DNA of 64,000 nucleotides from Fimbriimonadaceae bacterium (GTDB taxonomy: Bacteria > Armatimonadota > Fimbriimonadia > Fimbriimonadales > Fimbriimonadaceae), in the NCBI GenBank assembly GCA_022843485.1, contig JALHNM010000004.1, positions 62,001-126,000 of the forward strand. Direction: 5' to 3'. Below, one piece after another: positions 1 to 64,000 of this stretch. Position 1 is the first letter of the stretch. Each line of letters opens with the position of its first letter. The notes beneath the pieces were generated by a model, which saw nothing but the letters and a program-made list of their open reading frames with translations, was not told the DNA's origin and searched no databases. Both the position numbers and the translations under genes were made by a program.

Positions 1-1
1 G

Positions 2-1795
2 GTTGGTGTTCGCCAACAGGGGGACGCTGCGGTCCGGAATGAGCTTTGGGGCGCGCTGGGGGGCGACGATCAGGCACGGACGGAAGGGTGTCGCTTAGCG
101 GCCACGCGTGGCGAACCGGGGCTGGTCGCCCTCCGTTCGCTCCTTGACGATCCAGCCCGGTCAGAGGCAGCCGCCGGGTGCTACGACACCGTCCTAGATC
201 CTCGTGCCGCCGTCCGCCTCGTTGAACTGGGGAGAGCGGCCGGCTTGGCCCGCGGACATGAGCTCAATGGGACTCGCGAATCGACTCGTTTGATCGTCGC
301 GAGCCTCGGTGCCCCGGCCAAGTCGATCAACGCCGACGAATCGCGCTTTTGGCAGATCGTCGCCTTCGGGGACGCCGAGTCGTTGAGGGCGGTGGCCCGT
401 TTTTCCGCTGCCCGGCAGTCGTTAAACAGGAGTCTAGGCGAAGCTCAGGCCGAGTTCGACCTCGACGAGGTCGCCAGACGGGTTGCCGAGATCGATCGAA
501 CGTTCCCCCAGGGCGAGAGTTCACTCACGGCCTCGGACCCCTTCGGCGGCCTCTTGGGCTTCGCCTCGACCGTTCAGGACGTGGACGTGCTCCGGTGGCT
601 GGCCGAGTCGGAGGTTCTCAGAAACGGATCAATGGGGCCTGTTCGGGAGCTGGCTCAGGAGCGGTTAGCCGGCAAGCGGCTCGTTGTCGTCCCCGAGTAC
701 GTGCCGAGGGGGCGCCTGAGACCGCTCGTCGACGGCCTCATCGCCGGCGAGGCCCGGCTTAGACCTACCCCTGAGTTCACGGAGGTGGGGATGCGACTTG
801 CAGCCAATCCGGGCGAGCTCGGCCGCGCGATCCGGGCGTTCGAGGCGGCCGCCCGGTCGGATGAGGGACCCGGGCTCGAGTTGACCGCCTGCCTCGCAGC
901 CGCAGGCCACAAGCCCGCGCGCGACCAGATCGCGGCGGTCGCCGTCCCGCGCTTCAAGGGCGACTACGCCTGGGTCGGCGCCAGGGCCGCAAGCGGCGTC
1001 CCGGAGCTCGTCCGGGGCCTCAGGCAGGTCACATTTGCGGAAGGATTCGTGAGTGAGACGGAGCGGAGGGGAAAGAAATCCGAGTTCGAGGCGTTCGCCG
1101 AGGCCCAGCTTGCCGCTGCAAAGCTCGACGGGACCCCCGCCGCCATCCGCCGCGCAGGTACGGACGTCTGGGTCGGGGCTAGGGTTTACGGGTCGTTCCG
1201 GGCCCTCGAGATCCTCGACGAACTGCGAGCGCTGGGGGCCGACGAGGGCCTCTCCGGATTGCCCGACAACGTGCTCATCGAGGCAGCCTCTTTCGGGAGA
1301 TCGACCGGGCACCGCTTCCGTGACCAGGTGTTCGTCGGACGGATGAATCTCATCCTCGCACAACCCGAGAGACCTACGGAGCTTTCGGGCTTCTTGGGCA
1401 CCTGGCTCCCGGTGCACCCTGACCAGGCCGTGCTCGAAAGGGTGAGGCTCGAGGCCCGCCGACCGTGCCTCTTTGCTCTCTACCTGGTCGAGTCGCTCCT
1501 TGCGGCGGGCGACCCAGTAGGGGTCGAACTGGCGAAAGGAGAGCTTGGGCAGCCGAACTCCTCCCGAGTCCTGTGGGCGTTGCGGATCGTGCGGAGGGAG
1601 CCTTCTATCGACCTCCTCCCAAGCCTGGTGGCTCTCGTCGACCATCCGCGCTGGCGAGTGCGCCTGGAAGTCGCGCGCGCCCTTCGGGCTTTCGACAACC
1701 CTGAGGCCGACAGGCTTCTCGACCGCCTCGCGAAAGACCCCGCCTACGACGTCCGTCGGGCGGCCCGGGGCCTGCGGGTTACGGCCGCAGGCTAG
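2..1795 (+). CDS. HEAT-repeat protein, 5' end cut by window edge
   Basis: The frame is open from the first bases of the window with no stop, so the start lies upstream; the first in-window start-like codon (TTG at 245) is internal. The product is rich in Leu, Ala, Arg and Glu helical segments. The C-terminal 60 residues contain two clear HEAT-like units of paired helices (motifs RWRVRLEVARAL and YDVRRAARGL). The extra upstream 80 residues have the same helical-repeat character (for example AAVRNELWGAL). No enzymatic motif is visible, so it is most likely a scaffold or binding protein of unknown partner. Its stop codon overlaps that of convergent pheS in a shared CTAG. Confidence 0.7.
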   Translation, partial: VGVRQQGDAAVRNELWGALGGDDQARTEGCRLAATRGEPGLVALRSLLDDPARSEAAAGCYDTVLDPRAAVRLVELGRAAGLARGHELNGTRESTRLIVASLGAPAKSINADESRFWQIVAFGDAESLRAVARFSAARQSLNRSLGEAQAEFDLDEVARRVAEIDRTFPQGESSLTASDPFGGLLGFASTVQDVDVLRWLAESEVLRNGSMGPVRELAQERLAGKRLVVVPEYVPRGRLRPLVDGLIAGEARLRPTPEFTEVGMRLAANPGELGRAIRAFEAAARSDEGPGLELTACLAAAGHKPARDQIAAVAVPRFKGDYAWVGARAASGVPELVRGLRQVTFAEGFVSETERRGKKSEFEAFAEAQLAAAKLDGTPAAIRRAGTDVWVGARVYGSFRALEILDELRALGADEGLSGLPDNVLIEAASFGRSTGHRFRDQVFVGRMNLILAQPERPTELSGFLGTWLPVHPDQAVLERVRLEARRPCLFALYLVESLLAAGDPVGVELAKGELGQPNSSRVLWALRIVRREPSIDLLPSLVALVDHPRWRVRLEVARALRAFDNPEADRLLDRLAKDPAYDVRRAARGLRVTAAG

Positions 1796-2787
1796 GCGAA
1801 CTGACCTAGGAACCGTCGGTCGTTCTCGAGGAAGTGGCGCAGGTCATCGACGCCGTAGGCCATCATCGGGATCCGCTCGACGCCGAGCCCGAAGGCGAAC
1901 CCGCTGAAGCGCTCCGTATCGATCCCATAGCGCTCGAGGATGTTCGGGTGGACGAGCCCGGCCCCTCCGAGCTCGACCCAGCGGCCCCCGAACAGCTTCG
2001 GGGTCGAGATCGCGTAGTCCACGCCCGGCTCGACGAAGGGGAAGAAGTCGGGCCGGAACCGCACTTTCACCTCCGGCCCGAACATCGCCCGGGCGAAGAG
2101 GCCGAGCGTGCCCTTGAGGTGCGCCATCGAGACGCCCTCGTCGACCATGAACACGTCGACCTGGTGGAACGTATGGCTGTGCGTTCGATCGACGGCCTCG
2201 TTCCGGTACGTCCGGCCGACCGTGAAGGCCCGGAACGGGGGCGCCGTGGTCTCGAACACCCGCCCTTGAAGCGCGGTGCACTGCGTCCGGAGCACAAGGT
2301 CGTCCGTCACGTAGAACGTGTCCTGAGCGTCCATCGCCGGGTGGTCGGGAGGGTAGTTGAGGGCGTCGAAGTTGTACTTAAAGTCTTCGAGCTCAGGGGA
2401 CTCGTGATAAACGAACCCCATCGACCCGAACACGTGCTTGATCCGGTCGATCGTCTGCTGGAGGACGTGCTTCCGACCGGCTCGCACCGGGTGCCCAGGG
2501 AGCGTCACGTCGATCCGTTCGGCCTCGAACTGAGCCGCCCGTTCGCCCGACTTGAGGTGGGTGGTGCGATCCCCGAGCAGGGCTTCCAGACGGCCCTTGG
2601 CCTGGTTGACGGCCTCGCCGAACGGCTTGCGCTCGTCGGCGGGGAGCGCCCCGATCCCCTTCATGAGCCCCGTGAGGCGCCCGCTCTTCCCGAGGAACTG
2701 AATCTCGAGCTCGCGGAGTTCGGCGGTCGTCGTCGCGGCCCCGATGGCGACTTCGGCCTCACGTTCGATCTGGGCGACCTGGTCCAT
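1792..2787 (-). CDS. pheS: Phenylalanyl-tRNA synthetase alpha subunit
   Basis: This is the catalytic alpha subunit of the alpha2-beta2 enzyme that charges tRNA-Phe in the cytoplasm. The N-terminal helical arm (about residues 1-90) is followed by a class II synthetase core. Typical family blocks are visible, including the GHPVRAGRKHVL stretch, the FGSMGFVYHESPELE segment, motif-2-like TVGRTYRNEAVDRTHSHTFHQVD and motif-3-like GFAFGLGVERIPMM. Its length of 331 residues is normal for PheS. The beta subunit gene is not adjacent in this window, unlike the usual pheST operon. No good Shine-Dalgarno sequence precedes the ATG at 2787. Confidence 0.97.
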   Translation of the reverse strand: MDQVAQIEREAEVAIGAATTTAELRELEIQFLGKSGRLTGLMKGIGALPADERKPFGEAVNQAKGRLEALLGDRTTHLKSGERAAQFEAERIDVTLPGHPVRAGRKHVLQQTIDRIKHVFGSMGFVYHESPELEDFKYNFDALNYPPDHPAMDAQDTFYVTDDLVLRTQCTALQGRVFETTAPPFRAFTVGRTYRNEAVDRTHSHTFHQVDVFMVDEGVSMAHLKGTLGLFARAMFGPEVKVRFRPDFFPFVEPGVDYAISTPKLFGGRWVELGGAGLVHPNILERYGIDTERFSGFAFGLGVERIPMMAYGVDDLRHFLENDRRFLGQFA

Positions 2788-2837
2788 AGCGGCGTTGGCC
2801 AGTTTGGCACGCCGAGACCCGGTGGGGGCGGGCCGCT

Positions 2838-2843
2838 CATAAT
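2838..2843 (+). promoter_or_regulatory. -10-like hexamer for a leaderless start
   Basis: CATAAT (5 of 6 to the consensus) ends six bases before the ATG at 2850, and there is no Shine-Dalgarno sequence between them. This is the arrangement expected for leaderless transcription of the Uma2-like gene. No clear -35 box is seen. Confidence 0.4.
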
Positions 2844-2849
2844 GGACGG

Positions 2850-3506
2850 ATGAAACTGCCTGGTTTTCTTCGGCCCGAGGAGTTCCTCGCCTTCGAGCGC
2901 GGGGCGGACGAGAAGAATGAGTACTACGACGGCGTGGTCGTCGCGATGTCCGGCGCGAGTCGGCAACACGTGACGGTCACGATGAACTTGACGCTGTGCC
3001 TCGGCCCGCAGGCATTGCGTCAAGGGTGCCGCCCCTACGGCTCCGACCTCCGGGTCGCCCCGCCCAACTTCCGTAGCTACCTCTACCCCAACCTCAGCCT
3101 GGTGTGCGGTGAACCGACGTTCCAGGACGACCAGTTCGACGTGCTCACGAACCCGGTTGTGGTCGTCGAAGTGCTCTCACCGTCGACCGAGGGGCGAGAC
3201 CGGGGCGAGAAGTTCCGGCGGTACGCCGAGATTCCGAGCCTGGAGGCCTACCTGATCGTCGCCTCGCTCTCCCCTCGGATCGAGGTCTACCGCCGCCAGG
3301 GCGAGCACCAATGGTTGCTGACCCCGTACGAGGGTCTTGGCGCAGTGGCCAGCCTCGAGCGCCCAGAACTTGAGCTCCCCCTCGCGGACGTCTACGAGGG
3401 GGTCGTCTTCCCGCCGGAGCCGGGTCCCCTGCCGGATCCGGCCTCGACTGACGGTCAGAAGTCGGCGGCCGGGCTCGGCGCGCCGACTGGGGCGGGGTCC
3501 GGCTGA
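2850..3506 (+). CDS. Uma2 family (DUF820) endonuclease-like protein
   Basis: The sequence matches the Uma2/DUF820 family, a PD-(D/E)XK-fold nuclease-like group common in cyanobacteria, Armatimonadota and Planctomycetota. Family features visible are the N-terminal FLAFERGADEKNEYYDGVV segment, the PNLSLVCGEPTF block with acidic residues nearby, and the VVEVLSPSTEGRDRGEKFRRYAEIPSLEAYL core that carries E-x-L and K/Y residues. The biological role of the family is not established. The last 52 bases overlap the end of the convergent membrane-protein gene, so the C-terminal Pro-rich tail is probably not functionally constrained. Confidence 0.85.
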   Translation: MKLPGFLRPEEFLAFERGADEKNEYYDGVVVAMSGASRQHVTVTMNLTLCLGPQALRQGCRPYGSDLRVAPPNFRSYLYPNLSLVCGEPTFQDDQFDVLTNPVVVVEVLSPSTEGRDRGEKFRRYAEIPSLEAYLIVASLSPRIEVYRRQGEHQWLLTPYEGLGAVASLERPELELPLADVYEGVVFPPEPGPLPDPASTDGQKSAAGLGAPTGAGSG

Positions 3507-4219
3507 CCGGTGGCGTAGAAGTCTCGGTAGACCAGGGCCGGGCACACGTAGAGCAGAGGCAACGTGAGGACGATTCCCACGCAAAGGCAGATGCCCAGGC
3601 CCGACAGGATCGAGAGCACCAGGTACAGCAGGGTTGCCATCAGCAGGTGCCTGGTCAACAGGGCCCAGCTCTCTCGGAGCGCCTCGAACGGCTTGAGGTT
3701 GCGAGTGAGCATGATCGGGTAAGTGAACATGGTCAGACCCCCGACGATGAACGCGGGGATGTAACAGCAGATGGATCCGATCGTGACCCCGATGCCCACG
3801 ATGAGGCCGACGACGAAGGCCTGTCCGAACCTCTGAGTCCCGTAGACCGCGTCGCCCAACTCCAGCGCCTGCCCGGAGGCCACCTTCAGCGTCATGTGCG
3901 TGATGCTCATCGCGAAGGGGGCGGCGACCGCCATCGAGAGAATCGAGAACGGTGTGAAGGCCCCCTGCCACACAAGTTGCGCGCTGAGCGAGGCGAACGG
4001 GTCGGCGGAGTCCGATGCGGCGTTCGCGGCGGCGAACAACGGCATCGTGAGGAGGAACCCGAGCCCGGTCACGGCTAGGTAAGCGAGGACCATCAGGACT
4101 CCGGCGAGAGCGAACGGGCCGATGTTCTTCGTCACCACCTTCCAGCCCTCGCTGATCACTGCGAAGTTGATCTCTTGGATGGGTGGCCTTGGGTAGTTCG
4201 AATAGGGTCCAGGCTGCAC
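3455..4219 (-). CDS. Polytopic membrane protein of unknown function
   Basis: A 254-residue integral membrane protein starting at a GTG with a good GGAGGA ribosome site eight bases upstream. It has a short cytoplasmic Pro/Tyr-rich N-terminus, then about six hydrophobic segments (near residues 35-60, 90-115, 135-160, 160-180, 190-215 and 205-230). The pattern, including a conserved-looking PFEALRESWALLTRH loop, resembles DUF975/DUF7847-type or GlpQ-membrane-domain proteins that lack catalytic residues. I cannot assign a function. Its 3' end overlaps the Uma2 gene. Confidence 0.75.
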   Translation of the reverse strand: MQPGPYSNYPRPPIQEINFAVISEGWKVVTKNIGPFALAGVLMVLAYLAVTGLGFLLTMPLFAAANAASDSADPFASLSAQLVWQGAFTPFSILSMAVAAPFAMSITHMTLKVASGQALELGDAVYGTQRFGQAFVVGLIVGIGVTIGSICCYIPAFIVGGLTMFTYPIMLTRNLKPFEALRESWALLTRHLLMATLLYLVLSILSGLGICLCVGIVLTLPLLYVCPALVYRDFYATGQPDPAPVGAPSPAADF

Positions 4220-4292
4220 GTCGTTCCTCCAGGGCGGATTCTACGCCCTAGGAGGAAGACGAGGCAAACAGCGTTCTCGGTGCGTAGGCGCC

Positions 4293-6740
<2,448 letters not shown>

Positions 6741-6864
6741 GGCTCTAGGGTTCCTGACGGCCAGCGACGAAGGTTCGACGCGGCTCGTGAACCCGCTAGG
6801 ATACCGTCTGGGCCCCCCTGTCCCCCCGGATCGGCCCCCCCGGCCCGAGGTAGAACTGGCCGCG

Positions 6865-8595
6865 GTGAGCACTGAGGCCCCCCCGCCCGTCCCGACCGAG
6901 GATCCGCGTCGTACCGCCCTCGGCTGGGGCGCCGCGCTCTTCGCCTTCGCGCTACTGATCCGGTGGGCCGGGATCGACTGGGGTCTCCCGAACGCAGACC
7001 GTCATTGGTCGCTCCACCCGGACGAGCCCGTCGTCTTCGCCTATTCCCAACGGGTCGAGCCCGCGAAGCTCGACTTCACGCCCGGCTTCTACAACTACGG
7101 GACGCTCTACCTGACCCTGAACCGGGTTGCGGCCGACATGGTCTCGGCCTACGGGGGCGGGCCGAAGCAGGCCGACGGCTCCGACGCCTGGGAGTGGGTC
7201 GGGCGAGTCCACGCGGCTGGACGGGCGATGAGCGCCTTCGCCGGGGCGGGCCTCGTGTGGGTCGTGTTTGCCCTCCTGCGTCGGTGGACGAACCTCACTG
7301 GGGCCGCGTTCGGTGCGACCGCCCTCGCCCTCGCCCCCGGGCTGGTCGTGCACTCCCGGTTCCAGACCGTCGACGTCCTCGCGACGTTCCTCCTGGCCCT
7401 GAGCCTCTTCTTCGCGCTCGAGTTGGTCCCGCGCGAGTCCGACCCGCCCCCGATCGCCCCCGACCGGGCCGCTCTCCTGGCCGGGCTGTTCGCCGGGCTC
7501 AGCGCAGGCACCAAGTACACCGGCGTGCTCGCCCTCGTCGCCCTTGGTGCGGTCTGCTTGGGGACGCGCCGGTGGCGGCCTCTCGCCCTGGGCGCGGGCG
7601 TGGCCGCCGCCGCGTTCCTTGTGACGACCCCGGGCGCCGTGCTCGACGGAGGCAAGTTCTGGGCCGACTTCGGCTACGAAATGGCCCACACCTCGACCGG
7701 CCACGGTCTGGTCTTCGCCGGCACCGCGCCCGGGTTCCTCTTCCACCTCGGCAACCTCGTGCTCGGGTTCGGGACGTTACTCACCCTCCTCGGCGTGGTG
7801 GGCCTTGTGCAGGCCGTCCGCGAGAAGGCGGTCTGGGCCGTCGCCCTGGTCCTGTTCGCGCTGGTCTACTTCCTGGTGATCGGCCGGGCCGAGGTCAAGT
7901 TCCTTCGCTACGTCTTCCCGCTCCTCCCGGTGCTCGCGGTCGGGTTCGGGTGGTGGGTCGGCAAGGGGCAAGCCCGCGGCGACCTTCGGGGCAAGGGGGT
8001 GGTCGTCCTGGGGATCCTGGCCGTGGGCGGGCTGCTCGGAGGAGGGGCAGGGCTCACCGCCGTCGCGACCCAGGCCATGTCCCTCGGCGACCCGCGGGAC
8101 GAAGCAGGTCGCTGGCTCAAGGAGAACGCGAAGGGCCAGACCGTCGGCCTCGTGAGCGACCCCTGGTTCATGTCGCCCACCCTCTTCCCAGAGGTGGGCG
8201 CGCCGCGGTGGGTGCCGTTCGAGACCCGCGACTCCGCTATGCGGGCGGCCACGGACCCCAGGGTCGTCCGCTTCGTCCCCCCGAACCCGGACGAGCGCTT
8301 CGACTGGGACACGCGTCTCCTTGACGAAGGGCCGGACTTCGTCGCCTACTCGTCCTTCGACACCGAGGGCCTCGACCGCCTCGCGGGCTCCACGAACGTG
8401 CCCGCCGAGTTCCGGCTCCAGATCGACCGGTTCCGGGCGTTCTCCCAGCGGCTCCAGGCCGAGTACGACCTCGCCCAGGTCTTCCCACCCGAGGCGTTGC
8501 TAGGCCCGGGCCCGCTCTCCCAGGTCCACGACCTCATGTACGTCCGTCCTACTCTATGGGTTTGGAAACGCAAGCCGCCTTCCGCGACGCCGTAG
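6865..8595 (+). CDS. GT39-like membrane glycosyltransferase
   Basis: A 576-residue polytopic membrane protein of the ArnT/PMT-like (GT-C fold) superfamily, which transfers sugars from polyprenyl-phosphate carriers outside the cytoplasmic membrane. The first periplasmic loop carries the expected acidic pair (HPDEP) soon after the first membrane segment, followed by about nine to ten more hydrophobic segments up to residue 410 and a soluble C-terminal domain. The GTG at 6865 is chosen because the open frame upstream is Pro-rich and overlaps the gyrA leader. The acceptor is unknown. Its last 40 bases overlap the recombinase gene, which suggests co-expression. Confidence 0.8.
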   Translation: MSTEAPPPVPTEDPRRTALGWGAALFAFALLIRWAGIDWGLPNADRHWSLHPDEPVVFAYSQRVEPAKLDFTPGFYNYGTLYLTLNRVAADMVSAYGGGPKQADGSDAWEWVGRVHAAGRAMSAFAGAGLVWVVFALLRRWTNLTGAAFGATALALAPGLVVHSRFQTVDVLATFLLALSLFFALELVPRESDPPPIAPDRAALLAGLFAGLSAGTKYTGVLALVALGAVCLGTRRWRPLALGAGVAAAAFLVTTPGAVLDGGKFWADFGYEMAHTSTGHGLVFAGTAPGFLFHLGNLVLGFGTLLTLLGVVGLVQAVREKAVWAVALVLFALVYFLVIGRAEVKFLRYVFPLLPVLAVGFGWWVGKGQARGDLRGKGVVVLGILAVGGLLGGGAGLTAVATQAMSLGDPRDEAGRWLKENAKGQTVGLVSDPWFMSPTLFPEVGAPRWVPFETRDSAMRAATDPRVVRFVPPNPDERFDWDTRLLDEGPDFVAYSSFDTEGLDRLAGSTNVPAEFRLQIDRFRAFSQRLQAEYDLAQVFPPEALLGPGPLSQVHDLMYVRPTLWVWKRKPPSATP

Positions 8596-9461
8596 ACGCC
8601 TACCTCGACCACCTCCGGTTCGAACGGGGCGCCAGCGAGCACACCCTAGCCGCCTACGGGAACGACCTGGCCGGGGCGGCGGCGTTCTTCACGGCGCTCG
8701 GGCTCGGGTCGTGGGAGGCCCTGTCGCCCGAATCCCTCCACCGTTACCAGGCCTCGCTCGCTCCTCCCACGAGCCCGGCCACCCTCCGGCGCCGGGTGTC
8801 GGCGCTTCGGGGCCTCCTGCGCTACCTTAAGCGTCGCGGGCTGGGCCCGGCCGCCGAGCTCCCGTCCGCCGCGGGGGCCCGTACACCGCGGCGGCTGCCC
8901 AAGGCCCTTCCTTACGACCGGCTCGCCGCACTCTTGGACGCCCCCGACGTGGGCCAGCCCACCGGGCTCCGCGATCGGGCGTTCATGGAGGCCGTCTACG
9001 GTGCGGGGCTCCGCGTGAGCGAGGCGTGCGGGCTCATGGTCAGCGGGCTGACGCTCGATTCCGCCGCCCTTCGCGTGACGGGGAAGAGGGGCAAGACGCG
9101 GTGGGTGCCGCTCCCCGTCGAAACCCTCGCGTGGCTCGAACGCTACCTGGCCGAGGGCCGACCCCACCTCCTCCGCCGTCCGCTCGACGCCGTCTTCCTG
9201 AACGGCCGGGGCGGGCCGCTCTCGAGGTCGATGGCGTACCGGATCATGGAGACCCACGCCCGCGCCGCCGGGTTCACCGAGCCGGTCGGGCCCCACGTCC
9301 TCCGCCACACCTACGCCGTCCACTTGCTGAAGGGAGGGGCAGACCTTCGGGCCGTCCAGGAGCTGCTCGGCCATGCGTCCATCGCCACGACCCAGGTCTA
9401 CACCGAACTGGACCTCGACGAGGTGCGCCGCAAGTACCTTGCCGCCCACCCACGCCCCTGA
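8556..9461 (+). CDS. xerC: XerC/XerD tyrosine recombinase
   Basis: A tyrosine site-specific recombinase, probably resolving chromosome dimers at dif. The N-terminal SAM-like core-binding domain (residues 1-95, with FERGASEHTLAAYGNDL) is followed by the catalytic domain with all expected residues: Arg in GLRVSEAC, Lys in GKRGKTRWV, His-x-x-Arg in HVLRHTYAVHLL, His in LLGHASIATT and the nucleophile Tyr in TQVYTEL. At 301 residues it is typical of Xer enzymes. The C-terminus (AAHPRP) resembles XerC more than XerD, but a single-Xer system cannot be excluded. A repeat structure lies 165 bases downstream. Confidence 0.93.
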   Translation: MGLETQAAFRDAVDAYLDHLRFERGASEHTLAAYGNDLAGAAAFFTALGLGSWEALSPESLHRYQASLAPPTSPATLRRRVSALRGLLRYLKRRGLGPAAELPSAAGARTPRRLPKALPYDRLAALLDAPDVGQPTGLRDRAFMEAVYGAGLRVSEACGLMVSGLTLDSAALRVTGKRGKTRWVPLPVETLAWLERYLAEGRPHLLRRPLDAVFLNGRGGPLSRSMAYRIMETHARAAGFTEPVGPHVLRHTYAVHLLKGGADLRAVQELLGHASIATTQVYTELDLDEVRRKYLAAHPRP

Positions 9462-9842
9462 GAACCACCCGCTCGCTCCCCATGGTGCGAAGGGGGTACC
9501 CGCCGCTCGGTGGGGATCCTCGGGGCCCCGGGGCGAAGTCGATGGCCCAGTGCGAATTCGGGGGTCTGTCTTGACGGGGAGTCCGCCCCGACCTGTTCCC
9601 CCGTACGACCCAACTGCGTTCCGACCTGTCACCGCCTGTTCATACAGGAGGTGAACAGGAGGTGAACAGGAGGTGAACAGGAGGTGAACAGGAGGTGAAC
9701 AGGCGGTGACATTGCCTTGCTCGCCCATCCGGCAGGCGGCTCCCGAACCTGGAGTGAGGGTTGCTGGCCTCTGTGGGAGGGTTGGCGGGGGGGGCCTGGG
9801 GTTCGTCTCGCCGCGACCCCGGCGCCAGGGTCCGCCGGGTGC
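9462..9842. other. Gene-free gap with hairpin and tandem repeat
   Basis: No convincing coding sequence lies in this 381-base stretch between the recombinase and a convergent gene. It holds a small GC-rich hairpin near 9575-9590 (CGGGG/CCCCG, a possible terminator for the recombinase) and the tandem-repeat structure described separately. The remainder (9712-9842) is GC-rich without recognisable features. Confidence 0.6.
9627..9711. repeat. 11-bp tandem repeat framed by 16-bp inverted repeat
   Basis: Five exact copies of CAGGAGGTGAA run from 9645 to 9699, followed by a sixth degenerate copy (CAGGCGGTGAC, 9700-9710). The block is bounded by a perfect 16-bp inverted repeat, TGTCACCGCCTGTTCA at 9627-9642 and TGAACAGGCGGTGACA at 9696-9711. 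Eight bases of the left arm (CCTGTTCA) can pair with every unit, so several alternative foldbacks are possible. Each unit also contains AGGAGGTGA, a perfect anti-anti-Shine-Dalgarno sequence, with no start codon attached. It lies just downstream of the xer gene. Confidence 0.9.
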
Positions 9843-10340
9843 CTAGAACCGGGCCCGAACCCTGAGGTACCCGATCGGCTGCCCGGCAGGGGCGGCGATC
9901 ACCGCGTCCGCTTGCCGAGAACCTTCGCTGGTGGTCGTGACCGCGGGGCGCTTCGCCTTTGCGATCTCGGCGAGCCGCTGGTCCTTGAACCGAGAGTCCG
10001 AAGTGGCGAGGACCGACCCGGCGGCGTCGGTGACGATGACCGCCTCGTACTTGCCCTCTCGAGCCACCGACTCGACGATCGACTGGAGGCGCTGTCCCCG
10101 GTTCTCGAACCGCACGGAACCCGTCTCGAGCACCGGCGTGGCGAGGGCGGCAGCCAGGGCGTCGGCTGACTGTGCGAAGAGCGCCCCCTTCGCCCGGTCG
10201 GACTCGCACCCCTGCGACCAAACGAGCAGGGCGAAGAGGAGCAACACGACCCCGGCCACGACCGCCATCCGCGCCCACTGGGGGAGCGGCTTGCGCTCGG
10301 GCGTCGCCGGGACCTCGGGCGGCGTGGTCTCTTCGCTCAT
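9843..10340 (-). CDS. Single-pass membrane protein, unknown function
   Basis: A 165-residue protein with a Pro/Glu-rich cytoplasmic N-terminus, one membrane segment at about residues 25-42, and a periplasmic domain of about 120 residues. The outer part (ESVAREGKYEAVIVTDAAGSVLATSD) reads like a small PAS/Cache-type sensor fold, with a beta hairpin followed by a ligand-like loop. No output domain is attached. It is the last gene of a likely gpmA-tsaD operon, starting 12 bases after tsaD. Sensor-fold assignment is an inference; nothing identifies a ligand. Confidence 0.6.
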   Translation of the reverse strand: MSEETTPPEVPATPERKPLPQWARMAVVAGVVLLLFALLVWSQGCESDRAKGALFAQSADALAAALATPVLETGSVRFENRGQRLQSIVESVAREGKYEAVIVTDAAGSVLATSDSRFKDQRLAEIAKAKRPAVTTTSEGSRQADAVIAAPAGQPIGYLRVRARF

Positions 10341-10352
10341 CTCCCTCGTAGT

Positions 10353-11375
10353 CTAACCGATCAAACCGGGGAGCGGAGCGTTCGGCTCACAGTCGAAGTC
10401 GAGCCCGGCCCGTTCGCCGGCCGCCAACCGGATCGACCCGGCCAGCCCGATCATCGCCGCGTTGTCCGTACAGAGGTCGAGCCTCGCCGCCAGGAAGACG
10501 GCCCCGACCCGGTCGCAGTCGGCCGCGAGCCGCTCACGTAGGGCGAGGTTGGCCGCCACGCCACCGACCAGCGCGAGCCCCCGGGCCCCGCTCTCCGCGA
10601 GGGCCGCCATCGCCTTCGTGGCCAGGGCGTCGACCACCGCCTCTTGCAGGGCCGCCGCCGCGTCCCTGACCTGGATCGCCGACCCCTCGCGCTCGACCAG
10701 CCTGAGCACGGCCGTCTTGAGCCCGCTGAAGCTGAAGTCGTACGGCCCGTGCGTCACGGCCCGGGGGAGACGGTAGCGACGCGGATCGGCCCCCTGGGCC
10801 GCCTCTTGGACGGCCCGGCCCCCGGGGTACCCGAGCCCCAGCAACCGCCCACCCTTGTCGAACGCCTCGCCCGCCGCGTCGTCCACCGTCTCGCCAAGCA
10901 GCCGATACCGACCGGGGCCTTCGACGAGGACCAGCTCCGTGTGCCCCCCGGAAACGACAAGGGTGAGCCACGGTGCCGGGAGCGGCGGCTCCTCGTGACC
11001 CGCCAGGACGCTCAGGATGTGGCCCTCGATGTGGTGGATCGGCACGATGGGCACCCGCCAGAGGCAGGCGAGCGCCTTGGCCGCGGAGACGCCGACGCTG
11101 AGGGCCCCGATGAGCCCGGGCCGGTTCGTCACGGCCACCGCCGCAGGCCGCTCACCGGGGCTGAGTACGGAGAGGGCCTCGTGGACGACGGGGAGGACCG
11201 CCTCGACGTGGGCCCGGGCCGCGGCCTCAGGGACGACACCGCCCCACTTGGCATGGAGGTTCGTCTGGCTCGCGACTACGTTCGCGCGGACGTGAGGGCC
11301 CTCGACCACCGCCGCGCTCGTCTCGTCGCAACTCGATTCGATCGCGAGGACGGGGCCGGGGAAGAAAGGGGTCAT
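10353..11375 (-). CDS. tsaD: tRNA threonylcarbamoyladenosine transferase TsaD
   Basis: The universal ASKHA-fold enzyme (formerly Gcp) that, with TsaB and TsaE, transfers the threonylcarbamoyl group to A37 of ANN-decoding tRNAs. Visible are the N-terminal LAIESSCDETSAAVV phosphate-binding block, the metal-binding HHIEGH motif, the VSGGHTEL loop, the GEAFDKGGRLLGLGYPGG region and DNAAMIGLAG at the C-terminus. The length of 340 residues is typical. It starts only seven bases after the gpmA stop, so the two are probably one transcript. Confidence 0.97.
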   Translation of the reverse strand: MTPFFPGPVLAIESSCDETSAAVVEGPHVRANVVASQTNLHAKWGGVVPEAAARAHVEAVLPVVHEALSVLSPGERPAAVAVTNRPGLIGALSVGVSAAKALACLWRVPIVPIHHIEGHILSVLAGHEEPPLPAPWLTLVVSGGHTELVLVEGPGRYRLLGETVDDAAGEAFDKGGRLLGLGYPGGRAVQEAAQGADPRRYRLPRAVTHGPYDFSFSGLKTAVLRLVEREGSAIQVRDAAAALQEAVVDALATKAMAALAESGARGLALVGGVAANLALRERLAADCDRVGAVFLAARLDLCTDNAAMIGLAGSIRLAAGERAGLDFDCEPNAPLPGLIG

Positions 11376-11382
11376 GGACCCT

Positions 11383-11988
11383 TCAGGCGAGGACCTCGAC
11401 CGAGCGCACCGTCCCGTCCGTCTCGAGGTCGTAGACCCGAGGGACGCCGGTCGGGAGCTCGAGCGCGAGGATCTGCTCTGGCGTCAGGGCCTCGAGGTCC
11501 ATCACGATCGACCGGTTCGAGTTTCCGTGGGCCACGACGAGGACGTCCTTGCCCTGGCGCACGTCGCCCATGATCGCACGCTCGAAGAACGGGATCGTCC
11601 GGGCCTTGGTGTCCTTGAGCGACTCCCCGCCGGGAGGGGGGACGTCGTAGCTCCGTCTCCAGATATGAACCTGCTCTTCGCCGTACTTCTTGCGCATATC
11701 GTCCTTGTTCAACCCCGCCAGATCCCCGTAGTCGCGCTCGTTGAGGGCTTGGTCGCTGATGATCGGGAGGTCGAGGGGGATGCTGGCGAGGACGAGCTCC
11801 AGGGTCCGGGCAGCCCGCTTGAGCGCGCTGGTGTAGGCGACGTCCAGGCTGATGCCGCGCAAGCGCTCCCCGGCACGCCGGGCCTCGTCTTCGCCCTGTC
11901 GGGTGAGCGGGACGTCCACCCATCCGGTGAAGCGGTTCTCGAGGTTCCAGAGCGACTGACCGTGGCGGACGAGGACGAGCTTGGGCAT
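11383..11988 (-). CDS. gpmA: 2,3-bisphosphoglycerate-dependent phosphoglycerate mutase
   Basis: A glycolytic histidine-phosphatase-superfamily enzyme interconverting 3- and 2-phosphoglycerate. The catalytic RHG block ([10 protein letters not shown]) begins at residue 7, with the [11 protein letters not shown] segment right after, the [12 protein letters not shown] region containing the catalytic Glu, and the second histidine in [10 protein letters not shown]. At 201 residues from the ATG at 11988 it is shorter than E. coli GpmA (250), as in several other bacteria, because of a shortened central insertion. A TTG at 12000 would add four residues but is less likely. Confidence 0.93.
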
Positions 11989-12033
11989 GGTCGGCCCCAA
12001 GATACCGCCGAGGAGGGATCCAAGGCCCGAGGG

Positions 12034-12067
12034 CCCCGGAGGCGGGCAGTTTGCCCGCTCTCCGGGG
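12034..12067 (-). terminator. Strong hairpin after DUF1501 gene
   Basis: CCCCGGAGGCGGGCA (12034-12048) pairs with 12052-12067 over 15 base pairs with a single bulged T and a GTT loop. It sits 9 bases past the DUF1501 stop and separates that operon from gpmA. There is no U-tract, so termination could need Rho, or the hairpin could protect the 3' end. Confidence 0.65.
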
Positions 12068-12075
12068 GTTTGTCG

Positions 12076-13356
12076 TCAGCGGACGACGCCGAGGTAGCTC
12101 GGGGTGTAGTCGGGGAACACCGTCCCCAGGTTGGCTCCGTTCCCGAGCCGCTTGGACACGACCTCGGCGAGCACGGATCGGTAGTCCGTCGTCGCGTAGA
12201 GGTCTTGGTCGTCGAGGAGGTTCGCGAGGCCTGGCCACTGGCCGTAGACCCGGCCGCCGTTCACGGCCCCGCCCATCACGAACATACAGCTCCCGGCCCC
12301 GTGGTCGGTGCCCCTCGAGTTGTTCTGGGCCACGTTACGGCCGAACTCGCTGAGCACGACCATGGTCCAGTCCATCCGGGAGCCCGCGTCCATATCGAGG
12401 TGGAAGTTCGCGAGGTTGGCCCCGATGCTCGCCATGAGCTGTTCCATATAGCCCCCGACCGAGCCTTGCTGCTCGTGGGTGTCCCAGCCTTCGACGTCGA
12501 TGTGGATCGCCTCGACGCCGAGGTTGGCCTTGATCAGCGCCGCGGTCGACTTCATGGCGTAGCCGAAGTCGTCCTGGGTGTAGACCGCCCCGCCCGCGCC
12601 CTGGTAGTTCCGGACGTCGAGGGCCTCGAGCGACCGGATCGTGCGTTCGGTGTTCTCCACGGAGGCCCGGCAGGCGTCGTTCGCGGCGGCGTAGTTGGCC
12701 TGCGTGGCCTCGTGCACCGTCCGGAAGTCTTGGAACCAGGTCTGGTACCGGAAGTCGTCGACGTCCCGGATCGGGAGCGTCTTCGGCGCTCCGTTGAGCG
12801 TGCGGACCATGCCGTAGGTCATGGCGAGGCCCCGGAGCGCCGCGCCGGCGACCACTTCCGAGCTCGTCGCCAGGTGCCGTCCGAGCCATCCCGTGTTGAG
12901 GTGGGTGTCGCGACCGCAGTTCTCCATCCACCGCTGGGCGTCGAAGTGCGACCGGGTCCAGTCGTTCGCGCCGACGGCGTGGATCACGGCGAGCCGCCCG
13001 GCCCGGTAGATCGGCTCGAGGGGCCAGAACGGCTGGGCGAAGCCGAAGAACCCATCGAGGTCCCTGGCCCGCTTGGCGTGACCGCTCCCGGGCGGCGGGA
13101 CGGCGATGTCAGGCCGGAGTTGGTAGTACCGCGCCTCGCCGTGGGGCACGCAGAGCGTCAGGCCGTCCGCCCCGCCCCGCAGGTAGATCGAGATCACGAC
13201 GTCGCGGTTGGCCTGGTAGCTCTGGGCATAGGAGACCCGGGGGAGCCAGGCGGGCAGGGTTGTGGCGGCCGCCACGGCGGCCGAGGTCTTCAAGAACGAG
13301 CGCCGGCTGACCGCCTTGTACTCTTGGCAGCCTCGCAGTTCGGTGTCTTGGTTCAC
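12076..13356 (-). CDS. DUF1501 family exported protein
   Basis: A member of the DUF1501 family (alkaline-phosphatase-like fold), which is almost always encoded next to a DUF1800 gene; the biochemical role is not established. From the GTG at 13356 the protein is 426 residues with a twin-arginine signal (SRRSFLKTSAAVAAATTLP) and a mature start after YAQ. Family blocks include YLRGGADGLTL, HAVGANDWTRSHFDAQ, VEGWDTHEQQG and VLSEFGRNVAQNNSRGTDHGAGS near the C-terminus, which carries metal-ligand-type Asp/His residues. Longer upstream starts give low-complexity sequence antisense to the partner gene. Confidence 0.9.
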   Translation of the reverse strand: MNQDTELRGCQEYKAVSRRSFLKTSAAVAAATTLPAWLPRVSYAQSYQANRDVVISIYLRGGADGLTLCVPHGEARYYQLRPDIAVPPPGSGHAKRARDLDGFFGFAQPFWPLEPIYRAGRLAVIHAVGANDWTRSHFDAQRWMENCGRDTHLNTGWLGRHLATSSEVVAGAALRGLAMTYGMVRTLNGAPKTLPIRDVDDFRYQTWFQDFRTVHEATQANYAAANDACRASVENTERTIRSLEALDVRNYQGAGGAVYTQDDFGYAMKSTAALIKANLGVEAIHIDVEGWDTHEQQGSVGGYMEQLMASIGANLANFHLDMDAGSRMDWTMVVLSEFGRNVAQNNSRGTDHGAGSCMFVMGGAVNGGRVYGQWPGLANLLDDQDLYATTDYRSVLAEVVSKRLGNGANLGTVFPDYTPSYLGVVR

Positions 13357-13365
13357 TTGTTGTGT

Positions 13366-13372
13366 CCTCCTT
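13366..13372 (-). promoter_or_regulatory. Shine-Dalgarno overlapping the DUF1800 stop
   Basis: AAGGAGG lies nine bases upstream of the GTG at 13356 and overlaps the TAA stop of the upstream DUF1800 gene. This fixes the DUF1501 start and points to translational coupling of the pair. Confidence 0.85.
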
Positions 13373-14840
13373 AGTACCACTGGAAGCTGGGCGAGGCCAG
13401 CGCGATGGCGTGGGCGCCACGGTAGCGCCATTCGTCGAAGGGCCCGGCGGTGAGGTACGTCTCGACCGAGGTGCGGTCTCGGTTCGACATCTCGCCGCCG
13501 AAGAGGGTCTTGTTGATCCGGGCAAGGGCGTCGGCCGCGGTCATCGAGTCCCACGTCCGTCCGTCGTAGCTCTGGAGCCCCCAGACCTCGCCGTTGGCCA
13601 GGCTGTAGGCGAACTGCAGGCGCGGGCGCATGCTCGCCGCCCAGAAGTCGACGCGGTCGGGGTAGCCGTCCGGCGGCTCCCACTGGAAGGGCACCTGCCC
13701 GAGGTCGTTCAGGGTGATCCAGCGGAAGTACTCCATGTAGGTCAGCTTCGTCCGCATCCCCCGGAAGGCCGAGACGGCGAGGTTATAGGGCCTCTTGAGC
13801 TTCGGCGGGGCGGTGGAGATCACCGATTGGGCCAGCACTGCGCGGAGGCAGGACTTGATGTCGCCGTTCGTCGCGAGGAACACCTGGGCGACTTGGTTGA
13901 CCAACCCAGGGCTCGGGTCGTGCGAGACGAAGAACCGGACCAGCTTCTTGGCGATGTGCTCGGCGGTCTTCGGGTGGCTCGCGAGGAACGAGATCGCGAG
14001 CTCGCCCTCCTGCTGGCCGCTGAACGGGATCCGGTAGCCGAGCACGACCTTGTCGCCCCTGGCGTGCATGCCTGGGTCGAACCTCAACTGGCCTCGCCGG
14101 GCCAGGCTCGTGAACCCTTCGTCGACCGTCCAGCCGGTCAACACCTTCGCGAGGTTCTTGATGTCTTGGGTCACGTAACCCGCAGCGGGGCTCACGGTGT
14201 GGAGCTCGAGGATCTCACGGGCGAAGTTGATGTTCGGGTTATCGCCGTAGTTGTAGACGTTGTCGAGGTACCAGAGCATGCCCGGCGATCCGACGACGGC
14301 TCTAAGGAGCGTCCGGAAGTTGCCCAAGGCGTTAGCGCGGATCGCGTCTCGGACGTGGCTCATCATCGCTGAGCCCGCTTTGTCCGAGTAGACGGAGAAA
14401 TGGTCGCACCAGAACTCGACCACTTTCTCGAGGAGTTGACGCTTCGAGTACGCGTTGCGGAACACGGTCGACTGGATGAGTTGGTCGTTCGTAATCCAGA
14501 AGTCGTTCGCACCGTAGAGGTTCGAGACCGTCCACTGCGTTCGGGGCCACTTTGTGGCGACGACCGTCTCGCAGAACGTGTCGTCGATGGCCGCCGGGTT
14601 GAGTTGCTCCTCGAGGTACGGCTGATAGCCCAGGCGGGCGGCCCGGGCAGCGTCGACGGCGGTGATGCCCATCGTGATGCGCCGGACGAGGCGGTTCGTC
14701 GGGCTCGACCAGTTCTGCCAAGGGTCGTCGGCCCCGGCGATGCCGACACCGCCCGAGGGGACGATGTAAGCGGGCTGGACACCGCCCTCCTGGGGCGGGG
14801 AGAAGGAACGGGGTGAAGAGAGGAAGTCCCGACGCGTCAT
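13371..14840 (-). CDS. DUF1800 family protein
   Basis: The DUF1800 partner of the DUF1501 gene. Recognisable blocks are the N-terminal RLVRRITMGITAVDAARA helix, VEFWCDHFSVY, MLWYLDNVYNYGDNPNINFAREILELHT (diagnostic of the family), VLTGWTV and KKLVRFFVSHDPSP. From the ATG at 14840 it has 489 residues and begins with MTRRDFLSS. This looks like the front of a Tat signal but lacks the hydrophobic stretch that should follow, so export may depend on the partner or the start may be upstream (ATG at 14903 or 14915). It is transcribed from the promoter at 14932-14960. Confidence 0.88.
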   Translation of the reverse strand: MTRRDFLSSPRSFSPPQEGGVQPAYIVPSGGVGIAGADDPWQNWSSPTNRLVRRITMGITAVDAARAARLGYQPYLEEQLNPAAIDDTFCETVVATKWPRTQWTVSNLYGANDFWITNDQLIQSTVFRNAYSKRQLLEKVVEFWCDHFSVYSDKAGSAMMSHVRDAIRANALGNFRTLLRAVVGSPGMLWYLDNVYNYGDNPNINFAREILELHTVSPAAGYVTQDIKNLAKVLTGWTVDEGFTSLARRGQLRFDPGMHARGDKVVLGYRIPFSGQQEGELAISFLASHPKTAEHIAKKLVRFFVSHDPSPGLVNQVAQVFLATNGDIKSCLRAVLAQSVISTAPPKLKRPYNLAVSAFRGMRTKLTYMEYFRWITLNDLGQVPFQWEPPDGYPDRVDFWAASMRPRLQFAYSLANGEVWGLQSYDGRTWDSMTAADALARINKTLFGGEMSNRDRTSVETYLTAGPFDEWRYRGAHAIALASPSFQWY

Positions 14841-14931
14841 CGCCGTCTCATCGAGGAGACGTGCGTCGCGGCGGGTTCGAGGTGGGTCTGTGGTCTTTCC
14901 CATACAGGGCCTCATTGCTCGTGGCTCTTTC

Positions 14932-14960
14932 ACTATACGATGATCCGTGGCATAGATCAA
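14932..14960 (-). promoter_or_regulatory. Sigma70-type promoter of the DUF1800-DUF1501 operon
   Basis: On the minus strand a -35 box TTGATC (14955-14960) and a -10 box TATAGT (14932-14937) are separated by exactly 17 bases, both close to consensus. The transcript would start near 14925, upstream of all three candidate ATGs of the DUF1800 gene, and this excludes the TTG start that lies within the -35 box itself. Confidence 0.75.
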
Positions 14961-15226
14961 GGCTCCCGACTCACTTTTTTTCGAGATCGTTCGCTTACTA
15001 TATTGGCAAGTGTATCATGCCCTTTGCATGGGCGCAGAAGAGGAACCGATGGGAAAAGTGGTACGGAGAACGTATCGATCCCCGCCTCGCCCCTTACGAT
15101 TTTTTGGCGGGGTAAGGCAGGACGTGGCCAACGGCGCCTAGCGAATCCGTACCGAATCTTTCCCGGATACGGCCCTTGTCGCCCTGGGGTTGCGCCCGCC
15201 ACCCGCCGTGCCCGAAACGCCGCGGC
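14961..15226. other. AT-richer intergenic region between divergent genes
   Basis: This 266-base stretch between the DUF1800 promoter and the VirK-like gene is visibly poorer in GC than its surroundings and includes a T7 run. A CCCCGCC...GGCGGGG inverted repeat with a 19-base loop lies near 15078-15112. No good ORF was found, and no riboswitch or small RNA family is recognised. Confidence 0.5.
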
Positions 15227-15679
15227 ATGCCCGTGCTCACCGCTGTCTGCGCCCTCGTGGCACTCTCCGCCCCCGCGCGCCTGTCCAGCTACGCCGACGT
15301 GAAGCGGCACCTGATGGCCGGCGGCGACGTCCGGGTCGTGATCGAGTACAAGAAGACGAGCCTGACCGTCGAAGGGAAGGAGGAGCCCGCCCCCGACGCC
15401 GTCGGCGGGATGACCCTCGACGCCTACGAGACGTTCGCCAAAGGAGTCGTCAGGAACGAGAAGGAGTACCTGGCCACCTCGCACACCGCGCTCATCGGTC
15501 ACCCCCGGCACGGACACGTGTACAACTACGTCCGGCTCCGGCTCTACGAGGACGGTTCCGCAGAGTTGACCGCCCGATACCTCAAGCCCACGACCTTCGA
15601 GATCGTCATGGACGAGACCTTCCGAGGCCGGCTTAGCGACGGCAAGGACGGCCACGGGGTCCACATGTTCGCGCGCTGA
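15227..15679 (+). CDS. VirK family secreted protein
   Basis: A small secreted protein resembling the VirK family (PF06903), named after a plant-inducible Agrobacterium virulence gene but of unknown biochemical role and widely found outside pathogens. The ATG at 15227 gives a signal peptide (residues 1-18) followed by SSYADVKRHLMAGGDVRVVIEY. The family core is clear: DAVGGMTLDAYETFAKGVV, a HTALIGHPRHGHVYNYVRL strand pair, EDGSAELTARYLKP and MDETFRGRL. At 150 residues it is typical. It is followed by a terminator shared with tsf. Confidence 0.82.
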   Translation: MPVLTAVCALVALSAPARLSSYADVKRHLMAGGDVRVVIEYKKTSLTVEGKEEPAPDAVGGMTLDAYETFAKGVVRNEKEYLATSHTALIGHPRHGHVYNYVRLRLYEDGSAELTARYLKPTTFEIVMDETFRGRLSDGKDGHGVHMFAR

Positions 15680-15697
15680 GGCCCCCCGAAACGAAAA

Positions 15698-15727
15698 GGG
15701 GGCCCTGGCACGACTGCCAGGGCCCCC
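15698..15727 (-). terminator. Intrinsic terminator of rpsB-tsf, possibly bidirectional
   Basis: A perfect 13-bp stem, GGGGGCCCTGGCA (15698-15710) against 15715-15727, closes a CGAC loop between the convergent VirK-like gene and tsf. On the minus strand it is followed by TTTTCGTTT, giving a standard intrinsic terminator for tsf. The plus-strand side lacks a U-tract. Confidence 0.9.
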
Positions 15728-15747
15728 GGTGCGTCAGATCGCGCGGC

Positions 15748-16593
15748 TTAGGCGTCCATGCCGACCGAGAGCCGGACGTAGGCCTTGACCGAGATCGGTC
15801 CGCCCCCCGCCTTGCCCTCCTCGTCGAGGTACTGGCCGACCGACTTCTTCGCGTCCGTGTACATCGGTTGCTCGAGCAGCACGTTCGACTGGAAGAACTC
15901 CTTGTGCACCCGTCCTTGGGCCGCCTTCTCGGCGATGTCGGGGTTCTTGCCTTCGTTGATCGCGCGCTGCGTCTCGGTCTCGATCTCGGCCGCGATGACG
16001 TCCGCGGGGACGTCCTCCTTGCGCAGGAACGAGGGCGGGAAGGCGACCGTCTGCACGGCCACGTAGTAGCCGGCGTCCTTGATCGTGCTCGCCGAGCCCT
16101 CGAGCTCGACGGCCGACGCCTTCTTCCGGTCGTGGTGGTTGTAGACCGCCACCACGCCGTCCGTCTTGAGGAACACGGCCTTCTTGAGCACAATGTTCTC
16201 GCGAATGACGGCGACGGCTTGCGTCACGGCCTCAGCCACGCTGTGGCCGTCCATCTGGGCGACGTTGGGGTCGTCCGTCCCCGCGGCCAAGAGGGCGTCG
16301 GCGACCTTGCCGACAAGCTCCTGGAAGCTCTCGTTCTTGGCCACGAAGTCGGTCTCGCACTCGACGACCACGCCGACCGCGGACTTTCCGTCGGCGCTGG
16401 CCACGAAGTGGGCGATCCCTTCGCTCGTGCTCCGGTCGGCCCGCTTCGCCGCGGCCGCCTTGCCCTTCTCGCGAAGGAGCTGCTTGGCCCGGTCGAAGTC
16501 GCCGCCCGCTTCTTCGAGCGCGGCCTTACACTCCATCATCGGCGCGTCGGTCTCTTCGCGCAGCCTCTTGACTTCCTTTGCATCGATCGCCAT
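15748..16593 (-). CDS. tsf: Translation elongation factor Ts
   Basis: The guanine-nucleotide exchange factor for EF-Tu. The N-terminal UBA-like domain (residues 1-50, VKRLREETDAPMMECKAALEE) is followed by the diagnostic core containing CETDFVAKNESF, whose TDF residues insert beside the EF-Tu nucleotide site. The dimerisation and C-terminal module extends to residue 281. Its ATG overlaps the rpsB stop (TGATG), so the genes are translationally coupled in the usual rpsB-tsf order. Confidence 0.98.
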   Translation of the reverse strand: MAIDAKEVKRLREETDAPMMECKAALEEAGGDFDRAKQLLREKGKAAAAKRADRSTSEGIAHFVASADGKSAVGVVVECETDFVAKNESFQELVGKVADALLAAGTDDPNVAQMDGHSVAEAVTQAVAVIRENIVLKKAVFLKTDGVVAVYNHHDRKKASAVELEGSASTIKDAGYYVAVQTVAFPPSFLRKEDVPADVIAAEIETETQRAINEGKNPDIAEKAAQGRVHKEFFQSNVLLEQPMYTDAKKSVGQYLDEEGKAGGGPISVKAYVRLSVGMDA

Positions 16594-17546
16594 CAGTTGG
16601 TCTCCTGGGCGATTGTGGCGGCGGCGTCGTCTCCGGCTTGGGGCTCGGTGGGGGCGGCGGTGGGCTCTTCGGCCTGGGCCGGGGCCTCGGCGGTCGTCTC
16701 GACGGGTGCCTCGGCGACAGTGCCCTGGCTCCCCGGCACGACCCGCTCCCGCTCGCCGAAGGCGCGGAGGAACTCCTCCTCGACTTCGCCGAAGGCGACC
16801 GGGGCCGTGTCGTCTTCGACCACCTCGCCCTCTTCGCCGAGTGTGCCCTCGGTCATGGCCTCGTCGTACGGCTTGACCTCCAGGATCGCGTCGCTGATCT
16901 TGCTCGTCACGAGCCGGATCGCCCGGATCGCGTCGTCGTTGCCCGGGATCACGTAGTCGGCGATGTCCGGGTCGCAGTTGGTATCGACGATCGCCACGAC
17001 CGGGATGTTGAGCTTCTTGGCCTCCTTGACCGCGATCGACTCCTTGTTCAGGTCGACCACGAACATCAGAGCCGGGGCCTCGCTCATGTGCCGAATGCCT
17101 TCAAGGTACCGATTGAGCTTCTCCCGCTCCTCGGTGCGCCGCAGCTGCTCCTTCTTCGGCAGCCGGGCCATGTACCCTTCCGTCTCCATCTTGTCGAGTT
17201 CCTTGAGACGGCTGATCCGCTGCTGGATCGTGTCCCAGTTGGTGAGCATCCCGCCCAACCAGCGCTCGGTGACGAAGTATTGTCCGGACCGTAGCGCGGC
17301 CTCTTTGACCGCCGCCTGGGCTTGCTTCTTGGTCCCGACGAAGAGCACGGAGCCCCCGGCCTCGACGACCCGCTGGACATGGTTCAGGGCGTCCTCGAAG
17401 AGCTTGATCGTCTGGTGGAGGTCGAGGATGTAGATCCCGTTGCGAGCGCCGTAGATGTAGCGCTTCATCTTGGGGTTCCAACGACGCGTTTGATGCCCGA
17501 AGTGGACGCCCGCTTCGAGCAACTCTTTCATGCTGAGTTGCGGCAT
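16593..17546 (-). CDS. rpsB: 30S ribosomal protein S2 with long acidic tail
   Basis: Ribosomal protein S2, identified by [31 protein letters not shown] at the N-terminus, the FVGTKKQAQ and [10 protein letters not shown] blocks and the [13 protein letters not shown] region. The conserved S2 core ends near residue 230. About 85 further residues are rich in Glu, Ala, Pro and Thr and have no counterpart in E. coli S2; such low-complexity tails occur in a few phyla and their role is unknown. It is the first gene of the rpsB-tsf operon. Confidence 0.97.
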
Positions 17547-17727
17547 ATGTTGTTCCTGGGTTATCCTCCGGCCGCGGTGTGGCTCGCCTCATGCCCGAAT
17601 CGGGACCCAGTGGCGCACCGGTTGGCCGTGTGGTGTGGGACTCGAACTATACCGCCTCGCCCCTACCAGGTTCGGGCGAACGTGCCTACTCTCAGGCTGC
17701 CCGGGACGTCTTAAGAGTGAAGGGGAG

Positions 17728-18138
17728 ATGGCGGAAAGGAGGTTGGAGTCGTGTTCGGGCCCATGGGGCGGGTTCTGGCTGCAGTTCGGGCACCGCGGTG
17801 TGATGCGGGTCCACCTCACCTTCGAAGGGGGCGCTATCGGCGGCCAGGGCCAGGACTCCAGCGGCGACTTCACCATGGACGGGGTCTATACCGCCGACGG
17901 TCAGGTGAGCCTGCGAAAGGCGTACAGCGCCGTCTCGGTCGTGTTACGCGACGCCGCCCCGCTCCTGGTGTACGAGGGCCGGTGGGACGGGCGCCTCATC
18001 TTCGGCACCTGGCACCAGCACGACGACTCGTGGAACACGGGCGAGTTCGAGCTTTGGCCCGAGTCCGAGGAGGACCTCGCCGAACGCTCCCTCGCCCTCC
18101 AAGAGGACGCCCTCGTGGCCGGACCCCGTCCCGGCTAG
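17728..18138 (+). CDS. Hypothetical small beta-rich protein
   Basis: A 136-residue soluble protein that starts at an ATG six bases after an AAGGGGA ribosome site. It contains a repeated Gly/aromatic pattern (GFWLQFGHRGVMRVHLTFEGG, then GGQGQDSSGDFTMDGVYTADG), suggesting a compact beta-barrel or sandwich. A second half carries LLVYEGRWDGRLIFGTWHQHD. I do not recognise a named family. Its stop codon overlaps that of the convergent DinB gene in a shared CTAG. Open sequence upstream of the ATG is low-complexity and was not included. Confidence 0.6.
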   Translation: MAERRLESCSGPWGGFWLQFGHRGVMRVHLTFEGGAIGGQGQDSSGDFTMDGVYTADGQVSLRKAYSAVSVVLRDAAPLLVYEGRWDGRLIFGTWHQHDDSWNTGEFELWPESEEDLAERSLALQEDALVAGPRPG

Positions 18139-18554
18139 TGGCGGTAGATCGAGTACGGGTCCCAGCCGCCGAGCCTGATCCTCAGCGTCGCCAACTGGCC
18201 GACGTGGTAGGCGTCGTGCAGCAAGATGTAATCCTGGGCGAGCCGGTAGGACTCGTCCGTGTCGCTGGCGAGGGCGCGGGCCGTCGCCTCCTCCCGCTCC
18301 TTACGCCAGTTCGCCAAGACGCCCTCCAGGCTGGAGTCTTCGAGCCGGTAGCTGCCCCACTCGTGCTTGCCGCCGTCCATGTGCGTGGTGTACGCCCGGT
18401 AAGCCTCGGCGAGGTGCAGGGCCGTCTCGCGGGGCGACATCGCGGTGTCGGGGTCCTTCGCGTCCCACGACGCCCCGTCCAGCCCCGCGAAGCACGCCTC
18501 GAGCTGATACCCGGTCTCTTCTAGCTGTCCCTGCAGCAATTCTCGCGCCGTCAC
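18135..18554 (-). CDS. DinB family protein
   Basis: A four-helix-bundle DinB-like protein (DinB_2 type). Members usually bind a divalent metal through three histidines and include thiol-dependent transferases; the substrate here is unknown. Candidate ligands are His in ETALHLAEAY and the C-terminal LLHDAYHVGQLATLR motif, which is diagnostic. The GTG at 18554 gives 139 residues, and a TATACT element ends seven bases upstream, so the gene is probably leaderless. Longer upstream starts run antisense through aat and are rejected. Confidence 0.8.
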   Translation of the reverse strand: MTARELLQGQLEETGYQLEACFAGLDGASWDAKDPDTAMSPRETALHLAEAYRAYTTHMDGGKHEWGSYRLEDSSLEGVLANWRKEREEATARALASDTDESYRLAQDYILLHDAYHVGQLATLRIRLGGWDPYSIYRH

Positions 18555-18561
18555 GGGGTTG

Positions 18562-18567
18562 AGTATA
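18562..18567 (-). promoter_or_regulatory. -10 hexamer for leaderless DinB transcript
   Basis: TATACT (5 of 6 to the consensus) ends seven bases before the GTG at 18554 with no room for a ribosome-binding site, as expected for a leaderless mRNA. Confidence 0.5.
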
Positions 18568-18630
18568 GCCGCACAGGTAGTCTGGAGCTGGAAGTACGGA
18601 TTCCAGGGAGGGACAGGGACGCGTGAGGAA

Positions 18631-19239
18631 GTGACTGAGAGCGAGCTGACGTCCGACCTGATCGAGTTCGGGTACCGGCAGGGGATGTTCCCCATGGCCG
18701 ACGACCGCGGAACGATCCAGTGGTACTTCAGCCAGCGCAGGGCCCTGTTCCCGATCACGGGGGTTCGCGTGTCTCGCTCCCTCGCGCGTCGCCTCCGCTC
18801 CGGGGCGTTCGAGGTCACGTTCGACACCGCCTTCGAAGAGGTCATGCGGGGGTGTGTCCGGCCCAAGGACAACTGGATCAACGAGGACCTGATCGAGGTC
18901 TTCACCCGGATCCACCAGGAAGGGTGGGCGCACTCCTGCGAGGTGCGACGGGAGGGTCGGCTCGCGGGCGGGGTCTACGGCCTCGCGCTCGGAGGGGTGT
19001 TCTGCGCCGAATCCATGTTCCACCGTGAGACCGATGCGTCGAAGGTGGGGCTATGGGCTCTTGTGGAGCGGTGCCGGGAACTCGGGTTCCAGGTTTTCGA
19101 TGTCCAGGTAATGAACTCCCACCTGGCCTCGCTCGGGGCATACGAACTCGGGCACGTCGAGTACCTCGAGCTCGTCCAACGGGCGGCCGACCGCCAGACC
19201 GCCTGGAGCCGCCGCTTCAACCCGGGTTTCGTGACTTGA
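18631..19239 (+). CDS. aat: Leucyl/phenylalanyl-tRNA--protein transferase
   Basis: The N-end-rule enzyme that adds Leu or Phe to proteins with N-terminal Arg or Lys, marking them for ClpAP. Family motifs are FGYRQGMFPMAD, IQWYFSQRRALFPI, CVRPKDNWINEDLIEVFTRIHQEGWAHSCEV, GGVYGLALGGVFCAESMFHRETDASKVGL and the C-terminal SHLASLGAYEL. The GTG at 18631 is preferred, giving 202 residues. The gene overlaps the end of the convergent NYN gene by 23 bases. Confidence 0.95.
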   Translation: MTESELTSDLIEFGYRQGMFPMADDRGTIQWYFSQRRALFPITGVRVSRSLARRLRSGAFEVTFDTAFEEVMRGCVRPKDNWINEDLIEVFTRIHQEGWAHSCEVRREGRLAGGVYGLALGGVFCAESMFHRETDASKVGLWALVERCRELGFQVFDVQVMNSHLASLGAYELGHVEYLELVQRAADRQTAWSRRFNPGFVT

Positions 19240-20155
19240 CGTCCACGTGGTTCCAGTTGATGATGATCACCGAGTAGACGTTCGGCTCGCCGGTCCACCG
19301 ATCAACCCCCTCGCGCTTGGCGATCGACACCACGCCGCTGTCGTCGAGGCGGGTGATGAGCCGCTTCCGCTCGTGCTCGGCGAGGTGGGGGAGGTCCGTG
19401 CGCAGGCGGTGCAGGAACGGCGTCACGAAGACCTCGCGGTGGTGCCCGAACTCGTTGAGCAGGATGTCCAGGGCGTGCACGTCGTCGTCCTCGGTCAGCG
19501 ACTTGTCCGGGTTGAACTTCGTCCCGTAATCGATCTGCGCTGCCTCGGCGACCATCCACTTGGCTGCCGCTGGCGTGAGCGGCTCGAGTTTCCGCGGTTC
19601 GGCCCGCTTCGGCTTCGTCCCGAGCTTTTCGGCCACGTCCGGGTTCAGCAGAGTCTTCGCGTCAATGAAGTACTGGGCCCCGACGATCTGGAGCAGGTCG
19701 CCCGACATGCTGTCCGAGAACGAGATGGCCCGTACCGTCCGGGCATGGCTCTGTAGGTGCTTGATGACGGGGATGTAGTCCCGGTCGCCGGCCAGGAACA
19801 CGAACGTCTTTATGTCCTCGCGAGTGTACATGACTTGCATCGCGTCGATGCAGAGCCGCATGTCCGCGGCGTTCTTGTGCTCCGTGCCGGCAACGTTATG
19901 GGTCTCGACCCCAGCAAGGTAGAGCGGCCCCTGGACGTTCGAGCCAATCCGCTCGAAGTCCGCATAGGCGTGCGAGAGGATGCACTGTTCCCCGTACTGC
20001 TCGTCCAGGAGTCGCCGAGTCTCCCGGATGACTTGCACGACCTGGTCGCCCGGGTCGAACTCGTTCGGCAGGTTTTGCAGGAGGTGGTAGTGCAGATTCT
20101 CAAAGTCGGCGAAGATCGCCGCATATTTGACCGGATTCGCAAGATGGGGTGTCAT
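19217..20155 (-). CDS. NYN/PIN-like domain putative ribonuclease
   Basis: The N-terminal domain (residues 1-165) is a NYN domain, a PIN-like nuclease fold associated with RNA processing or degradation. It carries the expected acidic residues in AAIFADFENLH, HKNAADMRLCIDAM and TFVFLAGDRDYIPVIKHLQ. A linker rich in Lys, Arg and Pro leads to a C-terminal region of about 110 residues (VFVTPFLHRLRTDLPHLAEHERKRLITRL) that looks like a winged-helix or LOTUS-type module. The target is unknown. The ATG at 20155 is preferred over an upstream TTG because it is followed directly by conserved sequence. Confidence 0.82.
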   Translation of the reverse strand: MTPHLANPVKYAAIFADFENLHYHLLQNLPNEFDPGDQVVQVIRETRRLLDEQYGEQCILSHAYADFERIGSNVQGPLYLAGVETHNVAGTEHKNAADMRLCIDAMQVMYTREDIKTFVFLAGDRDYIPVIKHLQSHARTVRAISFSDSMSGDLLQIVGAQYFIDAKTLLNPDVAEKLGTKPKRAEPRKLEPLTPAAAKWMVAEAAQIDYGTKFNPDKSLTEDDDVHALDILLNEFGHHREVFVTPFLHRLRTDLPHLAEHERKRLITRLDDSGVVSIAKREGVDRWTGEPNVYSVIIINWNHVDVKSRNPG

Positions 20156-20242
20156 CGAAATGTGATACCGAAGGTGCACGCACTGTGCCCGAAAAGCGGT
20201 ACATCTTGCCTAGGCTTTGGGACTAATGGGCACTAAACACCG

Positions 20243-20272
20243 CCGCCCCCCGGCACAACGCGCGGGGGGCGG
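20243..20272 (-). terminator. Hairpin terminator after rho
   Basis: CCGCCCCCCG (20243-20252) pairs with CGGGGGGCGG (20263-20272) around a 10-base loop, 39 bases past the rho stop. The minus-strand side continues with TGTTTAGT, a weak U-rich stretch. Confidence 0.7.
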
Positions 20273-20311
20273 AAACGGGGCCGATCCGCCCCAGTCCTTA
20301 GCCTGTCACGA

Positions 20312-21688
20312 TTACACGGTTGCCCGGGTCTTTTGGATCACCGACTCTAGGAACATCCCGTTCGTCGGCATTCGCTTGAGCAACTTGATGAGTTGGTCCG
20401 TAGCCTCTACCGTGTTCTGGCTATTCGCCAGCATTCGGTGTAGGTGGTAGACCGCTTCGAGTTGACCTTTGTCGAAGAGCGCCTCCTCGTGGCGCGTCGA
20501 GGACGCACGCACGTCGATCGCGGGCCAGATCCGGCGCTCGGCGAGGTCCCGGTTGAGGACGACCTCCATGTTGCCCGTCCCCTTGAGCTCCTCGAAGATC
20601 GCCTCATCCATTTTAGAGTTCGTTTCGATCAGGACGGTGGCGATGATCGTGAGCGAACCGCCTTCCTCGATATTCCGGGCCGCCCCGAAAAACCGGCGCG
20701 GTCGGTAGAGCGCTGCGGGGTCGAGACCGCCCGAAAGGGTTCGCCCGCTCGGGTTGATCGTCAGGTTCGAGGCCCTCGACAGGCGGGTGATGGAGTCCAA
20801 GAGGATGACGACGTCCCGGCCCGCTTCGACCAGCCGCTTCGCCTGTTCCAGGCAGAGCTCTGTGACGCGCATATGGTTCTCAGCCGGCTCGTCGAAGGTC
20901 GAACTGATGACCTGTCCCCGCACGGACCGCTTCATGTCCGTGACCTCTTCCGGCCGCTCGTCGACGAGCAGCACCATTAGGTACACGTCGGGGTTGTTCG
21001 TGGCCACCGCGTTCGCGATCGACTTGAGGATCGTCGTCTTGCCCGCCTTGGGCGGGGCGACGATCAGGCCGCGCTGGCCCTTGCCGATCGGGGCGATGAG
21101 GTCCATGATCCGGCCGACGACCTTCTCGGGCTCGGTCTCCTGGCGGAGCCGCTCCTTCGGGAAGAGGGGCGTCAACTGGTCGAAGTCCCGCCGCGAGAGC
21201 ATCTCGGGCGACTGCGTACCGAAGCCGTTCACGCTCTCGACCCGCAGCATCGCGAAGTACTTCTCGCCCTCCTTCGGGGCTCGAACCTGGCCGTAGACCG
21301 TATCGCCGCCGCGCAGGCCGAACCGCTTCACTTGCGACTGGCTCACGTAAACGTCGTCGCCCGAAGGCTGGTAGTTATCGCGCCGGAGGAAGCCCCAGCC
21401 GTCTTGCATCAGCTCCAGGATCCCTCGCTTGTAGAGGGCTCCGACCTCGCCGTTCGCCCGCTCGAGCAACTGCTCGATGACGGAGGCCCGGTTTTGGTCG
21501 ATGCTGATCTTGGCCTTCTTCGCCTCCTTCGCGAGCTCGGTGGCCGTCATGCGGTCGAAGTGCGCGTAGTCAATCTCGGGAAGGTTCTCGAGGTCGGCCG
21601 TCACGTCGGGGCGTTCTTCGCGAGGGCCGCGGCGGCGGTGCCGCTTCTGACCGCCCTCGGACTTGCGGGGTCGAAACACGTGCGTCAT
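20312..21688 (-). CDS. rho: Transcription termination factor Rho
   Basis: The hexameric RNA-dependent ATPase that ends untranslated transcripts. After a basic N-terminal extension (residues 1-30, rich in Arg and Lys) come the Rho N helical domain ([15 protein letters not shown]), the cold-shock-like RNA-binding domain ([14 protein letters not shown]), the P-loop [13 protein letters not shown], Walker [12 protein letters not shown] and the R-loop region [13 protein letters not shown]. At 458 residues it has little insertion. It probably follows hpt in the same transcript, with 78 bases between. Confidence 0.97.
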
Positions 21689-21766
21689 GGGGGAGCGTTG
21701 TGCGCTGACGGGGCGGCGGGCCGCGGGCTCATCCGGGGTCGGAAGGGCGAGGGGCGAACGCCAACC

Positions 21767-22285
21767 TCAATCGTGGAGGAGAGCGATGTACGGAAGGTTC
21801 CGGTAGCGCTCTGCGTGATCCAGCCCGTACCCTACCACAAACTGGTTCGGGATTTCAAAACCGACGAAATCCACTAGGGCCTCGTGCCGCCGGGCCTCTG
21901 GCTTGCTCAGCATCGCCACGACCCGCAAGCTCAAAGGCCGGCGGGTCTGGAGGAGTTCCCGCAGCCGCAGCAGCGTGAGGCCCGTATCGACGATGTCCTC
22001 CACGATGAGCACGTGCCGCCCCTCGATGTTCGCGTCGTGGTCCTTGCGCAGGTGGAACACCCCGCTCGACTGCTTCTCGCCCCCGTAGCTGCTGATCTGG
22101 ACGAAATCGACGGTCGTCCCCGGCCCGAGCCTGCGGGCGAGGTCCGCCAAGAACACGAACGAGCCCTTCAGGACCCCGAGTAGCAGGACCGGCTCGTCCC
22201 CGTAGACGGCTTCGATCTCCCGCGCCAGCTCGTCGCACCGCCGGGCGAGCTCCGGTTCGCTGATCAGCGTCTCGAGGCGGCTCAC
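21767..22285 (-). CDS. hpt: Hypoxanthine phosphoribosyltransferase
   Basis: A purine salvage enzyme that converts hypoxanthine or guanine and PRPP to IMP or GMP. It shows the PRPP-binding signature VLIVEDIVDTGLTL, the LLGVLKGSFVFLADL loop, the SSYGG flexible-loop motif and the C-terminal IPNQFVVGYGLDHAERYRNLPYIALL. From the GTG at 22285 it has 172 residues; a second GTG at 22309 would add eight basic residues. It lies in a likely queD-hpt-rho transcript. Confidence 0.95.
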   Translation of the reverse strand: MSRLETLISEPELARRCDELAREIEAVYGDEPVLLLGVLKGSFVFLADLARRLGPGTTVDFVQISSYGGEKQSSGVFHLRKDHDANIEGRHVLIVEDIVDTGLTLLRLRELLQTRRPLSLRVVAMLSKPEARRHEALVDFVGFEIPNQFVVGYGLDHAERYRNLPYIALLHD

Positions 22286-22334
22286 CCGCCGATTGTGCCG
22301 CCGCCGCACGCGTGGCCCAGGGTCCGACGCCAGC

Positions 22335-22754
22335 CTACCGGAACGTTCTCTCGATCCGGGCGCTCGTCGACTCGGTCTCGTGGACCGTGACGGCGAGCCG
22401 GGCCAAGCGAGGGTTCGCTGCGAGGTCAGGAGCGATCCTGTTCAGAATCCAAACCGCGATGTTCTCGGCCGTCGACCGGAACGACACCCGGGTCGCCTTG
22501 AGCCCGGACCTGTCCAGCAGTTCCCGCATAAGCGTGTCCTCGGGGTCGACCATGAACGAATGGTCGAGCTCTGCCACGAGCGGCCGGACGGCCTCGGCGA
22601 CGTCCCCGTAGTCGAGGACCATCCCTCCTTCGTCCAGGTCCCCTTCGATCTCGACGACGAGTCGGTACGAGTGACCATGGACGTTCTGGCAGACGGGGTG
22701 CCCGGGCAACCGGTGCCCCATCTCCCAGCGGAACTCTTTCGTGATCGTGACCAT
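22335..22754 (-). CDS. queD: 6-carboxytetrahydropterin synthase QueD / PTPS family
   Basis: A T-fold zinc enzyme of the 6-pyruvoyl-tetrahydropterin synthase family, most likely acting in queuosine (7-deazaguanine) synthesis. Zinc histidines are in GHRLPGHP and CQNVHGHSY, the catalytic Cys is in the latter block, and the LDHSFMVDPEDTL and TAENIAVWI segments match QueD. The ATG at 22754 gives 139 residues; upstream in-frame codons add an Ala/Gly-rich stretch. No other queuosine genes are in view, so a pterin role is possible. Confidence 0.88.
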   Translation of the reverse strand: MVTITKEFRWEMGHRLPGHPVCQNVHGHSYRLVVEIEGDLDEGGMVLDYGDVAEAVRPLVAELDHSFMVDPEDTLMRELLDRSGLKATRVSFRSTAENIAVWILNRIAPDLAANPRLARLAVTVHETESTSARIERTFR

Positions 22755-22789
22755 GCCGCCCGTGCCGATTGTGGCCCGCGCGGCGGAAC

Positions 22790-23575
22790 TCACTGCGGCC
22801 TTCGGGGGGCCGCGGTCGCGGTGGGGCGAGTCTGGTCGAGGCGGGCGAGCTCGCCGAACGGGCCCGCCGCGAAGCCCGGGTCGACCGCCACATAGAACCG
22901 GCCGAGGAGGATCGCCTTCCGCCGCAGCCGAGGGTAATCGTCGAGCCGGGCCCTTAGCTCAGGTCCGCTCATGAACACGGCCTCGGCGAGCGTGTTGAAG
23001 TCCTCTTCGAGGCTCGCGGTGGCGTACTCGCACATGAACCCGTCCGCCATGAACCGCGGCTCGTAGGCGGTCGAGGCCCGACCTGCCTTGAGGGCGGCCG
23101 CGCCCCCGTCGCCGTAAGCGAACCCCGGTCGGTTCGCCGCCTTCCAGGCCCGGCGATCGAGGTGGCGGGCGTAGTTCCGGAACAGGATGCTCGAGAACTC
23201 GTGGTGGAAGCTCCCGATGATGTACCGCTCCGTGTACCCGCGCTCGGGGCCCTGGTTCGTGAGGTAGACGGTGTCGTTCGAGTTCGTCCCTCCATACGCG
23301 AGGCCGTAGAAGGTCAGGGTCCGGAACACGAACACCCGGCGCAGGTTCTCGGCGATCACCGGGCCCGGGTAGGCCGCCATCGCCCGTTGGACCAGCACCC
23401 GGCTCCGGACGACCTCCGCCCCGTCCAGCGGCTCGGCCTGGGCGTTGACGTCCGGCCTGGACCAAGCCGGAGGGAAGGCGTCCACGGTCGGGGCGAACCC
23501 GAACGCCACCCCGTTGCCCACAGAGGCCGGTGCGGCGACGAGCGCCAATCCGAGGACGGCTGATCCCAGACCCAT
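22790..23575 (-). CDS. Exported metallopeptidase-like protein
   Basis: A secreted protein of about 261 residues with a signal peptide (MGLGSAVLGLALVAAPASV) and similarity in pattern to the putative zinc-binding metallopeptidases (Peptidase_Mx1-like). The would-be zinc site reads GSFHHEFSSILF, so the HE pair is present but the second histidine of HExxH is replaced by Ser. Downstream acidic residues (ASLEEDFNTLAEAVF) could supply a further ligand. It may be inactive or use an altered site. A TTG at 23602 is an alternative start. A 74-bp repeat array lies upstream. Confidence 0.6.
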   Translation of the reverse strand: MGLGSAVLGLALVAAPASVGNGVAFGFAPTVDAFPPAWSRPDVNAQAEPLDGAEVVRSRVLVQRAMAAYPGPVIAENLRRVFVFRTLTFYGLAYGGTNSNDTVYLTNQGPERGYTERYIIGSFHHEFSSILFRNYARHLDRRAWKAANRPGFAYGDGGAAALKAGRASTAYEPRFMADGFMCEYATASLEEDFNTLAEAVFMSGPELRARLDDYPRLRRKAILLGRFYVAVDPGFAAGPFGELARLDQTRPTATAAPRRPQ

Positions 23576-23679
23576 CCCCAGAATGGTCGGCCCCGCCCGC
23601 AAGCCCGGCTCACGGCCCTAATACCGGATTCCCCGAGCCTCAGCCCCGGTCACAGTAGGTTCGCGAGCCCCCAGCCGGG

Positions 23680-23979
23680 GACTGCGAGACCCCAGTCTCG
23701 CTCTGGAACGGAGTGCGAGACCCCAGTCTCGCTCCGGATTCGTGTGCTTGCACACGAGACCTCGGAGGCGTCCGCCCCGGCCCGGACTGCGAGACCCCAG
23801 TCTCGCTCTGGATTCGTGTGCTTGCACACGAGACCCCAGAGGCGACCGCCCGGGCACGGACTGCGAGACCCCAGTCTCGCTCTGGATTCGTGTGCTTGCA
23901 CACGAGACCCCGGAGGCGTCCGCCCGGGCAAGGACTGCGAGACCCCAGTCTCGCCCTGGAGTCGTGTGCTCGCACACGC
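23680..23979. repeat. 74-bp tandem repeat of hairpin units
   Basis: The motif GCGAGACCCCAGTCTCGC, a 7-bp palindrome with a 4-base loop, starts at 23684, 23715, 23789, 23863 and 23937. The last four are spaced exactly 74 bases apart. A second palindrome TCGTGTGCTTGCACACGA starts at 23740, 23814, 23888 and 23962, again 74 bases apart, and a small third one (GGCG-TC-CGCC) lies between them. All six frames are open but the period is not a multiple of three, so coding is unlikely. The array occupies the gap between guaA and the metallopeptidase-like gene. Confidence 0.93.
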
Positions 23980-24020
23980 CGCCAGCCCAACGACAGCGAT
24001 CCCGAGCACCCCCCGAGGCC

Positions 24021-25550
24021 CTACTCCCACTCGATCGTGGCCGGCGGCTTGCTGGTGAGGTCGTAGAGCACCCGGTTCACTCCCGGCACCTCGTTCACGA
24101 TCCGGTTGCAGACCCGCTCCAAGAACCTGATGTCTAGGGGCGAAGCCTGGGCCGTCATCGCGTCCTCGCTCTCCACCGCCCGCAGGACGATCGGGTTCAT
24201 GTACGTCCGCTCGTCGCCCATCACCCCCACGCTCCGAACGTCCGCGAGCAGGGCGGCGTACGATTGCCACACCCCCCGGTTCAAGCCAGCCGCCCGGAGC
24301 TCGGATCGGAAGATCCAGTCCGCCTCCTGCACCGTCCGCACCGCCTCTGGAGTCACCTCGCCTAGGATCCGCACCGCCAACCCCGGCCCCGGGAACGGCT
24401 CCCGATCGACCAGCTCCTCGGGGAGCCCGAGCTTCCGCCCGACCTCTCGCACCTCGTCCTTGAACAGCCACCGGAGCGGTTCGACCACCTTGAGCTTCAT
24501 CCAGTCAGGTAGCCCCCCGACGTTGTGGTGGCTCTTGATCTTCGCCGAGGTCCCCGACCCGCTCTCGATGACGTCCGGGTAGAGCGTCCCCTGCGCGAGG
24601 AAGGCACAGTCGCTGAACTCGTCCGCGTGGGCCTCGAAGCACCGGACGAACTCGGCCCCGATGACCTTCCGCTTCTCTTCGGGCTCCGTCACCCCCCGCA
24701 GCGCCGCGAAGAACTGACCGGCCGCGTCGATCGCGACGAGCCGGGGGTGCAGGAGCCTCGTGAACGTCTCGACGACCTGCTCCGCTTCGCCCTTGCGCAA
24801 GAGACCGTGGTCGACGAACACACAGGTGACCCGATCGCCCAGGGCCCGGGTCAAGAGGGCAGCAACGACCGAACTGTCCACCCCCCCGCTCACAGCGCAG
24901 AGCACGCGTTGGTCGCCCACCTCCGCCTTGACCCGCTCGGTCGCCTCCTGGATGAAGTTCTCGCTCGTCCAGTCCCCCGCTAGCCCCGCGACGTCGAACA
25001 GGAACCTCCGTAGCACCGTGCGCCCGTCCGGCGTGTGGCTCACCTCCGGATGGAACTGGACCCCGAAGGCCCGCCGCTCCCGATCCTCGAACGCCGCGAT
25101 CGGGCAGCTCTCGGTCTCCGCCGTCCCGACGAACCCCGGGGGCACGGCCTCGACTTGGTCCCCGTGGCTCATCCAGACCTGGTCGCTGGTCAGACCGTCC
25201 ACGAGCGCCCCGGGCTTGACCCGCCCGAGGTGCCGCCGGCCGTACTCGCGCTCAATGGCCTTCACGACCCGTCCCCCGAGCCGGTGCGCCATAAGCTGGT
25301 GGCCGTAACAGATGCCCAGCACGGGCACGCCCTCCAGTAGCGAGAAGTCGATGTCGGGTGCCCCCGCGTCGTGGACTGATCGGGGGCCGCCGGAGAGGAC
25401 GACCGCGTCCGGAGGCGTGGCGGCAAGGTGCTCGGCCGCCTTAGTCCAGGGCACCATCTCGCTGTAACACCCTAGCTCGCGAACCCGCCGCACGATGAGC
25501 TGCGTGTACTGGCCGCCGAAGTCGATGACGGTGACGAGTTGGTGGCGCAT
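24021..25550 (-). CDS. guaA: GMP synthase (glutamine-hydrolysing)
   Basis: Converts XMP to GMP using glutamine and ATP. The N-terminal class I glutamine amidotransferase domain (residues 1-190) has the nucleophile Cys in [10 protein letters not shown] and the His-x-Glu of QFHPEVSHT. The ATP pyrophosphatase domain follows with the P-loop [15 protein letters not shown], and the C-terminal dimerisation domain ends in the diagnostic KPPATIEWE. The ATG at 25550 gives 509 residues, the normal length; the longer upstream frame is Pro/Gly-rich and not conserved. Confidence 0.98.
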
Positions 25551-25664
25551 GGCGGGGAAGGAGGGAGTGTAGCACCCCGCCCGCCCGACCATGAGCCCCC
25601 GTTCGATGACGGGTTCGCCCGGGCCCGGGCCAGGTTTGGCCCGAGCTGTGCGGGAAGGGAGGGC

Positions 25665-25835
25665 ATGGTGACACGGACCGTCCTCCTGACCAGCCTCCTG
25701 AGCCTCGCCGCCGTCGCTCCGGCCCAGAGCCAAGCGATTCAAGGCGCGGTGACGGCCGCCTCGAACCCGGGCACCGGCGCCCTAGTCCCCCTGGTCATGG
25801 CCGTCGGCCTAGCGATCGCTCGCCGGGTCCGCTGA
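25665..25835 (+). CDS. Small secreted or membrane-anchored peptide
   Basis: A 56-residue ORF with a good purine-rich ribosome site (AAGGGAGGG) just before its ATG. Residues 1-23 form a signal peptide ending near AQSQA. A short Gly/Thr/Ser linker leads to a second hydrophobic segment ([14 protein letters not shown]) capped by RRVR, the layout of a tiny C-terminally anchored surface peptide. No family is recognised. It is followed by a textbook terminator 76 bases downstream, which supports its being a real transcript. Confidence 0.55.
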
Positions 25836-25911
25836 CGACCGAGGTCACCACTCGGGTGCGGGGGCGATTGGCTCCCGTCCCCTACTAAAGTCGCAAGACG
25901 AGAGGACACAC

Positions 25912-25931
25912 GGGCCGCCTTCGGGCGGCCC
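25912..25931 (+). terminator. UUCG-tetraloop terminator, probably bidirectional
   Basis: GGGCCGCC (25912-25919) and GGCGGCCC (25924-25931) close a TTCG tetraloop, and TTCGACTTC follows. It lies between the small secreted peptide and the convergent 748-residue protein and could serve both. Confidence 0.8.
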
Positions 25932-25938
25932 TTCGACT

Positions 25939-28185
25939 TCAAGGCTTCTGGGTTCGCTGGCCGATCCCGCCGAGCCGGACCTGGCTGAATTGCTCCCGGG
26001 TCGCCTTCAGCTTCTCCTGGAAGGAGGCAGGCATCGCCTCGAGCGCCCCTGCGGTCGCCCCTTGGAGAGTCCAGCCGTCCTGGTACTGGCCTGCCTTCTG
26101 CTGGGTCTCACTGAGGGTGAGGGTCAAGAGGACTTCGCGCATCGAGGCGGGCGTGAACAGCGTGAGCGCCGGGGCTTGGCCAGGCGTCATGACGGCTTCG
26201 AGCCCCTGCTGAGCCCCGGCCGCTTGAGCCGTGGAGAACCGGCCGCCTCGCTGCCCGGGCTTCGAGAGGAAGACGGCGTCCGGAGCGTCCTCGAGCGTCA
26301 GAGTGATCGAACCTTGAGCCGGCAGACCCGCCGGGAACGCCTCCGTCGGCTCGTCCGCGAGCGTCTCACCCAAGGGCTCATCGCTCGGACCTCCGCGACG
26401 GGTCGTGGCCGACATCGTCCGGCGACCGGGCGGAACGAAGGCCGACGCGTTGTTCATGCCGAACACGATCCGCTCCACGGTCGCCCGCTCGGCTGGGCTC
26501 AGCGTGGCCATGCGCTTCTCGCCCTCCGGCCTCTCAGCGAGAGCCGGGGTCTTCGTGAGCTCGCCGAGCAGTTGCCACCCGGCTACACCGAGCTCGCCCT
26601 CCCCGAGCGTCTCGGCGACGGCAGGCGAAAGGGCGCGCACGTAGAGGACCCCCAGGTTGCGAAGGCTCGGCTCCGACCCGAGCGACAAGGCGAACCGTGC
26701 TGTCTGGGCGAGCCGGGGGTAGCCGCCCTTCACGATCGCCCCGAGGAACGCCGTCGTCGCGGCCCGGTCCATCTGGTTCCGCGCCGCGTCTTCCGGGTCG
26801 ACGGGCCTGAGCGTCACCCATCCGGCTTCCACGCGCACGTCTGTCCCTCCCCCGGCCAACCCGGCCATGACCTCGCTCAGCTGGGTCTCGGGCTTCGACA
26901 AGGCCCCCACCGCACCGGTGAGCGCTGCGTCCGGGATGGAGGCGACCACGTCGAACCCCTCACCGAGCGCGGCCAGCGTCTCGCCGAGCAGAGCGTGGAC
27001 CGGATCGTTGCTTGCGGGGTCGATGAGCGTGGCCAAAGCCTTCGGAGCGAGGGCTACCGGCTCGCTTCCGCCCCGGCTCGAGGCCCAGATCGGCCGGCCC
27101 CCAGGGCTGGAGGACATCGTCACCCTGTACACGTTCCCGCCCCCCGACCCGCGAAGGTCCGGATCTGAGAGGGCCACGGCAAGGTTCCGCGTCACTGTCG
27201 AGGGCTGAATCGTACGAGACCCGAACGATGAGGCGAACGCTTGAGTGTCCGGACTGGGCCGCGTGACGATGAGGCTCGTTTCGGCACTCCCCACGAGAGC
27301 CCCCGTCGCGTCGTAGACCTTCAAGGCCAGCCGGAGAGTGTCGGAGCTGAGATCCCTCCCGACTGCGAAGAGGACCTTGCCTGGCGTCTGCGTGAGGCGC
27401 CCACGGGGTTCGGTGGCGCCTCCGAACGTCACGCCCTCGTCCCCGGCCCGTTGCGCCGGTGTCCATTCGGTTACCTTATTGTACGTCGATACGAACGTCT
27501 GGAGGACGGATTGACCCAGGGCCGGGAGGTTCCGTTGGCGTCGGGTCGGCGAATTGCTCCAGACCGCCCGCTCCCCCGGTCGGAGCGCGGCGAGGTCTTC
27601 CGCTCGCAGCGCCCTCGCGGCGACGACGAGCGCCCCGTCCGCTGGGTTCACGCTCGTGTCGCTCCCTACGAGTTGGACCGTGTCGCCTGCTCGTCCCAAG
27701 TCAGGGTTCGTCTTGCGCAGCTCGTCCACCATCCGTTGCCGACTTTCGTCCCTTTTGGCGAGGGCGGCCCGGATCCCCGCCTCGGACCAATCGGCCTTTC
27801 CGCTCTCCTCGAGCCAGGCTTCGCGCGCTTTCGACACACTCTCCAGCCACGCAGCCCAGGCCCGGTCGGTGACGGCCCGACGGGACGCTTCGGTCTCTAC
27901 AAGCCGGAACCCACCTGCCGTCTCGATCCACTCCGCCCCCGTCACCTCGGCGATCCGGGCGAAGAGCTCCTCCCGCGGAACGTCGGTCACTGAGACCGCC
28001 AGCGGTCGGTTCGCGACCGGGCCCGAGGCCTCCAACGTGATCCCCAAAGCCCGGCCTAGACCGCTTACGACGGTCCCGACGTTTGACGCTGGGGCCGAGA
28101 AGGTCACGGTCTCGGAGTGGGTCGCCCGCGACGTCACGGCGAGCAAGGTCGTACACACGAGCAGGGTCAGGGCAGTTCGGCTCAT
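25939..28185 (-). CDS. Exported protein with STN-like N-terminal domain
   Basis: A 748-residue protein with a signal peptide (residues 1-23). Residues 27-95 resemble the STN / secretin N-terminal fold (VTFSAPASNVGTVVSGLGRALGITLE... then DVPREELFARIAEVTG), the module found at the start of secretins and TonB-dependent receptors. The rest is a long mixed alpha/beta sequence rich in Ala, Thr and Pro with no transmembrane barrel, lipobox or catalytic motif that I recognise. No secretin or type II/IV pilus gene is next to it. It may be a periplasmic component or an Armatimonadota-specific protein. Confidence 0.65.
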   Translation of the reverse strand: MSRTALTLLVCTTLLAVTSRATHSETVTFSAPASNVGTVVSGLGRALGITLEASGPVANRPLAVSVTDVPREELFARIAEVTGAEWIETAGGFRLVETEASRRAVTDRAWAAWLESVSKAREAWLEESGKADWSEAGIRAALAKRDESRQRMVDELRKTNPDLGRAGDTVQLVGSDTSVNPADGALVVAARALRAEDLAALRPGERAVWSNSPTRRQRNLPALGQSVLQTFVSTYNKVTEWTPAQRAGDEGVTFGGATEPRGRLTQTPGKVLFAVGRDLSSDTLRLALKVYDATGALVGSAETSLIVTRPSPDTQAFASSFGSRTIQPSTVTRNLAVALSDPDLRGSGGGNVYRVTMSSSPGGRPIWASSRGGSEPVALAPKALATLIDPASNDPVHALLGETLAALGEGFDVVASIPDAALTGAVGALSKPETQLSEVMAGLAGGGTDVRVEAGWVTLRPVDPEDAARNQMDRAATTAFLGAIVKGGYPRLAQTARFALSLGSEPSLRNLGVLYVRALSPAVAETLGEGELGVAGWQLLGELTKTPALAERPEGEKRMATLSPAERATVERIVFGMNNASAFVPPGRRTMSATTRRGGPSDEPLGETLADEPTEAFPAGLPAQGSITLTLEDAPDAVFLSKPGQRGGRFSTAQAAGAQQGLEAVMTPGQAPALTLFTPASMREVLLTLTLSETQQKAGQYQDGWTLQGATAGALEAMPASFQEKLKATREQFSQVRLGGIGQRTQKP

Positions 28186-28336
28186 CGTCTCTCAGTAGGG
28201 CTACCGGCTGGGAACCCGGGACCGTTCCCATCCCGTCCTGTGAATACGAATCCCGGGTACAAGACCCGATGGCGGCGCGACGAGGCGGCGCCGGTCGGGC
28301 CCTCCCCGGCAATCCCCCTGTGGAAGGAATACAGTA

Positions 28337-29350
28337 GTGGCACAAGTCGATCTCACTAGCCTCGAGTCCCCCGCCAAGCTCGAAGAGTTCTACCGCCAGA
28401 TGGTCTTCATCCGGCACTTCGAGGAGCGCTGTAACGTCGCCTACCGCCAGGGCCTGATCGGTGGGTACATGCACACGTACATCGGTATGGAGGCGACGGG
28501 CGTCGGCTTCCACCACGCGATCAAGGTCGGCTGGGACTACGTCATCACCGCCTACCGGGACCACCCCCAGCCCCTCCTCATGGGCTCCGACCCCGTCGCG
28601 GTCATGGCCGAGATCATGGGACGAAAGGGCGGCCTGAGCAAGGGCAAGGGCGGCTCGATGCACATCTACGACAAGGAGCGCAACTTCTTCGGCGGGTGGG
28701 GCATCGTGGGCGGCCACACCGCGCTCGGCGGTGGGCTCGCGTTCGCCGCGAAGTACCGCGGGGAGGACCGGGTCACGCTTTGCTACCTCGGTGACGGCGC
28801 CGCGAACGCCGGGGTCTTCTTCGAGACCCTGAACATGGCCGGCCTGTGGGACTTGCCCTGCATCTTCATCATCGAGAACAACGAGTTCGCAATGGGCACG
28901 AGGCTGGAGTACCACGCGGCGGACACGGAGCTCTGGAAGCGGGGCCTGCCTTTCGGGATCGAGAGCGAGCGGATCGACGGGATGGACGTCCTCCAAGTCG
29001 CCGCCGATGCGCGCCGGATCGTCGATAAAGTCCGCAAGGAAGGGAAGCCGTACCTCGTCGAAGTGATGAACTACCGCTTCGTCGGCCACGGCGCCGCGGA
29101 CAACGACCGCCAGCTCTACCGGACCAAAGAAGAGGAAGAGCAGGCCATGCGCCGCGACCCGATCGCCCTGCTCGAGAAGATCCTCCTCGACCGCAACGTG
29201 ATGACGCGCGAGAAGATGGAGGCCATCGAGGCCGAAACCGAGGCCCGAGTGGACGAGATCTACGAGAAGGCCAAGGCCAGCCCCTTCCCCGACCCCCACG
29301 AGGTCTACGACGACCTCTATACCGACCTCGGACCGGAGCGAGGCCACTAA
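28337..29350 (+). CDS. pdhA: Pyruvate dehydrogenase E1 component alpha subunit
   Basis: The thiamine-diphosphate-binding alpha chain of an E1 that decarboxylates pyruvate (or a branched-chain 2-oxo acid). The ThDP motif is plain: GDGAANAGVFFETLNMAGLW followed by IIENNEFAMGT. The MHTYIGMEATGVGFHHAI, YRDHPQPLLMG and SKGKGGSMHIYDKE blocks match PdhA rather than BkdA. It begins at a GTG nine bases after a GGAAGGA site and has 337 residues. It is followed by pdhB after 38 bases; no E2 or E3 gene is within the window. Confidence 0.95.
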   Translation: MAQVDLTSLESPAKLEEFYRQMVFIRHFEERCNVAYRQGLIGGYMHTYIGMEATGVGFHHAIKVGWDYVITAYRDHPQPLLMGSDPVAVMAEIMGRKGGLSKGKGGSMHIYDKERNFFGGWGIVGGHTALGGGLAFAAKYRGEDRVTLCYLGDGAANAGVFFETLNMAGLWDLPCIFIIENNEFAMGTRLEYHAADTELWKRGLPFGIESERIDGMDVLQVAADARRIVDKVRKEGKPYLVEVMNYRFVGHGAADNDRQLYRTKEEEEQAMRRDPIALLEKILLDRNVMTREKMEAIEAETEARVDEIYEKAKASPFPDPHEVYDDLYTDLGPERGH

Positions 29351-29388
29351 GGCACAGCCTCTCAGGGACTTCACCTTAGGAAAAGACC

Positions 29389-30366
29389 ATGATCGAGACG
29401 ACTTTCCGCGACGCCATCCACCGCTGCATCGACGAAGAGATGGAGCGAAACCCCGACGTGTTCGTCATCGGCGAAGACATTGGGCGCTACGAAGGCACCT
29501 TTAAGGTCACCAAGGGCCTCTGGCCCAAGTACGGGGAGAAGCGGGTCGTCGACACCCCGATCGTCGAGCCTGGCTTCACCGGGATCGCCATCGGCGCCGC
29601 GATGACCGGACTCCGGCCCATCGTCGAGATGATGACGATGTCCTTCTCGATCCTCGCCCTCGACCAGATCATCAACCACGCCGCCAAGATTCACTACATG
29701 ACCGGCGGCCAGGTCAGCGTCCCGATGGTCGTCCGCGGGCCCGGCGGCGCCGCCAAGCAGTTGAGCGCCCAGCACAGCCACTCCTTGGAAGGCTGGTACG
29801 CCCACGTCCCCGGCCTTAAGGTCGTCGCCCCCGCGACCGTCCAAGACGCCTACGGCATGCTCAAGACCGCCGTCTGGGACGACAACCCCGTCATCTTCAC
29901 CGAGAACCCCGGGCTCTACACGCTCAAGGGCACCATCCCCGACGACAAGGACTTCACCGTCCCGTTCGGCAAAGCCCAGATCCTCCGCGAGGGCTCCGAC
30001 CTTTCCCTCGTCGGCTACTCGCGGATGACGCAGGTCAACCTCGCCGTCGCTGAGAAGCTCGCCGAAAAGGGATTGAGCGCCGAGGTCGTCGACGTCCGGT
30101 CCCTCCTCCCGCTCGACACCGAGACCATCTACGCGAGCGTGCGCAAGACCCACCGCGCCGTCGTCGTCTATGAGGACTGGCGGAGCGGGGGCTTCGGCGC
30201 CGAGATCGCGGCCCGCATCGGCGAGGACTGCTTCGACGACCTCGACTCCCCCGTCCTCCGCGTCGGCGGCCTCAACGTCCCCATGCCCTACGCCCGCGTC
30301 CTCGAACTCGAGTGCATCCCGGACGTCGACGACGTGCTGGCGACGATCGAGCGCAAGCTGGGCTGA
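29389..30366 (+). CDS. pdhB: Pyruvate dehydrogenase E1 component beta subunit
   Basis: The beta chain of the E1 heterotetramer. The N-terminal EDIGRYEGTFKVTKGL block, the IVEPGFTGIAIGAAMTGLRPIVE segment, the HYMTGGQVSVPMVVRGPGG loop and SAQHSHSLEGWYAHVPGLKVVAP are classic transketolase-like pyrimidine-domain motifs. The C-terminal transketolase domain follows (DVRSLLPLDTETI and VYEDWRSGGFGAEIAA). At 325 residues it is the expected size. Confidence 0.96.
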   Translation: MIETTFRDAIHRCIDEEMERNPDVFVIGEDIGRYEGTFKVTKGLWPKYGEKRVVDTPIVEPGFTGIAIGAAMTGLRPIVEMMTMSFSILALDQIINHAAKIHYMTGGQVSVPMVVRGPGGAAKQLSAQHSHSLEGWYAHVPGLKVVAPATVQDAYGMLKTAVWDDNPVIFTENPGLYTLKGTIPDDKDFTVPFGKAQILREGSDLSLVGYSRMTQVNLAVAEKLAEKGLSAEVVDVRSLLPLDTETIYASVRKTHRAVVVYEDWRSGGFGAEIAARIGEDCFDDLDSPVLRVGGLNVPMPYARVLELECIPDVDDVLATIERKLG

Positions 30367-30393
30367 ACGACGCCCATGGGTGCGTCGTAGGCC

Positions 30394-30741
30394 CTAGAAG
30401 GTGAGCACGCGGTCGCTGGCGAGGGCCAGGGCCGCGAGTTCGGGCATCGTCCCAAGAGCCACACCCTCGACCAAGGGTGCGGAGTGGTAGCCTCGGGTCT
30501 CTAGGCACAACCCACAGACCTTCACCTGGGCGCCCGCGTCGATCAACCCCCTCAGGCGGGAACCCAGGTTCTTGTCGGGCTCGGCCGAGGACGCGTCGAT
30601 CGCCGCCCCCGTTCCGTCCGCCATCAGGAACACCGTGACCTCCGCCCCGGCCTCGACGAAGGCCAGGCTCAGCCGCAGCGCATGGTAAGCGACGTCGCTC
30701 CCGTAGGGCGACGCGGTGACGACGACAAGCACGAGGGGCAT
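30394..30741 (-). CDS. DsrE family protein
   Basis: A 115-residue Rossmann-like protein of the DsrE/DsrF-like family, whose members relay sulfur or act in oxidoreduction near thiol chemistry. The N-terminal LVLVVVTASPYGSDVAYHALRLSLAFVEAGAEVTVFLMADG strand-helix-strand is typical. A single candidate pair of cysteines is in KVCGLCLETRG. It starts six bases after a TAGACT element, so the mRNA is probably leaderless. It sits just downstream of the interrupted thioredoxin-like gene on the same strand, 23 bases away. Confidence 0.8.
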   Translation of the reverse strand: MPLVLVVVTASPYGSDVAYHALRLSLAFVEAGAEVTVFLMADGTGAAIDASSAEPDKNLGSRLRGLIDAGAQVKVCGLCLETRGYHSAPLVEGVALGTMPELAALALASDRVLTF

Positions 30742-30747
30742 GCCCCC

Positions 30748-30753
30748 AGTCTA
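30748..30753 (-). promoter_or_regulatory. -10-like hexamer for leaderless dsrE-like gene
   Basis: TAGACT ends six bases before the ATG at 30741, with only GGGGGC between. There is no room for a separate ribosome-binding site. Confidence 0.45.
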
Positions 30754-30764
30754 GTCCTCGTGGG

Positions 30765-31925
30765 CTAAGACCTGCTTAGGCTCAAGGTCACGCCCATCGG
30801 GGCGGGCCCGAAGTCGTTCTCCCGCTGGTTGAACTGCGCCTTGCCCGACCGCTCGCCCAGGGCCACGATGTCGAGTTCGACGAACGCCCCCTTCGAATCG
30901 TCCCAGACCCCTTGGCCGTAGACCTTCCCCGAGAACGCCCGTCCCCCGCCCTCTGCTCGGAAGCTTCCCCGGTACTCGATCCGCCCGTCCTCGCGACGCC
31001 GCATCGTGACCCGGGCCTCGCGGACTTCCTCGTCCTTCCATTCGGGGGCTTGGCCACGAACGGTGTCGACGAACGCCTCGCGGACCACCTGTCGCCACAC
31101 CGCCGGGTCGACGGGCTCCTCCGCCCGACCGGTCGGCACAAGGCTTCGGGCCCGGTCGATCGCGACCCAGCCCTCGTTCCACGCCCATTTCGTGAAGTCG
31201 AGCCACATCCTCGACTCCGCGACCTCGTGCCGCCGGGCCCCGCTCCGATCCCCGGCCCCTCGCGGGAGGTCGCGCACATTGACCCGCAGCACCAACTCCC
31301 CCTCGACGCCCGGCGGTGGGGCCCAGGGCTTCGGCGGCACCGGCCGGTTCGCGTAACCCTTCTCCTCGCGAAGCGCGTCCCACCGCTCCAGGGCTCGCCG
31401 AAGTCGGGCGCGGACGTCCGCCGGCTCGCCCGAGGCCGCGAACCGCCCCTCAAGGTACTCGGCGTCCGGGCCGATCATGTAGATCCCCTGCTTCGTGCCC
31501 TTCCGGTTCCAGTCCCCCGCTGGCATCTGCTCGCCGAACCGCTTGAAGAACACGTGGTCCGGCCGTTGGGCCGCATCCCTCAAGTGCCCCTCCCACTCCG
31601 GGTAGAGCCGGTAGGCCTCGTCCGCCACCGTGACGAACTCCTTGCTCAAGCGCTTGATCTCAGGGTCTGACCAGACCAACTGGCGTCCGCGGACGCCGTT
31701 GTTTCACGTGCAGCCGAGCGGGTGCCCGTTCATGGTCCAGAGCAGGATCGGCCGCCCCAGCGCCCGGGCCTCCGCCATCCCCTCGCGCAGGCTCGTACGC
31801 CAGTCAATCTCCTTATAGGCCTGTTCTCGGGCGTCAGGCTGGACGAACCGCAACCACGAGCGGTAGTTCCCCGCGTCGGGCTCGGGGGAGCTGAGGGCCA
31901 AGAGGGCGACGAGACAGCTGACCAT
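30765..31925 (-). CDS. Thioredoxin-like protein with in-frame TGA, candidate selenoprotein
   Basis: Two open stretches in the same frame are separated only by a TGA at 31704-31706. The first has a signal peptide (residues 1-18) and a thioredoxin-like beginning: a helix (SLREGMAEARALGRP), a strand (ILLW) and GHPLGCT, where the TGA is codon 74. The second continues directly as NNGVRGRQLVWSDPEIKRLS and runs for about 310 residues of good coding sequence, ending in a beta-rich C-terminal domain. The TGA falls where thioredoxin-fold proteins have their redox cysteines, giving Cys-Thr-Sec if decoded. Alternatives are a nonsense mutation or a sequencing error. Start ATG at 31925 is leaderless-like. 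Confidence 0.6.
31677..31706 (-). other. TGA codon and hairpin, possible SECIS-like element
   Basis: On the minus strand TGA (31706-31704) is followed after two bases by CAAC-GGCGTCC-GC-GGACGCC-(A)-GTTG, an 11-bp stem with one bulged A and a minimal loop (31701-31677). If the innermost pair opens, the loop is CGCG, with a G in its first two bases as in bacterial SECIS loops. The TGA-to-loop distance of about 12-13 bases is slightly shorter than the usual bacterial range. High GC makes chance hairpins common. Confidence 0.4.
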
Positions 31926-31932
31926 CACGCCG

Positions 31933-31938
31933 ATTATG
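31933..31938 (-). promoter_or_regulatory. -10-like hexamer for the thioredoxin-like gene
   Basis: CATAAT ends seven bases before the ATG at 31925, without a Shine-Dalgarno sequence. The intact start signal argues that the gene is still expressed. Confidence 0.4.
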
Positions 31939-31977
31939 GCTTGTCCCCGGATCGCCGGACGCGGGTATCACCGAACC

Positions 31978-32784
31978 ATGACCCTCGCCCAACGCGCCCG
32001 GCAATGGAAGGGGCTGCTCGCGATCTACGTGCAGGACGGGCTGGCCTACCGCGCCGCCGGTGCGATCTGGGTCCTCACCGACGTCGCGACGGCCGTCACC
32101 ATGCCCGTCGTCTGGGCCGCCGCCAGCCGCACCGGCCCCATCGCCGGGTTCACGGCCAGCGACTTCGTCCTCTACTATCTGTGCATGCTTATGGTCTCGA
32201 GCTTCGTCACGTCCCACTTTATGTGGGAGATCAGCACCGAGATCCGAGAGGGACACTTCTCGACCCACATCATCCGGCCCGTCGGCTACCTGGAGTTCAT
32301 CCTCGTCCGCAACGTCGCCTGGCGCCTGGTAAGAAGCCTTCTCTTCCTCCCCTGGTTCGCCCTCATTCTGTGGACCTATTCGGGCTCTCTCGGCGCCGTC
32401 CAGCTCAACCTCGGGCCCGAGTTCTGGCTCTCAGTGCTCCTCGGCCACTTCGTCAGCGTCCTGTTCGTCACCGCCCTCGCTATGATCGCGCTCTTCACCC
32501 AAGAAGCCCAGGCGATCTTCGAGCTCTACTACTTCCCGATGCTCTTCCTGAGCGGGCAGCTCTTCCCGATCGCCCTCTTCCCAGACTGGGTGCGCGGCGT
32601 CGCCCTCGTCTTCCCGTTCTACTACACGACCGGCGCGCCGACCGAGATCCTCATCGGCCGGATCACCGGCCCCGCGGTCTGGCAGGCGCTCGGCGTCCAG
32701 CTCCTGTGGGTGGTCCTCTCCCTCATCGCCTACCGCCTCCTCTGGCGAGCAGGTATCCGCCGCTACACCGGCGTCGGTATGTGA
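31978..32784 (+). CDS. ABC-2 type transporter permease
   Basis: A 268-residue permease with six membrane segments matching the ABC-2 family (COG4587-like), which forms export complexes with a separate ATPase. Conserved-looking features are the amphipathic N-terminus, EISTEIREGHFSTHIIRPVGY in the first cytoplasmic loop and the FPMLFLSGQLFPIALFPDWVRG segment before the last helices. No ATPase or second permease of the usual trio is adjacent. The ATG at 31978 is chosen because the upstream frame is not hydrophobic. Confidence 0.83.
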   Translation: MTLAQRARQWKGLLAIYVQDGLAYRAAGAIWVLTDVATAVTMPVVWAAASRTGPIAGFTASDFVLYYLCMLMVSSFVTSHFMWEISTEIREGHFSTHIIRPVGYLEFILVRNVAWRLVRSLLFLPWFALILWTYSGSLGAVQLNLGPEFWLSVLLGHFVSVLFVTALAMIALFTQEAQAIFELYYFPMLFLSGQLFPIALFPDWVRGVALVFPFYYTTGAPTEILIGRITGPAVWQALGVQLLWVVLSLIAYRLLWRAGIRRYTGVGM

Positions 32785-32791
32785 CCCCCGC

Positions 32792-33559
32792 CTACTTGAA
32801 GCCGATGAGCTCGACCGTGTAGATCACGGTCTGTTGGGGCGGGATGCCGGGTGTCCCGAACTCACCCCACGCCGCTCCCGGCGGAAGCGTCAACTTCCGC
32901 TGACCCCCGACCCGCATCCCGACGACGCCCTGGTCCACGCTCGTGATCGCCTCGTTCGCCCCGACCCGGAACACGACCGTCTGCCCTCGCTTCCGCGAGT
33001 CGTCCACGACCCGCCCGTTGAGCAGAACCGCCTGGTAGTGGACCTCGATCCGGTCCCCCTTCTGGACCTGTCGCCCCGCCCCGGCCTTGACGTCCTCGAT
33101 GTCGTAAACGGTCTCCTCGCCCTTCTTGACGATGCCCAGGAGACGCACCTCGAACTCGAGGTCGCTGTAAGGGGGGATGCTCGGAGGGCTCCCGGCGGCC
33201 CCGTACCCGAGGCTTTCCGGAACCTTGAGGAGTCGCTCGCCGCCGACCCGCATGCCGCGCACGCCCCGATCCAACCCGTCGACCGCCTGCTGGGCCCCGA
33301 TCACGAACGAGAACGGGTTCTTGTTCGTCGCGCTGTCGATGTTCGTGTCGAACTGCTTGCCCCCGTCGGCGAGCTGGCCCCGGTACTCGACGAACACGAG
33401 GTCCCCTTCCGCAGCCTCTGGGCCGGTCCCGACCTTCGTCTCGACCGACGAGAACTCGGCATGAACCTTCTTGGGCCTCTTGGCCTCCGCTTGGGGCTGG
33501 CAGCCCAAGGTCAGGCAGACCGCGATCAGTCCGAGCGTCAACGACAAGGATGCACGCAT
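32792..33559 (-). CDS. Lipoprotein with two FKBP-type PPIase domains
   Basis: A peptidyl-prolyl isomerase anchored in the envelope. The ATG at 33559 gives a lipoprotein signal with lipobox LTLGC, then a first FKBP domain (about residues 40-135, with VEYRGQL, FSFVIGAQQAVDGLDRGVRGMRVGGER and PPYSDLEFEVRLL) and a second one (about 150-255, with HYQAVLLNGRVVDDS, ITSVDQGVVGMRVGGQRKLTLPPGAAWG and IPPQQTVIYTVELI). Most bacterial FKBPs have a single domain. It probably helps fold periplasmic or outer-membrane proteins. The gene is divergent from smpB. Confidence 0.9.
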   Translation of the reverse strand: MRASLSLTLGLIAVCLTLGCQPQAEAKRPKKVHAEFSSVETKVGTGPEAAEGDLVFVEYRGQLADGGKQFDTNIDSATNKNPFSFVIGAQQAVDGLDRGVRGMRVGGERLLKVPESLGYGAAGSPPSIPPYSDLEFEVRLLGIVKKGEETVYDIEDVKAGAGRQVQKGDRIEVHYQAVLLNGRVVDDSRKRGQTVVFRVGANEAITSVDQGVVGMRVGGQRKLTLPPGAAWGEFGTPGIPPQQTVIYTVELIGFK

Positions 33560-33581
33560 CAGGCGCCGAATGTACCTCCGG

Positions 33582-33587
33582 TACACT
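33582..33587 (+). promoter_or_regulatory. -10-like hexamer upstream of smpB
   Basis: TACACT ends nine bases before the smpB ATG at 33597; only CAACGGCCC lies between, with no ribosome site. Confidence 0.4.
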
Positions 33588-33596
33588 CAACGGCCC

Positions 33597-34070
33597 ATGG
33601 CCTCCAAGCGTGCCGGGAAAGAGGAAAAGCGGGGACCAGCCACGATCCAGAACCGAAAGGCGGGGTTCGACTACGAGTTCATCGAGACCCACGAGGCGGG
33701 AGTGGCCCTGGTCGGGACCGAGGTGAAGAGCATTTACCTCGGTCGCGCGAACCTGACCGACGCCTACTGCGACGTGGAGGACGGCGAGCTCTGGCTCATC
33801 AACCTGGACGTCGAGCCGTACGACAAGGCCAGCCACTTCACCCACGAGCGCCGTCGTCGCCGTAAGCTCCTCATGCACCGCCGGGAGATCGACCAACTCC
33901 GCCGCAAGGTCATGGAAAAGGGCTTCACCCTCGTCCCGTTCAAGGTCTACTTCAGCGAAAAAGGGAAGGTGAAGGTCGGCGTCGCGGTCGCCCGGGGCAA
34001 GAAGCAGTACGACAAGCGCGAGGCGATCAAGTCCCGCGAGACCCGGCGCGAACTCGAACGCGGGGACTGA
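33597..34070 (+). CDS. smpB: SsrA-binding protein SmpB
   Basis: The tmRNA partner in trans-translation, which rescues stalled ribosomes. The OB-fold core shows IQNRKAGFDYEFIETHEAGVALVGTEVKSI, RANLTDAYC, the HERRRRRKLLMHRREI block and YFSEKGKVKVGVAVARGKKQYDKREA, with the conserved basic C-terminal tail that enters the ribosome (IKSRETRRELER). Length is 157 residues from the ATG at 33597. tmRNA itself was not found in the window. Confidence 0.96.
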   Translation: MASKRAGKEEKRGPATIQNRKAGFDYEFIETHEAGVALVGTEVKSIYLGRANLTDAYCDVEDGELWLINLDVEPYDKASHFTHERRRRRKLLMHRREIDQLRRKVMEKGFTLVPFKVYFSEKGKVKVGVAVARGKKQYDKREAIKSRETRRELERGD

Positions 34071-34082
34071 AGGGGACCTGGC

Positions 34083-34916
34083 TCAGCCGAGGGCCAGCTC
34101 GCCGTCGAACACCCGCATCGCTGGGCCCGTCATCCAGACCCGCCCGTCCTCGGCATAGGCGATCTCGAGGTCACCCCCGGGCAGCGACACCGTCGTCTCG
34201 CGATCCGTCAGGCCGTTCAGGAAGCACGCCACCGCCGAGGCACACGCCCCCGTCCCGCAGGCGAGCGTCACCCCGGCCCCCCGCTCCCACGTGCGCTGGA
34301 CGATCGCGTCCCGGCCCATGACCTGGACGAAGTGGACGTTGACGCGCCTCGGGAACATCGGGTGCGTCTCCAGCACGGGCCCGACTCGCTCGACCTCGAT
34401 CGCCGCCGCGTCCTCCACCATGAGCACGAGGTGCGGGTTGCCCATCGACACCGCCGTGCCTCGGTAGACGGTTCCAAGCGCCTCGACCGGCTGGTCGACG
34501 AACCGCTCTTCCGCCGGCCCCGTCATGCCGATCTCGCCCCGCGTCAACCGCGCCGGCCCCATATCGACCCGTACCCGACCGTCCTCGAGCACCGAGAGTT
34601 CGAGCAAGCCCGCCCCCGTCTCGACCGGGATCGTGCTCGCCTCCGTCAGCCCTTCCTCTCGGACGAACCGCGCGAAGCAGCGCACCCCGTTCCCGCACAT
34701 CTCGCTTTCCGAGCCGTCCGGGTTCCACATCCGCATTGCGAACGGAGCCTCCTGCCCGGCGTAAGCAACGATGAGCCCGTCCGAGCCCACCCCGAACTTC
34801 CGGTCACAGACCTGGGCCGCGACCGCTGCCGCGCGCTCCGGCGGGAAGGAGCCGCGCAAGCCGTCCACCATCACGAAATCGTTCCCGATCCCGTGCATCT
34901 TCGCGAAGCGCGTCAC
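34083..34916 (-). CDS. dapF: Diaminopimelate epimerase
   Basis: Converts LL- to meso-diaminopimelate for lysine and peptidoglycan synthesis. Both catalytic cysteines are in their expected motifs: [12 protein letters not shown] in the first half and [12 protein letters not shown] in the second. The [14 protein letters not shown] start and GVGSDGLI segment are typical. Its ATG overlaps the hfq stop by four bases (ATGA), so it is translationally coupled to hfq as the last gene of the apt-OB-miaA-hfq-dapF unit. Confidence 0.97.
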
Positions 34917-35185
34917 TCCTCTTCGACCGGCACCTCGGCGGATTCGGGTCGCTGCCCACCGCCCCCGCCGCCCCCGATCTGCCGGGTCGGGACCACGCTC
35001 GTGATCGCGTGCTTGTACACCAACTGGGTCGGTTTCCCCGGCGTGTCCAACAACACCGTGAACGCGTCGAACCCTCGCACCGAACCTCGCAGCTGAACGC
35101 CGCCCATCAAGTAAATCGTGACCCCGATGCCTTCCTTACGCACCTGGTTCAAGAACATGTCCTGCAGGTTGATCGCCTTACCCAT
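34913..35185 (-). CDS. hfq: RNA chaperone Hfq
   Basis: A 90-residue Sm-fold protein that helps small RNAs pair with mRNAs. Sm1 ([32 protein letters not shown], with the proximal-face Gln near the start) and Sm2 ([13 protein letters not shown], containing the diagnostic YKHA) are intact. The C-terminus is a seven-Gly run followed by an acidic tail ([10 protein letters not shown]), unlike the basic or polar tails of enterobacteria. It follows miaA after 18 bases, the classic miaA-hfq order. Confidence 0.95.
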
Positions 35186-35203
35186 CGCTTTCTTTCCTTC
35201 CCT

Positions 35204-36103
35204 TCATCCGGCGAAGTGTCCTATCGCCCGTTCCAGCGCCCGGTCGAGCCCCTCCGCGCCGAATGGCTCCACCCGTAACGTCAATAATCCCGGCTCGGAT
35301 CGGAGCCAAGTCCGCTGGCGCTTGGCGTATTGCCGCGTCGCCGACCAGACCTCCTCTGCCGTTGCCCCCCAATCACTGTCGCGCTCCAAGTGACGGACCA
35401 CGGATTGATACCCGATAGCGCGCATCCCTGGACAATCCACCGTGACTTTCTCGTCCAGAAGGCGACGGACTTCATCGACCCAGCCACCGGCACGCATCGA
35501 CTCGACCCTTTCTCGTAACGCCGCGTCCAGGGCACTCGGTTCCACTTCGAGACCGAACTTCACGTGCCGGAAAGCGGGGAGGTCCACCGGGATGCGAGGG
35601 CCAGGCGCGAGCGCCCGTTCGAGCGCGCGCCGGACTCGGACGCTGTTCCGCTCGTCGACCCCGTGCTCCGGAACGAGCCGACGGAGTTCGGCGGCGAGCG
35701 CCCCGAGCCCCTCCTCTGCCTCCCACCTCGCCAGCCTCGCCCGAAGCGCCGGGTCCGGGGGGCCCTGCAGGTCCGTGTAGCCCTCGAACAGGGCCCGGAC
35801 GTACAGTCCCGTCCCTCCGACCACAACAACCGACCGGCCCCGCCCCCAAGCGTCCCGAAGGATCGCCTGCGCGAGACCGACCCATTCTCCGACCCCGAAC
35901 GTCTCGCACGGGTGCTTAAGGTCGAGGAGCGCGTACCGCCCTCGATCCACCGGCTTGTTCGTGCCGACGTCCATCCCGCGGTACACCTGGAAGGCGTCCG
36001 CGTTCACGAGCTCCGCCTGGAGCCGGTCCGCCATTGCCTCGGCCAGGCGCGACTTGCCCGACCCCGTCGGGCCCATCACCGCGACCAGCCAGGGCCCGCC
36101 CAC
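35204..36103 (-). CDS. miaA: tRNA dimethylallyltransferase
   Basis: Adds the isopentenyl group to A37 of tRNAs reading UNN codons. The P-loop AVMGPTGSGKSRLA is at residues 8-21, followed by NADAFQVYRGMDVGTNKP (the substrate-binding DSxQ-type loop, here with Ala replacing Ser), VVVGGTGLYVRALFEG and the RNA-binding C-terminal half with GYQSV and RQYAKRQRTWLR. It starts at a GTG. It is part of the five-gene minus-strand operon. Confidence 0.95.
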   Translation of the reverse strand: MGGPWLVAVMGPTGSGKSRLAEAMADRLQAELVNADAFQVYRGMDVGTNKPVDRGRYALLDLKHPCETFGVGEWVGLAQAILRDAWGRGRSVVVVGGTGLYVRALFEGYTDLQGPPDPALRARLARWEAEEGLGALAAELRRLVPEHGVDERNSVRVRRALERALAPGPRIPVDLPAFRHVKFGLEVEPSALDAALRERVESMRAGGWVDEVRRLLDEKVTVDCPGMRAIGYQSVVRHLERDSDWGATAEEVWSATRQYAKRQRTWLRSEPGLLTLRVEPFGAEGLDRALERAIGHFAG

Positions 36104-36111
36104 GCCGCCCC

Positions 36112-36525
36112 CTAAGACCGGCTGGCGGGAAGCACCACGACCCCGCGCGTCGTTCCCTCGTCCCGCATCGCGCTCACCTGGTTCAGGATCGTCCGCGGGC
36201 CCACCTTCCGCTCCTTCTCGAAGAGACCCGTCACCCGCACCCGTTCCCCGTCCTTCGGCTTCGGCTTCAGGTGCGTCCGCACATAGACGTTCACCTTCGC
36301 GCCCCCGTCCGAGAGCGTGAACTCGGTGTAGGGGTTCTTGCGGCGGGAGACCTTCTCCTGCACGCCGCTGACACGCCCTTCGACGATCACGGGCTTCTTA
36401 TCCCACTTCGCCCGATCCCGGACGAGCACGGCCACCGTCACACGTGTAGGAGGCGCTTTCGGAGCCGGGGGCCGCGCGGGGGCCGAGGTCTGGGCGACGA
36501 CGAGAAGGGTCAGTGCCGTGAGCAT
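36112..36525 (-). CDS. Exported small OB-fold protein
   Basis: A 137-residue protein with a short signal peptide (residues 1-16) and a Pro/Ala linker. The remaining 100 residues look like an OB fold: VTVAVLVRDRAKWDKKPVIVEGRVSGV begins the first strands, FTLSDGGAKVNVYV the next, and GERVRVTGLFEKE the last. Such folds bind oligosaccharides, heme or nucleic acids; nothing here fixes the ligand. It is the second gene of the apt-to-dapF unit, eight bases before miaA. Longer upstream starts are low-complexity. Confidence 0.6.
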   Translation of the reverse strand: MLTALTLLVVAQTSAPARPPAPKAPPTRVTVAVLVRDRAKWDKKPVIVEGRVSGVQEKVSRRKNPYTEFTLSDGGAKVNVYVRTHLKPKPKDGERVRVTGLFEKERKVGPRTILNQVSAMRDEGTTRGVVVLPASRS

Positions 36526-36572
36526 AGGCCCGATTCTGACACCGCCAGCCCGCCGGGGGTCCGGCCCTGCGC

Positions 36573-37094
36573 TCAGTACTCGATCAACGCGTGCAGCGGG
36601 TAGCCGAGGATGTTCTTGCGGCCCTCGAGGGCCGTCAGCTCGACCAGGAACCCGAACCCGCACACGTGCCCGTTCAGTCGCTCGACCAACCGCGCCGCTG
36701 CCGCCGCCGTGCCCCCCGTCGCCAAGAGGTCGTCCACGATGTACGCCCTCTGCCCCGGGGTGACCGAGTCCGTGTGCATCTCGATCGTGTTCGTCCCGTA
36801 CTCGAGCGCGTACTCCTCCGTGATCCGGTCATAGGGGAGCTTCCCGAGCTTTCGGGCCATCACGAACGGCAGCCCAAGCCCCAGCGCGACCGGCACCCCG
36901 AACACGAACCCCCTGCTCTCGATGCCGATGATCACCTCGGCGCCCTGGCTCTTGGCGTCCGCCGCGATGAGGTCCGCCGCCTGCTGCAACGCCGCCGCGT
37001 TCTGCAGCACCGGCGTCACGTCCTTGAACAGGATCCCCGGCTTCGGGAAGTCCGGGACGTCCCGGATCAGATCGGCGGCGAGCACCTTGGCCAT
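36573..37094 (-). CDS. apt: Adenine phosphoribosyltransferase
   Basis: Salvages adenine to AMP. The 173-residue protein carries the PRPP-binding motif YIVDDLLATGGTAAAA, the DFPKPGILFKDVTPVL N-terminal hallmark, IIGIESRGFVFGVPVALGLGLPFVMARK and the flexible loop EYALEYGTNTIEMH. It is the first gene of a minus-strand unit containing miaA, hfq and dapF. Confidence 0.97.
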   Translation of the reverse strand: MAKVLAADLIRDVPDFPKPGILFKDVTPVLQNAAALQQAADLIAADAKSQGAEVIIGIESRGFVFGVPVALGLGLPFVMARKLGKLPYDRITEEYALEYGTNTIEMHTDSVTPGQRAYIVDDLLATGGTAAAAARLVERLNGHVCGFGFLVELTALEGRKNILGYPLHALIEY

Positions 37095-37146
37095 CGCACG
37101 CGGTTATACCGTGCCAAAGCCCCGCGGTCCGGCCACAATCGACACA

Positions 37147-37797
37147 ATGGAGCGAGAACGACGCACCTGGCGCCTCGAGGACCTCTCCCCCGGCCAGCGC
37201 TACGACCTCCTCGCCAACCTCGTTGTCCCCCGCCCCATCGCCTTCGTCAGCACCCTGAGCCCCGGTGGGGTGGCCAACCTCGCCCCGTTCAGCTTCTTCA
37301 CCGTCGGGGGCGTGACCCCTCCGAGCCTCGTCTTCTGCCCTGTTCGAGGCAAAGAGGGCGCCCCCAAGGCCAGCCTCGCCAACATCGAGGCGACTGGCGA
37401 GTTCGTCGTTAACCTCCTCGACCGCCCGATGGCCGACGGGATGAACGAGTGCGGCGTGGACTACGAACCCGGCGTCAGCAAGTGGGGCCTCAGCGGCTTC
37501 ACCCCCATCCCCAGCCTCGCCGTCAAGCCCGAACGGGTCGCCGAGAGCCGGGCCCAGTTCGAGTGCCGGCTCCACGCCGTCGTCCACCACGGCACCGGCC
37601 CCGGGGCCGCCAGCTACGTCATCGGCGAGGTCCTCTTGGCCCACGTCGAGCCCCAGCTTTTCGACGGGACTTCCCAACCTGAGACCCGGTTCCATAGCAT
37701 CGCCCGACTCGGAGGCAGCGAGTACATCGACCTCGACGGTGGAAAACTCTTTGTAATGCCCCGTCCGAAGGGGCCCGCCCGTCCGTCTTCGGGATGA
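37147..37797 (+). CDS. Flavin reductase family protein
   Basis: A 216-residue split-barrel FMN-binding protein of the flavin reductase-like family (PF01613), which either supplies reduced flavin to a monooxygenase or acts as a flavoprotein itself. Characteristic sequence is NLVVPRPIAFVSTLSPGGVANLAPFSFF at the FMN phosphate site, CPVRGKEGAPKASLANIEATGEFVVNLL, and HSIARLGGSEYIDL near the end. No partner oxygenase is adjacent. A CACAAT element ends seven bases before the ATG. Confidence 0.88.
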   Translation: MERERRTWRLEDLSPGQRYDLLANLVVPRPIAFVSTLSPGGVANLAPFSFFTVGGVTPPSLVFCPVRGKEGAPKASLANIEATGEFVVNLLDRPMADGMNECGVDYEPGVSKWGLSGFTPIPSLAVKPERVAESRAQFECRLHAVVHHGTGPGAASYVIGEVLLAHVEPQLFDGTSQPETRFHSIARLGGSEYIDLDGGKLFVMPRPKGPARPSSG

Positions 37798-37813
37798 GCG
37801 GATCGCCGCACCC

Positions 37814-40800
37814 ATGAAGCTCAAACGGGTCAAGATCGTCGGGTTCAAGACCTTCGCCGACAGGACGGAGTTCGAACTCGACGGCGACATCGTCGCCGTC
37901 GTGGGACCGAACGGCTGTGGCAAGTCCAACATCGTCGACGCCGTGCTGTGGGGCCTCGGCGAGTCGAGCGCCCGCTCCCTCCGGGCCCAGACCGGCAAGG
38001 ACGTCATCTTCGCCGGCTCCGTCATGCGCAAGGCTCTCGGGTACGCCGAGGTCAGCCTCACCTTCGACAACGAAGATGGCGCCCTCCCCCTGGACAGCCC
38101 GGAAGTGAGCGTGAGCCGCCGACTCACCCGCGGGGGCGACGCCGACTATGCCATCAACAAGCGCCCCTGCCGGCAAAAGGACGTGTACGACCTCCTCGCC
38201 GATAGCGGGCTTGGGCGCGCCGGCTACGCCATCGTCGGCCAGAGCGAGATCGACCAGGCCCTCGCCGCCTCCCCCCAGCAGCGCCGGGCCTGGATCGACG
38301 AGGCCGCCGGCGTCCACCGCTACCGCCTGCGCCGGGCCGAGGCCTCCCGGCGGCTCGACGCCGCCCAGACCCACCTCCAGCGCGTCCAGGACGTCGTCGA
38401 CGAGCTCGAGTCGCAGCTCGGGCCGCTGGAAGAAGAGGCGGCCACCGCCCGCCGCTACCGCGACCTCTCAAGCAGCCTGCGGGAGGTCGAGTGCGGGCTG
38501 CTCGCGAAGGAGTACGTCGCACTCAGTCAAAGCCTCGACGAAGCCGCCGAGCTCGGCCGACAAGCCCGGGAGACGCTCGACAAGGAGCTCGCCCTTGGCG
38601 CGAGCCTCGAAGCCGAGGCTCAGCGGCTCGAGGACGAAGCGACGACTCTGGCCGCAGAGGTCGAGACCCTCCGCGACCGCCTCCGCGAGGCCGAGGCCGC
38701 TCGGGATCAAGCCGAGACCGACCTTCGCGTGGCCCAAGCCCGACTCGACAGCCTAGACTCCGTCGAGTCGAACCTCGTCGAGGAGGCGGCGCACTCCGCC
38801 GACCGCATCGCCGCCGCCCAAGCCGACCTCCAAATCGCCGAGGTCGAGGCCACCGCCGAAGCCGCCGCCTGCCAGGAGCTTCGGGACGGCCTGGTCGGCA
38901 CCGACGAGGCCTCCACCCTCCTCCAAGCCGAGCTCGAAGCCTCCGAGAAGGCCCTCGAATCCGCCCGCCAAGCCCAGACCCTCCGCCAGCGCGCCGAAGT
39001 CGAGCAGGCCCACCATGCCCAGCGAGCCGGGGATCTCCGCGACGAGTTGGCCGGGATCGAGTCCACCCTCCCGGACCTCGACACCGCGATCGCGGAGGCC
39101 CGCCAGACCCTCGCCGCCCACGAAGCCGCCCGCGACCGGGCCCACGCCGCTGTCCAGGCCGCCGACGAGTCCCGCGAGCAGGCCCGGGCCAGCCGGGAGA
39201 CCCTCGCCGCCCGCCACCGGGAGGTTCTCAGCCGGGCCGCCACCCTCGACGGCAAGCGACGCGGGATCGAAGCCACCATCGACGCCCACGAGGGCCTCGC
39301 CCAAGGCGCCCGCGCCGTGATGGAGCTTCTCCGGGCCGGGCGCCTCCACGGCTCCTACCGCCCGCTCGGGGAGTGCCTCGAAGTCGACACCGACCTGGCG
39401 ATGGCGATCGACACCGCCCTCGGTGCCGCCGCCAACGACCTCGTCGTCCCCGACGAAGCCCACGCCAAGCGGGCCATCGCCCTCCTCAAGGAAGAGCGCC
39501 TGGGCCGGGCCACCTTCCAGCCGACCAGCCTCGTCCGCCCGCAATCCCCCGGACCAGAGGCCGACGGGCTCATCCGCGAACCCGGCGTCGTCGGTTGGGC
39601 CGCGCGGCTCGTCTCGTGCGACGCCGCCGTCCGGCCGGTCGTCGAGAGCCTGCTCGGCCGAGTCCTCGTGGTCGAGTCGCTCGACGACGCCCTCCGCCTC
39701 ACCAAGACCCGGGGCTGGAGCCGGATCGTCACCCGCGATGGGGAAGTCGTCCAAAGCAGCGGGTCCGTGACCGGCGGCCGAGCCGCCCGTCAACCGGTCG
39801 GCCTCGTCCAGCGCCGGGCCGAGCTCCTCGACACTGTCGATCAGATCGAGGTGCTCAAGGCCGAACTGGACGCGATCGACCGTGACCAAGCCGCCGCCGA
39901 GGCCACCCTCGAGGGGTTCGCCGAGGCCAAGGCCGCCGCCCAAGAGACTCTCGGAGAGACGACCCGCGAGCGTGACGACGCCAAGGCCTGGCTCGCCAAC
40001 CTCGAGCACGAGGCCGCCGCCACCCACCGCGCCCGCACGAAGGCCCTCAACGAACTCGAGGCCCTTACCGCCCCCACGCTCCTCGACGCCCAGGAGGTCG
40101 ACCTTCCTGCCGTCCAGGAGGCTCGCGACGAGGCTTGGCGCCGCTACACCGCCCACGCCAAAGACGCCGAGGCCGCCGAGTCTCGCCTGGTCGAGGCCCT
40201 CGCCCGTGTGCAAGCCGCCGAACGCCGCCGTCACGAGGCCGAGCGACGCCTCGCCGGGGCGCGCGACGCCGAGGAGCAGCGCGTCCGCCGCCAGGGCGAC
40301 CTCGGCCCAGAGCGCGACCGGCACCGTACCGCGATCGCCGAGGCCACCGGTCGCCGCGACATCGCCGCCGCCCAAGCTCAGACCCTTGGAGAGGCGCTCG
40401 CCGCAAAGTCTCTGGACCGCGCAGGCCGCCAAGACCAAGCCCGGGAGCAGGCCCGCCTCGCCCACGAGTCCGCCGTCGCCGCCCGCGAGGCCGAGGCCAA
40501 GCTCCACGAGACCGAGCTCACCCGCGCCCGCCAGGACTCGAAACGTGCCGCCGTCCTCGAGCGGCTCCTCGAAGACTACGGTCTCGACGCCCCCGCTGCG
40601 ACCGCCTTCGCCGCTGCAACCGAGCTCCCCTCCGACGCTGCCCAGGTCGCCGCCCAACTCCGACGTGACATGAAGGCCCTCGGCGAAGTCAACCTCGGCA
40701 CCGTCGAACTCTACGAACGGCTCAGCGAGCGGCACGCCGAACTGAAGGGCCAGCTGGACGACGTCGCCTCTGGACGGGACGAACTCCAAGCCAGCGTCGC

Positions 40801-41317
40801 CGAACTCGACCGCATGACCGGCGAGAAGTTCCGGGCGACCTTCGCCCTCGTCCAAGCCGAGTTCTCGCGCACGTTCCAGAAGCTCTTCGGGGGCGGGGAA
40901 GGGGTGCTCAAGCTCGTCTCGGGCGAAGGGCCGAACGACGACGGCGTCGAGGTCGAGGTCACCGTCCCCGGCAAGAAGCGGCAGCACCTGAGCCTGCTCA
41001 GCGGTGGCGAACGGGCCATGAGCGCGATCGCCTTCTTGTTCGCTCTGCTCCGGGTCAAGCCGAGCCCGCTCGTGGTCCTCGACGAGGTGGACGCGCCGCT
41101 CGACGGCCGCAACGTGGAACGCTTCATCGGCATCCTCCGCGAGTTCGCAGGCACCACCCAGTTCATCGTCGTCACCCACAACCCGACGACGATGGAGAGC
41201 GCCGACGTCTGGTTCGGCGTGACCATGCAGGAGCCCGGGGTCAGCACGCTCATCCCCTTCCGCACCCCACCCCGCAGCCCCGACGTCCTCCCCCCGGGCA
41301 CCTCGCTCAAGGGCTGA
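37814..41317 (+). CDS. smc: Chromosome segregation protein SMC
   Basis: The 1167-residue condensin ATPase. The Walker A motif GPNGCGKS is at residues 31-38, followed by the VGQSEIDQALA region. Two long coiled-coil arms (about 170-500 and 660-1000, rich in Ala, Glu, Arg and Leu) flank a hinge near residues 505-650 that keeps the Gly-rich SSGSVTGG-type segment. The C-terminal head has the signature LSLLSGGERAMSAIAF and Walker B PLVVLDEVDAPLDGRN. scpA and scpB are not in the window. It begins 16 bases after the flavin reductase gene. Confidence 0.97.
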   Translation: MKLKRVKIVGFKTFADRTEFELDGDIVAVVGPNGCGKSNIVDAVLWGLGESSARSLRAQTGKDVIFAGSVMRKALGYAEVSLTFDNEDGALPLDSPEVSVSRRLTRGGDADYAINKRPCRQKDVYDLLADSGLGRAGYAIVGQSEIDQALAASPQQRRAWIDEAAGVHRYRLRRAEASRRLDAAQTHLQRVQDVVDELESQLGPLEEEAATARRYRDLSSSLREVECGLLAKEYVALSQSLDEAAELGRQARETLDKELALGASLEAEAQRLEDEATTLAAEVETLRDRLREAEAARDQAETDLRVAQARLDSLDSVESNLVEEAAHSADRIAAAQADLQIAEVEATAEAAACQELRDGLVGTDEASTLLQAELEASEKALESARQAQTLRQRAEVEQAHHAQRAGDLRDELAGIESTLPDLDTAIAEARQTLAAHEAARDRAHAAVQAADESREQARASRETLAARHREVLSRAATLDGKRRGIEATIDAHEGLAQGARAVMELLRAGRLHGSYRPLGECLEVDTDLAMAIDTALGAAANDLVVPDEAHAKRAIALLKEERLGRATFQPTSLVRPQSPGPEADGLIREPGVVGWAARLVSCDAAVRPVVESLLGRVLVVESLDDALRLTKTRGWSRIVTRDGEVVQSSGSVTGGRAARQPVGLVQRRAELLDTVDQIEVLKAELDAIDRDQAAAEATLEGFAEAKAAAQETLGETTRERDDAKAWLANLEHEAAATHRARTKALNELEALTAPTLLDAQEVDLPAVQEARDEAWRRYTAHAKDAEAAESRLVEALARVQAAERRRHEAERRLAGARDAEEQRVRRQGDLGPERDRHRTAIAEATGRRDIAAAQAQTLGEALAAKSLDRAGRQDQAREQARLAHESAVAAREAEAKLHETELTRARQDSKRAAVLERLLEDYGLDAPAATAFAAATELPSDAAQVAAQLRRDMKALGEVNLGTVELYERLSERHAELKGQLDDVASGRDELQASVAELDRMTGEKFRATFALVQAEFSRTFQKLFGGGEGVLKLVSGEGPNDDGVEVEVTVPGKKRQHLSLLSGGERAMSAIAFLFALLRVKPSPLVVLDEVDAPLDGRNVERFIGILREFAGTTQFIVVTHNPTTMESADVWFGVTMQEPGVSTLIPFRTPPRSPDVLPPGTSLKG

Positions 41318-41400
41318 GCTTCCACTGGCCCCGCCCGCCGACCCCCCGTTGCCCACCTGGAGTAACCTCCAGCCCCGACCCTCCGTCGGGGAAGCGAACG

Positions 41401-41946
41401 ATGCGAGACCGCCTCCAGCGCGCAGTTAAGTGGGCCGCCCGCCAGCACTTCGGGCAGTGGCGGGAGGGCGACTCCCCGCTGCCGTACCTGCAGCACCCGA
41501 TCGACGTGATGACCCGAGTCCGTTACACCGGTGGGGTCACCGACGACGTCGTGCTCTGCGCCGCCGTCCTCCACGACACCCTCGAGGAGACCCAAGCCCA
41601 AGACGAAGAGATCGTCGAGAAGTTCGGGCCGGACGTGGCCGCCCTCGTTCGCGAGCTCACCCGGTCGGAGCCCACTCTCGACGAGGTCGCCGGGCTCGAA
41701 AAAGACGAGGTCTGGCAGCTCCGGGCCGACCGGCTCCTCGCCGAAGTCGAGGCGATGTCCCCCGCCGCCCAGACCGTCAAGCTCGCCGACCGCCTCTCGA
41801 ACCTCGAAGAGGCCGTCCGTACGAAGGCCGGCCCCAAGCTCGACCGTTACGTCTGGCAGTCCCGGCGCCTCCTCGGGGTCGTGCCCCGCGAGGTCAACCC
41901 GCAGCTCTGGGACGCCCTCTCCGCGGTCGTCTCGAGCCTCGAGTAG
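41401..41946 (+). CDS. MESH1-like HD-domain hydrolase
   Basis: A 181-residue stand-alone HD-domain protein resembling the hydrolase half of RelA/SpoT (MESH1/small alarmone hydrolase type). The expected metal-binding residues are in YLQHPIDVMTRV, CAAVLHDTLEET and VKLADRLSNLEEAV. There is no synthetase or TGS/ACT domain. It might degrade (p)ppGpp or related nucleotides; specificity cannot be read from sequence. It starts at an ATG 83 bases after smc and may be on its own transcript. Confidence 0.8.
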   Translation: MRDRLQRAVKWAARQHFGQWREGDSPLPYLQHPIDVMTRVRYTGGVTDDVVLCAAVLHDTLEETQAQDEEIVEKFGPDVAALVRELTRSEPTLDEVAGLEKDEVWQLRADRLLAEVEAMSPAAQTVKLADRLSNLEEAVRTKAGPKLDRYVWQSRRLLGVVPREVNPQLWDALSAVVSSLE

Positions 41947-41969
41947 CCACCGTCCGCCATACTCCGGCC

Positions 41970-42863
41970 GTGCGCCCTCGGCCGCAGACCAGGGACGACA
42001 GAGCAGCGTGGGCCTTCGTCGCTCCCGCCCTCGTCCATCTGGTCCTCTTCGCGCTGGCCCCCATCGTCGTCGCGTTCGGCGTGTCCCTCTTCGATTGGAA
42101 GGTGCTCAAGGGCACGATGCCCTTCGTCGGCCTCGGGACGTACGCCGGCGTCCTCTCGGACGAAGGTTTCTGGAATGCGATGGGCAACTCGCTCGAGTTT
42201 GCCTTCCTCAGCGTCCCGACCGGGATGGCCGTCGCCCTCGCGGTGGCCGTGCTCGTGACCCAACAGCTCCGCGGCCTGGGGTTCTTCCGGACGGTCTACT
42301 ACGTCCCCGCCGTGAGCAGCGGGGTGGCCGTCTCGATGCTCTGGATCTACGTCTACCTCCCCGAGAGCGGGCTCATCAACGCCACGACCCGCCTCTTCGG
42401 GATCGCGAGCGTGGACTTCCTCAACGACCCGGCCTGGGCGATGCCCGCGCTCGCGTTCATGGCGGTCTGGACCGGGCTCGGGCCGAAGATGGTCGTCTAC
42501 GCGGCTGGGCTCCTCGCGATCCCCCCCGCCGTTCACGAGGCCGCCGCTCTTGACGGCGCCGTGGGCTGGCGTCGGTTCTGGGCCGTGACCTGGCCTCTGC
42601 TCGGCCCGACCCACCTCTTCGTCCTCGTCACCGCCACGATCGGCGCCCTTCAGGTCTTCACCCCCGTCTACACGATGACCCGCGGCGGGCCGATGGGCGC
42701 GACCGACGTCGTCGGCTACCACATCTACACCGAGGCCTGGGTGCGTTTCCACGTCTCGACAGCCGCGGCCCAATCCTTCCTTCTCCTACTCGTGACGGGG
42801 GCGGCGGCCTGGCTCCAGTTCCGGCTCCTGCGCGACCAGGCCGCGGGGTGGGGGGCAGCGTGA
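41970..42863 (+). CDS. Sugar ABC transporter permease (UgpA/MalF type)
   Basis: A 297-residue inner-membrane permease of a carbohydrate importer. It has six membrane segments and the EAA loop AVHEAAALDGAVGWRRFWAVTWPLLGP, which contacts the ATPase. The start is a GTG at 41970, six bases after CATACT. Open sequence upstream of this GTG is a shadow of the HD gene. The binding protein and ATPase are not encoded nearby, so the permease pair must work with components elsewhere. Confidence 0.9.
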   Translation: MRPRPQTRDDRAAWAFVAPALVHLVLFALAPIVVAFGVSLFDWKVLKGTMPFVGLGTYAGVLSDEGFWNAMGNSLEFAFLSVPTGMAVALAVAVLVTQQLRGLGFFRTVYYVPAVSSGVAVSMLWIYVYLPESGLINATTRLFGIASVDFLNDPAWAMPALAFMAVWTGLGPKMVVYAAGLLAIPPAVHEAAALDGAVGWRRFWAVTWPLLGPTHLFVLVTATIGALQVFTPVYTMTRGGPMGATDVVGYHIYTEAWVRFHVSTAAAQSFLLLLVTGAAAWLQFRLLRDQAAGWGAA

Positions 42864-43684
42864 GCCCAGTCCGAAGGGTGGCGGCCTACGCCGTCCTCGT
42901 CGCCCTCGCCGCGTTCCTCCTCGCTCCGTTCGTCTGGATGGGGCTCGTCTCGCTCCACCCAAGTCGGTCGCCCATCCCGGACCTCGCCACGATCATCCCG
43001 CGCCAGCCCGCCTGGGACAACTATGCGACCGTCCTTGTCGGAACCGACCTGCCCGTGGCCCGGTTCGCCCTCAACTCGCTCGTCGTCACATCGCTCGTCG
43101 TCGGGGGGCAGCTCCTCGTCTGTAGCCTCGCCGCGTTCGCCTTCGCGCGCCTCGACTGGCGGGGGCGCGAGACCGTCTTCGCCCTCTTCCTCCTCAGCCT
43201 CATGATCGCCGGGCCCGTGACCCAGATCCCGGTGTTCCTCATGCTCCGCGCAGTGGGGGCACTCGACACCCTGCTCGCCCTCGTCGCCCCCGGGGTCGGC
43301 AGCGCGTTCGGGGTCTTCCTATTGCGGCAGGCCTTCTTGGCGGTGCCCCGTGAGCTTGACGAGGCGGCCCGCATCGACGGTGCCTCGCACTGGACTGTCT
43401 ACGCCCGCGTCGTCCTCCCCCTGAGTGGGTCTGCCCTCGCCACGCTCGGGGCCTTTGCCTTCATCGCGACCTGGACCGACTTCTTCTGGCCGCTCCTGGC
43501 CACGAGCAGCCTTGAGAACCGCACCCTCGAGGTCGGCCTCAGCGTGTTCAAGGACAGTTATGGCGGCACCGACTGGCCGCTCCAGATGGCGGCCGCCGTC
43601 ATCGTCCTCGCCCCGCTCCTCCTCGTCTTCCTCGCCCTACAGCGGTACTTCGTCCGTGGGGTCACGCTTGGGAGCGGCAAGTAG
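42860..43684 (+). CDS. Sugar ABC transporter permease (UgpE/MalG type)
   Basis: The second permease, 274 residues, with six membrane segments and the EAA loop ELDEAARIDGASHWTVYARVVLPLS. It overlaps its partner by four bases (GTGA), indicating translational coupling. The terminal LQRYFVRGVTLGSGK is typical of the family's cytoplasmic end. Substrate is probably a sugar or polyol, judging from family only. Confidence 0.92.
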   Translation: MSPVRRVAAYAVLVALAAFLLAPFVWMGLVSLHPSRSPIPDLATIIPRQPAWDNYATVLVGTDLPVARFALNSLVVTSLVVGGQLLVCSLAAFAFARLDWRGRETVFALFLLSLMIAGPVTQIPVFLMLRAVGALDTLLALVAPGVGSAFGVFLLRQAFLAVPRELDEAARIDGASHWTVYARVVLPLSGSALATLGAFAFIATWTDFFWPLLATSSLENRTLEVGLSVFKDSYGGTDWPLQMAAAVIVLAPLLLVFLALQRYFVRGVTLGSGK

Positions 43685-43700
43685 CCGCTGACCCTCGGGC

Positions 43701-43706
43701 TAAACT
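43701..43706 (+). promoter_or_regulatory. -10-like hexamer for the beta-helix gene
   Basis: TAAACT ends nine bases before the ATG at 43716; no Shine-Dalgarno sequence is present. Confidence 0.4.
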
Positions 43707-43715
43707 GCCCCTGTC

Positions 43716-46100
43716 ATGCTGGCCGCACTGCTCGCCGTGTCGACGATGCCCACTCCCCCTCTCCCCGAGGTCGAGCTCAAGCCCGGGCTCGTGATCCGCC
43801 AGAGCGTCCGGGTCAAGCCGGGCACGTACTCGATCCCGAACGCCGACGCCACCGGTAAGGCGGGGGCCATCGTCATCGAGGGGGCGGACATCACGGTCGA
43901 TTTCCAGGGCGCCACGATCCGCGGCACGCCTGAGACCGCCCGGCCCGACCAGCGCGCCGGAACCGGCATCACCGTCCGTGGCGCCAAGGTGACCCTGCGC
44001 AACGCCAACGTCCACGGCTACAAGGTCGGCCTCGCCGCCTGGGGCGTCCCGGGGTTCACTCTCGTCGACTCGGACTTCTCCTACAACTGGAAGCAGCGAC
44101 TGCTGAGCGACCGGGAGAAGGAAGACCTCGCCGACTGGATGAGCTTCCACCGGAACGAGAAGGACGAGTGGCTCCGCTACGGGGCCGCGGTCTACCTCCG
44201 CGATTGCGACGACGCCAAAGTCCGCGGCGTCCGGGCCTGGGGGGGCCAGTGCGGGCTTATGATGACCGACTGCGACCGGGGGTTCGTCGTGAACAACGAC
44301 ATGTCGTTCCTCAGCGCGGTCGGTCTCGGGCTCTACCGCTCGAACGAGAACCGGGTCCTCCACAACAAGTTCGACTGGTGCGTCCGGGGCTACTCCCACG
44401 GCGTCTACAGCCGAGGTCAGGACTCGACCGGGATCCTCATCTACGAGCAGTCGAACTGGAACGTCTTCGCCTACAACTCCGCCACCCACGGAGGCGACGG
44501 GTTCTTCCTCTGGGCCGGCCAGACGACGATGGACAGCGGGGAAGGGGGGTGCAACTTCAACCTTCTCTACGGCAACGACTTCAGCCACGCCCCCGCGAAC
44601 GGCATCGAGGCGACGTTCAGCCGCAACACCTTCGCCAACAACCTCCTTCTGGAGTGCGGGAACGGTGTGTGGGGGGGCTACAGCTTCGACACCCTCATCG
44701 TCGGCAACGTGTTCGGGCTTAACGGGTCCGGTGTGGCCATCGAGCACGGCCAGTTCAACCGCATCGAGCACAACGTGTTCGACCACGAGGGGATCGCCGT
44801 TCGGCTCTGGGCGAACGACCGGCCCCAAGACCCGAACTGGGGCTACCCGAAGTTCCGCGATACCCGCAACGTCGGCACGCTCGTTCAGGGCAACAGTTTC
44901 GTCTCGAGCGCCGTCGTGGCCCTTGACCTCGGCCTCGGCGAGCGGCTCGACGTCCGCGACAACGATTTCGCCTTGAACCGCCGGGCGCTCGACCTGAAGC
45001 CTGCGCTCCGATCGGCGACGCTCCTCGGCAACACCCTGCTCGGCCCGGCCGAGGACTGGCCCCGCCCGGGCGTCACCGCCGAGGGCACGCGCCACGTCTC
45101 GATGGACCCCCGCCCCGCACGGGTGACGATTCGCACGAGCATGATCAGCGACGCGAGCGCGGACGACCAAGTCCGGTCCCAGCTCGACCGGCTCGTCGGC
45201 TTGTGGCAGCCGTGGCCCGACCAGGGTCGGCCGATGGCCCCCGCTGGGCTCCCGCCCGTCCGCGCCGCGGCCGTCGAGGCCCGGCTCCGAGAGCTCGCTC
45301 CGGCCCGCGTCCCGGGAGGCATGGATCCCTTCCTGGCCCCCGACCACCCGCGAGGCCGGGAGTTCATCATCGTGGACGAATGGGGCCCGTACGACTTTCG
45401 GCGTCCCATCCTTCACGAAACGAGCCGCCGGAAGGTCGAGGGCGGGGAGGAGGTCACGTTCCGGATCCTCGGGCCGAAGGGCCGGTGGCGGCTCGTCGAG
45501 GGACGGGGCCTGACCCCCTCCGCTCGCAACGGGGCTGTGCCCGGCGAGGTAAAGGCCACGATCCGCGGCACCGGCGCCCGCGACGTCCGACTCGCCCTCA
45601 GCTACACCGGCGAGGCGACGGTCGACCACCGAGGCGTCGCCACTCCCCAAGGGCGACCAGTACCGTTCGGCTGGTCGGAGTCCAGGTTCCCGATCGATTG
45701 GACCGTCAAGTGGTTCCGCTGGGACACGGCGAGCGATCCCCGGACTCAGCCCGAGGCTTTTGCAGAGATCTTGAAGGGGACTGCGGTGCGGGAGGTCAAG
45801 ACCGAGGCCCTCGACGTCGTCCTTCCCCGTGGGGGCGTACCCGACACGTACTTCGCGACCCTTGCCGAGGGGTCCTTCTCCGCTCCTCCCGGCGACTACC
45901 TGATCGAGCTCACCACCGATGACGGCGCCCGGGTCTGGCTCGACGGCGAGCCGCTCGTGGAAGACGCATGGAAGTACCAAGGGCCGACCACATACGCCCG
46001 GAAGCTCCGTCTCTCCGGGGCTCACCGGCTCCGGGTGGAGCATTTCCAGATCGACGGCTACAGCACCTTGCGGCTCAAAGTCCGCCGCGCATCGCCGTAG
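43716..46100 (+). CDS. Secreted parallel beta-helix protein with PA14 domain
   Basis: A 794-residue protein with a short, weak signal peptide. Residues about 40-430 are a right-handed parallel beta-helix of the NosD/pectate-lyase-like type, with repeated strand turns such as GFVVNNDMSFLSAVGLGLYRSNENRVLHNKF. A middle domain (about 500-690) is beta-rich and unassigned. The last 130 residues are PA14-like (GSFSAPPGDYLIELTTDDGARVWLDGEPLVEDAW), usually a sugar-binding module. It probably binds or cleaves a polysaccharide. It follows two sugar-permease genes after 31 bases. Confidence 0.82.
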   Translation: MLAALLAVSTMPTPPLPEVELKPGLVIRQSVRVKPGTYSIPNADATGKAGAIVIEGADITVDFQGATIRGTPETARPDQRAGTGITVRGAKVTLRNANVHGYKVGLAAWGVPGFTLVDSDFSYNWKQRLLSDREKEDLADWMSFHRNEKDEWLRYGAAVYLRDCDDAKVRGVRAWGGQCGLMMTDCDRGFVVNNDMSFLSAVGLGLYRSNENRVLHNKFDWCVRGYSHGVYSRGQDSTGILIYEQSNWNVFAYNSATHGGDGFFLWAGQTTMDSGEGGCNFNLLYGNDFSHAPANGIEATFSRNTFANNLLLECGNGVWGGYSFDTLIVGNVFGLNGSGVAIEHGQFNRIEHNVFDHEGIAVRLWANDRPQDPNWGYPKFRDTRNVGTLVQGNSFVSSAVVALDLGLGERLDVRDNDFALNRRALDLKPALRSATLLGNTLLGPAEDWPRPGVTAEGTRHVSMDPRPARVTIRTSMISDASADDQVRSQLDRLVGLWQPWPDQGRPMAPAGLPPVRAAAVEARLRELAPARVPGGMDPFLAPDHPRGREFIIVDEWGPYDFRRPILHETSRRKVEGGEEVTFRILGPKGRWRLVEGRGLTPSARNGAVPGEVKATIRGTGARDVRLALSYTGEATVDHRGVATPQGRPVPFGWSESRFPIDWTVKWFRWDTASDPRTQPEAFAEILKGTAVREVKTEALDVVLPRGGVPDTYFATLAEGSFSAPPGDYLIELTTDDGARVWLDGEPLVEDAWKYQGPTTYARKLRLSGAHRLRVEHFQIDGYSTLRLKVRRASP

Positions 46101-46123
46101 CTCAAGTGCGCATCGGGGAAAAA

Positions 46124-46144
46124 GGGTGCCACAGAATGGCACCC
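46124..46144 (-). terminator. Intrinsic terminator of pepF
   Basis: GGGTGCCA (46124-46131) and TGGCACCC (46137-46144) form an 8-bp stem with a CAGAA loop. On the minus strand it is followed by TTTTTCCCC, a proper U-tract nine bases past the pepF stop region. Confidence 0.9.
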
Positions 46145-46153
46145 CTCCAATCC

Positions 46154-47938
46154 CTAGGCAACGGCCGATTCGAATGCAGAGACGTCGTCCGCGATGACCG
46201 ACAGCGACCCCGCCCAGAAGCCCTTGTCCCGCAGGTCGATCCCGAACTCGCGGGTCAGGGCGTGGCCGTCCTCCATCCCCGTCCGCGAGAGCAGGTCGCG
46301 GTACCGCTCGACGAACCCCGCAGGCTCGCGCTGGTAGACCGCGAACAGGCCCAACCCGAACAACAGCCCGAACGTGTAGGGGTAGTTGTAGAACGCCCGC
46401 GACGAGTAGTAGTGCGGTTTCGCCGCCCACATGTACGGGTGGAGCAGGTCGCCGTCGAGCCCGTCGCCGTACGTCTCGCGCTGGGCAGTGAGCATCGTCT
46501 CGCAGAGCTCCCGGCCCGAGAGCTCGCGGTCCTCGCGACGTTCGGCCACTTCCCGCTCGAACTGGAACCGCGAACCGATATCGACCACGACCTGGCACGA
46601 ACCCTGAAGCGCCGCCTCGAGGATCGAGACCCGCTCCTCCGCCCCGACCTCGGCCAGCGCGGCCCGCTTGATAACCGTCTCGCAGAAGATGCTCGCCGTC
46701 TCCGCGAACGTCATCGGGGTCTCCCGCTGTGCCGCCGTCCTTCCGTCCAGGCAGAGGTTGTGGTAGGCGTGGCCCAGCTCATGGGCCAGTGTCGAGACCG
46801 ATCCGAACGCAGGTTTATAGTTCATCAGGATCCGGCTCTCGTCGCCGCGGGTCCCCATGCAGAAGGCCCCGTCGCCCTTGCCCGGCCTCGCCCCTGCGTC
46901 GGTCCAGCGCTCCCGCGAGGCCCGTCGCGCCAGCTCGCCCAGCCCCGGCTCGAACGTGTCGAACTTCTCGGCCACGAACCGCTCCGCCTCGTCCCACCCC
47001 CACTCCCGACCGTCCCCGACCGGCGCGAAGAGGTCGTACCAGGGGAGTCCACCCGGGTGCCCCAAGGCCTTGGCTTTAGCCCGGAGGTACCGGCGCAAGA
47101 CCGGATAGGCGTCGCGGCAGGCCGAGAGCATCGCCTCGAGGGTCTCCCGGTCCGTCCCGTTGTCGAAGAGCGCTTCGTCCAGCAGTGAGTCCCACCCCCG
47201 CTTCTTCGCGAGCCGGCCCGACTCGCCCTTGATCGAGTTCATAGCCGCCGCCAAGACCGTCTCGTTCGCCTTCCAGGCGTCGAGCTCGGCGTGGTACGCC
47301 TCCCGCCGCAGGTCGGCGTCCGCGTCGTAGGCGTAACTCCGCAGCTCGCTGATCGTGGCCTGCCCGCCGCGGAAGGGAACCGAGATCTGGCTGCCCACGT
47401 TCCGGTGGAGCCGCGACCAGGCCCCGCCCCCCGTGTCGTAGAGGTCGGCCGCCAGTTCCTCTTCCCGAGGGCTCAACTGGTGCTCGGCCTGAACCTTGGC
47501 GCGGCGCAGGAAGTAGCTGTGCTCCGCCGCCACCCCGCCGTGGCCGATGAGCGCCTCGACGTCGAGCCGTCCGACCCAGGCCGTATACCTGGTCGCGAGC
47601 TTCGACAGGGACGTCATCGGTCTCGCCATCTGGCTCAGCCAGGAAGCGGCCGCCTCGTTCCTGGAGTCGGTGGAGACGTACGAGTACACGAACGCCCGCA
47701 CGACCCGCCAGCGCTCTTCGAGGCCGTTCTGCGCCGTCAGGAGTTCGCCTGCCTGTCCGGCCACTTCCGCGTCGACCGCAAGCGGCTCCCCGCCGTCGAT
47801 CCCGAGCGCGTCGAACCGCTCCGTCAGCCGGTCGGTCGCCAGGGTCGCCTCCTCGAACGCGGTCGCGAACTCGGGCGACTCCAGGGAAGGGAAGTAGGGC
47901 GTCATGTCCCACGTTGGGAGTGCGGTCGTCGCGCTCAT
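46154..47938 (-). CDS. pepF: M3 family oligoendopeptidase F
   Basis: A cytoplasmic zinc peptidase that degrades oligopeptides. The 594-residue protein has the M3 zinc motif HELGHAYH at about residue 380, the third ligand Glu in FAETASIFCE, and substrate-side blocks such as HPYMWAAKPHYYSSRAFYNYPYTFG. The all-helical N-terminal half matches PepF rather than thimet oligopeptidase. The ATG at 47938 is used; an in-frame GTG two codons upstream is possible. A TAGGAT element lies nine bases before it. Confidence 0.93.
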   Translation of the reverse strand: MSATTALPTWDMTPYFPSLESPEFATAFEEATLATDRLTERFDALGIDGGEPLAVDAEVAGQAGELLTAQNGLEERWRVVRAFVYSYVSTDSRNEAAASWLSQMARPMTSLSKLATRYTAWVGRLDVEALIGHGGVAAEHSYFLRRAKVQAEHQLSPREEELAADLYDTGGGAWSRLHRNVGSQISVPFRGGQATISELRSYAYDADADLRREAYHAELDAWKANETVLAAAMNSIKGESGRLAKKRGWDSLLDEALFDNGTDRETLEAMLSACRDAYPVLRRYLRAKAKALGHPGGLPWYDLFAPVGDGREWGWDEAERFVAEKFDTFEPGLGELARRASRERWTDAGARPGKGDGAFCMGTRGDESRILMNYKPAFGSVSTLAHELGHAYHNLCLDGRTAAQRETPMTFAETASIFCETVIKRAALAEVGAEERVSILEAALQGSCQVVVDIGSRFQFEREVAERREDRELSGRELCETMLTAQRETYGDGLDGDLLHPYMWAAKPHYYSSRAFYNYPYTFGLLFGLGLFAVYQREPAGFVERYRDLLSRTGMEDGHALTREFGIDLRDKGFWAGSLSVIADDVSAFESAVA

Positions 47939-47947
47939 CGTCACTCT

Positions 47948-47953
47948 ATCCTA
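47948..47953 (-). promoter_or_regulatory. -10-like hexamer upstream of pepF
   Basis: TAGGAT (4 of 6 to the consensus) ends nine bases before the pepF ATG at 47938. It is weaker than the other examples. Confidence 0.3.
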
Positions 47954-48031
47954 GCGGGCTCCCCCCGCTCGCCCCGGGACTCCCCTTCTCGCCACGCCCC
48001 GTGGTCCGGTGCTAGACTGGGGCCGGATCCG

Positions 48032-48520
48032 ATGCCCAAGACCAAGTCCGGTTCCCCGCGAGAGCGGCTCGACGATCTCGACCGTGCGATCCTGAGGCTC
48101 CTCCAGGACGACGGCCGGATCTCGAACGCCGAACTCGCCCGCCGGGTCGGACTCTCGCCCCCGTCCGTTCTCCAACGCGTCCGTCGACTCGAGACCCTTG
48201 GCTTCGTCCAGCGCTACTGCGCCCACCTCGACCCAGGCAAGATGGGGTTCTCCCTCACCGTGTTCGCGATGGTCAGCATCTCGCTCCATCACGAGGAGGC
48301 GATCGAGACCTTCCGCCGGGCCGTCACCGACATCCCCGAGGTGCTCGAGTGTTTCCACGTGAGCGGCGACTTCGATTTCCTCTTGCGCGTGCTGGTCCGA
48401 GACATGGCGGACTACGAGCGCCTGATCCGGGAGCGCCTCAGCCGCATCGGGGGCATCGGCAAGATCCATAGCAGCTTCGTCCTCGCCACGACGAAGTCCA
48501 CGTGCGTGCTACCCCTATGA
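48032..48520 (+). CDS. Lrp/AsnC family transcriptional regulator
   Basis: A 162-residue feast/famine regulator. The N-terminal winged helix-turn-helix (LDDLDRAILRLLQDDGRISNAELARRVGLSPPSVLQRVRRLE) is followed by a RAM/AsnC effector domain (MVSISL, then IPEVLECFHVSGDFDFLLRVLVRDM). It starts at the ATG at 48032, 13 bases after a TAGACT element. Its stop overlaps the next gene's start (ATGA), so it probably controls or co-varies with the acetyltransferase. It is divergent from pepF and may regulate that gene too. Confidence 0.92.
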   Translation: MPKTKSGSPRERLDDLDRAILRLLQDDGRISNAELARRVGLSPPSVLQRVRRLETLGFVQRYCAHLDPGKMGFSLTVFAMVSISLHHEEAIETFRRAVTDIPEVLECFHVSGDFDFLLRVLVRDMADYERLIRERLSRIGGIGKIHSSFVLATTKSTCVLPL

Positions 48521-49662
48521 CGATCGACGTCCGCCCCGTCTCCTCGCCGGAAGACCACGCCGCCTTCCGAGAGGTCGTGAACTGGACGTACCGGAACTCG
48601 GCGCCCGAAGGCCCCGACGACGGCCCTGATCCGGGGGAGACGCGCTTCCTCGGTCGGGTCGACGGCCGGCCGGCCACTGCCTGCCAGGTCTTCGACTACA
48701 CCGTTGCACGCGGGCCCGCCGACCTCCCGTGCGGGGCGGTCGCCGCCGTCGCGACCCTCGCCCCATACCGCCGGTCGGGCGTGGGCGGGAAGCTCATGCG
48801 CGAGGTCGTCCGGTGGATGTGCTCCCGAGGGACGGCCCTCTCCGCCCTCTACCCGTACCGTGAGACTTACTACCGAAAGTTCGGCTACGCGAGCTGCGGG
48901 TGGCGGTGGGAAGTCACCTGCCCGACGGCCCGGATCCCCGAGGTGCGGTCCGAACTGCCGGTGCGCCAGGTCAGTCCGGACGAGGTTTCCGTCTTCTCCG
49001 AGGTCTACGACCCGTTCGTCCGCCGTCGGTCCGGCGGGTTCTTGCGGGGGGCGGCGGACTGGACCGATAGGCTCGGGATCAAGGCCCCTACCCTCTACGC
49101 GATCGGAGACCCGATGGAGGCCTACGCGATGGCCACCCTCAAGGAGTTCTGGGGCACCGTCCAGGTCGGGGAGTGCGCCTGGTCGACCCCCCGCGGGCAC
49201 CTCGCCCTGTTCGACCTCTTCGCCCGCCTCGCGAGTAACCAGGCCCAGGTCAAGTGGCACGAACCCCCCGATTCCCCGACCCTAGCCCACCACTCCGACC
49301 AGGGGATCGACGCCGAGCTCGACCGCCCCTCTATGTTCCGGGTCGTCGATCTGGTCGCCGCCTTGAAGGCCCTGCGCCCCGAGACCGAAGGGGCCTTCTC
49401 GTTCGCCGTCCGGGACGAGGTCCTGCCCGGGAACGACGGTCCGTGGCAGGTCTCGTTCCGGGACGGGGAGGTCTCCGTGGAGCCCGGCGGGCCGCCCGAC
49501 TTCACCCTCGACGTCCGCCCCTTGAGCCAAGCCGTCCTCGGTTCGCCGGGCCTTCTCGAGCTCGCCGGACAGGGGCTCGTCGAAGTCGCCCGCCCGGCGG
49601 GTCTGCTCGCTGCGGCCCAGCTTTGGACCCCGGTGCCCGTCGTCTGCATGGACTTCTTCTAA
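48517..49662 (+). CDS. Eis-like GNAT acetyltransferase
   Basis: A 381-residue protein of the Eis type: an N-terminal GNAT domain (acetyl-CoA loop in LAPYRRSGVGGKLMREV), a second degenerate GNAT-like domain and a C-terminal SCP2-like domain (residues about 285-380). The C-terminal residue is Phe (MDFF), as in Eis enzymes, where the free carboxylate takes part in catalysis. Eis relatives acetylate aminoglycosides, peptides or protein lysines; the substrate here is unknown. It is translationally coupled to the Lrp regulator. Confidence 0.85.
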   Translation: MTIDVRPVSSPEDHAAFREVVNWTYRNSAPEGPDDGPDPGETRFLGRVDGRPATACQVFDYTVARGPADLPCGAVAAVATLAPYRRSGVGGKLMREVVRWMCSRGTALSALYPYRETYYRKFGYASCGWRWEVTCPTARIPEVRSELPVRQVSPDEVSVFSEVYDPFVRRRSGGFLRGAADWTDRLGIKAPTLYAIGDPMEAYAMATLKEFWGTVQVGECAWSTPRGHLALFDLFARLASNQAQVKWHEPPDSPTLAHHSDQGIDAELDRPSMFRVVDLVAALKALRPETEGAFSFAVRDEVLPGNDGPWQVSFRDGEVSVEPGGPPDFTLDVRPLSQAVLGSPGLLELAGQGLVEVARPAGLLAAAQLWTPVPVVCMDFF

Positions 49663-49690
49663 GGCTTCCGGCTCATCTTGCTCCCTCTCG

Positions 49691-49715
49691 CCCCGCCTGG
49701 CCGAGTAAGGCGGGG
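49691..49715 (+). terminator. Terminator between acetyltransferase gene and rpmB
   Basis: CCCCGCCT (49691-49698) pairs with AGGCGGGG (49708-49715) around a nine-base loop and is followed by TATCTTT. Confidence 0.75.
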
Positions 49716-49756
49716 TATCTTTCCCCTTCGCGTCCCTCGTGGGGACGGAGGGAAGT

Positions 49757-50026
49757 ATGGCGAAGGTCTGTCAGGTCAGCGGCAAGCGGGCGAACCACGC
49801 GAAGCACATTCGGCACCGTCACTCGGGCCAGTGGAAGTTCCGCGCCCCGAAGAAGAACCGGACGCAGGACGTCAACCTCCAGCGGGTCACCATCAATACC
49901 CCCTCCGGCCGTGTCCGCCTCGTCGTCGCCACGTCGGTGATCAAGAGCGCCGAGTTCTCCGCCGTCGTGTGCGGACTCAAGCCGGTCCCGAAGGCCTGGC
50001 GCCAGAAAGTCGGCTACGACCTCTGA
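49757..50026 (+). CDS. rpmB: 50S ribosomal protein L28
   Basis: An 89-residue L28, recognised by MAKVCQVSGKR at the N-terminus, the NHAKHIRHRHSGQWKFR segment and NLQRVTINTPSGRVRLVVATSVIKS. It has a good GGAGGGA ribosome site seven bases before the ATG. It lacks the CxxC zinc pair of some L28 forms. It stands alone, without rpmG. Confidence 0.93.
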   Translation: MAKVCQVSGKRANHAKHIRHRHSGQWKFRAPKKNRTQDVNLQRVTINTPSGRVRLVVATSVIKSAEFSAVVCGLKPVPKAWRQKVGYDL

Positions 50027-50068
50027 GACCCTGCAAACGCCCTTAGGGCTCCCGACGAAGGACGGGGA

Positions 50069-50503
50069 GTGACGGAGCGCCTTCTCTGGGCCCTCATGGC
50101 CTGCTCGAGCGGATGGATGGCGGGCGTAGCCTGGTACACCCAACTCGTCCACTACCCTGCGTTCCGGTACGTCCGGGACGACCGATGGCCTGACTTCCAC
50201 GCGTTCCACTCGACTTTCACCGGCTTCGTGGTCGTGGGCCCGATGCTCCTCCAGGCCGCCTCGACGCTCGCAGTGGTGGCGCTTCGGCCCCGGGGGTGGG
50301 AGGCGTGGGTCGCCGTCGCCCTCATGGCGTTCTCGTTCGGCTGGACGCTCGTGGTGAGCGGGCCGCTCCACGGGCCCCTCAGCGGGTCGCTCGACACGAC
50401 TGTCCTGGACCGCCTCATCGCGAGCGGCTGGGTTCGGGCCGTCGCCTGGACCCTGCAAGCCGTCTTCGCCCTCGCCCTCCTCGTCGCGCCGAGGTCGATC
50501 TGA
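50069..50503 (+). CDS. Four-helix membrane protein, unknown function
   Basis: A 144-residue protein with four hydrophobic segments (about residues 5-25, 48-70, 78-98 and 120-140). The first loop has WYTQLVHYPAFRYV and DFHAFHSTFT, carrying several His and aromatic residues. It vaguely resembles DUF1772-type small membrane proteins. It starts at a GTG 42 bases after rpmB. No function can be assigned. Confidence 0.6.
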   Translation: MTERLLWALMACSSGWMAGVAWYTQLVHYPAFRYVRDDRWPDFHAFHSTFTGFVVVGPMLLQAASTLAVVALRPRGWEAWVAVALMAFSFGWTLVVSGPLHGPLSGSLDTTVLDRLIASGWVRAVAWTLQAVFALALLVAPRSI

Positions 50504-50531
50504 ACCGAAGTCAGGGTACGATCCGGTATAG

Positions 50532-50894
50532 GTGAAGAGGCGTCTCCTCCTGGCCCTGGTGGTCGGACTGCTCGGTCTCGTGCAGGCCGCCCCTCTGTGG
50601 GCCCAGGCCGCGGACGGGCCCGAGCGGACGGCGTGTTGCTGCGAGGGCCGGGCCTGCTCCGACTGTGCCTGTTGGTCCGACTCGCAGCCCTCACCTGAAG
50701 CCTCGGCCGTGGCCCCGGCTCCACCCGGCTTCACCCTCGCCCTTTTAGAAGCGCTGCCCCGCCTTCCCGACCCGCCTGTGCCAACCGGCCGGTGGGAGCG
50801 GGACGAGGGACGCCCGGCTCGCCTGAGCCGCGGACCCCCTGGCCGTTCCCGGCCCCGCTCGCCTCCCTCTCTGGTCACCGATCACGCCGCCTAG
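50532..50894 (+). CDS. Small Cys-rich exported protein
   Basis: A 120-residue ORF starting at a GTG, with a strong signal peptide (residues 1-25). The mature N-terminus is packed with cysteines (TACCCEGRACSDCACW, six Cys in 16 residues), which suggests metal binding or disulfides. The rest is Pro- and Arg-rich and contains an RGPP motif like that of DUF2946-type small proteins of metal-resistance loci. The next open reading frame follows in the same frame immediately after its TAG. Function unknown. Confidence 0.5.
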   Translation: MKRRLLLALVVGLLGLVQAAPLWAQAADGPERTACCCEGRACSDCACWSDSQPSPEASAVAPAPPGFTLALLEALPRLPDPPVPTGRWERDEGRPARLSRGPPGRSRPRSPPSLVTDHAA

Positions 50895-50951
50895 CGTGCG
50901 GCGCTCGTCCCCGTCGGCCCTTCGCCGACCGACTCGACCGGAGACACCACT

Positions 50952-51578
50952 ATCATCAAGACCACCCTCATCGGGCTTGCCCTCGGGCTTGCCACCATCG
51001 CCGTCGCCCAGGATGAAGAGCGAATGGCCCCGACGTGAGCCGGGTGCGCCGCTGAGGCGCGAACGCTCCGTGCGGGCGAGATCGCAGACCGTTGGACGCT
51101 CAACACCCGGTTCCTGGCGACGGGAGACCCGGACACCGACCGTCGTCTCACCCTTGACTCCCGGGTCACCCCCCGGCTGTCGCTGGGCCTCGAGTACACC
51201 CCGGGCCGCCGGGAGGTGCTTCCTAGGGGGAGTTGGTTCGTCTCGAGCCAGACCCGCTCGGCGCCGAGTGTCGTGGTCGGGTTCACCGCCGACCGCCTCT
51301 CCACGCCGGAAGGGCACGCGGCGTTCCTGACGTTCGCTCGGAGCGAGGAGGGCTCGCCGCTCACCCCGTTCGCGAGCGTGAAGTACGGGACGGCCGACGG
51401 GAGCGTCACATTCCCCTTCGGCGCCAACCTCGCCCTCGGGCCGGGGTGGGTCGTGCAGGCGGTGAACGACGGCAAGACCACCCACCTTGTCCTCTCACGT
51501 CACCGCGACGGTCGGACCCTGAGCTTCGTGCTGGCCCGGAGCCGCTATCCCGGATTCCAGCTGTCCGTCGGCTTCTAG
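50952..51578 (+). pseudogene. Outer-membrane-like protein with in-frame TGA
   Basis: A single frame encodes a signal peptide (KTTLIGLALGLATIAVAQ), then at codon 29 a TGA (51036-51038), then about 180 residues of beta-rich sequence ending in a Phe (FQLSVGF), as in outer-membrane barrels. No ATG, GTG or TTG exists in frame upstream; the best placed start is an ATC at 50952, eight bases after GGAG. The TGA context reads Thr-TGA-Ala-Gly-Cys, which would be a Sec-x-x-Cys motif if decoded, with a GCGCC/GGCGC hairpin seven bases after it. Two defects in one gene make a decaying gene more likely. Confidence 0.45.
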
Positions 51579-51604
51579 CCTCGGCCAGCGTAGACGTTCG
51601 GGCC

Positions 51605-51621
51605 CCTCCCCTTTGGGGAGG
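51605..51621 (+). terminator. Hairpin after the outer-membrane-like gene
   Basis: CCTCCCC (51605-51611), loop TTT, GGGGAGG (51615-51621). It has no U-tract. A second stem, GCCCCAGG/CCTGGGGC, spans 51638-51667. Confidence 0.5.
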
Positions 51622-51682
51622 CGCCGGTGGCATGCCCGCCCCAGGGTCTTTCGTGCCTTCCTGGGGCTGTGACCTGCTCCGT

Positions 51683-51727
51683 GCGGGCCGAAAGCCCGCG
51701 GACCGGGGTGCGGGCTAGAAAGCCCGC
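51683..51727. repeat. Pair of near-identical GCGGGC hairpins
   Basis: GCGGGC-CGAAA-GCCCGC (51683-51699) and GCGGGCT-AGAA-AGCCCGC (51710-51727) are two copies of a short hairpin, 27 bases apart. They look like a small dispersed intergenic palindrome and lie upstream of the second DinB gene. Confidence 0.7.
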
Positions 51728-51746
51728 GCTCCGAGGGGCGGGCGTG

Positions 51747-51752
51747 TATGCT
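51747..51752 (+). promoter_or_regulatory. -10-like hexamer for the second DinB gene
   Basis: TATGCT ends eight bases before the ATG at 51761, with TGGGGGCC between and no ribosome site. Confidence 0.4.
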
Positions 51753-51760
51753 TGGGGGCC

Positions 51761-52243
51761 ATGAGCGACTTCGCTTCGGCTTGGAACCTGTCGCGGGGAA
51801 GGTTCGAAGAGGCTCTCGCGGGCCTCTCCCAAACCCAGTTGAACTGGCGCAGCCACCCCGGTGCGCTGACCCTCGGGGAGATGGCCCTCCACGTCGCGGG
51901 GGTCGAAGTCTTCTTCGCGTCCCAACTCACGGGCCGCACCCCGGACGGAATGGCCGCCCGACTCACGGAGGCCGCGACCGACGGGGTCGTCAACGACCAC
52001 CCCTTCCCCTTCTCGGCCGCCGAGACCACCCCCGAGTTGGTCGCTGAAGCCCACCGGGTCGGCCGCGAGTGGTGGGGCCCCCTCGCCTCGGACCCCATCG
52101 AGGAGATCCGCAACAAGAGCCTGACGAGCGCCCTGGGGCCCGTCATCACCGGCGACGGCGCCCTCGCCCGCCTCTCCTTCCACGCCGCCTACCACCAAGG
52201 CCAGGCCCACCTCTACCGCACTTCCCCCGGCTTCCCAGCGTGA
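51761..52243 (+). CDS. DinB family protein (second copy)
   Basis: A 160-residue DinB-like four-helix protein. Candidate metal ligands are His in EMALHVAGVEVFF and the C-terminal LSFHAAYHQGQAHLYR, which has the same HxxYHxGQ arrangement as the DinB protein at 18135-18554. Overall identity between the two is low, so this is a divergent paralogue rather than a recent duplicate. Enzymatic role unknown. Confidence 0.8.
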   Translation: MSDFASAWNLSRGRFEEALAGLSQTQLNWRSHPGALTLGEMALHVAGVEVFFASQLTGRTPDGMAARLTEAATDGVVNDHPFPFSAAETTPELVAEAHRVGREWWGPLASDPIEEIRNKSLTSALGPVITGDGALARLSFHAAYHQGQAHLYRTSPGFPA

Positions 52244-52284
52244 TCAACGAGAGATCAGCGCCCTCGTAGTTTTACTTGATTTGC

Positions 52285-52296
52285 GGGGGGGGGGGG
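52285..52296. repeat. Twelve-base poly-G tract
   Basis: An uninterrupted run of 12 G lies 20 bases upstream of the TATAAT box of the next gene. Such tracts slip readily during replication. It does not lie between recognisable -35 and -10 boxes. Confidence 0.9.
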
Positions 52297-52316
52297 TAAG
52301 AGACGTGATCGGTCGC

Positions 52317-52322
52317 TATAAT
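52317..52322 (+). promoter_or_regulatory. Consensus -10 box TATAAT
   Basis: A perfect TATAAT ends nine bases before the GTG at 52332, so transcription would begin almost at the start codon. No -35 box is evident upstream. Confidence 0.6.
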
Positions 52323-52331
52323 TAGCGTACG

Positions 52332-52781
52332 GTGGTTGCGAGAACATTAGTCGGGAATAGTTGCCTGATCCTGGGGGTGCTCGCTCTTTCAGTGGGCGCG
52401 GTGATCGCCGGTTCTGGCCAGGACATGTTCCTTCTGCCCGGGACTCACCGCATTATCGGCAACCCGGGCGAACAGGAGACCGTGTTCGATGCCACTTGGG
52501 TGAACGCCTCCCTTCGACCCGTTTGGGTGACCGCCCCGCGTGCAGCCTGTGGGAGCTCGGCGACGCCGCTCTTGGAACTGCGACCGCTCAGCTTCGTTCA
52601 CCGTACCTACCGGCTTCCGCTTGCTTCGAGCTCTCGAAGGAGAATCGACGCCGTGCTCTTCGAGGCAACGCAAGAGAGCTCGACCAGGACTTTTCCAGTG
52701 AGGTTCAAGGATGGCGGACGCCTTGCTATCGTCGAGGCGTCTTCTCACGCAGGTGGAAGTGAGCCTCGTTGTGGACCTTAG
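52332..52781 (+). CDS. Exported DUF1573-like protein
   Basis: A 149-residue protein with a signal peptide (residues 1-26). The mature part resembles the Ig-like DUF1573 fold: FDATWVNASLRPVWVTAPRAACGSS is the usual N-terminal strand pair followed by a Cys-Gly, and FPVRFKDGG a later strand. It is the first gene of a lower-GC three-gene cassette and probably starts from a leaderless transcript. Function unknown. Confidence 0.55.
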   Translation: MVARTLVGNSCLILGVLALSVGAVIAGSGQDMFLLPGTHRIIGNPGEQETVFDATWVNASLRPVWVTAPRAACGSSATPLLELRPLSFVHRTYRLPLASSSRRRIDAVLFEATQESSTRTFPVRFKDGGRLAIVEASSHAGGSEPRCGP

Positions 52782-52941
52782 ACGATTGCCATTCTTGGCC
52801 TGACGGCGAGACTTGGTATCGGATGACCAAGGAGGCGATCCTTTCGAACCGCGCTCAGAGAGTCGATCTCCAGGCGTAGGAGAAGCTTAAGAGAGGCGAA
52901 CAGCCGTTTTCAGCGAAGAAAGAACCAGGAGAAAAGAACCC

Positions 52942-53394
52942 ATGAACAGAGATCGGAAGAAACGTAGAGAGAACCAGCGTGAACTTGCCAGTCAACAGCG
53001 TCTAGGCATTCGAGACGGCGCTTCAGTGCAACCCCCTCGGGGCATTTTCGGACGCGATGCGATCCTTCGTGGCCTCGCGGCTATGTGCCTCCTGAGTGGG
53101 CCGATGAGTGCGGGTGCAGGGCTGGGAGATTGCCAGCCGTTCGACGTCAAGATCCAGCCGAGCGTTTGTGCCCAGGTCCCCGGTTGCACGTCGAGCTTGT
53201 GCTGGGAGTGGAGATACAGGGACGCTGAGTGCAGGATTGCGATCATCTGGTGCACGATCGGAACCGGTCCTGTCGAGGCTGTGCGGTGGAACGGGTCTTG
53301 CCTTTCGACCGGTCCGCTGGGATCATGCAAGTGCGATGAATTCTGGGACTCCGGTCTCAGGACGACCGTAACAAGCGAGAGTTGCGCAGTATGA
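52942..53394 (+). CDS. Cys-rich putative exported protein, no known family
   Basis: A 150-residue protein with a long, strongly basic N-terminus (residues 1-42), one hydrophobic segment (about 43-60) and a C-terminal part with ten cysteines after it, many spaced as in a disulfide-rich domain (for example CAQVPGCTSSLCWEW). The codon usage and GC content are lower than in neighbours. No family recognised. Its stop overlaps the next gene's ATG (ATGA), so the two are translationally coupled. Confidence 0.55.
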   Translation: MNRDRKKRRENQRELASQQRLGIRDGASVQPPRGIFGRDAILRGLAAMCLLSGPMSAGAGLGDCQPFDVKIQPSVCAQVPGCTSSLCWEWRYRDAECRIAIIWCTIGTGPVEAVRWNGSCLSTGPLGSCKCDEFWDSGLRTTVTSESCAV

Positions 53395-54377
53395 GAAGCA
53401 GCAATACCGCCTTGACCCTCTTGTCGTTATCCTTCGCCGTCCTCCTGGGATCGCAAGCGGTGGCCCAGTCGTTCGAGCTCAGAGGCACCCTCACCCACTT
53501 CGGTGATCCGAGCGTGGAGCCGAATCGCGAGGCCGACGCTATCGTGGAAGGGATGCGCCAAAGGGGGCAGAACGAAGAAACCTTGGAGCGCAACAGGCTC
53601 GACTTGCGAACACAACTCGAGCGAGCTCGCCGGGATATCGTAGAGGAGGCTACGCTCACCGCCGTCGTCGGCGACGGCTACGCATACCTCGCCAGTCCCG
53701 CGGTGAATCTGAAGGTCGGTATCACCCACTCCCGGAGGCTGACTACGGGTGGTGCGACCATTGATCGAGGGTACCTCGCATCGTTCGTGAGCGTGAAGGA
53801 GGGCGACTCTCTCGATTTGGGGGGCGGAGATTCCGTCCGGCTGGTCCTCACCGGATCGACCGGATCCGGCCTCACGCTCATCCAGGAGCGCCGCTCGGGC
53901 CAGAACACGGTTCGCGAGTACTCGGTCTCCGGAAGGGAAGGCCGGGTGGACGAACGAGTGGTCGCAACCTGGGTAGAAGGCTCGTCTCTCCCCTCGACAG
54001 TTGAGGTGCGACGACGGTTCCTCGATGGTCCCTGGAAGACGTCGTTCACGTTTGAACGCTCGGCGCCAGAGCGGATCACGATCGTGCGGCATCTGCCACA
54101 GGGCCCCGCTTCTCGACTCGAGCTAGAACTCGTCTCCGAGTCGCCCGCACCCGCCGAAATCCCTTGGTCTCTCGTCGTGAACCCCGGCGATCGGGTCATG
54201 GACACTCGAGACGGGGGCGAGCCTGCCCACTACCGGTGGACCGGTAGCCTGCCGACCGAACCGGGGGGGCCCACTGCGTCAACGTCCGGTCAGAGCTGGG
54301 TCTGGCTAGCCGCGGGGCTTGGTTTGCTCAGCGTCGGAGTGGTCGCTCGCGGGCGAAAGAAGGTCACCGGGCCCTGA
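53391..54377 (+). CDS. Exported protein with C-terminal membrane anchor
   Basis: A 328-residue protein with a signal peptide (residues 1-25), a charged helical stretch (about 35-75, EGMRQRGQNEETLERNRLDLRTQLERAR), a long beta-rich region and a single C-terminal hydrophobic segment (SWVWLAAGLGLLSVGVV) followed by RGRKK. This is the layout of a surface or periplasmic protein held by its C-terminus. It shares the lower GC of the two preceding genes. No family recognised. Confidence 0.55.
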   Translation: MRSSNTALTLLSLSFAVLLGSQAVAQSFELRGTLTHFGDPSVEPNREADAIVEGMRQRGQNEETLERNRLDLRTQLERARRDIVEEATLTAVVGDGYAYLASPAVNLKVGITHSRRLTTGGATIDRGYLASFVSVKEGDSLDLGGGDSVRLVLTGSTGSGLTLIQERRSGQNTVREYSVSGREGRVDERVVATWVEGSSLPSTVEVRRRFLDGPWKTSFTFERSAPERITIVRHLPQGPASRLELELVSESPAPAEIPWSLVVNPGDRVMDTRDGGEPAHYRWTGSLPTEPGGPTASTSGQSWVWLAAGLGLLSVGVVARGRKKVTGP

Positions 54378-54436
54378 CCGTCCGAGTCCCCGGGGCTACC
54401 TGACCGCACGCCGGGCCAGGTAGCCTCGAGGGCACC

Positions 54437-55324
54437 GTGACCCGAACCGACCACCAGGATATCCGCATCGGCACCCTCGCCTCGATGAAGGGGGCGCCCG
54501 ACTACCTCCGCCAGATCCTGCCCCACGGGTTCGAGAGCTTCGAGCTCACCATGTGGCGGTTCGTGGAGGACGTCGATCTCGCCGAGACGGCCCGCCAGGT
54601 GAAGGGCGTCCTCGGCGACAAGGCTGTCGTGGCCGCGGTCGGGCTCTACGGCAACCCGCTCCAAGACGAGCAGACGGCCAACGACTGGGAGGTCGTCATC
54701 AAGGCTGCTCGCCTGTTCGGGGCCACCTGTGTCTGCGGCTTCGCGGGCGCGCTTGAGGACCGGCCCGTCGACGAGTCGATCCCCCGGTTCAAGGAGGTCT
54801 TCGGCCCGCTTGCCAAGCTCGCCGAAGACGAGGGCGTCAAGATCGGGTTCGAGAACTGCGACATGGGCGGCTCCTGGGACCGGCCGAAGTGGAACATCGC
54901 CCACGCCCCCCGCGCCTGGGAGATGATGTTCGACGCCGTGCCCAGCGACGCGCTCGGCCTCGAATGGGAGCCCTGCCATCAGATGGTCAGCCTCATCGAC
55001 CCGATCCCCCAGCTCAAACAGTGGGTCGGTAAGGTCGTCCATATCCACGGCAAGGACGCGACGGTCCACTGGGACAAGGTGCGCCGCGACGGCATCCGGT
55101 GCGGCGAGTACGTCGTCCACCACCGCACCCCCGGGTTCGGGGACACGAACTGGACCGACGTGATCTCCATCCTCCGGCTGAACGGCTGGACCGGGGCGAT
55201 CGACATCGAAGGGTGGCACGACCCCGTCTACCGCGACGACCTCGAGATGACCGGCCAGGTCTACGGGCTCAACTATCTCAAGGCCTGCCGCGGCGGCCCC
55301 TACGTCCCGAACCCGACGACCTGA
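54437..55324 (+). CDS. Sugar phosphate isomerase/epimerase family protein
   Basis: A 295-residue TIM-barrel protein of the xylose-isomerase-like / AP endonuclease 2 family. Metal-ligand-type residues are in KIGFENCDMGG, GLEWEPCHQM, VVHIHGKDA and GAIDIEGWHDP. The family includes inosose dehydratases and 3-dehydroshikimate dehydratases; the substrate here is unknown. It starts at a GTG. A related protein lies at 63016-63876. Confidence 0.85.
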   Translation: MTRTDHQDIRIGTLASMKGAPDYLRQILPHGFESFELTMWRFVEDVDLAETARQVKGVLGDKAVVAAVGLYGNPLQDEQTANDWEVVIKAARLFGATCVCGFAGALEDRPVDESIPRFKEVFGPLAKLAEDEGVKIGFENCDMGGSWDRPKWNIAHAPRAWEMMFDAVPSDALGLEWEPCHQMVSLIDPIPQLKQWVGKVVHIHGKDATVHWDKVRRDGIRCGEYVVHHRTPGFGDTNWTDVISILRLNGWTGAIDIEGWHDPVYRDDLEMTGQVYGLNYLKACRGGPYVPNPTT

Positions 55325-55366
55325 GGCCCTCCTCCCGGGGCAGGGAAGAGGGCGCCTTGCGCGGTG

Positions 55367-57898
55367 CTAGTCCTCCCGCAGCACGACGTTCCGCCTCGGG
55401 CGCGGGGTGGGGACGTGCGCACCCTTGATCGACTTCCAGAGGATGTCGTTCAGTTCCACGTCCGGCGCCGACTCCTCGACGAAGCGGTTGACCAGGCGCG
55501 CGCTGTCGGCGGAGCGGTAGGCCGTCGGCTGGTTGATCTCTCCGACGATGGAGGCCGCCGGCCGGATCGCCACGAACGGCTCCGCGTTCGAGGCGGTCCG
55601 GCCGAAGAACCGGAACGGCTCGCTCACCGCGAGGAACTGGTTCCAGGGCTCCAGGCCGAGGAGCACCGCCATTGTCCTGAGCATCGAGTCGGTGTTGTAG
55701 AACCGACTGTCCACCGTCCCCCGAGGTACGAACGGGCTGATGACGTACGCGGTCGAGCGGTGGCAATCGACGTGGTCGATGCCCGCCTGGGCGTCGTCCT
55801 CCAGGATAAAGATCGCGGTCTTGGTCCAGTAAGGGCTCTTCGAGACCGCCTCGACGAGCAAGCCCACCGCGTAGTCGTTGTCGGCCACCATCGCCCGCGG
55901 CGACCAGTGACCCGCCCGGGTCCCTGACGTGTGGTCGTTCCCGAGTCGGACGAGCGAGAGCGCGGGCAGGTCGCCGTCCAGGACGAACCGGTCGAACTCC
56001 GCCTTCCACGCCTCGAAGCGCGACTTGAACCCCCCGAATTCCTTTAGCTGATCCTTGCAGGGCTGACCGTACTCGTGCCAAGCCGGGCTGTCCGCGTAGT
56101 TGAGGTCGTACCGTCGGAACCGTGGGTCGGTCGCCGCGACGAGGGCGGCCTTCGTCGGCAGGTTGTCCCGGCTGATCGGTCCCCCTTGGGGCGTCTGGAG
56201 GTCGACCCCGAACGCGCTGTACATCCCGTAGTTGCGGTAGCTCACCCCTGCCCGGGCGCAGGCGTCCCAGAAGTAGCCCCCCTCTGGGGCCGAGACGTCG
56301 GTGAGCCTGCGCAGGTCGACGGCCGTCCCGTTGTTCTGGCCCTCGAAGTCGTACTCCCGGCCTCGACCGGCATAGTTGTAGCGACTGTTGCGCTGGTTGT
56401 ACTCGTTCGTCATGCCTGCGACCGACCAGCTCCAGCCGTCCGCGCTCACCTCGGCGCACACGTAGAAGTTGTCCAGCAGAACGAACCGTTCGGCCAGTGC
56501 GTGCTGGTTGGGGGTCACTTCGCGAGGGAACAGGCAGAGCTTCGGGTCCCCGTTCCCTTGGGGCAAGTCGCCGAGGACCTGGTCGTAGGTGCGGTTCTCC
56601 TTGACGATGTAGATGCAGTGCTCGATCCCCGGGTTGTAGCCCTTCACCAGCGCGGCGAGGCGCTCGAGCTCCGGTAGCCGGTTGTTCGCCACCACCCGCG
56701 CCGTCATCCGGGCGAGTCCTGCTGGGCTCATGATCGGAAGTGTCGTCACCGTGCCCGGCGTGATGCGGAGCGGGTGTTGCTCGCCCGCCTCGTCCTTCGT
56801 CGCGTTCGGGTTGACGGCGTCGATCCCCTTCCCGCTCGCGATGAAGAGCCGCTTGCCGTCGGGGGACACGGCCACCGCCGTGGGGTACCAGCCCGTCGGG
56901 ACGTAGCCCCGGAGCGACCCGCCCGCAAGGTCGATCACGGCCACCGCGTTCAGGTCGGCGCACGCGACGTAGAGGGTCTTCTCGTCCGGAGAGAGGGCGA
57001 GCCCGAGCGGAGCCGATCCGGGGAGCCCCCGGACGGCGTCCGGCCGGACGAGGTGCGTCGCGAGGACGCGACCGTCCACCGTCGAGACGACGCTCACCGT
57101 ATCGCTCCCGCTATTCGCGACGAAGAGGCGCCTCTGCGCCCGGTCGAGGAGAAGGTGGGTGGGCTGAGCCCCGGTCTTGATGCTCCGAAGAACCCGGCGC
57201 TCGACGACGTCGACGACCTGGACGACCCCGTCGCGCTCGCTGCTGACGTAGGCGATCCGGTCCTTGCGCGGGCCAAGGGTGAGCAGCTTCACGTCGAGCG
57301 GGAACCCCGCCGTCGTGACCCGACCGATCGTGGCGCCGGACTCGAGGTTGAGGATCGAGAGCGACCCGTTGAAGTCGGTGAAGGCGCTCGTCCCGTTGTT
57401 GACGACGTAGAGCCGGTCGCCGGTCGAGTTGAGGGCGAGCCCGGCGGCCTGGCCCCGGAGCCTGCGCTCAAGTTGTGGCGGGTACGAGCGGACCGTGCGG
57501 GTCGCGGTGCCCAGGGTGCCGTCCGAACCCACCCGGTGTTCGGACACCCGGTCGAGCGCCCCTTGCGCCGCGTAGACCTTGCCCGCGCTTGGCCCGGACG
57601 TCCCCCAGGCGAGGCCGAAGTAGAGGCCGTCGCGATCCTGGCCGACGCGCTCGTTGAACCCTTGTTGCGAGAGGATCTTGCCCGTCGAGGTGTCGAGGAC
57701 TGTGAGGAACTGTCGGTGGCCCGCTGTGGTGACGAGCAACCGTCCCCCGTCCGGCGAAAGGGCCATGTTGCACGGGAAGAACCCGACCTGGACGTGGGTC
57801 CCCACCGGGGAGATCATCCTCCCGGTCGAGGCGACCTGTTGGCCCGCGAGCGGTCCGACGTGGGCGAGGGACAGCGCTAATACGACTGATCCGACCAT
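55367..57898 (-). CDS. YncE-like beta-propeller fused to phosphoesterase
   Basis: An 843-residue exported protein with a signal peptide (residues 1-20). Residues about 40-380 form a beta-propeller of YncE type with repeats such as PLGLALSPDEKTLYVACADLNAVAVIDL and PTAVAVSPDGKRLFIAS. The rest is an alkaline-phosphatase-like phosphoesterase domain: EHCIYIVKENRTYDQVLGD begins it, and IFILEDDAQAGIDHVDCHRSTAYVISPF carries the metal-binding Asp/His residues. Similar fusions are common in Planctomycetota and Acidobacteriota; the substrate is not known. Confidence 0.88.
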   Translation of the reverse strand: MVGSVVLALSLAHVGPLAGQQVASTGRMISPVGTHVQVGFFPCNMALSPDGGRLLVTTAGHRQFLTVLDTSTGKILSQQGFNERVGQDRDGLYFGLAWGTSGPSAGKVYAAQGALDRVSEHRVGSDGTLGTATRTVRSYPPQLERRLRGQAAGLALNSTGDRLYVVNNGTSAFTDFNGSLSILNLESGATIGRVTTAGFPLDVKLLTLGPRKDRIAYVSSERDGVVQVVDVVERRVLRSIKTGAQPTHLLLDRAQRRLFVANSGSDTVSVVSTVDGRVLATHLVRPDAVRGLPGSAPLGLALSPDEKTLYVACADLNAVAVIDLAGGSLRGYVPTGWYPTAVAVSPDGKRLFIASGKGIDAVNPNATKDEAGEQHPLRITPGTVTTLPIMSPAGLARMTARVVANNRLPELERLAALVKGYNPGIEHCIYIVKENRTYDQVLGDLPQGNGDPKLCLFPREVTPNQHALAERFVLLDNFYVCAEVSADGWSWSVAGMTNEYNQRNSRYNYAGRGREYDFEGQNNGTAVDLRRLTDVSAPEGGYFWDACARAGVSYRNYGMYSAFGVDLQTPQGGPISRDNLPTKAALVAATDPRFRRYDLNYADSPAWHEYGQPCKDQLKEFGGFKSRFEAWKAEFDRFVLDGDLPALSLVRLGNDHTSGTRAGHWSPRAMVADNDYAVGLLVEAVSKSPYWTKTAIFILEDDAQAGIDHVDCHRSTAYVISPFVPRGTVDSRFYNTDSMLRTMAVLLGLEPWNQFLAVSEPFRFFGRTASNAEPFVAIRPAASIVGEINQPTAYRSADSARLVNRFVEESAPDVELNDILWKSIKGAHVPTPRPRRNVVLRED

Positions 57899-57904
57899 GC
57901 CCGC

Positions 57905-57910
57905 AGTCTA
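57905..57910 (-). promoter_or_regulatory. -10-like hexamer for the phosphoesterase gene
   Basis: TAGACT ends six bases before the ATG at 57898, the same spacing as in the dsrE-like gene. Confidence 0.45.
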
Positions 57911-57980
57911 ACGCCCGGCCACCGGGCTTATCCTTCCCTTAACTTTTGGGCCCGGATTCCGACCCCCTCGCGAGATCAGC

Positions 57981-58865
57981 TCAGACCGCTACGGCGGAGA
58001 GCGCGTCCTTCATCAGGCCGGCCACGTCGCTTGTCTTGTCCGCGACTTGGGCACCGGCGGCGAGGAGGGCGTCGACCTTCGACTGCGCCGTCCCCAGGCC
58101 CCCGCTCACGATCGCCCCGGCGTGGCCCATGCGCTTTCCGGGCGGTGCCGTGCGGCCGGAGATGAAGGCCACGACCGGCTTCGTCATGCCGTGCTTGATG
58201 AACTCGGCCCCGGCCTCCTCGTCGGTCCCCCCGATCTCGCCGATCATGACGACCGCCTTGGTCTCCGGATCCGCCTCGAACATCTCGAGCGCGTCGAGGA
58301 ACCGGGTGCCTGGGCAGGGGTCGCCGCCGATCCCGACGCAGGTCGTCTGCCCAAGCCCGGCTCGGGTCAACTCCCACACCACTTCATAGGTGAGCGTCCC
58401 GGACCGGGACACCATCCCCACGGGCCCGGGCGTAAAGATGTACCCCGGCATGATCCCCATCTTGCACTGCCCGGCGGTGATGAGCCCTGCGCAGTTGCCG
58501 CCGACCAAGCGGGTGGAGCCGTTCGAATTGAGACGGTTGACCAGGCGTACGCTGTCCTGGATCGGGAGCCCCTCGGTGATGAGCACTGCCAGCGGGATCC
58601 CCGCGTCCTCGGCCTCGAGTACCGAGTCGGCCGCGAACGGTGCGGGCACGAACACGAGCGAGGCGTTCGCCCCCGTCCGCTCGACCGCCTCGTGCATCGT
58701 ATCGAAGACGGGGACGCCGAAGAGCTCCTGGCCCCCCTTGCCGGGCGTCACCCCCGCGACGACCTGGGTCCCGTACTCGATCATTTGCTGGGTGTGGAAC
58801 GAGCCTTCCTTGCCCGTCATGCCTGCCACCACGACCTTGGTCGATTTATCTATAAGGATCGCCAC
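57981..58865 (-). CDS. sucD: Succinate--CoA ligase alpha subunit
   Basis: The CoA-binding alpha chain of succinyl-CoA synthetase, a TCA-cycle enzyme. The CoA site ([23 protein letters not shown]), the [17 protein letters not shown]-type loop and the active-site His in [14 protein letters not shown] are all present. At 294 residues, starting from a GTG with a CGGAG site upstream, it is full length. sucC is not adjacent on either side, which is unusual. Confidence 0.96.
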
Positions 58866-58901
58866 TCGTTGACTCCGATCCGCAGGATACCGCCCGTAGC
58901 A

Positions 58902-58957
58902 ATGCCTTCCAGGGTAGCACGGCCTTCCAGGCCGTGGTGTCTCAGGCTTCCAGCCTG
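58902..58957. repeat. Cluster of three TTCCA-loop hairpins
   Basis: CACGGCC-TTCCA-GGCCGTG (58918-58936) and CAGGC-TTCCA-GCCTG (58943-58957) share the same loop but different stems, and a third imperfect one (TGCC-TTCCA-GG) precedes them. Different stems around one conserved loop indicate a short, folded intergenic repeat family. It lies between sucD and the oxidoreductase gene. Confidence 0.7.
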
Positions 58958-58973
58958 GGATCCGGACGACCGA

Positions 58974-59966
58974 TTAGAGTCGAGCCTTGACCTGCCGCGT
59001 CTCTTCGAGCACGGTCGCCAGCGAGCGCCGTGCGCTTTGAGGCGTCACGACCGTGACCTCCCGGCCCGTCCGGAGAGCGTCCACGAAGTCGGCCAACTCA
59101 AGGGCGTAGCCCCCGAGGTCGTCGATGTTGCCGCCGCCTGCGCCCGCCATCCTCGCGAACGCGGGCCGCCGAGGCTCCTCACCGTCGGCGTAGACTGTGA
59201 GAGACCCACCCTCGAAGATCGCGGCCCCTTGCTCGAAGACGGCCCGGAAAGTCATCGCGAAAGGCGTGCCGGCGGGGAGGTTCCAGCCCCCTTCGGCGTG
59301 GACCGTGCACCGGCCGAACCGCATCGTCGTGAAGACCTGGCTCACCCCGCGCCGGTCGACCGTGCCGAACGACACCGTCTCGTCCGGCTCGCCGAGCAGG
59401 TCGAGGGCGAAGTCGGTGTCGTGAATGTGCATGTCCATCACCGCCCCTCCGGCCTGGGCTTCGTCCGAGAGCCAGTCCCGACTCGACCAATGCGGGAAGC
59501 CCCCGTACCGGGTGAGGTTGAGCGACGTGAGCGCTCCAAGCTCGCCGGACTGGACAATGCGCCTCAGCTCGGCGTACTCGGCCCAGTAGCGGATGCAGTG
59601 GCCGATCAGGAGTCGGACGCCCTTCGTCTCGCATGCTGCGATCATCGCGTCCGCCTCCTCGAGCGTGCGGGCGATGGGCTTCTCGCAGACAACGTGCTTG
59701 CCCGCCCGGGCCGCCGCGATCGTCGCCCGGGCGTGGAGCGCCGTCGGGAGGCAGACGTCGACGACGTCGATGCCCTCCGCCGAGACCGGGTCGGCGCCCA
59801 ACCCGGCTTCTGGTCGGCAGCCGAACTCTGCACAGGCCGCTTCAAGCCGCTCCGGGTCGTCGTCCCAGGCGCCGACGAGTTCTACCTCCGGCAACAGCCG
59901 GTACACCTGGGCGTGGGTCCGACCCATGAAGCCACACCCCAGCAGTCCGACGCGCAGTGGGGTCAT
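58974..59966 (-). CDS. Gfo/Idh/MocA family oxidoreductase
   Basis: A 330-residue NAD(P)-dependent sugar or inositol oxidoreductase. The Rossmann motif GLLGCGFMGRTHAQ is at residues 8-21, and the EKPIA motif, whose Lys contacts substrate, follows at about residue 95. The C-terminal alpha/beta domain has DMHIHDTDFALDLLG with the likely catalytic His. Its ATG overlaps the stop of the upstream AfsR-like regulator (ATGA), so its expression is tied to that regulator. Confidence 0.93.
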   Translation of the reverse strand: MTPLRVGLLGCGFMGRTHAQVYRLLPEVELVGAWDDDPERLEAACAEFGCRPEAGLGADPVSAEGIDVVDVCLPTALHARATIAAARAGKHVVCEKPIARTLEEADAMIAACETKGVRLLIGHCIRYWAEYAELRRIVQSGELGALTSLNLTRYGGFPHWSSRDWLSDEAQAGGAVMDMHIHDTDFALDLLGEPDETVSFGTVDRRGVSQVFTTMRFGRCTVHAEGGWNLPAGTPFAMTFRAVFEQGAAIFEGGSLTVYADGEEPRRPAFARMAGAGGGNIDDLGGYALELADFVDALRTGREVTVVTPQSARRSLATVLEETRQVKARL

Positions 59967-62878
59967 CGGCCCACTGGCGCGACGAGTCGCGGCGTCTCGT
60001 CGAGGGTCAGGGCCTCGAGGTCACGGGCGAAGTCCTCGAACGTCCGCAACGTCCCGAAGGCGGCGTGCTCGTTGACTCGGCTCTCGCCCATGACTTCGAC
60101 GAGCGAGTCCCGGACGGCCTGACGCTCGCGTCCGTAGACGCCGGGTGCGGCCGCCTCCCTCGTGACCGACATCACGCAGTACCCGATGGCCTGGGCGGCG
60201 AGCTCGTGGTGCCCCGCTGCCGCGGCGACGAAGCCCAGCGAATCGACCAGGTCTCGGCTTGGACCCCGGGAAGGCTCGGTCAGCTGGAACGCCGCGCGGA
60301 GCAGGGCTATGGCCTCGGCCGCCCGTCCACACGCCGCCTCGACGTGGGCCTGGCACCGAAGGGCCACGGTCTCCGTGTGCCGGAACCCGTTCCGCCTACT
60401 CGTCTCCCGGGCCTCTACGAGGCTCAGTCTGGCCAACTCGTACCGCCCCTCGAGCCGGGCGAGGTTGCCCAGGTTCACGAGGGCGTTGACGACGATGACC
60501 GCTTGCCCGGCTTCGCGGGCGGTCGCAAGGGCCCCTTGGTAGGCCTCCGCTGCCCCCGCGAGGTCGTCCAGTTCGACGAGACGGTTGCCAGACCGGAGCT
60601 GCACTCGAGCGATGACGGCTTGGTCGCCCAACCGGCGCCCGATCTCCTCCGCCTCGTGAAGGAGCTTGGCGCTCTGTTCGTGCCCGCCCGCGGAGTGGAC
60701 CGCCACCTGGAGGTCGAGGAGCGCTTCGAGCAGGGCTACTTGGTCGCCCGCCGCCCGAGCCCGCTCGATGGCTTGGGAGATGTGTGCCTTAGCCGCTTCA
60801 TTTTCGCCCTGGTCGTGCAATATCCGGCCTAGTTTGGTCATCAGGCGCGGTCCTTTGAGCGACCCCTCCGGCAGCACGTCGAGGACGGCGGTGAGCCGTA
60901 GCCGACCCTCGGCCAAGCGGCCGGTCTGGAGCCAGAACGGGAAGAGGGCCAGGGCGATCTTGCCCGCGGTCTCGGCGTCGTTGGCGTCTAGGCACGACTG
61001 GAGGGCGGCGACGAAGTTCGGGTAGTCCTCGGCTAGGGCGGGTGTGAGCGAGTCTGCCATCGTCACGTCAGAAACCCCGGCCGCCTCGGCGAGCGTCTCG
61101 AGACACGACTCAGTCCTCCGCTGGGCGAGGTCCTCGAGCGAAAGGCCCTCAGGGTTCTCACAGGCGTAGTCCCGGACAAGCTCGAGCATCGAGAACCGGA
61201 TCGATCCGTTGGTGCCGCTCCGGGTACTCACCAAGCCTGACTCGGTGAGCTCGGCCAGGACCTCGTCCGTGTCGAGGTGCGGGCAGAGCCGCTCGAACCC
61301 ACGCAGGTCCCATCCCCCGGGAAATGCGGCCAGGCTCACGAGCGCCCGCCGGGCGTCGGGGCTCAGCCGCTCGACGGAAGCTCGAAGGATCTCCCGGATC
61401 GACCGGTGCGCCTCTTTCACGTCACGGCGCTTGCTCTCGAGGTACTCGAGGGGATGGTCCAGCCGCTCGGTCATCTGCGAGGGCGTGAGCGACCGGATCC
61501 ACGAGGCGGCCAGCTCGATCGCGAGCGGTATCCCCTCGGTCCGGCGGCAGATTTCCGTCACCGCGGCTGCCATGCGCTCGGTGACCTGAAAGTCGGGCCG
61601 GATGCGCCGGGCACGTTGGCTGAAGACGGCGACGCTCGGGTTATCGACGACGGCTTGTAGGTCGCCAACGTAGGGCATCGGGGCCTCGAGCGGGCCCACA
61701 GCGAACGTCACCTCACCAGCCACGCCGGTCGAGACGGGCGAGGTCATGAGCACCCAAAGGTCGGGCGCGTAGGAGACGAGCCGCTCGACCTCGGAGACGA
61801 AGTCGCCGTCCTCAGGGCACAAGCCGTCCAGCACCAGGAGGGTACGGCCCAACCCGGCCAGCCGTTCGCGGACCTCGGCGGCCGACCGCTCCGCCGGGGC
61901 GACGTCTGGCAAGACCGCCTCGAACAGGACGGCGGTCGAGAGGGGCTGGTCGCCCTGATGACCGCTCGCCACAAAGACGCACTCGTCGAACATCGATCCC
62001 TTCGCCGACCGAGCAACCTCGACGGCAATGCGCGTCTTGCCCATACCGGCGAGCCCGGTCAGGGTGACCACCCGGCTCTCCGCCCGGGCCAGCTCGGACC
62101 TCACCGCTCGCACCTCGGACTCCCTCCCGTAGAGCCGCCCCGGCATGGTCGGGACGGTGTAGGCTGGGCGGGACTTGCCGTTCGTGCGGGGTGTCTCATC
62201 GACGACAACGAGATCGACCAGGGCCATCTCGGCCAGGGTCTGGCTCGGCCCGGAGCGTTGGAGGAGGTCGTCCAGGATCCCTCGCGCCTTGGGTTCGGTG
62301 GGGTCCAGAGCCAGCAGCCGGTTGACCGAGTCCAGTGCGGCCGCGATCTTGCCCGAGGCCCGCTGCAGCTGGACGAGGTCGGTGAGGGCGCTCTGGTACA
62401 GCGCGGCGAGGGCGACCCGATCGTTCAGCGCCCATGGCTCGTCGAGACCCTCGAGCAACTCCCCGCGGTAGAGCCCGACGGCGACGGCGAGGTGGTGGGA
62501 CCGCTCCCCGGGGTCTTCGGCCTCGTCCGCCAGCCGGATCGCTTCGCGGAACTCGTCCACATCCGACACCGCACACCCGGCGGCGATCCCGAGGCTCTGG
62601 TGGTCGCTCACGAAGAACCGGTGGCCCTCCGCGCTCGGAGACTCGAGCTGCCGCCGTAACGACGAGACGGCCTGGTTTAGGCGGTTTCGCACCGCCACGG
62701 GTTCGCCGTCGGGCCAGATCGTCTCGGCGAGCTTGTCGCGTGGAACCGAACGGTCGAGGTTGAGGGCCAGGTACGACAAGAGCGCGCCGGTCTTCTTGGT
62801 CTGGAACCGAGCGACGGTCAGGTCGCCCTGGCGGGCACGGAGGGCACCGAGCATCTCGATGCGCCAAACGAGGAGCAT
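59963..62878 (-). CDS. AfsR/SARP-type regulator with NB-ARC and TPR domains
   Basis: A 971-residue regulator. The N-terminus (residues 1-95) is an OmpR/SARP-like winged helix (VPRDKLAETIWPDGEPVAVRNRLNQAVSSLR), followed by a bacterial transcriptional activation domain (about 96-225). An NB-ARC-type ATPase carries the P-loop TGLAGMGKTRIA at 274-285 and Walker B TLLVLDGL at about 348-355. The last 350 residues are TPR repeats. Such proteins switch by ATP binding and ligand or partner sensing. It directly precedes and overlaps the Gfo/Idh/MocA gene, which suggests control of a sugar pathway. Confidence 0.88.
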   Translation of the reverse strand: MLLVWRIEMLGALRARQGDLTVARFQTKKTGALLSYLALNLDRSVPRDKLAETIWPDGEPVAVRNRLNQAVSSLRRQLESPSAEGHRFFVSDHQSLGIAAGCAVSDVDEFREAIRLADEAEDPGERSHHLAVAVGLYRGELLEGLDEPWALNDRVALAALYQSALTDLVQLQRASGKIAAALDSVNRLLALDPTEPKARGILDDLLQRSGPSQTLAEMALVDLVVVDETPRTNGKSRPAYTVPTMPGRLYGRESEVRAVRSELARAESRVVTLTGLAGMGKTRIAVEVARSAKGSMFDECVFVASGHQGDQPLSTAVLFEAVLPDVAPAERSAAEVRERLAGLGRTLLVLDGLCPEDGDFVSEVERLVSYAPDLWVLMTSPVSTGVAGEVTFAVGPLEAPMPYVGDLQAVVDNPSVAVFSQRARRIRPDFQVTERMAAAVTEICRRTEGIPLAIELAASWIRSLTPSQMTERLDHPLEYLESKRRDVKEAHRSIREILRASVERLSPDARRALVSLAAFPGGWDLRGFERLCPHLDTDEVLAELTESGLVSTRSGTNGSIRFSMLELVRDYACENPEGLSLEDLAQRRTESCLETLAEAAGVSDVTMADSLTPALAEDYPNFVAALQSCLDANDAETAGKIALALFPFWLQTGRLAEGRLRLTAVLDVLPEGSLKGPRLMTKLGRILHDQGENEAAKAHISQAIERARAAGDQVALLEALLDLQVAVHSAGGHEQSAKLLHEAEEIGRRLGDQAVIARVQLRSGNRLVELDDLAGAAEAYQGALATAREAGQAVIVVNALVNLGNLARLEGRYELARLSLVEARETSRRNGFRHTETVALRCQAHVEAACGRAAEAIALLRAAFQLTEPSRGPSRDLVDSLGFVAAAAGHHELAAQAIGYCVMSVTREAAAPGVYGRERQAVRDSLVEVMGESRVNEHAAFGTLRTFEDFARDLEALTLDETPRLVAPVGR

Positions 62879-62898
62879 GCATCCATTATGTCCGCGAT

Positions 62899-62927
62899 AA
62901 TATAGCTGGCGGCATCCTCGAAGTCAG
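62899..62927 (-). promoter_or_regulatory. Promoter of the AfsR-like regulator
   Basis: On the minus strand CTGACT (62922-62927) and TATATT (62899-62904) are separated by 17 bases. The transcript would start near 62892, about 14 bases before the ATG at 62878, with no Shine-Dalgarno sequence in that leader. Confidence 0.55.
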
Positions 62928-63015
62928 GTTGTGAATTCGTAGTCTTAAAGTCCTATTCGCGAACCGAGCACGACCCCTCGCGCCGCCCCAGCCCGATGGG
63001 CCATCATGGGACCTG

Positions 63016-63876
63016 ATGGTCAAGTCGCTCAACGTCTGGTCGCTCCCCGGGGGTCTTGAGGGGTCGCTCGACCCGGTCGAGGCGCTTCGGACGGCGGCGG
63101 TGCACGGTTTTCGCGGGGTCGAGCTCGCCGTCGGGCCCGCCGGGAGCGCGTTTGGGACGGATGCCCCGGCGTCCCAATGCGCCGCGATCGTCGAAGAGGC
63201 GGCCCGGCTCGGCCTCGCCCTCGACAGCGTCGCAAGTGGGCTCTACTGGGGCAGGTCGCTCGGCGACGCGACCGCCGACGCCCGGCGAGGGGCGTTCGAG
63301 GACCTCGTCGCGATGCTCGAGATCGCGGGCCGGCTCGGAGCGAAGACCCTTCTCGTCATCCCCGGCGCGGTCGACGTGTTCTTCCAGCCGAGCCGGCCCG
63401 CGCTCCCGTACGAGCACGTCTGGCGCCACGCCACCGAAGGGCTTCGAGAGGCCATCCCTCACGCGGAGCGTCACGGCGTCCGGATCGGCATCGAGAACGT
63501 CTGGAACCGGTTCCTCCTCTCGCCCCACGAGACGGCGACGTTCCTCGACCAGTTCGCCTCGCGGTGGGTCGGGGCGTATGTGGACGTCGCCAACCTCCTC
63601 CCGTTCGGCCACCCGGGTGACTGGCTGCGCACCCTCGGCCACCGGGTCGTCGGGGTGCACTTCAAGGACTTCCGGCGGTCAGTGGGCACGGCCGACGGGT
63701 TCGTCGACCTCCTGGAGGGAGACGTCGATTGGCCGGACGTGGTGTCGGCCCTCTCCGAGATCGGCTATACGGGGCCGGTCGTCGCCGAGATGATCCCGCT
63801 CTACCGTCACGCCCCCATCGTCCGGGTGGCCAACGCCTCGCGGGCGATGGACGCGATCCTCGCGATGCGCCCCTAG
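63016..63876 (+). CDS. Sugar phosphate isomerase/epimerase family protein
   Basis: A 286-residue xylose-isomerase-like TIM-barrel protein. Metal or substrate residues are seen in RIGIENVWNRFLLS, VGAYVDVANLLPFGHPGDWL, VVGVHFKDFRR and GPVVAEMIPLYRH. The arrangement resembles hydroxypyruvate isomerases and sugar epimerases. It is divergent from the AfsR-like gene and shares a sugar-metabolism neighbourhood with the Gfo/Idh/MocA oxidoreductase. Its stop codon overlaps that of the convergent partial gene in a CTAG. Confidence 0.86.
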   Translation: MVKSLNVWSLPGGLEGSLDPVEALRTAAVHGFRGVELAVGPAGSAFGTDAPASQCAAIVEEAARLGLALDSVASGLYWGRSLGDATADARRGAFEDLVAMLEIAGRLGAKTLLVIPGAVDVFFQPSRPALPYEHVWRHATEGLREAIPHAERHGVRIGIENVWNRFLLSPHETATFLDQFASRWVGAYVDVANLLPFGHPGDWLRTLGHRVVGVHFKDFRRSVGTADGFVDLLEGDVDWPDVVSALSEIGYTGPVVAEMIPLYRHAPIVRVANASRAMDAILAMRP

Positions 63877-64000
63877 CCGAGTGGGCGAGGGAAGCTCGCG
63901 TCGAACGTCCGGAGCCAGTGCAACGCCTCCTGGTACTGCCCCGGCCCGAACACTTCGGCCGGGACGTCCTCGGCGGTCGCCACCAGGTTCGCGTAGATCT
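63873..64000 (-). CDS. Unidentified protein, C-terminal 42 codons only
   Basis: The minus strand is open from the right edge to a TAG at 63873-63875, encoding 41 residues that end in RTFDASFPRPLG. The fragment contains VFGPGQYQEALHWLRTFD. The clean frame, GC-rich third positions and shared CTAG stop with the upstream isomerase support a real gene whose start lies beyond the window. Too little is present to name a family. Confidence 0.55.
   Translation of the reverse strand, partial: IYANLVATAEDVPAEVFGPGQYQEALHWLRTFDASFPRPLG

Follow-up and report, generated by a model that had tools for sequence, protein, structure and literature searches.

Organization of the locus

On the minus strand of the window, that is, the whole 64,000-nucleotide stretch of DNA that was analysed, lies a gene whose frame is broken once by a TGA codon (Table 1). 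This codon is the sole interruption between positions 31925 and 30765, and it joins the open stretch ending in ...NGHPLGCT to the one that resumes with NNGVRGRQLVWSDPEI... in one frame, without any indel. The in-frame TGA between two open stretches described in an earlier sequence-only reading is therefore confirmed at 31706-31704. Translation with TGA read as U gives MVSCLVALLALSS...RPILLWTMNGHPLGCTUNNGVRGRQLVWSDPEI..., and the homologues of the gene run at full length and in the same frame across the TGA.

The gene starts with an ATG at 31925-31923, and a GTG at 31928 is likewise in frame. The start signal, which had been read as intact, is present as a CATAAT box (31938-31933) followed by 7 bases and the ATG. 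Of 67 homologues, 16 have a box that matches TATAAT at 5 of 6 positions and ends 3-9 nt ahead of the start, compared with 1.5 expected by shuffling, and in 11 homologues such a box lies exactly 6 nt from the start codon. Only one of the 48 other long ORFs of the window has a box of this kind next to its start. The position of these -10-like boxes suggests that the family may be expressed from leaderless mRNAs. The hydrophobic stretch at the N-terminus of the query protein contains no basic residue. Genes of the family are likely annotated in databases as two fragments or as truncated proteins.

A DsrE-like gene (30394-30741, minus strand) begins 24 bases after the stop codon, and the two genes possibly form an operon in this species. 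Neither the DsrE-like gene nor a divergent ABC permease is conserved beside the homologues; the only conserved neighbours are pdhA/pdhB, in the two closest species.

Table 1. Features of the locus, with positions numbered along the window
Feature	Position	Strand	Remarks
CATAAT, -10-like box	31933-31938	minus	7 nt ahead of the ATG
Predicted selenoprotein gene	30765-31925	minus	ATG at 31925, stop at 30767-30765, single in-frame TGA; open throughout with TGA = U
Short hydrophobic N-terminus, putative signal peptide or anchor	31875-31925	minus	Sequence MVSCLVALLALSS; many homologues start similarly hydrophobic
Thioredoxin-fold domain (predicted)	31365-31820	minus	Residues 37-188 of protein P0001; AlphaFold2 and VIA structure comparison
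Cys-Thr-Sec (CxU) redox motif (predicted)	31704-31712	minus	Of the 97 Sec members, 92 have Cys at -2 or -1; no non-Sec member does
Sec TGA codon (predicted)	31704-31706	minus	Residue 74 from the ATG, 75 in P0001; based on the TGA column of 97 distinct homologues and the Sec machinery in the genome
First hairpin	31677-31701	minus	10 bp with one bulged A; core pairs kept in 14-18 of 18 subfamily A sequences
Likely SECIS apical hairpin, GGUCU-GGUC-AGACC	31664-31677	minus	Loop 31 nt after the UGA; fits the bSECIS model; conserved in subfamily A; frozen synonymous sites
C-terminal, mainly beta domain (predicted)	30768-31301	minus	Residues 210-387 of P0001; modelled alone with pLDDT 92.5

The genome encodes the Sec machinery

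The assembly (2.96 Mb, 98.8% complete) carries selA (468 bits), selB (339 bits including its neighbour piece), selD (335 bits) and a tRNA-Sec (72 bits) with the anticodon tca (UCA), which are the four genes for which the sequence-only reading had suggested a search. SelD of the same genome (L019:1501-2463) is itself a selenoprotein, with an in-frame TGA in the catalytic loop (ACAGUASK), and this UGA gives independent evidence that the genome uses Sec. A profile search of the genome for the formate dehydrogenase alpha subunit (FdhA) found nothing at or over the cut-off. Besides the gene under study, SelD was the only selenoprotein found in this genome.

RNA hairpins downstream of the UGA

The sequence-only reading had described a stable 11-bp hairpin starting two bases after the TGA and proposed that it guides Sec insertion. 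The hairpin exists (31701-31677), but it comprises 10 bp with one bulged A, and its energy is unremarkable: together with the next hairpin, over 49 nt, the MFE is -17.9 kcal/mol (z -1.56), and 15 of 200 shuffled sequences are as stable. Moreover, 12 nt separate the UGA from its loop, short of the 16-37 nt required by the bSECIS model, which also specifies a loop of 3-9 nt, a stem of 4-16 bp and a G in the first two loop bases (PMC13188914). The long hairpin was therefore rejected as the SECIS and is kept only as an accessory element or as the lower part of the signal. The second hairpin (31677-31664) is the most likely SECIS, so that the proposal of a guiding hairpin stands, in that a structure fitting the model is present, but not for the hairpin that had been named. 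An Rfam search of the window returned no family.

In subfamily A, the real sequences could not be told apart from the synonymous null by the MFE of the downstream region alone, and loop-specific scores, control windows and codon freezing were therefore used. With the -7.5 kcal/mol limit of the model left out, a hairpin that fits it follows the TGA in 97 of 97 TGA genes, compared with 67% of control windows. A stem score of at least 13 was reached by 82% of the real sites as opposed to 17% of 3080 control windows from the same genes (paired Wilcoxon p 8e-18). The 97 TGA genes contain 65 different stem-loop sequences; the stems vary in sequence and position by subfamily, and the loops are rich in G and U throughout. 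Examples are GGUCU-GGUC-AGACC at +31 in the subfamily of the present gene, CCAGRC(A/G)-GUC-(U/C)GUCUGG at +23 and GGGACC-GUC-GGUUCC at +19. Within the +23 subfamily, pairs change among A-U, G-U and G-C yet stay paired.

Synonymous sites are frozen in the 13 codons that follow the TGA (+1 to +13). Among the 16 closest sequences, the invariant residues at +3 (GGC), +10 (GTC), +12 (TCA) and +13 (GAC) use a single codon each, whereas invariant Leu, Gly, Pro and Ala residues elsewhere use several. Mean codon identity is 0.75 over +1 to +13 and 0.49 outside (p 3e-4 by permutation with random column sets), and the top sliding window begins at +1.

Conservation of the TGA codon and its association with selA

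A TGA is found at exactly the same column in 97 distinct homologues that were read codon by codon, each alignment being taken on its own strand. These sequences belong to two phyla and share about 20-72% identity, and identity falls to about 20% in an alignment of 50 rows. It is the conservation of this column, and not the energy of the hairpin, that takes the case beyond chance. Matches were found in 37 of 101 genomes (the present one and 100 relatives), and almost every strong match contains exactly one internal TGA. The relatives with titles are Fimbriimonadales of the Armatimonadota, and a search across the phylum adds further homologues. Locus L054, from a scan of genome contigs, is a member of the family and its genome has selA; its record title, Planctomycetota bacterium, is the basis for naming the second phylum. 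In that phylum, the family occurs in 103 of 392 genomes, mostly with one TGA each. Five genomes (G117, G108, G333, G070 and G571) hold at least three paralogues apiece, most with a TGA of their own.

The distribution of the TGA form follows that of selA. Across 101 genomes, selA is present in 30 of the 31 with the TGA form and in 31 of the 70 without it (Fisher p 1.2e-7, with kinship ignored); the lone TGA-form genome without selA, G078, is 73% complete. Another 16 Armatimonadota genomes have a TGA copy in the tabulated results, and selA was over the cut-off in 12 of them. The other four, in which selA was not over the cut-off, are G111, G112, G125 and G103, of which G111 and G112 are more than 90% complete and lie in many contigs. 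In all, seven genomes with a TGA homologue, G078 and these four included, lack a convincing full selA match or have a fragmented assembly. Two genomes without selA have versions of the family that lack the TGA, with Ser (G045) or Asp (G024) at the column. G035 also has a version without TGA (Ser), and G006 has selA together with an Asp version.

Residues in place of Sec

The alignment of homologues had been expected to show the TGA replaced by Cys in part of the family. The TGA is present in 97 sequences, but Cys versions are nearly absent: in full-length members that lack the TGA, the column is occupied by Ser, Asp or Asn, and by Cys just once, in L060, on a long branch. Trp was never found at this column among the members read. 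All non-Sec members lack the Cys at -1/-2, and the hairpin is gone from most of them too, although L150 and L152 may still have it. In a quick, unrooted tree of 71 rows from the Armatimonadota phylum, in which the direction of change is unset, the non-Sec state needs only two changes. To judge from these sequences, the partner Cys and Sec seem to be gained or lost together, as one unit, and it is mainly this behaviour that supports a Cys-Sec resolving pair.

The members L150-L157 (Ser, Asp or Asn, with the neighbouring Cys lost) look redox-dead, and some of them share a genome with a Sec copy (G401, G461 and G452). Two remoter groups were also observed. One (L058, L061 and L067) consists of Cys-containing thioredoxin-like proteins of about 330 aa (MACANARTLRATLFKDPEF) that match in the N-terminal domain only and form a possible Cys outgroup. 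The other (L069, L114, L123 and L115), from related genomes, has the Cys-Sec pair in another context (DGRMNxGRCUGGAF, APCUVGGT) and is possibly a sister selenoprotein family.

Predicted fold and active site

The AlphaFold2 model computed from 50 sequences has a pLDDT of 93.5 and a pTM of 0.90. Residues 37-188 superimpose on thioredoxin folds with VIA Z values of 12.6 for 3f9u, 11.4 for 1sen, about 11 for AGR2/AGR3 and 9-10 for DsbD-gamma, so that DsbD-gamma, TXNDC12/ERp19 and AGR2/AGR3 are the closest solved folds (Z 9-12.6). The C-terminal beta domain has no match above Z 6.0 among PDB structures. Sec 75 is placed directly N-terminal to the helix formed by residues 76-85, at the position of the nucleophile in thioredoxin folds, and the profile alignment sets U opposite the first Cys of CVNC in 3f9u (a weak alignment, E 0.26, which agrees with the model). 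The thioredoxin fold with the TGA at its active site, as put forward from the sequence, is thus supported by a high-confidence model and by the profile alignment.

Position +3, which holds the second Cys of a CxxC motif, is Gly in 91, Ala in 5 and Val in 1 of the 97 Sec members, and Gly 148, invariant in 50 rows, aligns with the Pro before the strand (cis-Pro) of 3f9u (weak, E 0.26). The site is therefore UxxG rather than UxxC and is without the usual cis-Pro. By contrast, 3f9u has CVNC and a Pro at the cis-Pro position where the family has U-N-N-G and an invariant Gly. Both the second Cys and the cis-Pro of CxxC thioredoxin-type disulfide oxidoreductases are absent, and the Gly modelled at the cis-Pro position speaks against an ordinary disulfide reductase. 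The Sec members read CTU (74), HCU (6), CGU (3), CVU (3) or RCU (3), the rest being singles. No further conserved Cys or His ligand was noted among the invariant columns of the 50-row alignment.

Comparison with described selenoprotein families

No NCBIfam model matched the query at E up to 1, none of the family members reaches the cut-off of any model, and sequence searches of NCBIfam, Pfam and the PDB gave no assignment for the protein. No entry that combines this motif with this domain stands among the 119 prokaryotic selenoprotein families and subfamilies inventoried in 2026 (PMC13188914). The comparison with NCBIfam and the inventory agrees with the sequence-only reading, in which no described family could be matched, and the family, absent from the catalogue and the family library checked, is taken here as a new one of a known kind. 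A search of the open-access journal literature on selenoproteins of Armatimonadota, Fimbriimonas or Planctomycetota gave nothing relevant, and a GenBank annotation or a further paper may exist.

The VPGUxxT proteins (NF041382/NF041383, OS_HP5) share a thioredoxin-like N-terminal region and a single Sec with the family and are the best NCBIfam match of some members, with 26.6 bits for the Cys member L060 (NF041383, cut-off 275) and 19.7 bits for L078 (NF041382, cut-off 350). They differ in motif, which is [GA]CTUNNG in the family, and in the C-terminal region; a VPGUxxT protein was not found in the present genome. The Trx7/PDZ (seleno)protein NF041199 also has a Thioredoxin_7-like domain with Sec, but a single member (L060) matches it, with 18.1 bits against a cut-off of 300, and no PDZ match was found. 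Its motif in the inventory is CxxU, whereas the thioredoxin-like selenoprotein Sec.1 (PF13192) is listed with CxU (PMC13188914), the motif that it has in common with the family. Among 50 members searched against Pfam, none matched PF13192 or PF00837, and Thioredoxin_7 and Thioredox_DsbH matched weakly. Deiodinases carry Cys-x-Sec in a thioredoxin fold, and the arrangement in the family recalls these proteins and the deiodinase-like proteins (PF00837).

Proposed function and alternative explanations

Taken at the level of sequence, the gene almost certainly encodes a genuine selenoprotein. The explanation as a whole, in which a selenoprotein family with SelB-guided Sec insertion provides an exported Cys-Sec protein of thioredoxin fold, is very probable. 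SelB would bring the Sec-tRNA(UCA) to the UGA, directed by the hairpin 16-37 nt downstream, and translation would yield an uninterrupted chain of about 386 residues, in which Cys-Thr-Sec stands where helix 1 of the thioredoxin fold begins and the beta domain follows that fold. The short hydrophobic N-terminus may export it. Outside the cytoplasm, the Sec selenolate could attack a peroxide or an oxidised thiol as the nucleophile and so reduce it. The Cys one or two positions N-terminal to Sec could then resolve the selenenyl intermediate, since Gly takes the place of the second Cys of CxxC. Such selenolate chemistry with resolution by Cys comes near to an even chance.

A nonsense mutation or sequencing error, which would leave a pseudogene ending at codon 74, accords with table 11, in which TGA is a stop codon that ends the frame. 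The sequence-only reading had kept the mutation in reserve, but a TGA column shared by 97 homologues of about 20-72% identity from two phyla excludes it; the protein is conserved at full length downstream, a constrained hairpin follows the codon, and the probability of this explanation is negligible. Barely greater is the chance that the UGA is read as another residue (Trp or Cys, by a code change or suppression) or that two products are made deliberately. The open frame alone would allow for this, and minor use of read-through is compatible with the sequence. However, Trp never occupies the column, where the alternatives to TGA are Ser, Asp, Asn and a single Cys, the TGA form tracks selA and the hairpins fit the SECIS model. 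TGA also terminates other genes here, e.g. at 32782-32784, which speaks against a code change, and a product of 74 residues would miss most of the fold.

The remaining alternatives concern the kind of selenoprotein. That it represents a divergent branch of a known family, likeliest VPGUxxT or Trx7/PDZ, is improbable: the weak NCBIfam matches over the thioredoxin part favour it, but they score ten-fold under the curated cut-offs and cover only about 60-95 residues, the query itself matches nothing, and the C-terminal domain is unmatched. Somewhat less unlikely is a role of Sec as a ligand for a metal, mercury or arsenic, or as a binding residue, rather than as a redox catalyst. Soft metals can be bound by Cys-Sec pairs; Gly stands at the cis-Pro position, CxxC is missing, and the non-Sec members, with Ser, Asp or Asn instead, persist although they have no redox residues. 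Against a ligand role, Sec is situated at the N-terminus of a helix, where the nucleophiles of thioredoxin folds are activated, and the invariant columns contain no other conserved Cys or His ligand.

Implications

According to the authors of deep-Sep, writing in 2025, all known selenoproteins seem to have Cys homologues, and homology methods that rely on Cys/Sec pairs are limited (PMC12013277). Methods of that type would miss the present family because its Cys versions are nearly absent. It is possible, though somewhat less likely than not, that this is a two-phylum family in which Cys does not replace Sec: a member that loses Sec would lose its partner Cys and its SECIS as well, and the Sec site would become Ser, Asp or Asn. 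If so, the reaction may need selenium, unlike those of selenoproteins at large.

The family is large, since about one in four of the genomes sampled from two phyla has a member, and it adds to the 119 families of the 2026 inventory (PMC13188914). Its presence gives several of these bacteria a reason to retain the Sec machinery, and the near absence of Cys versions makes it testable whether some reactions truly require selenium.
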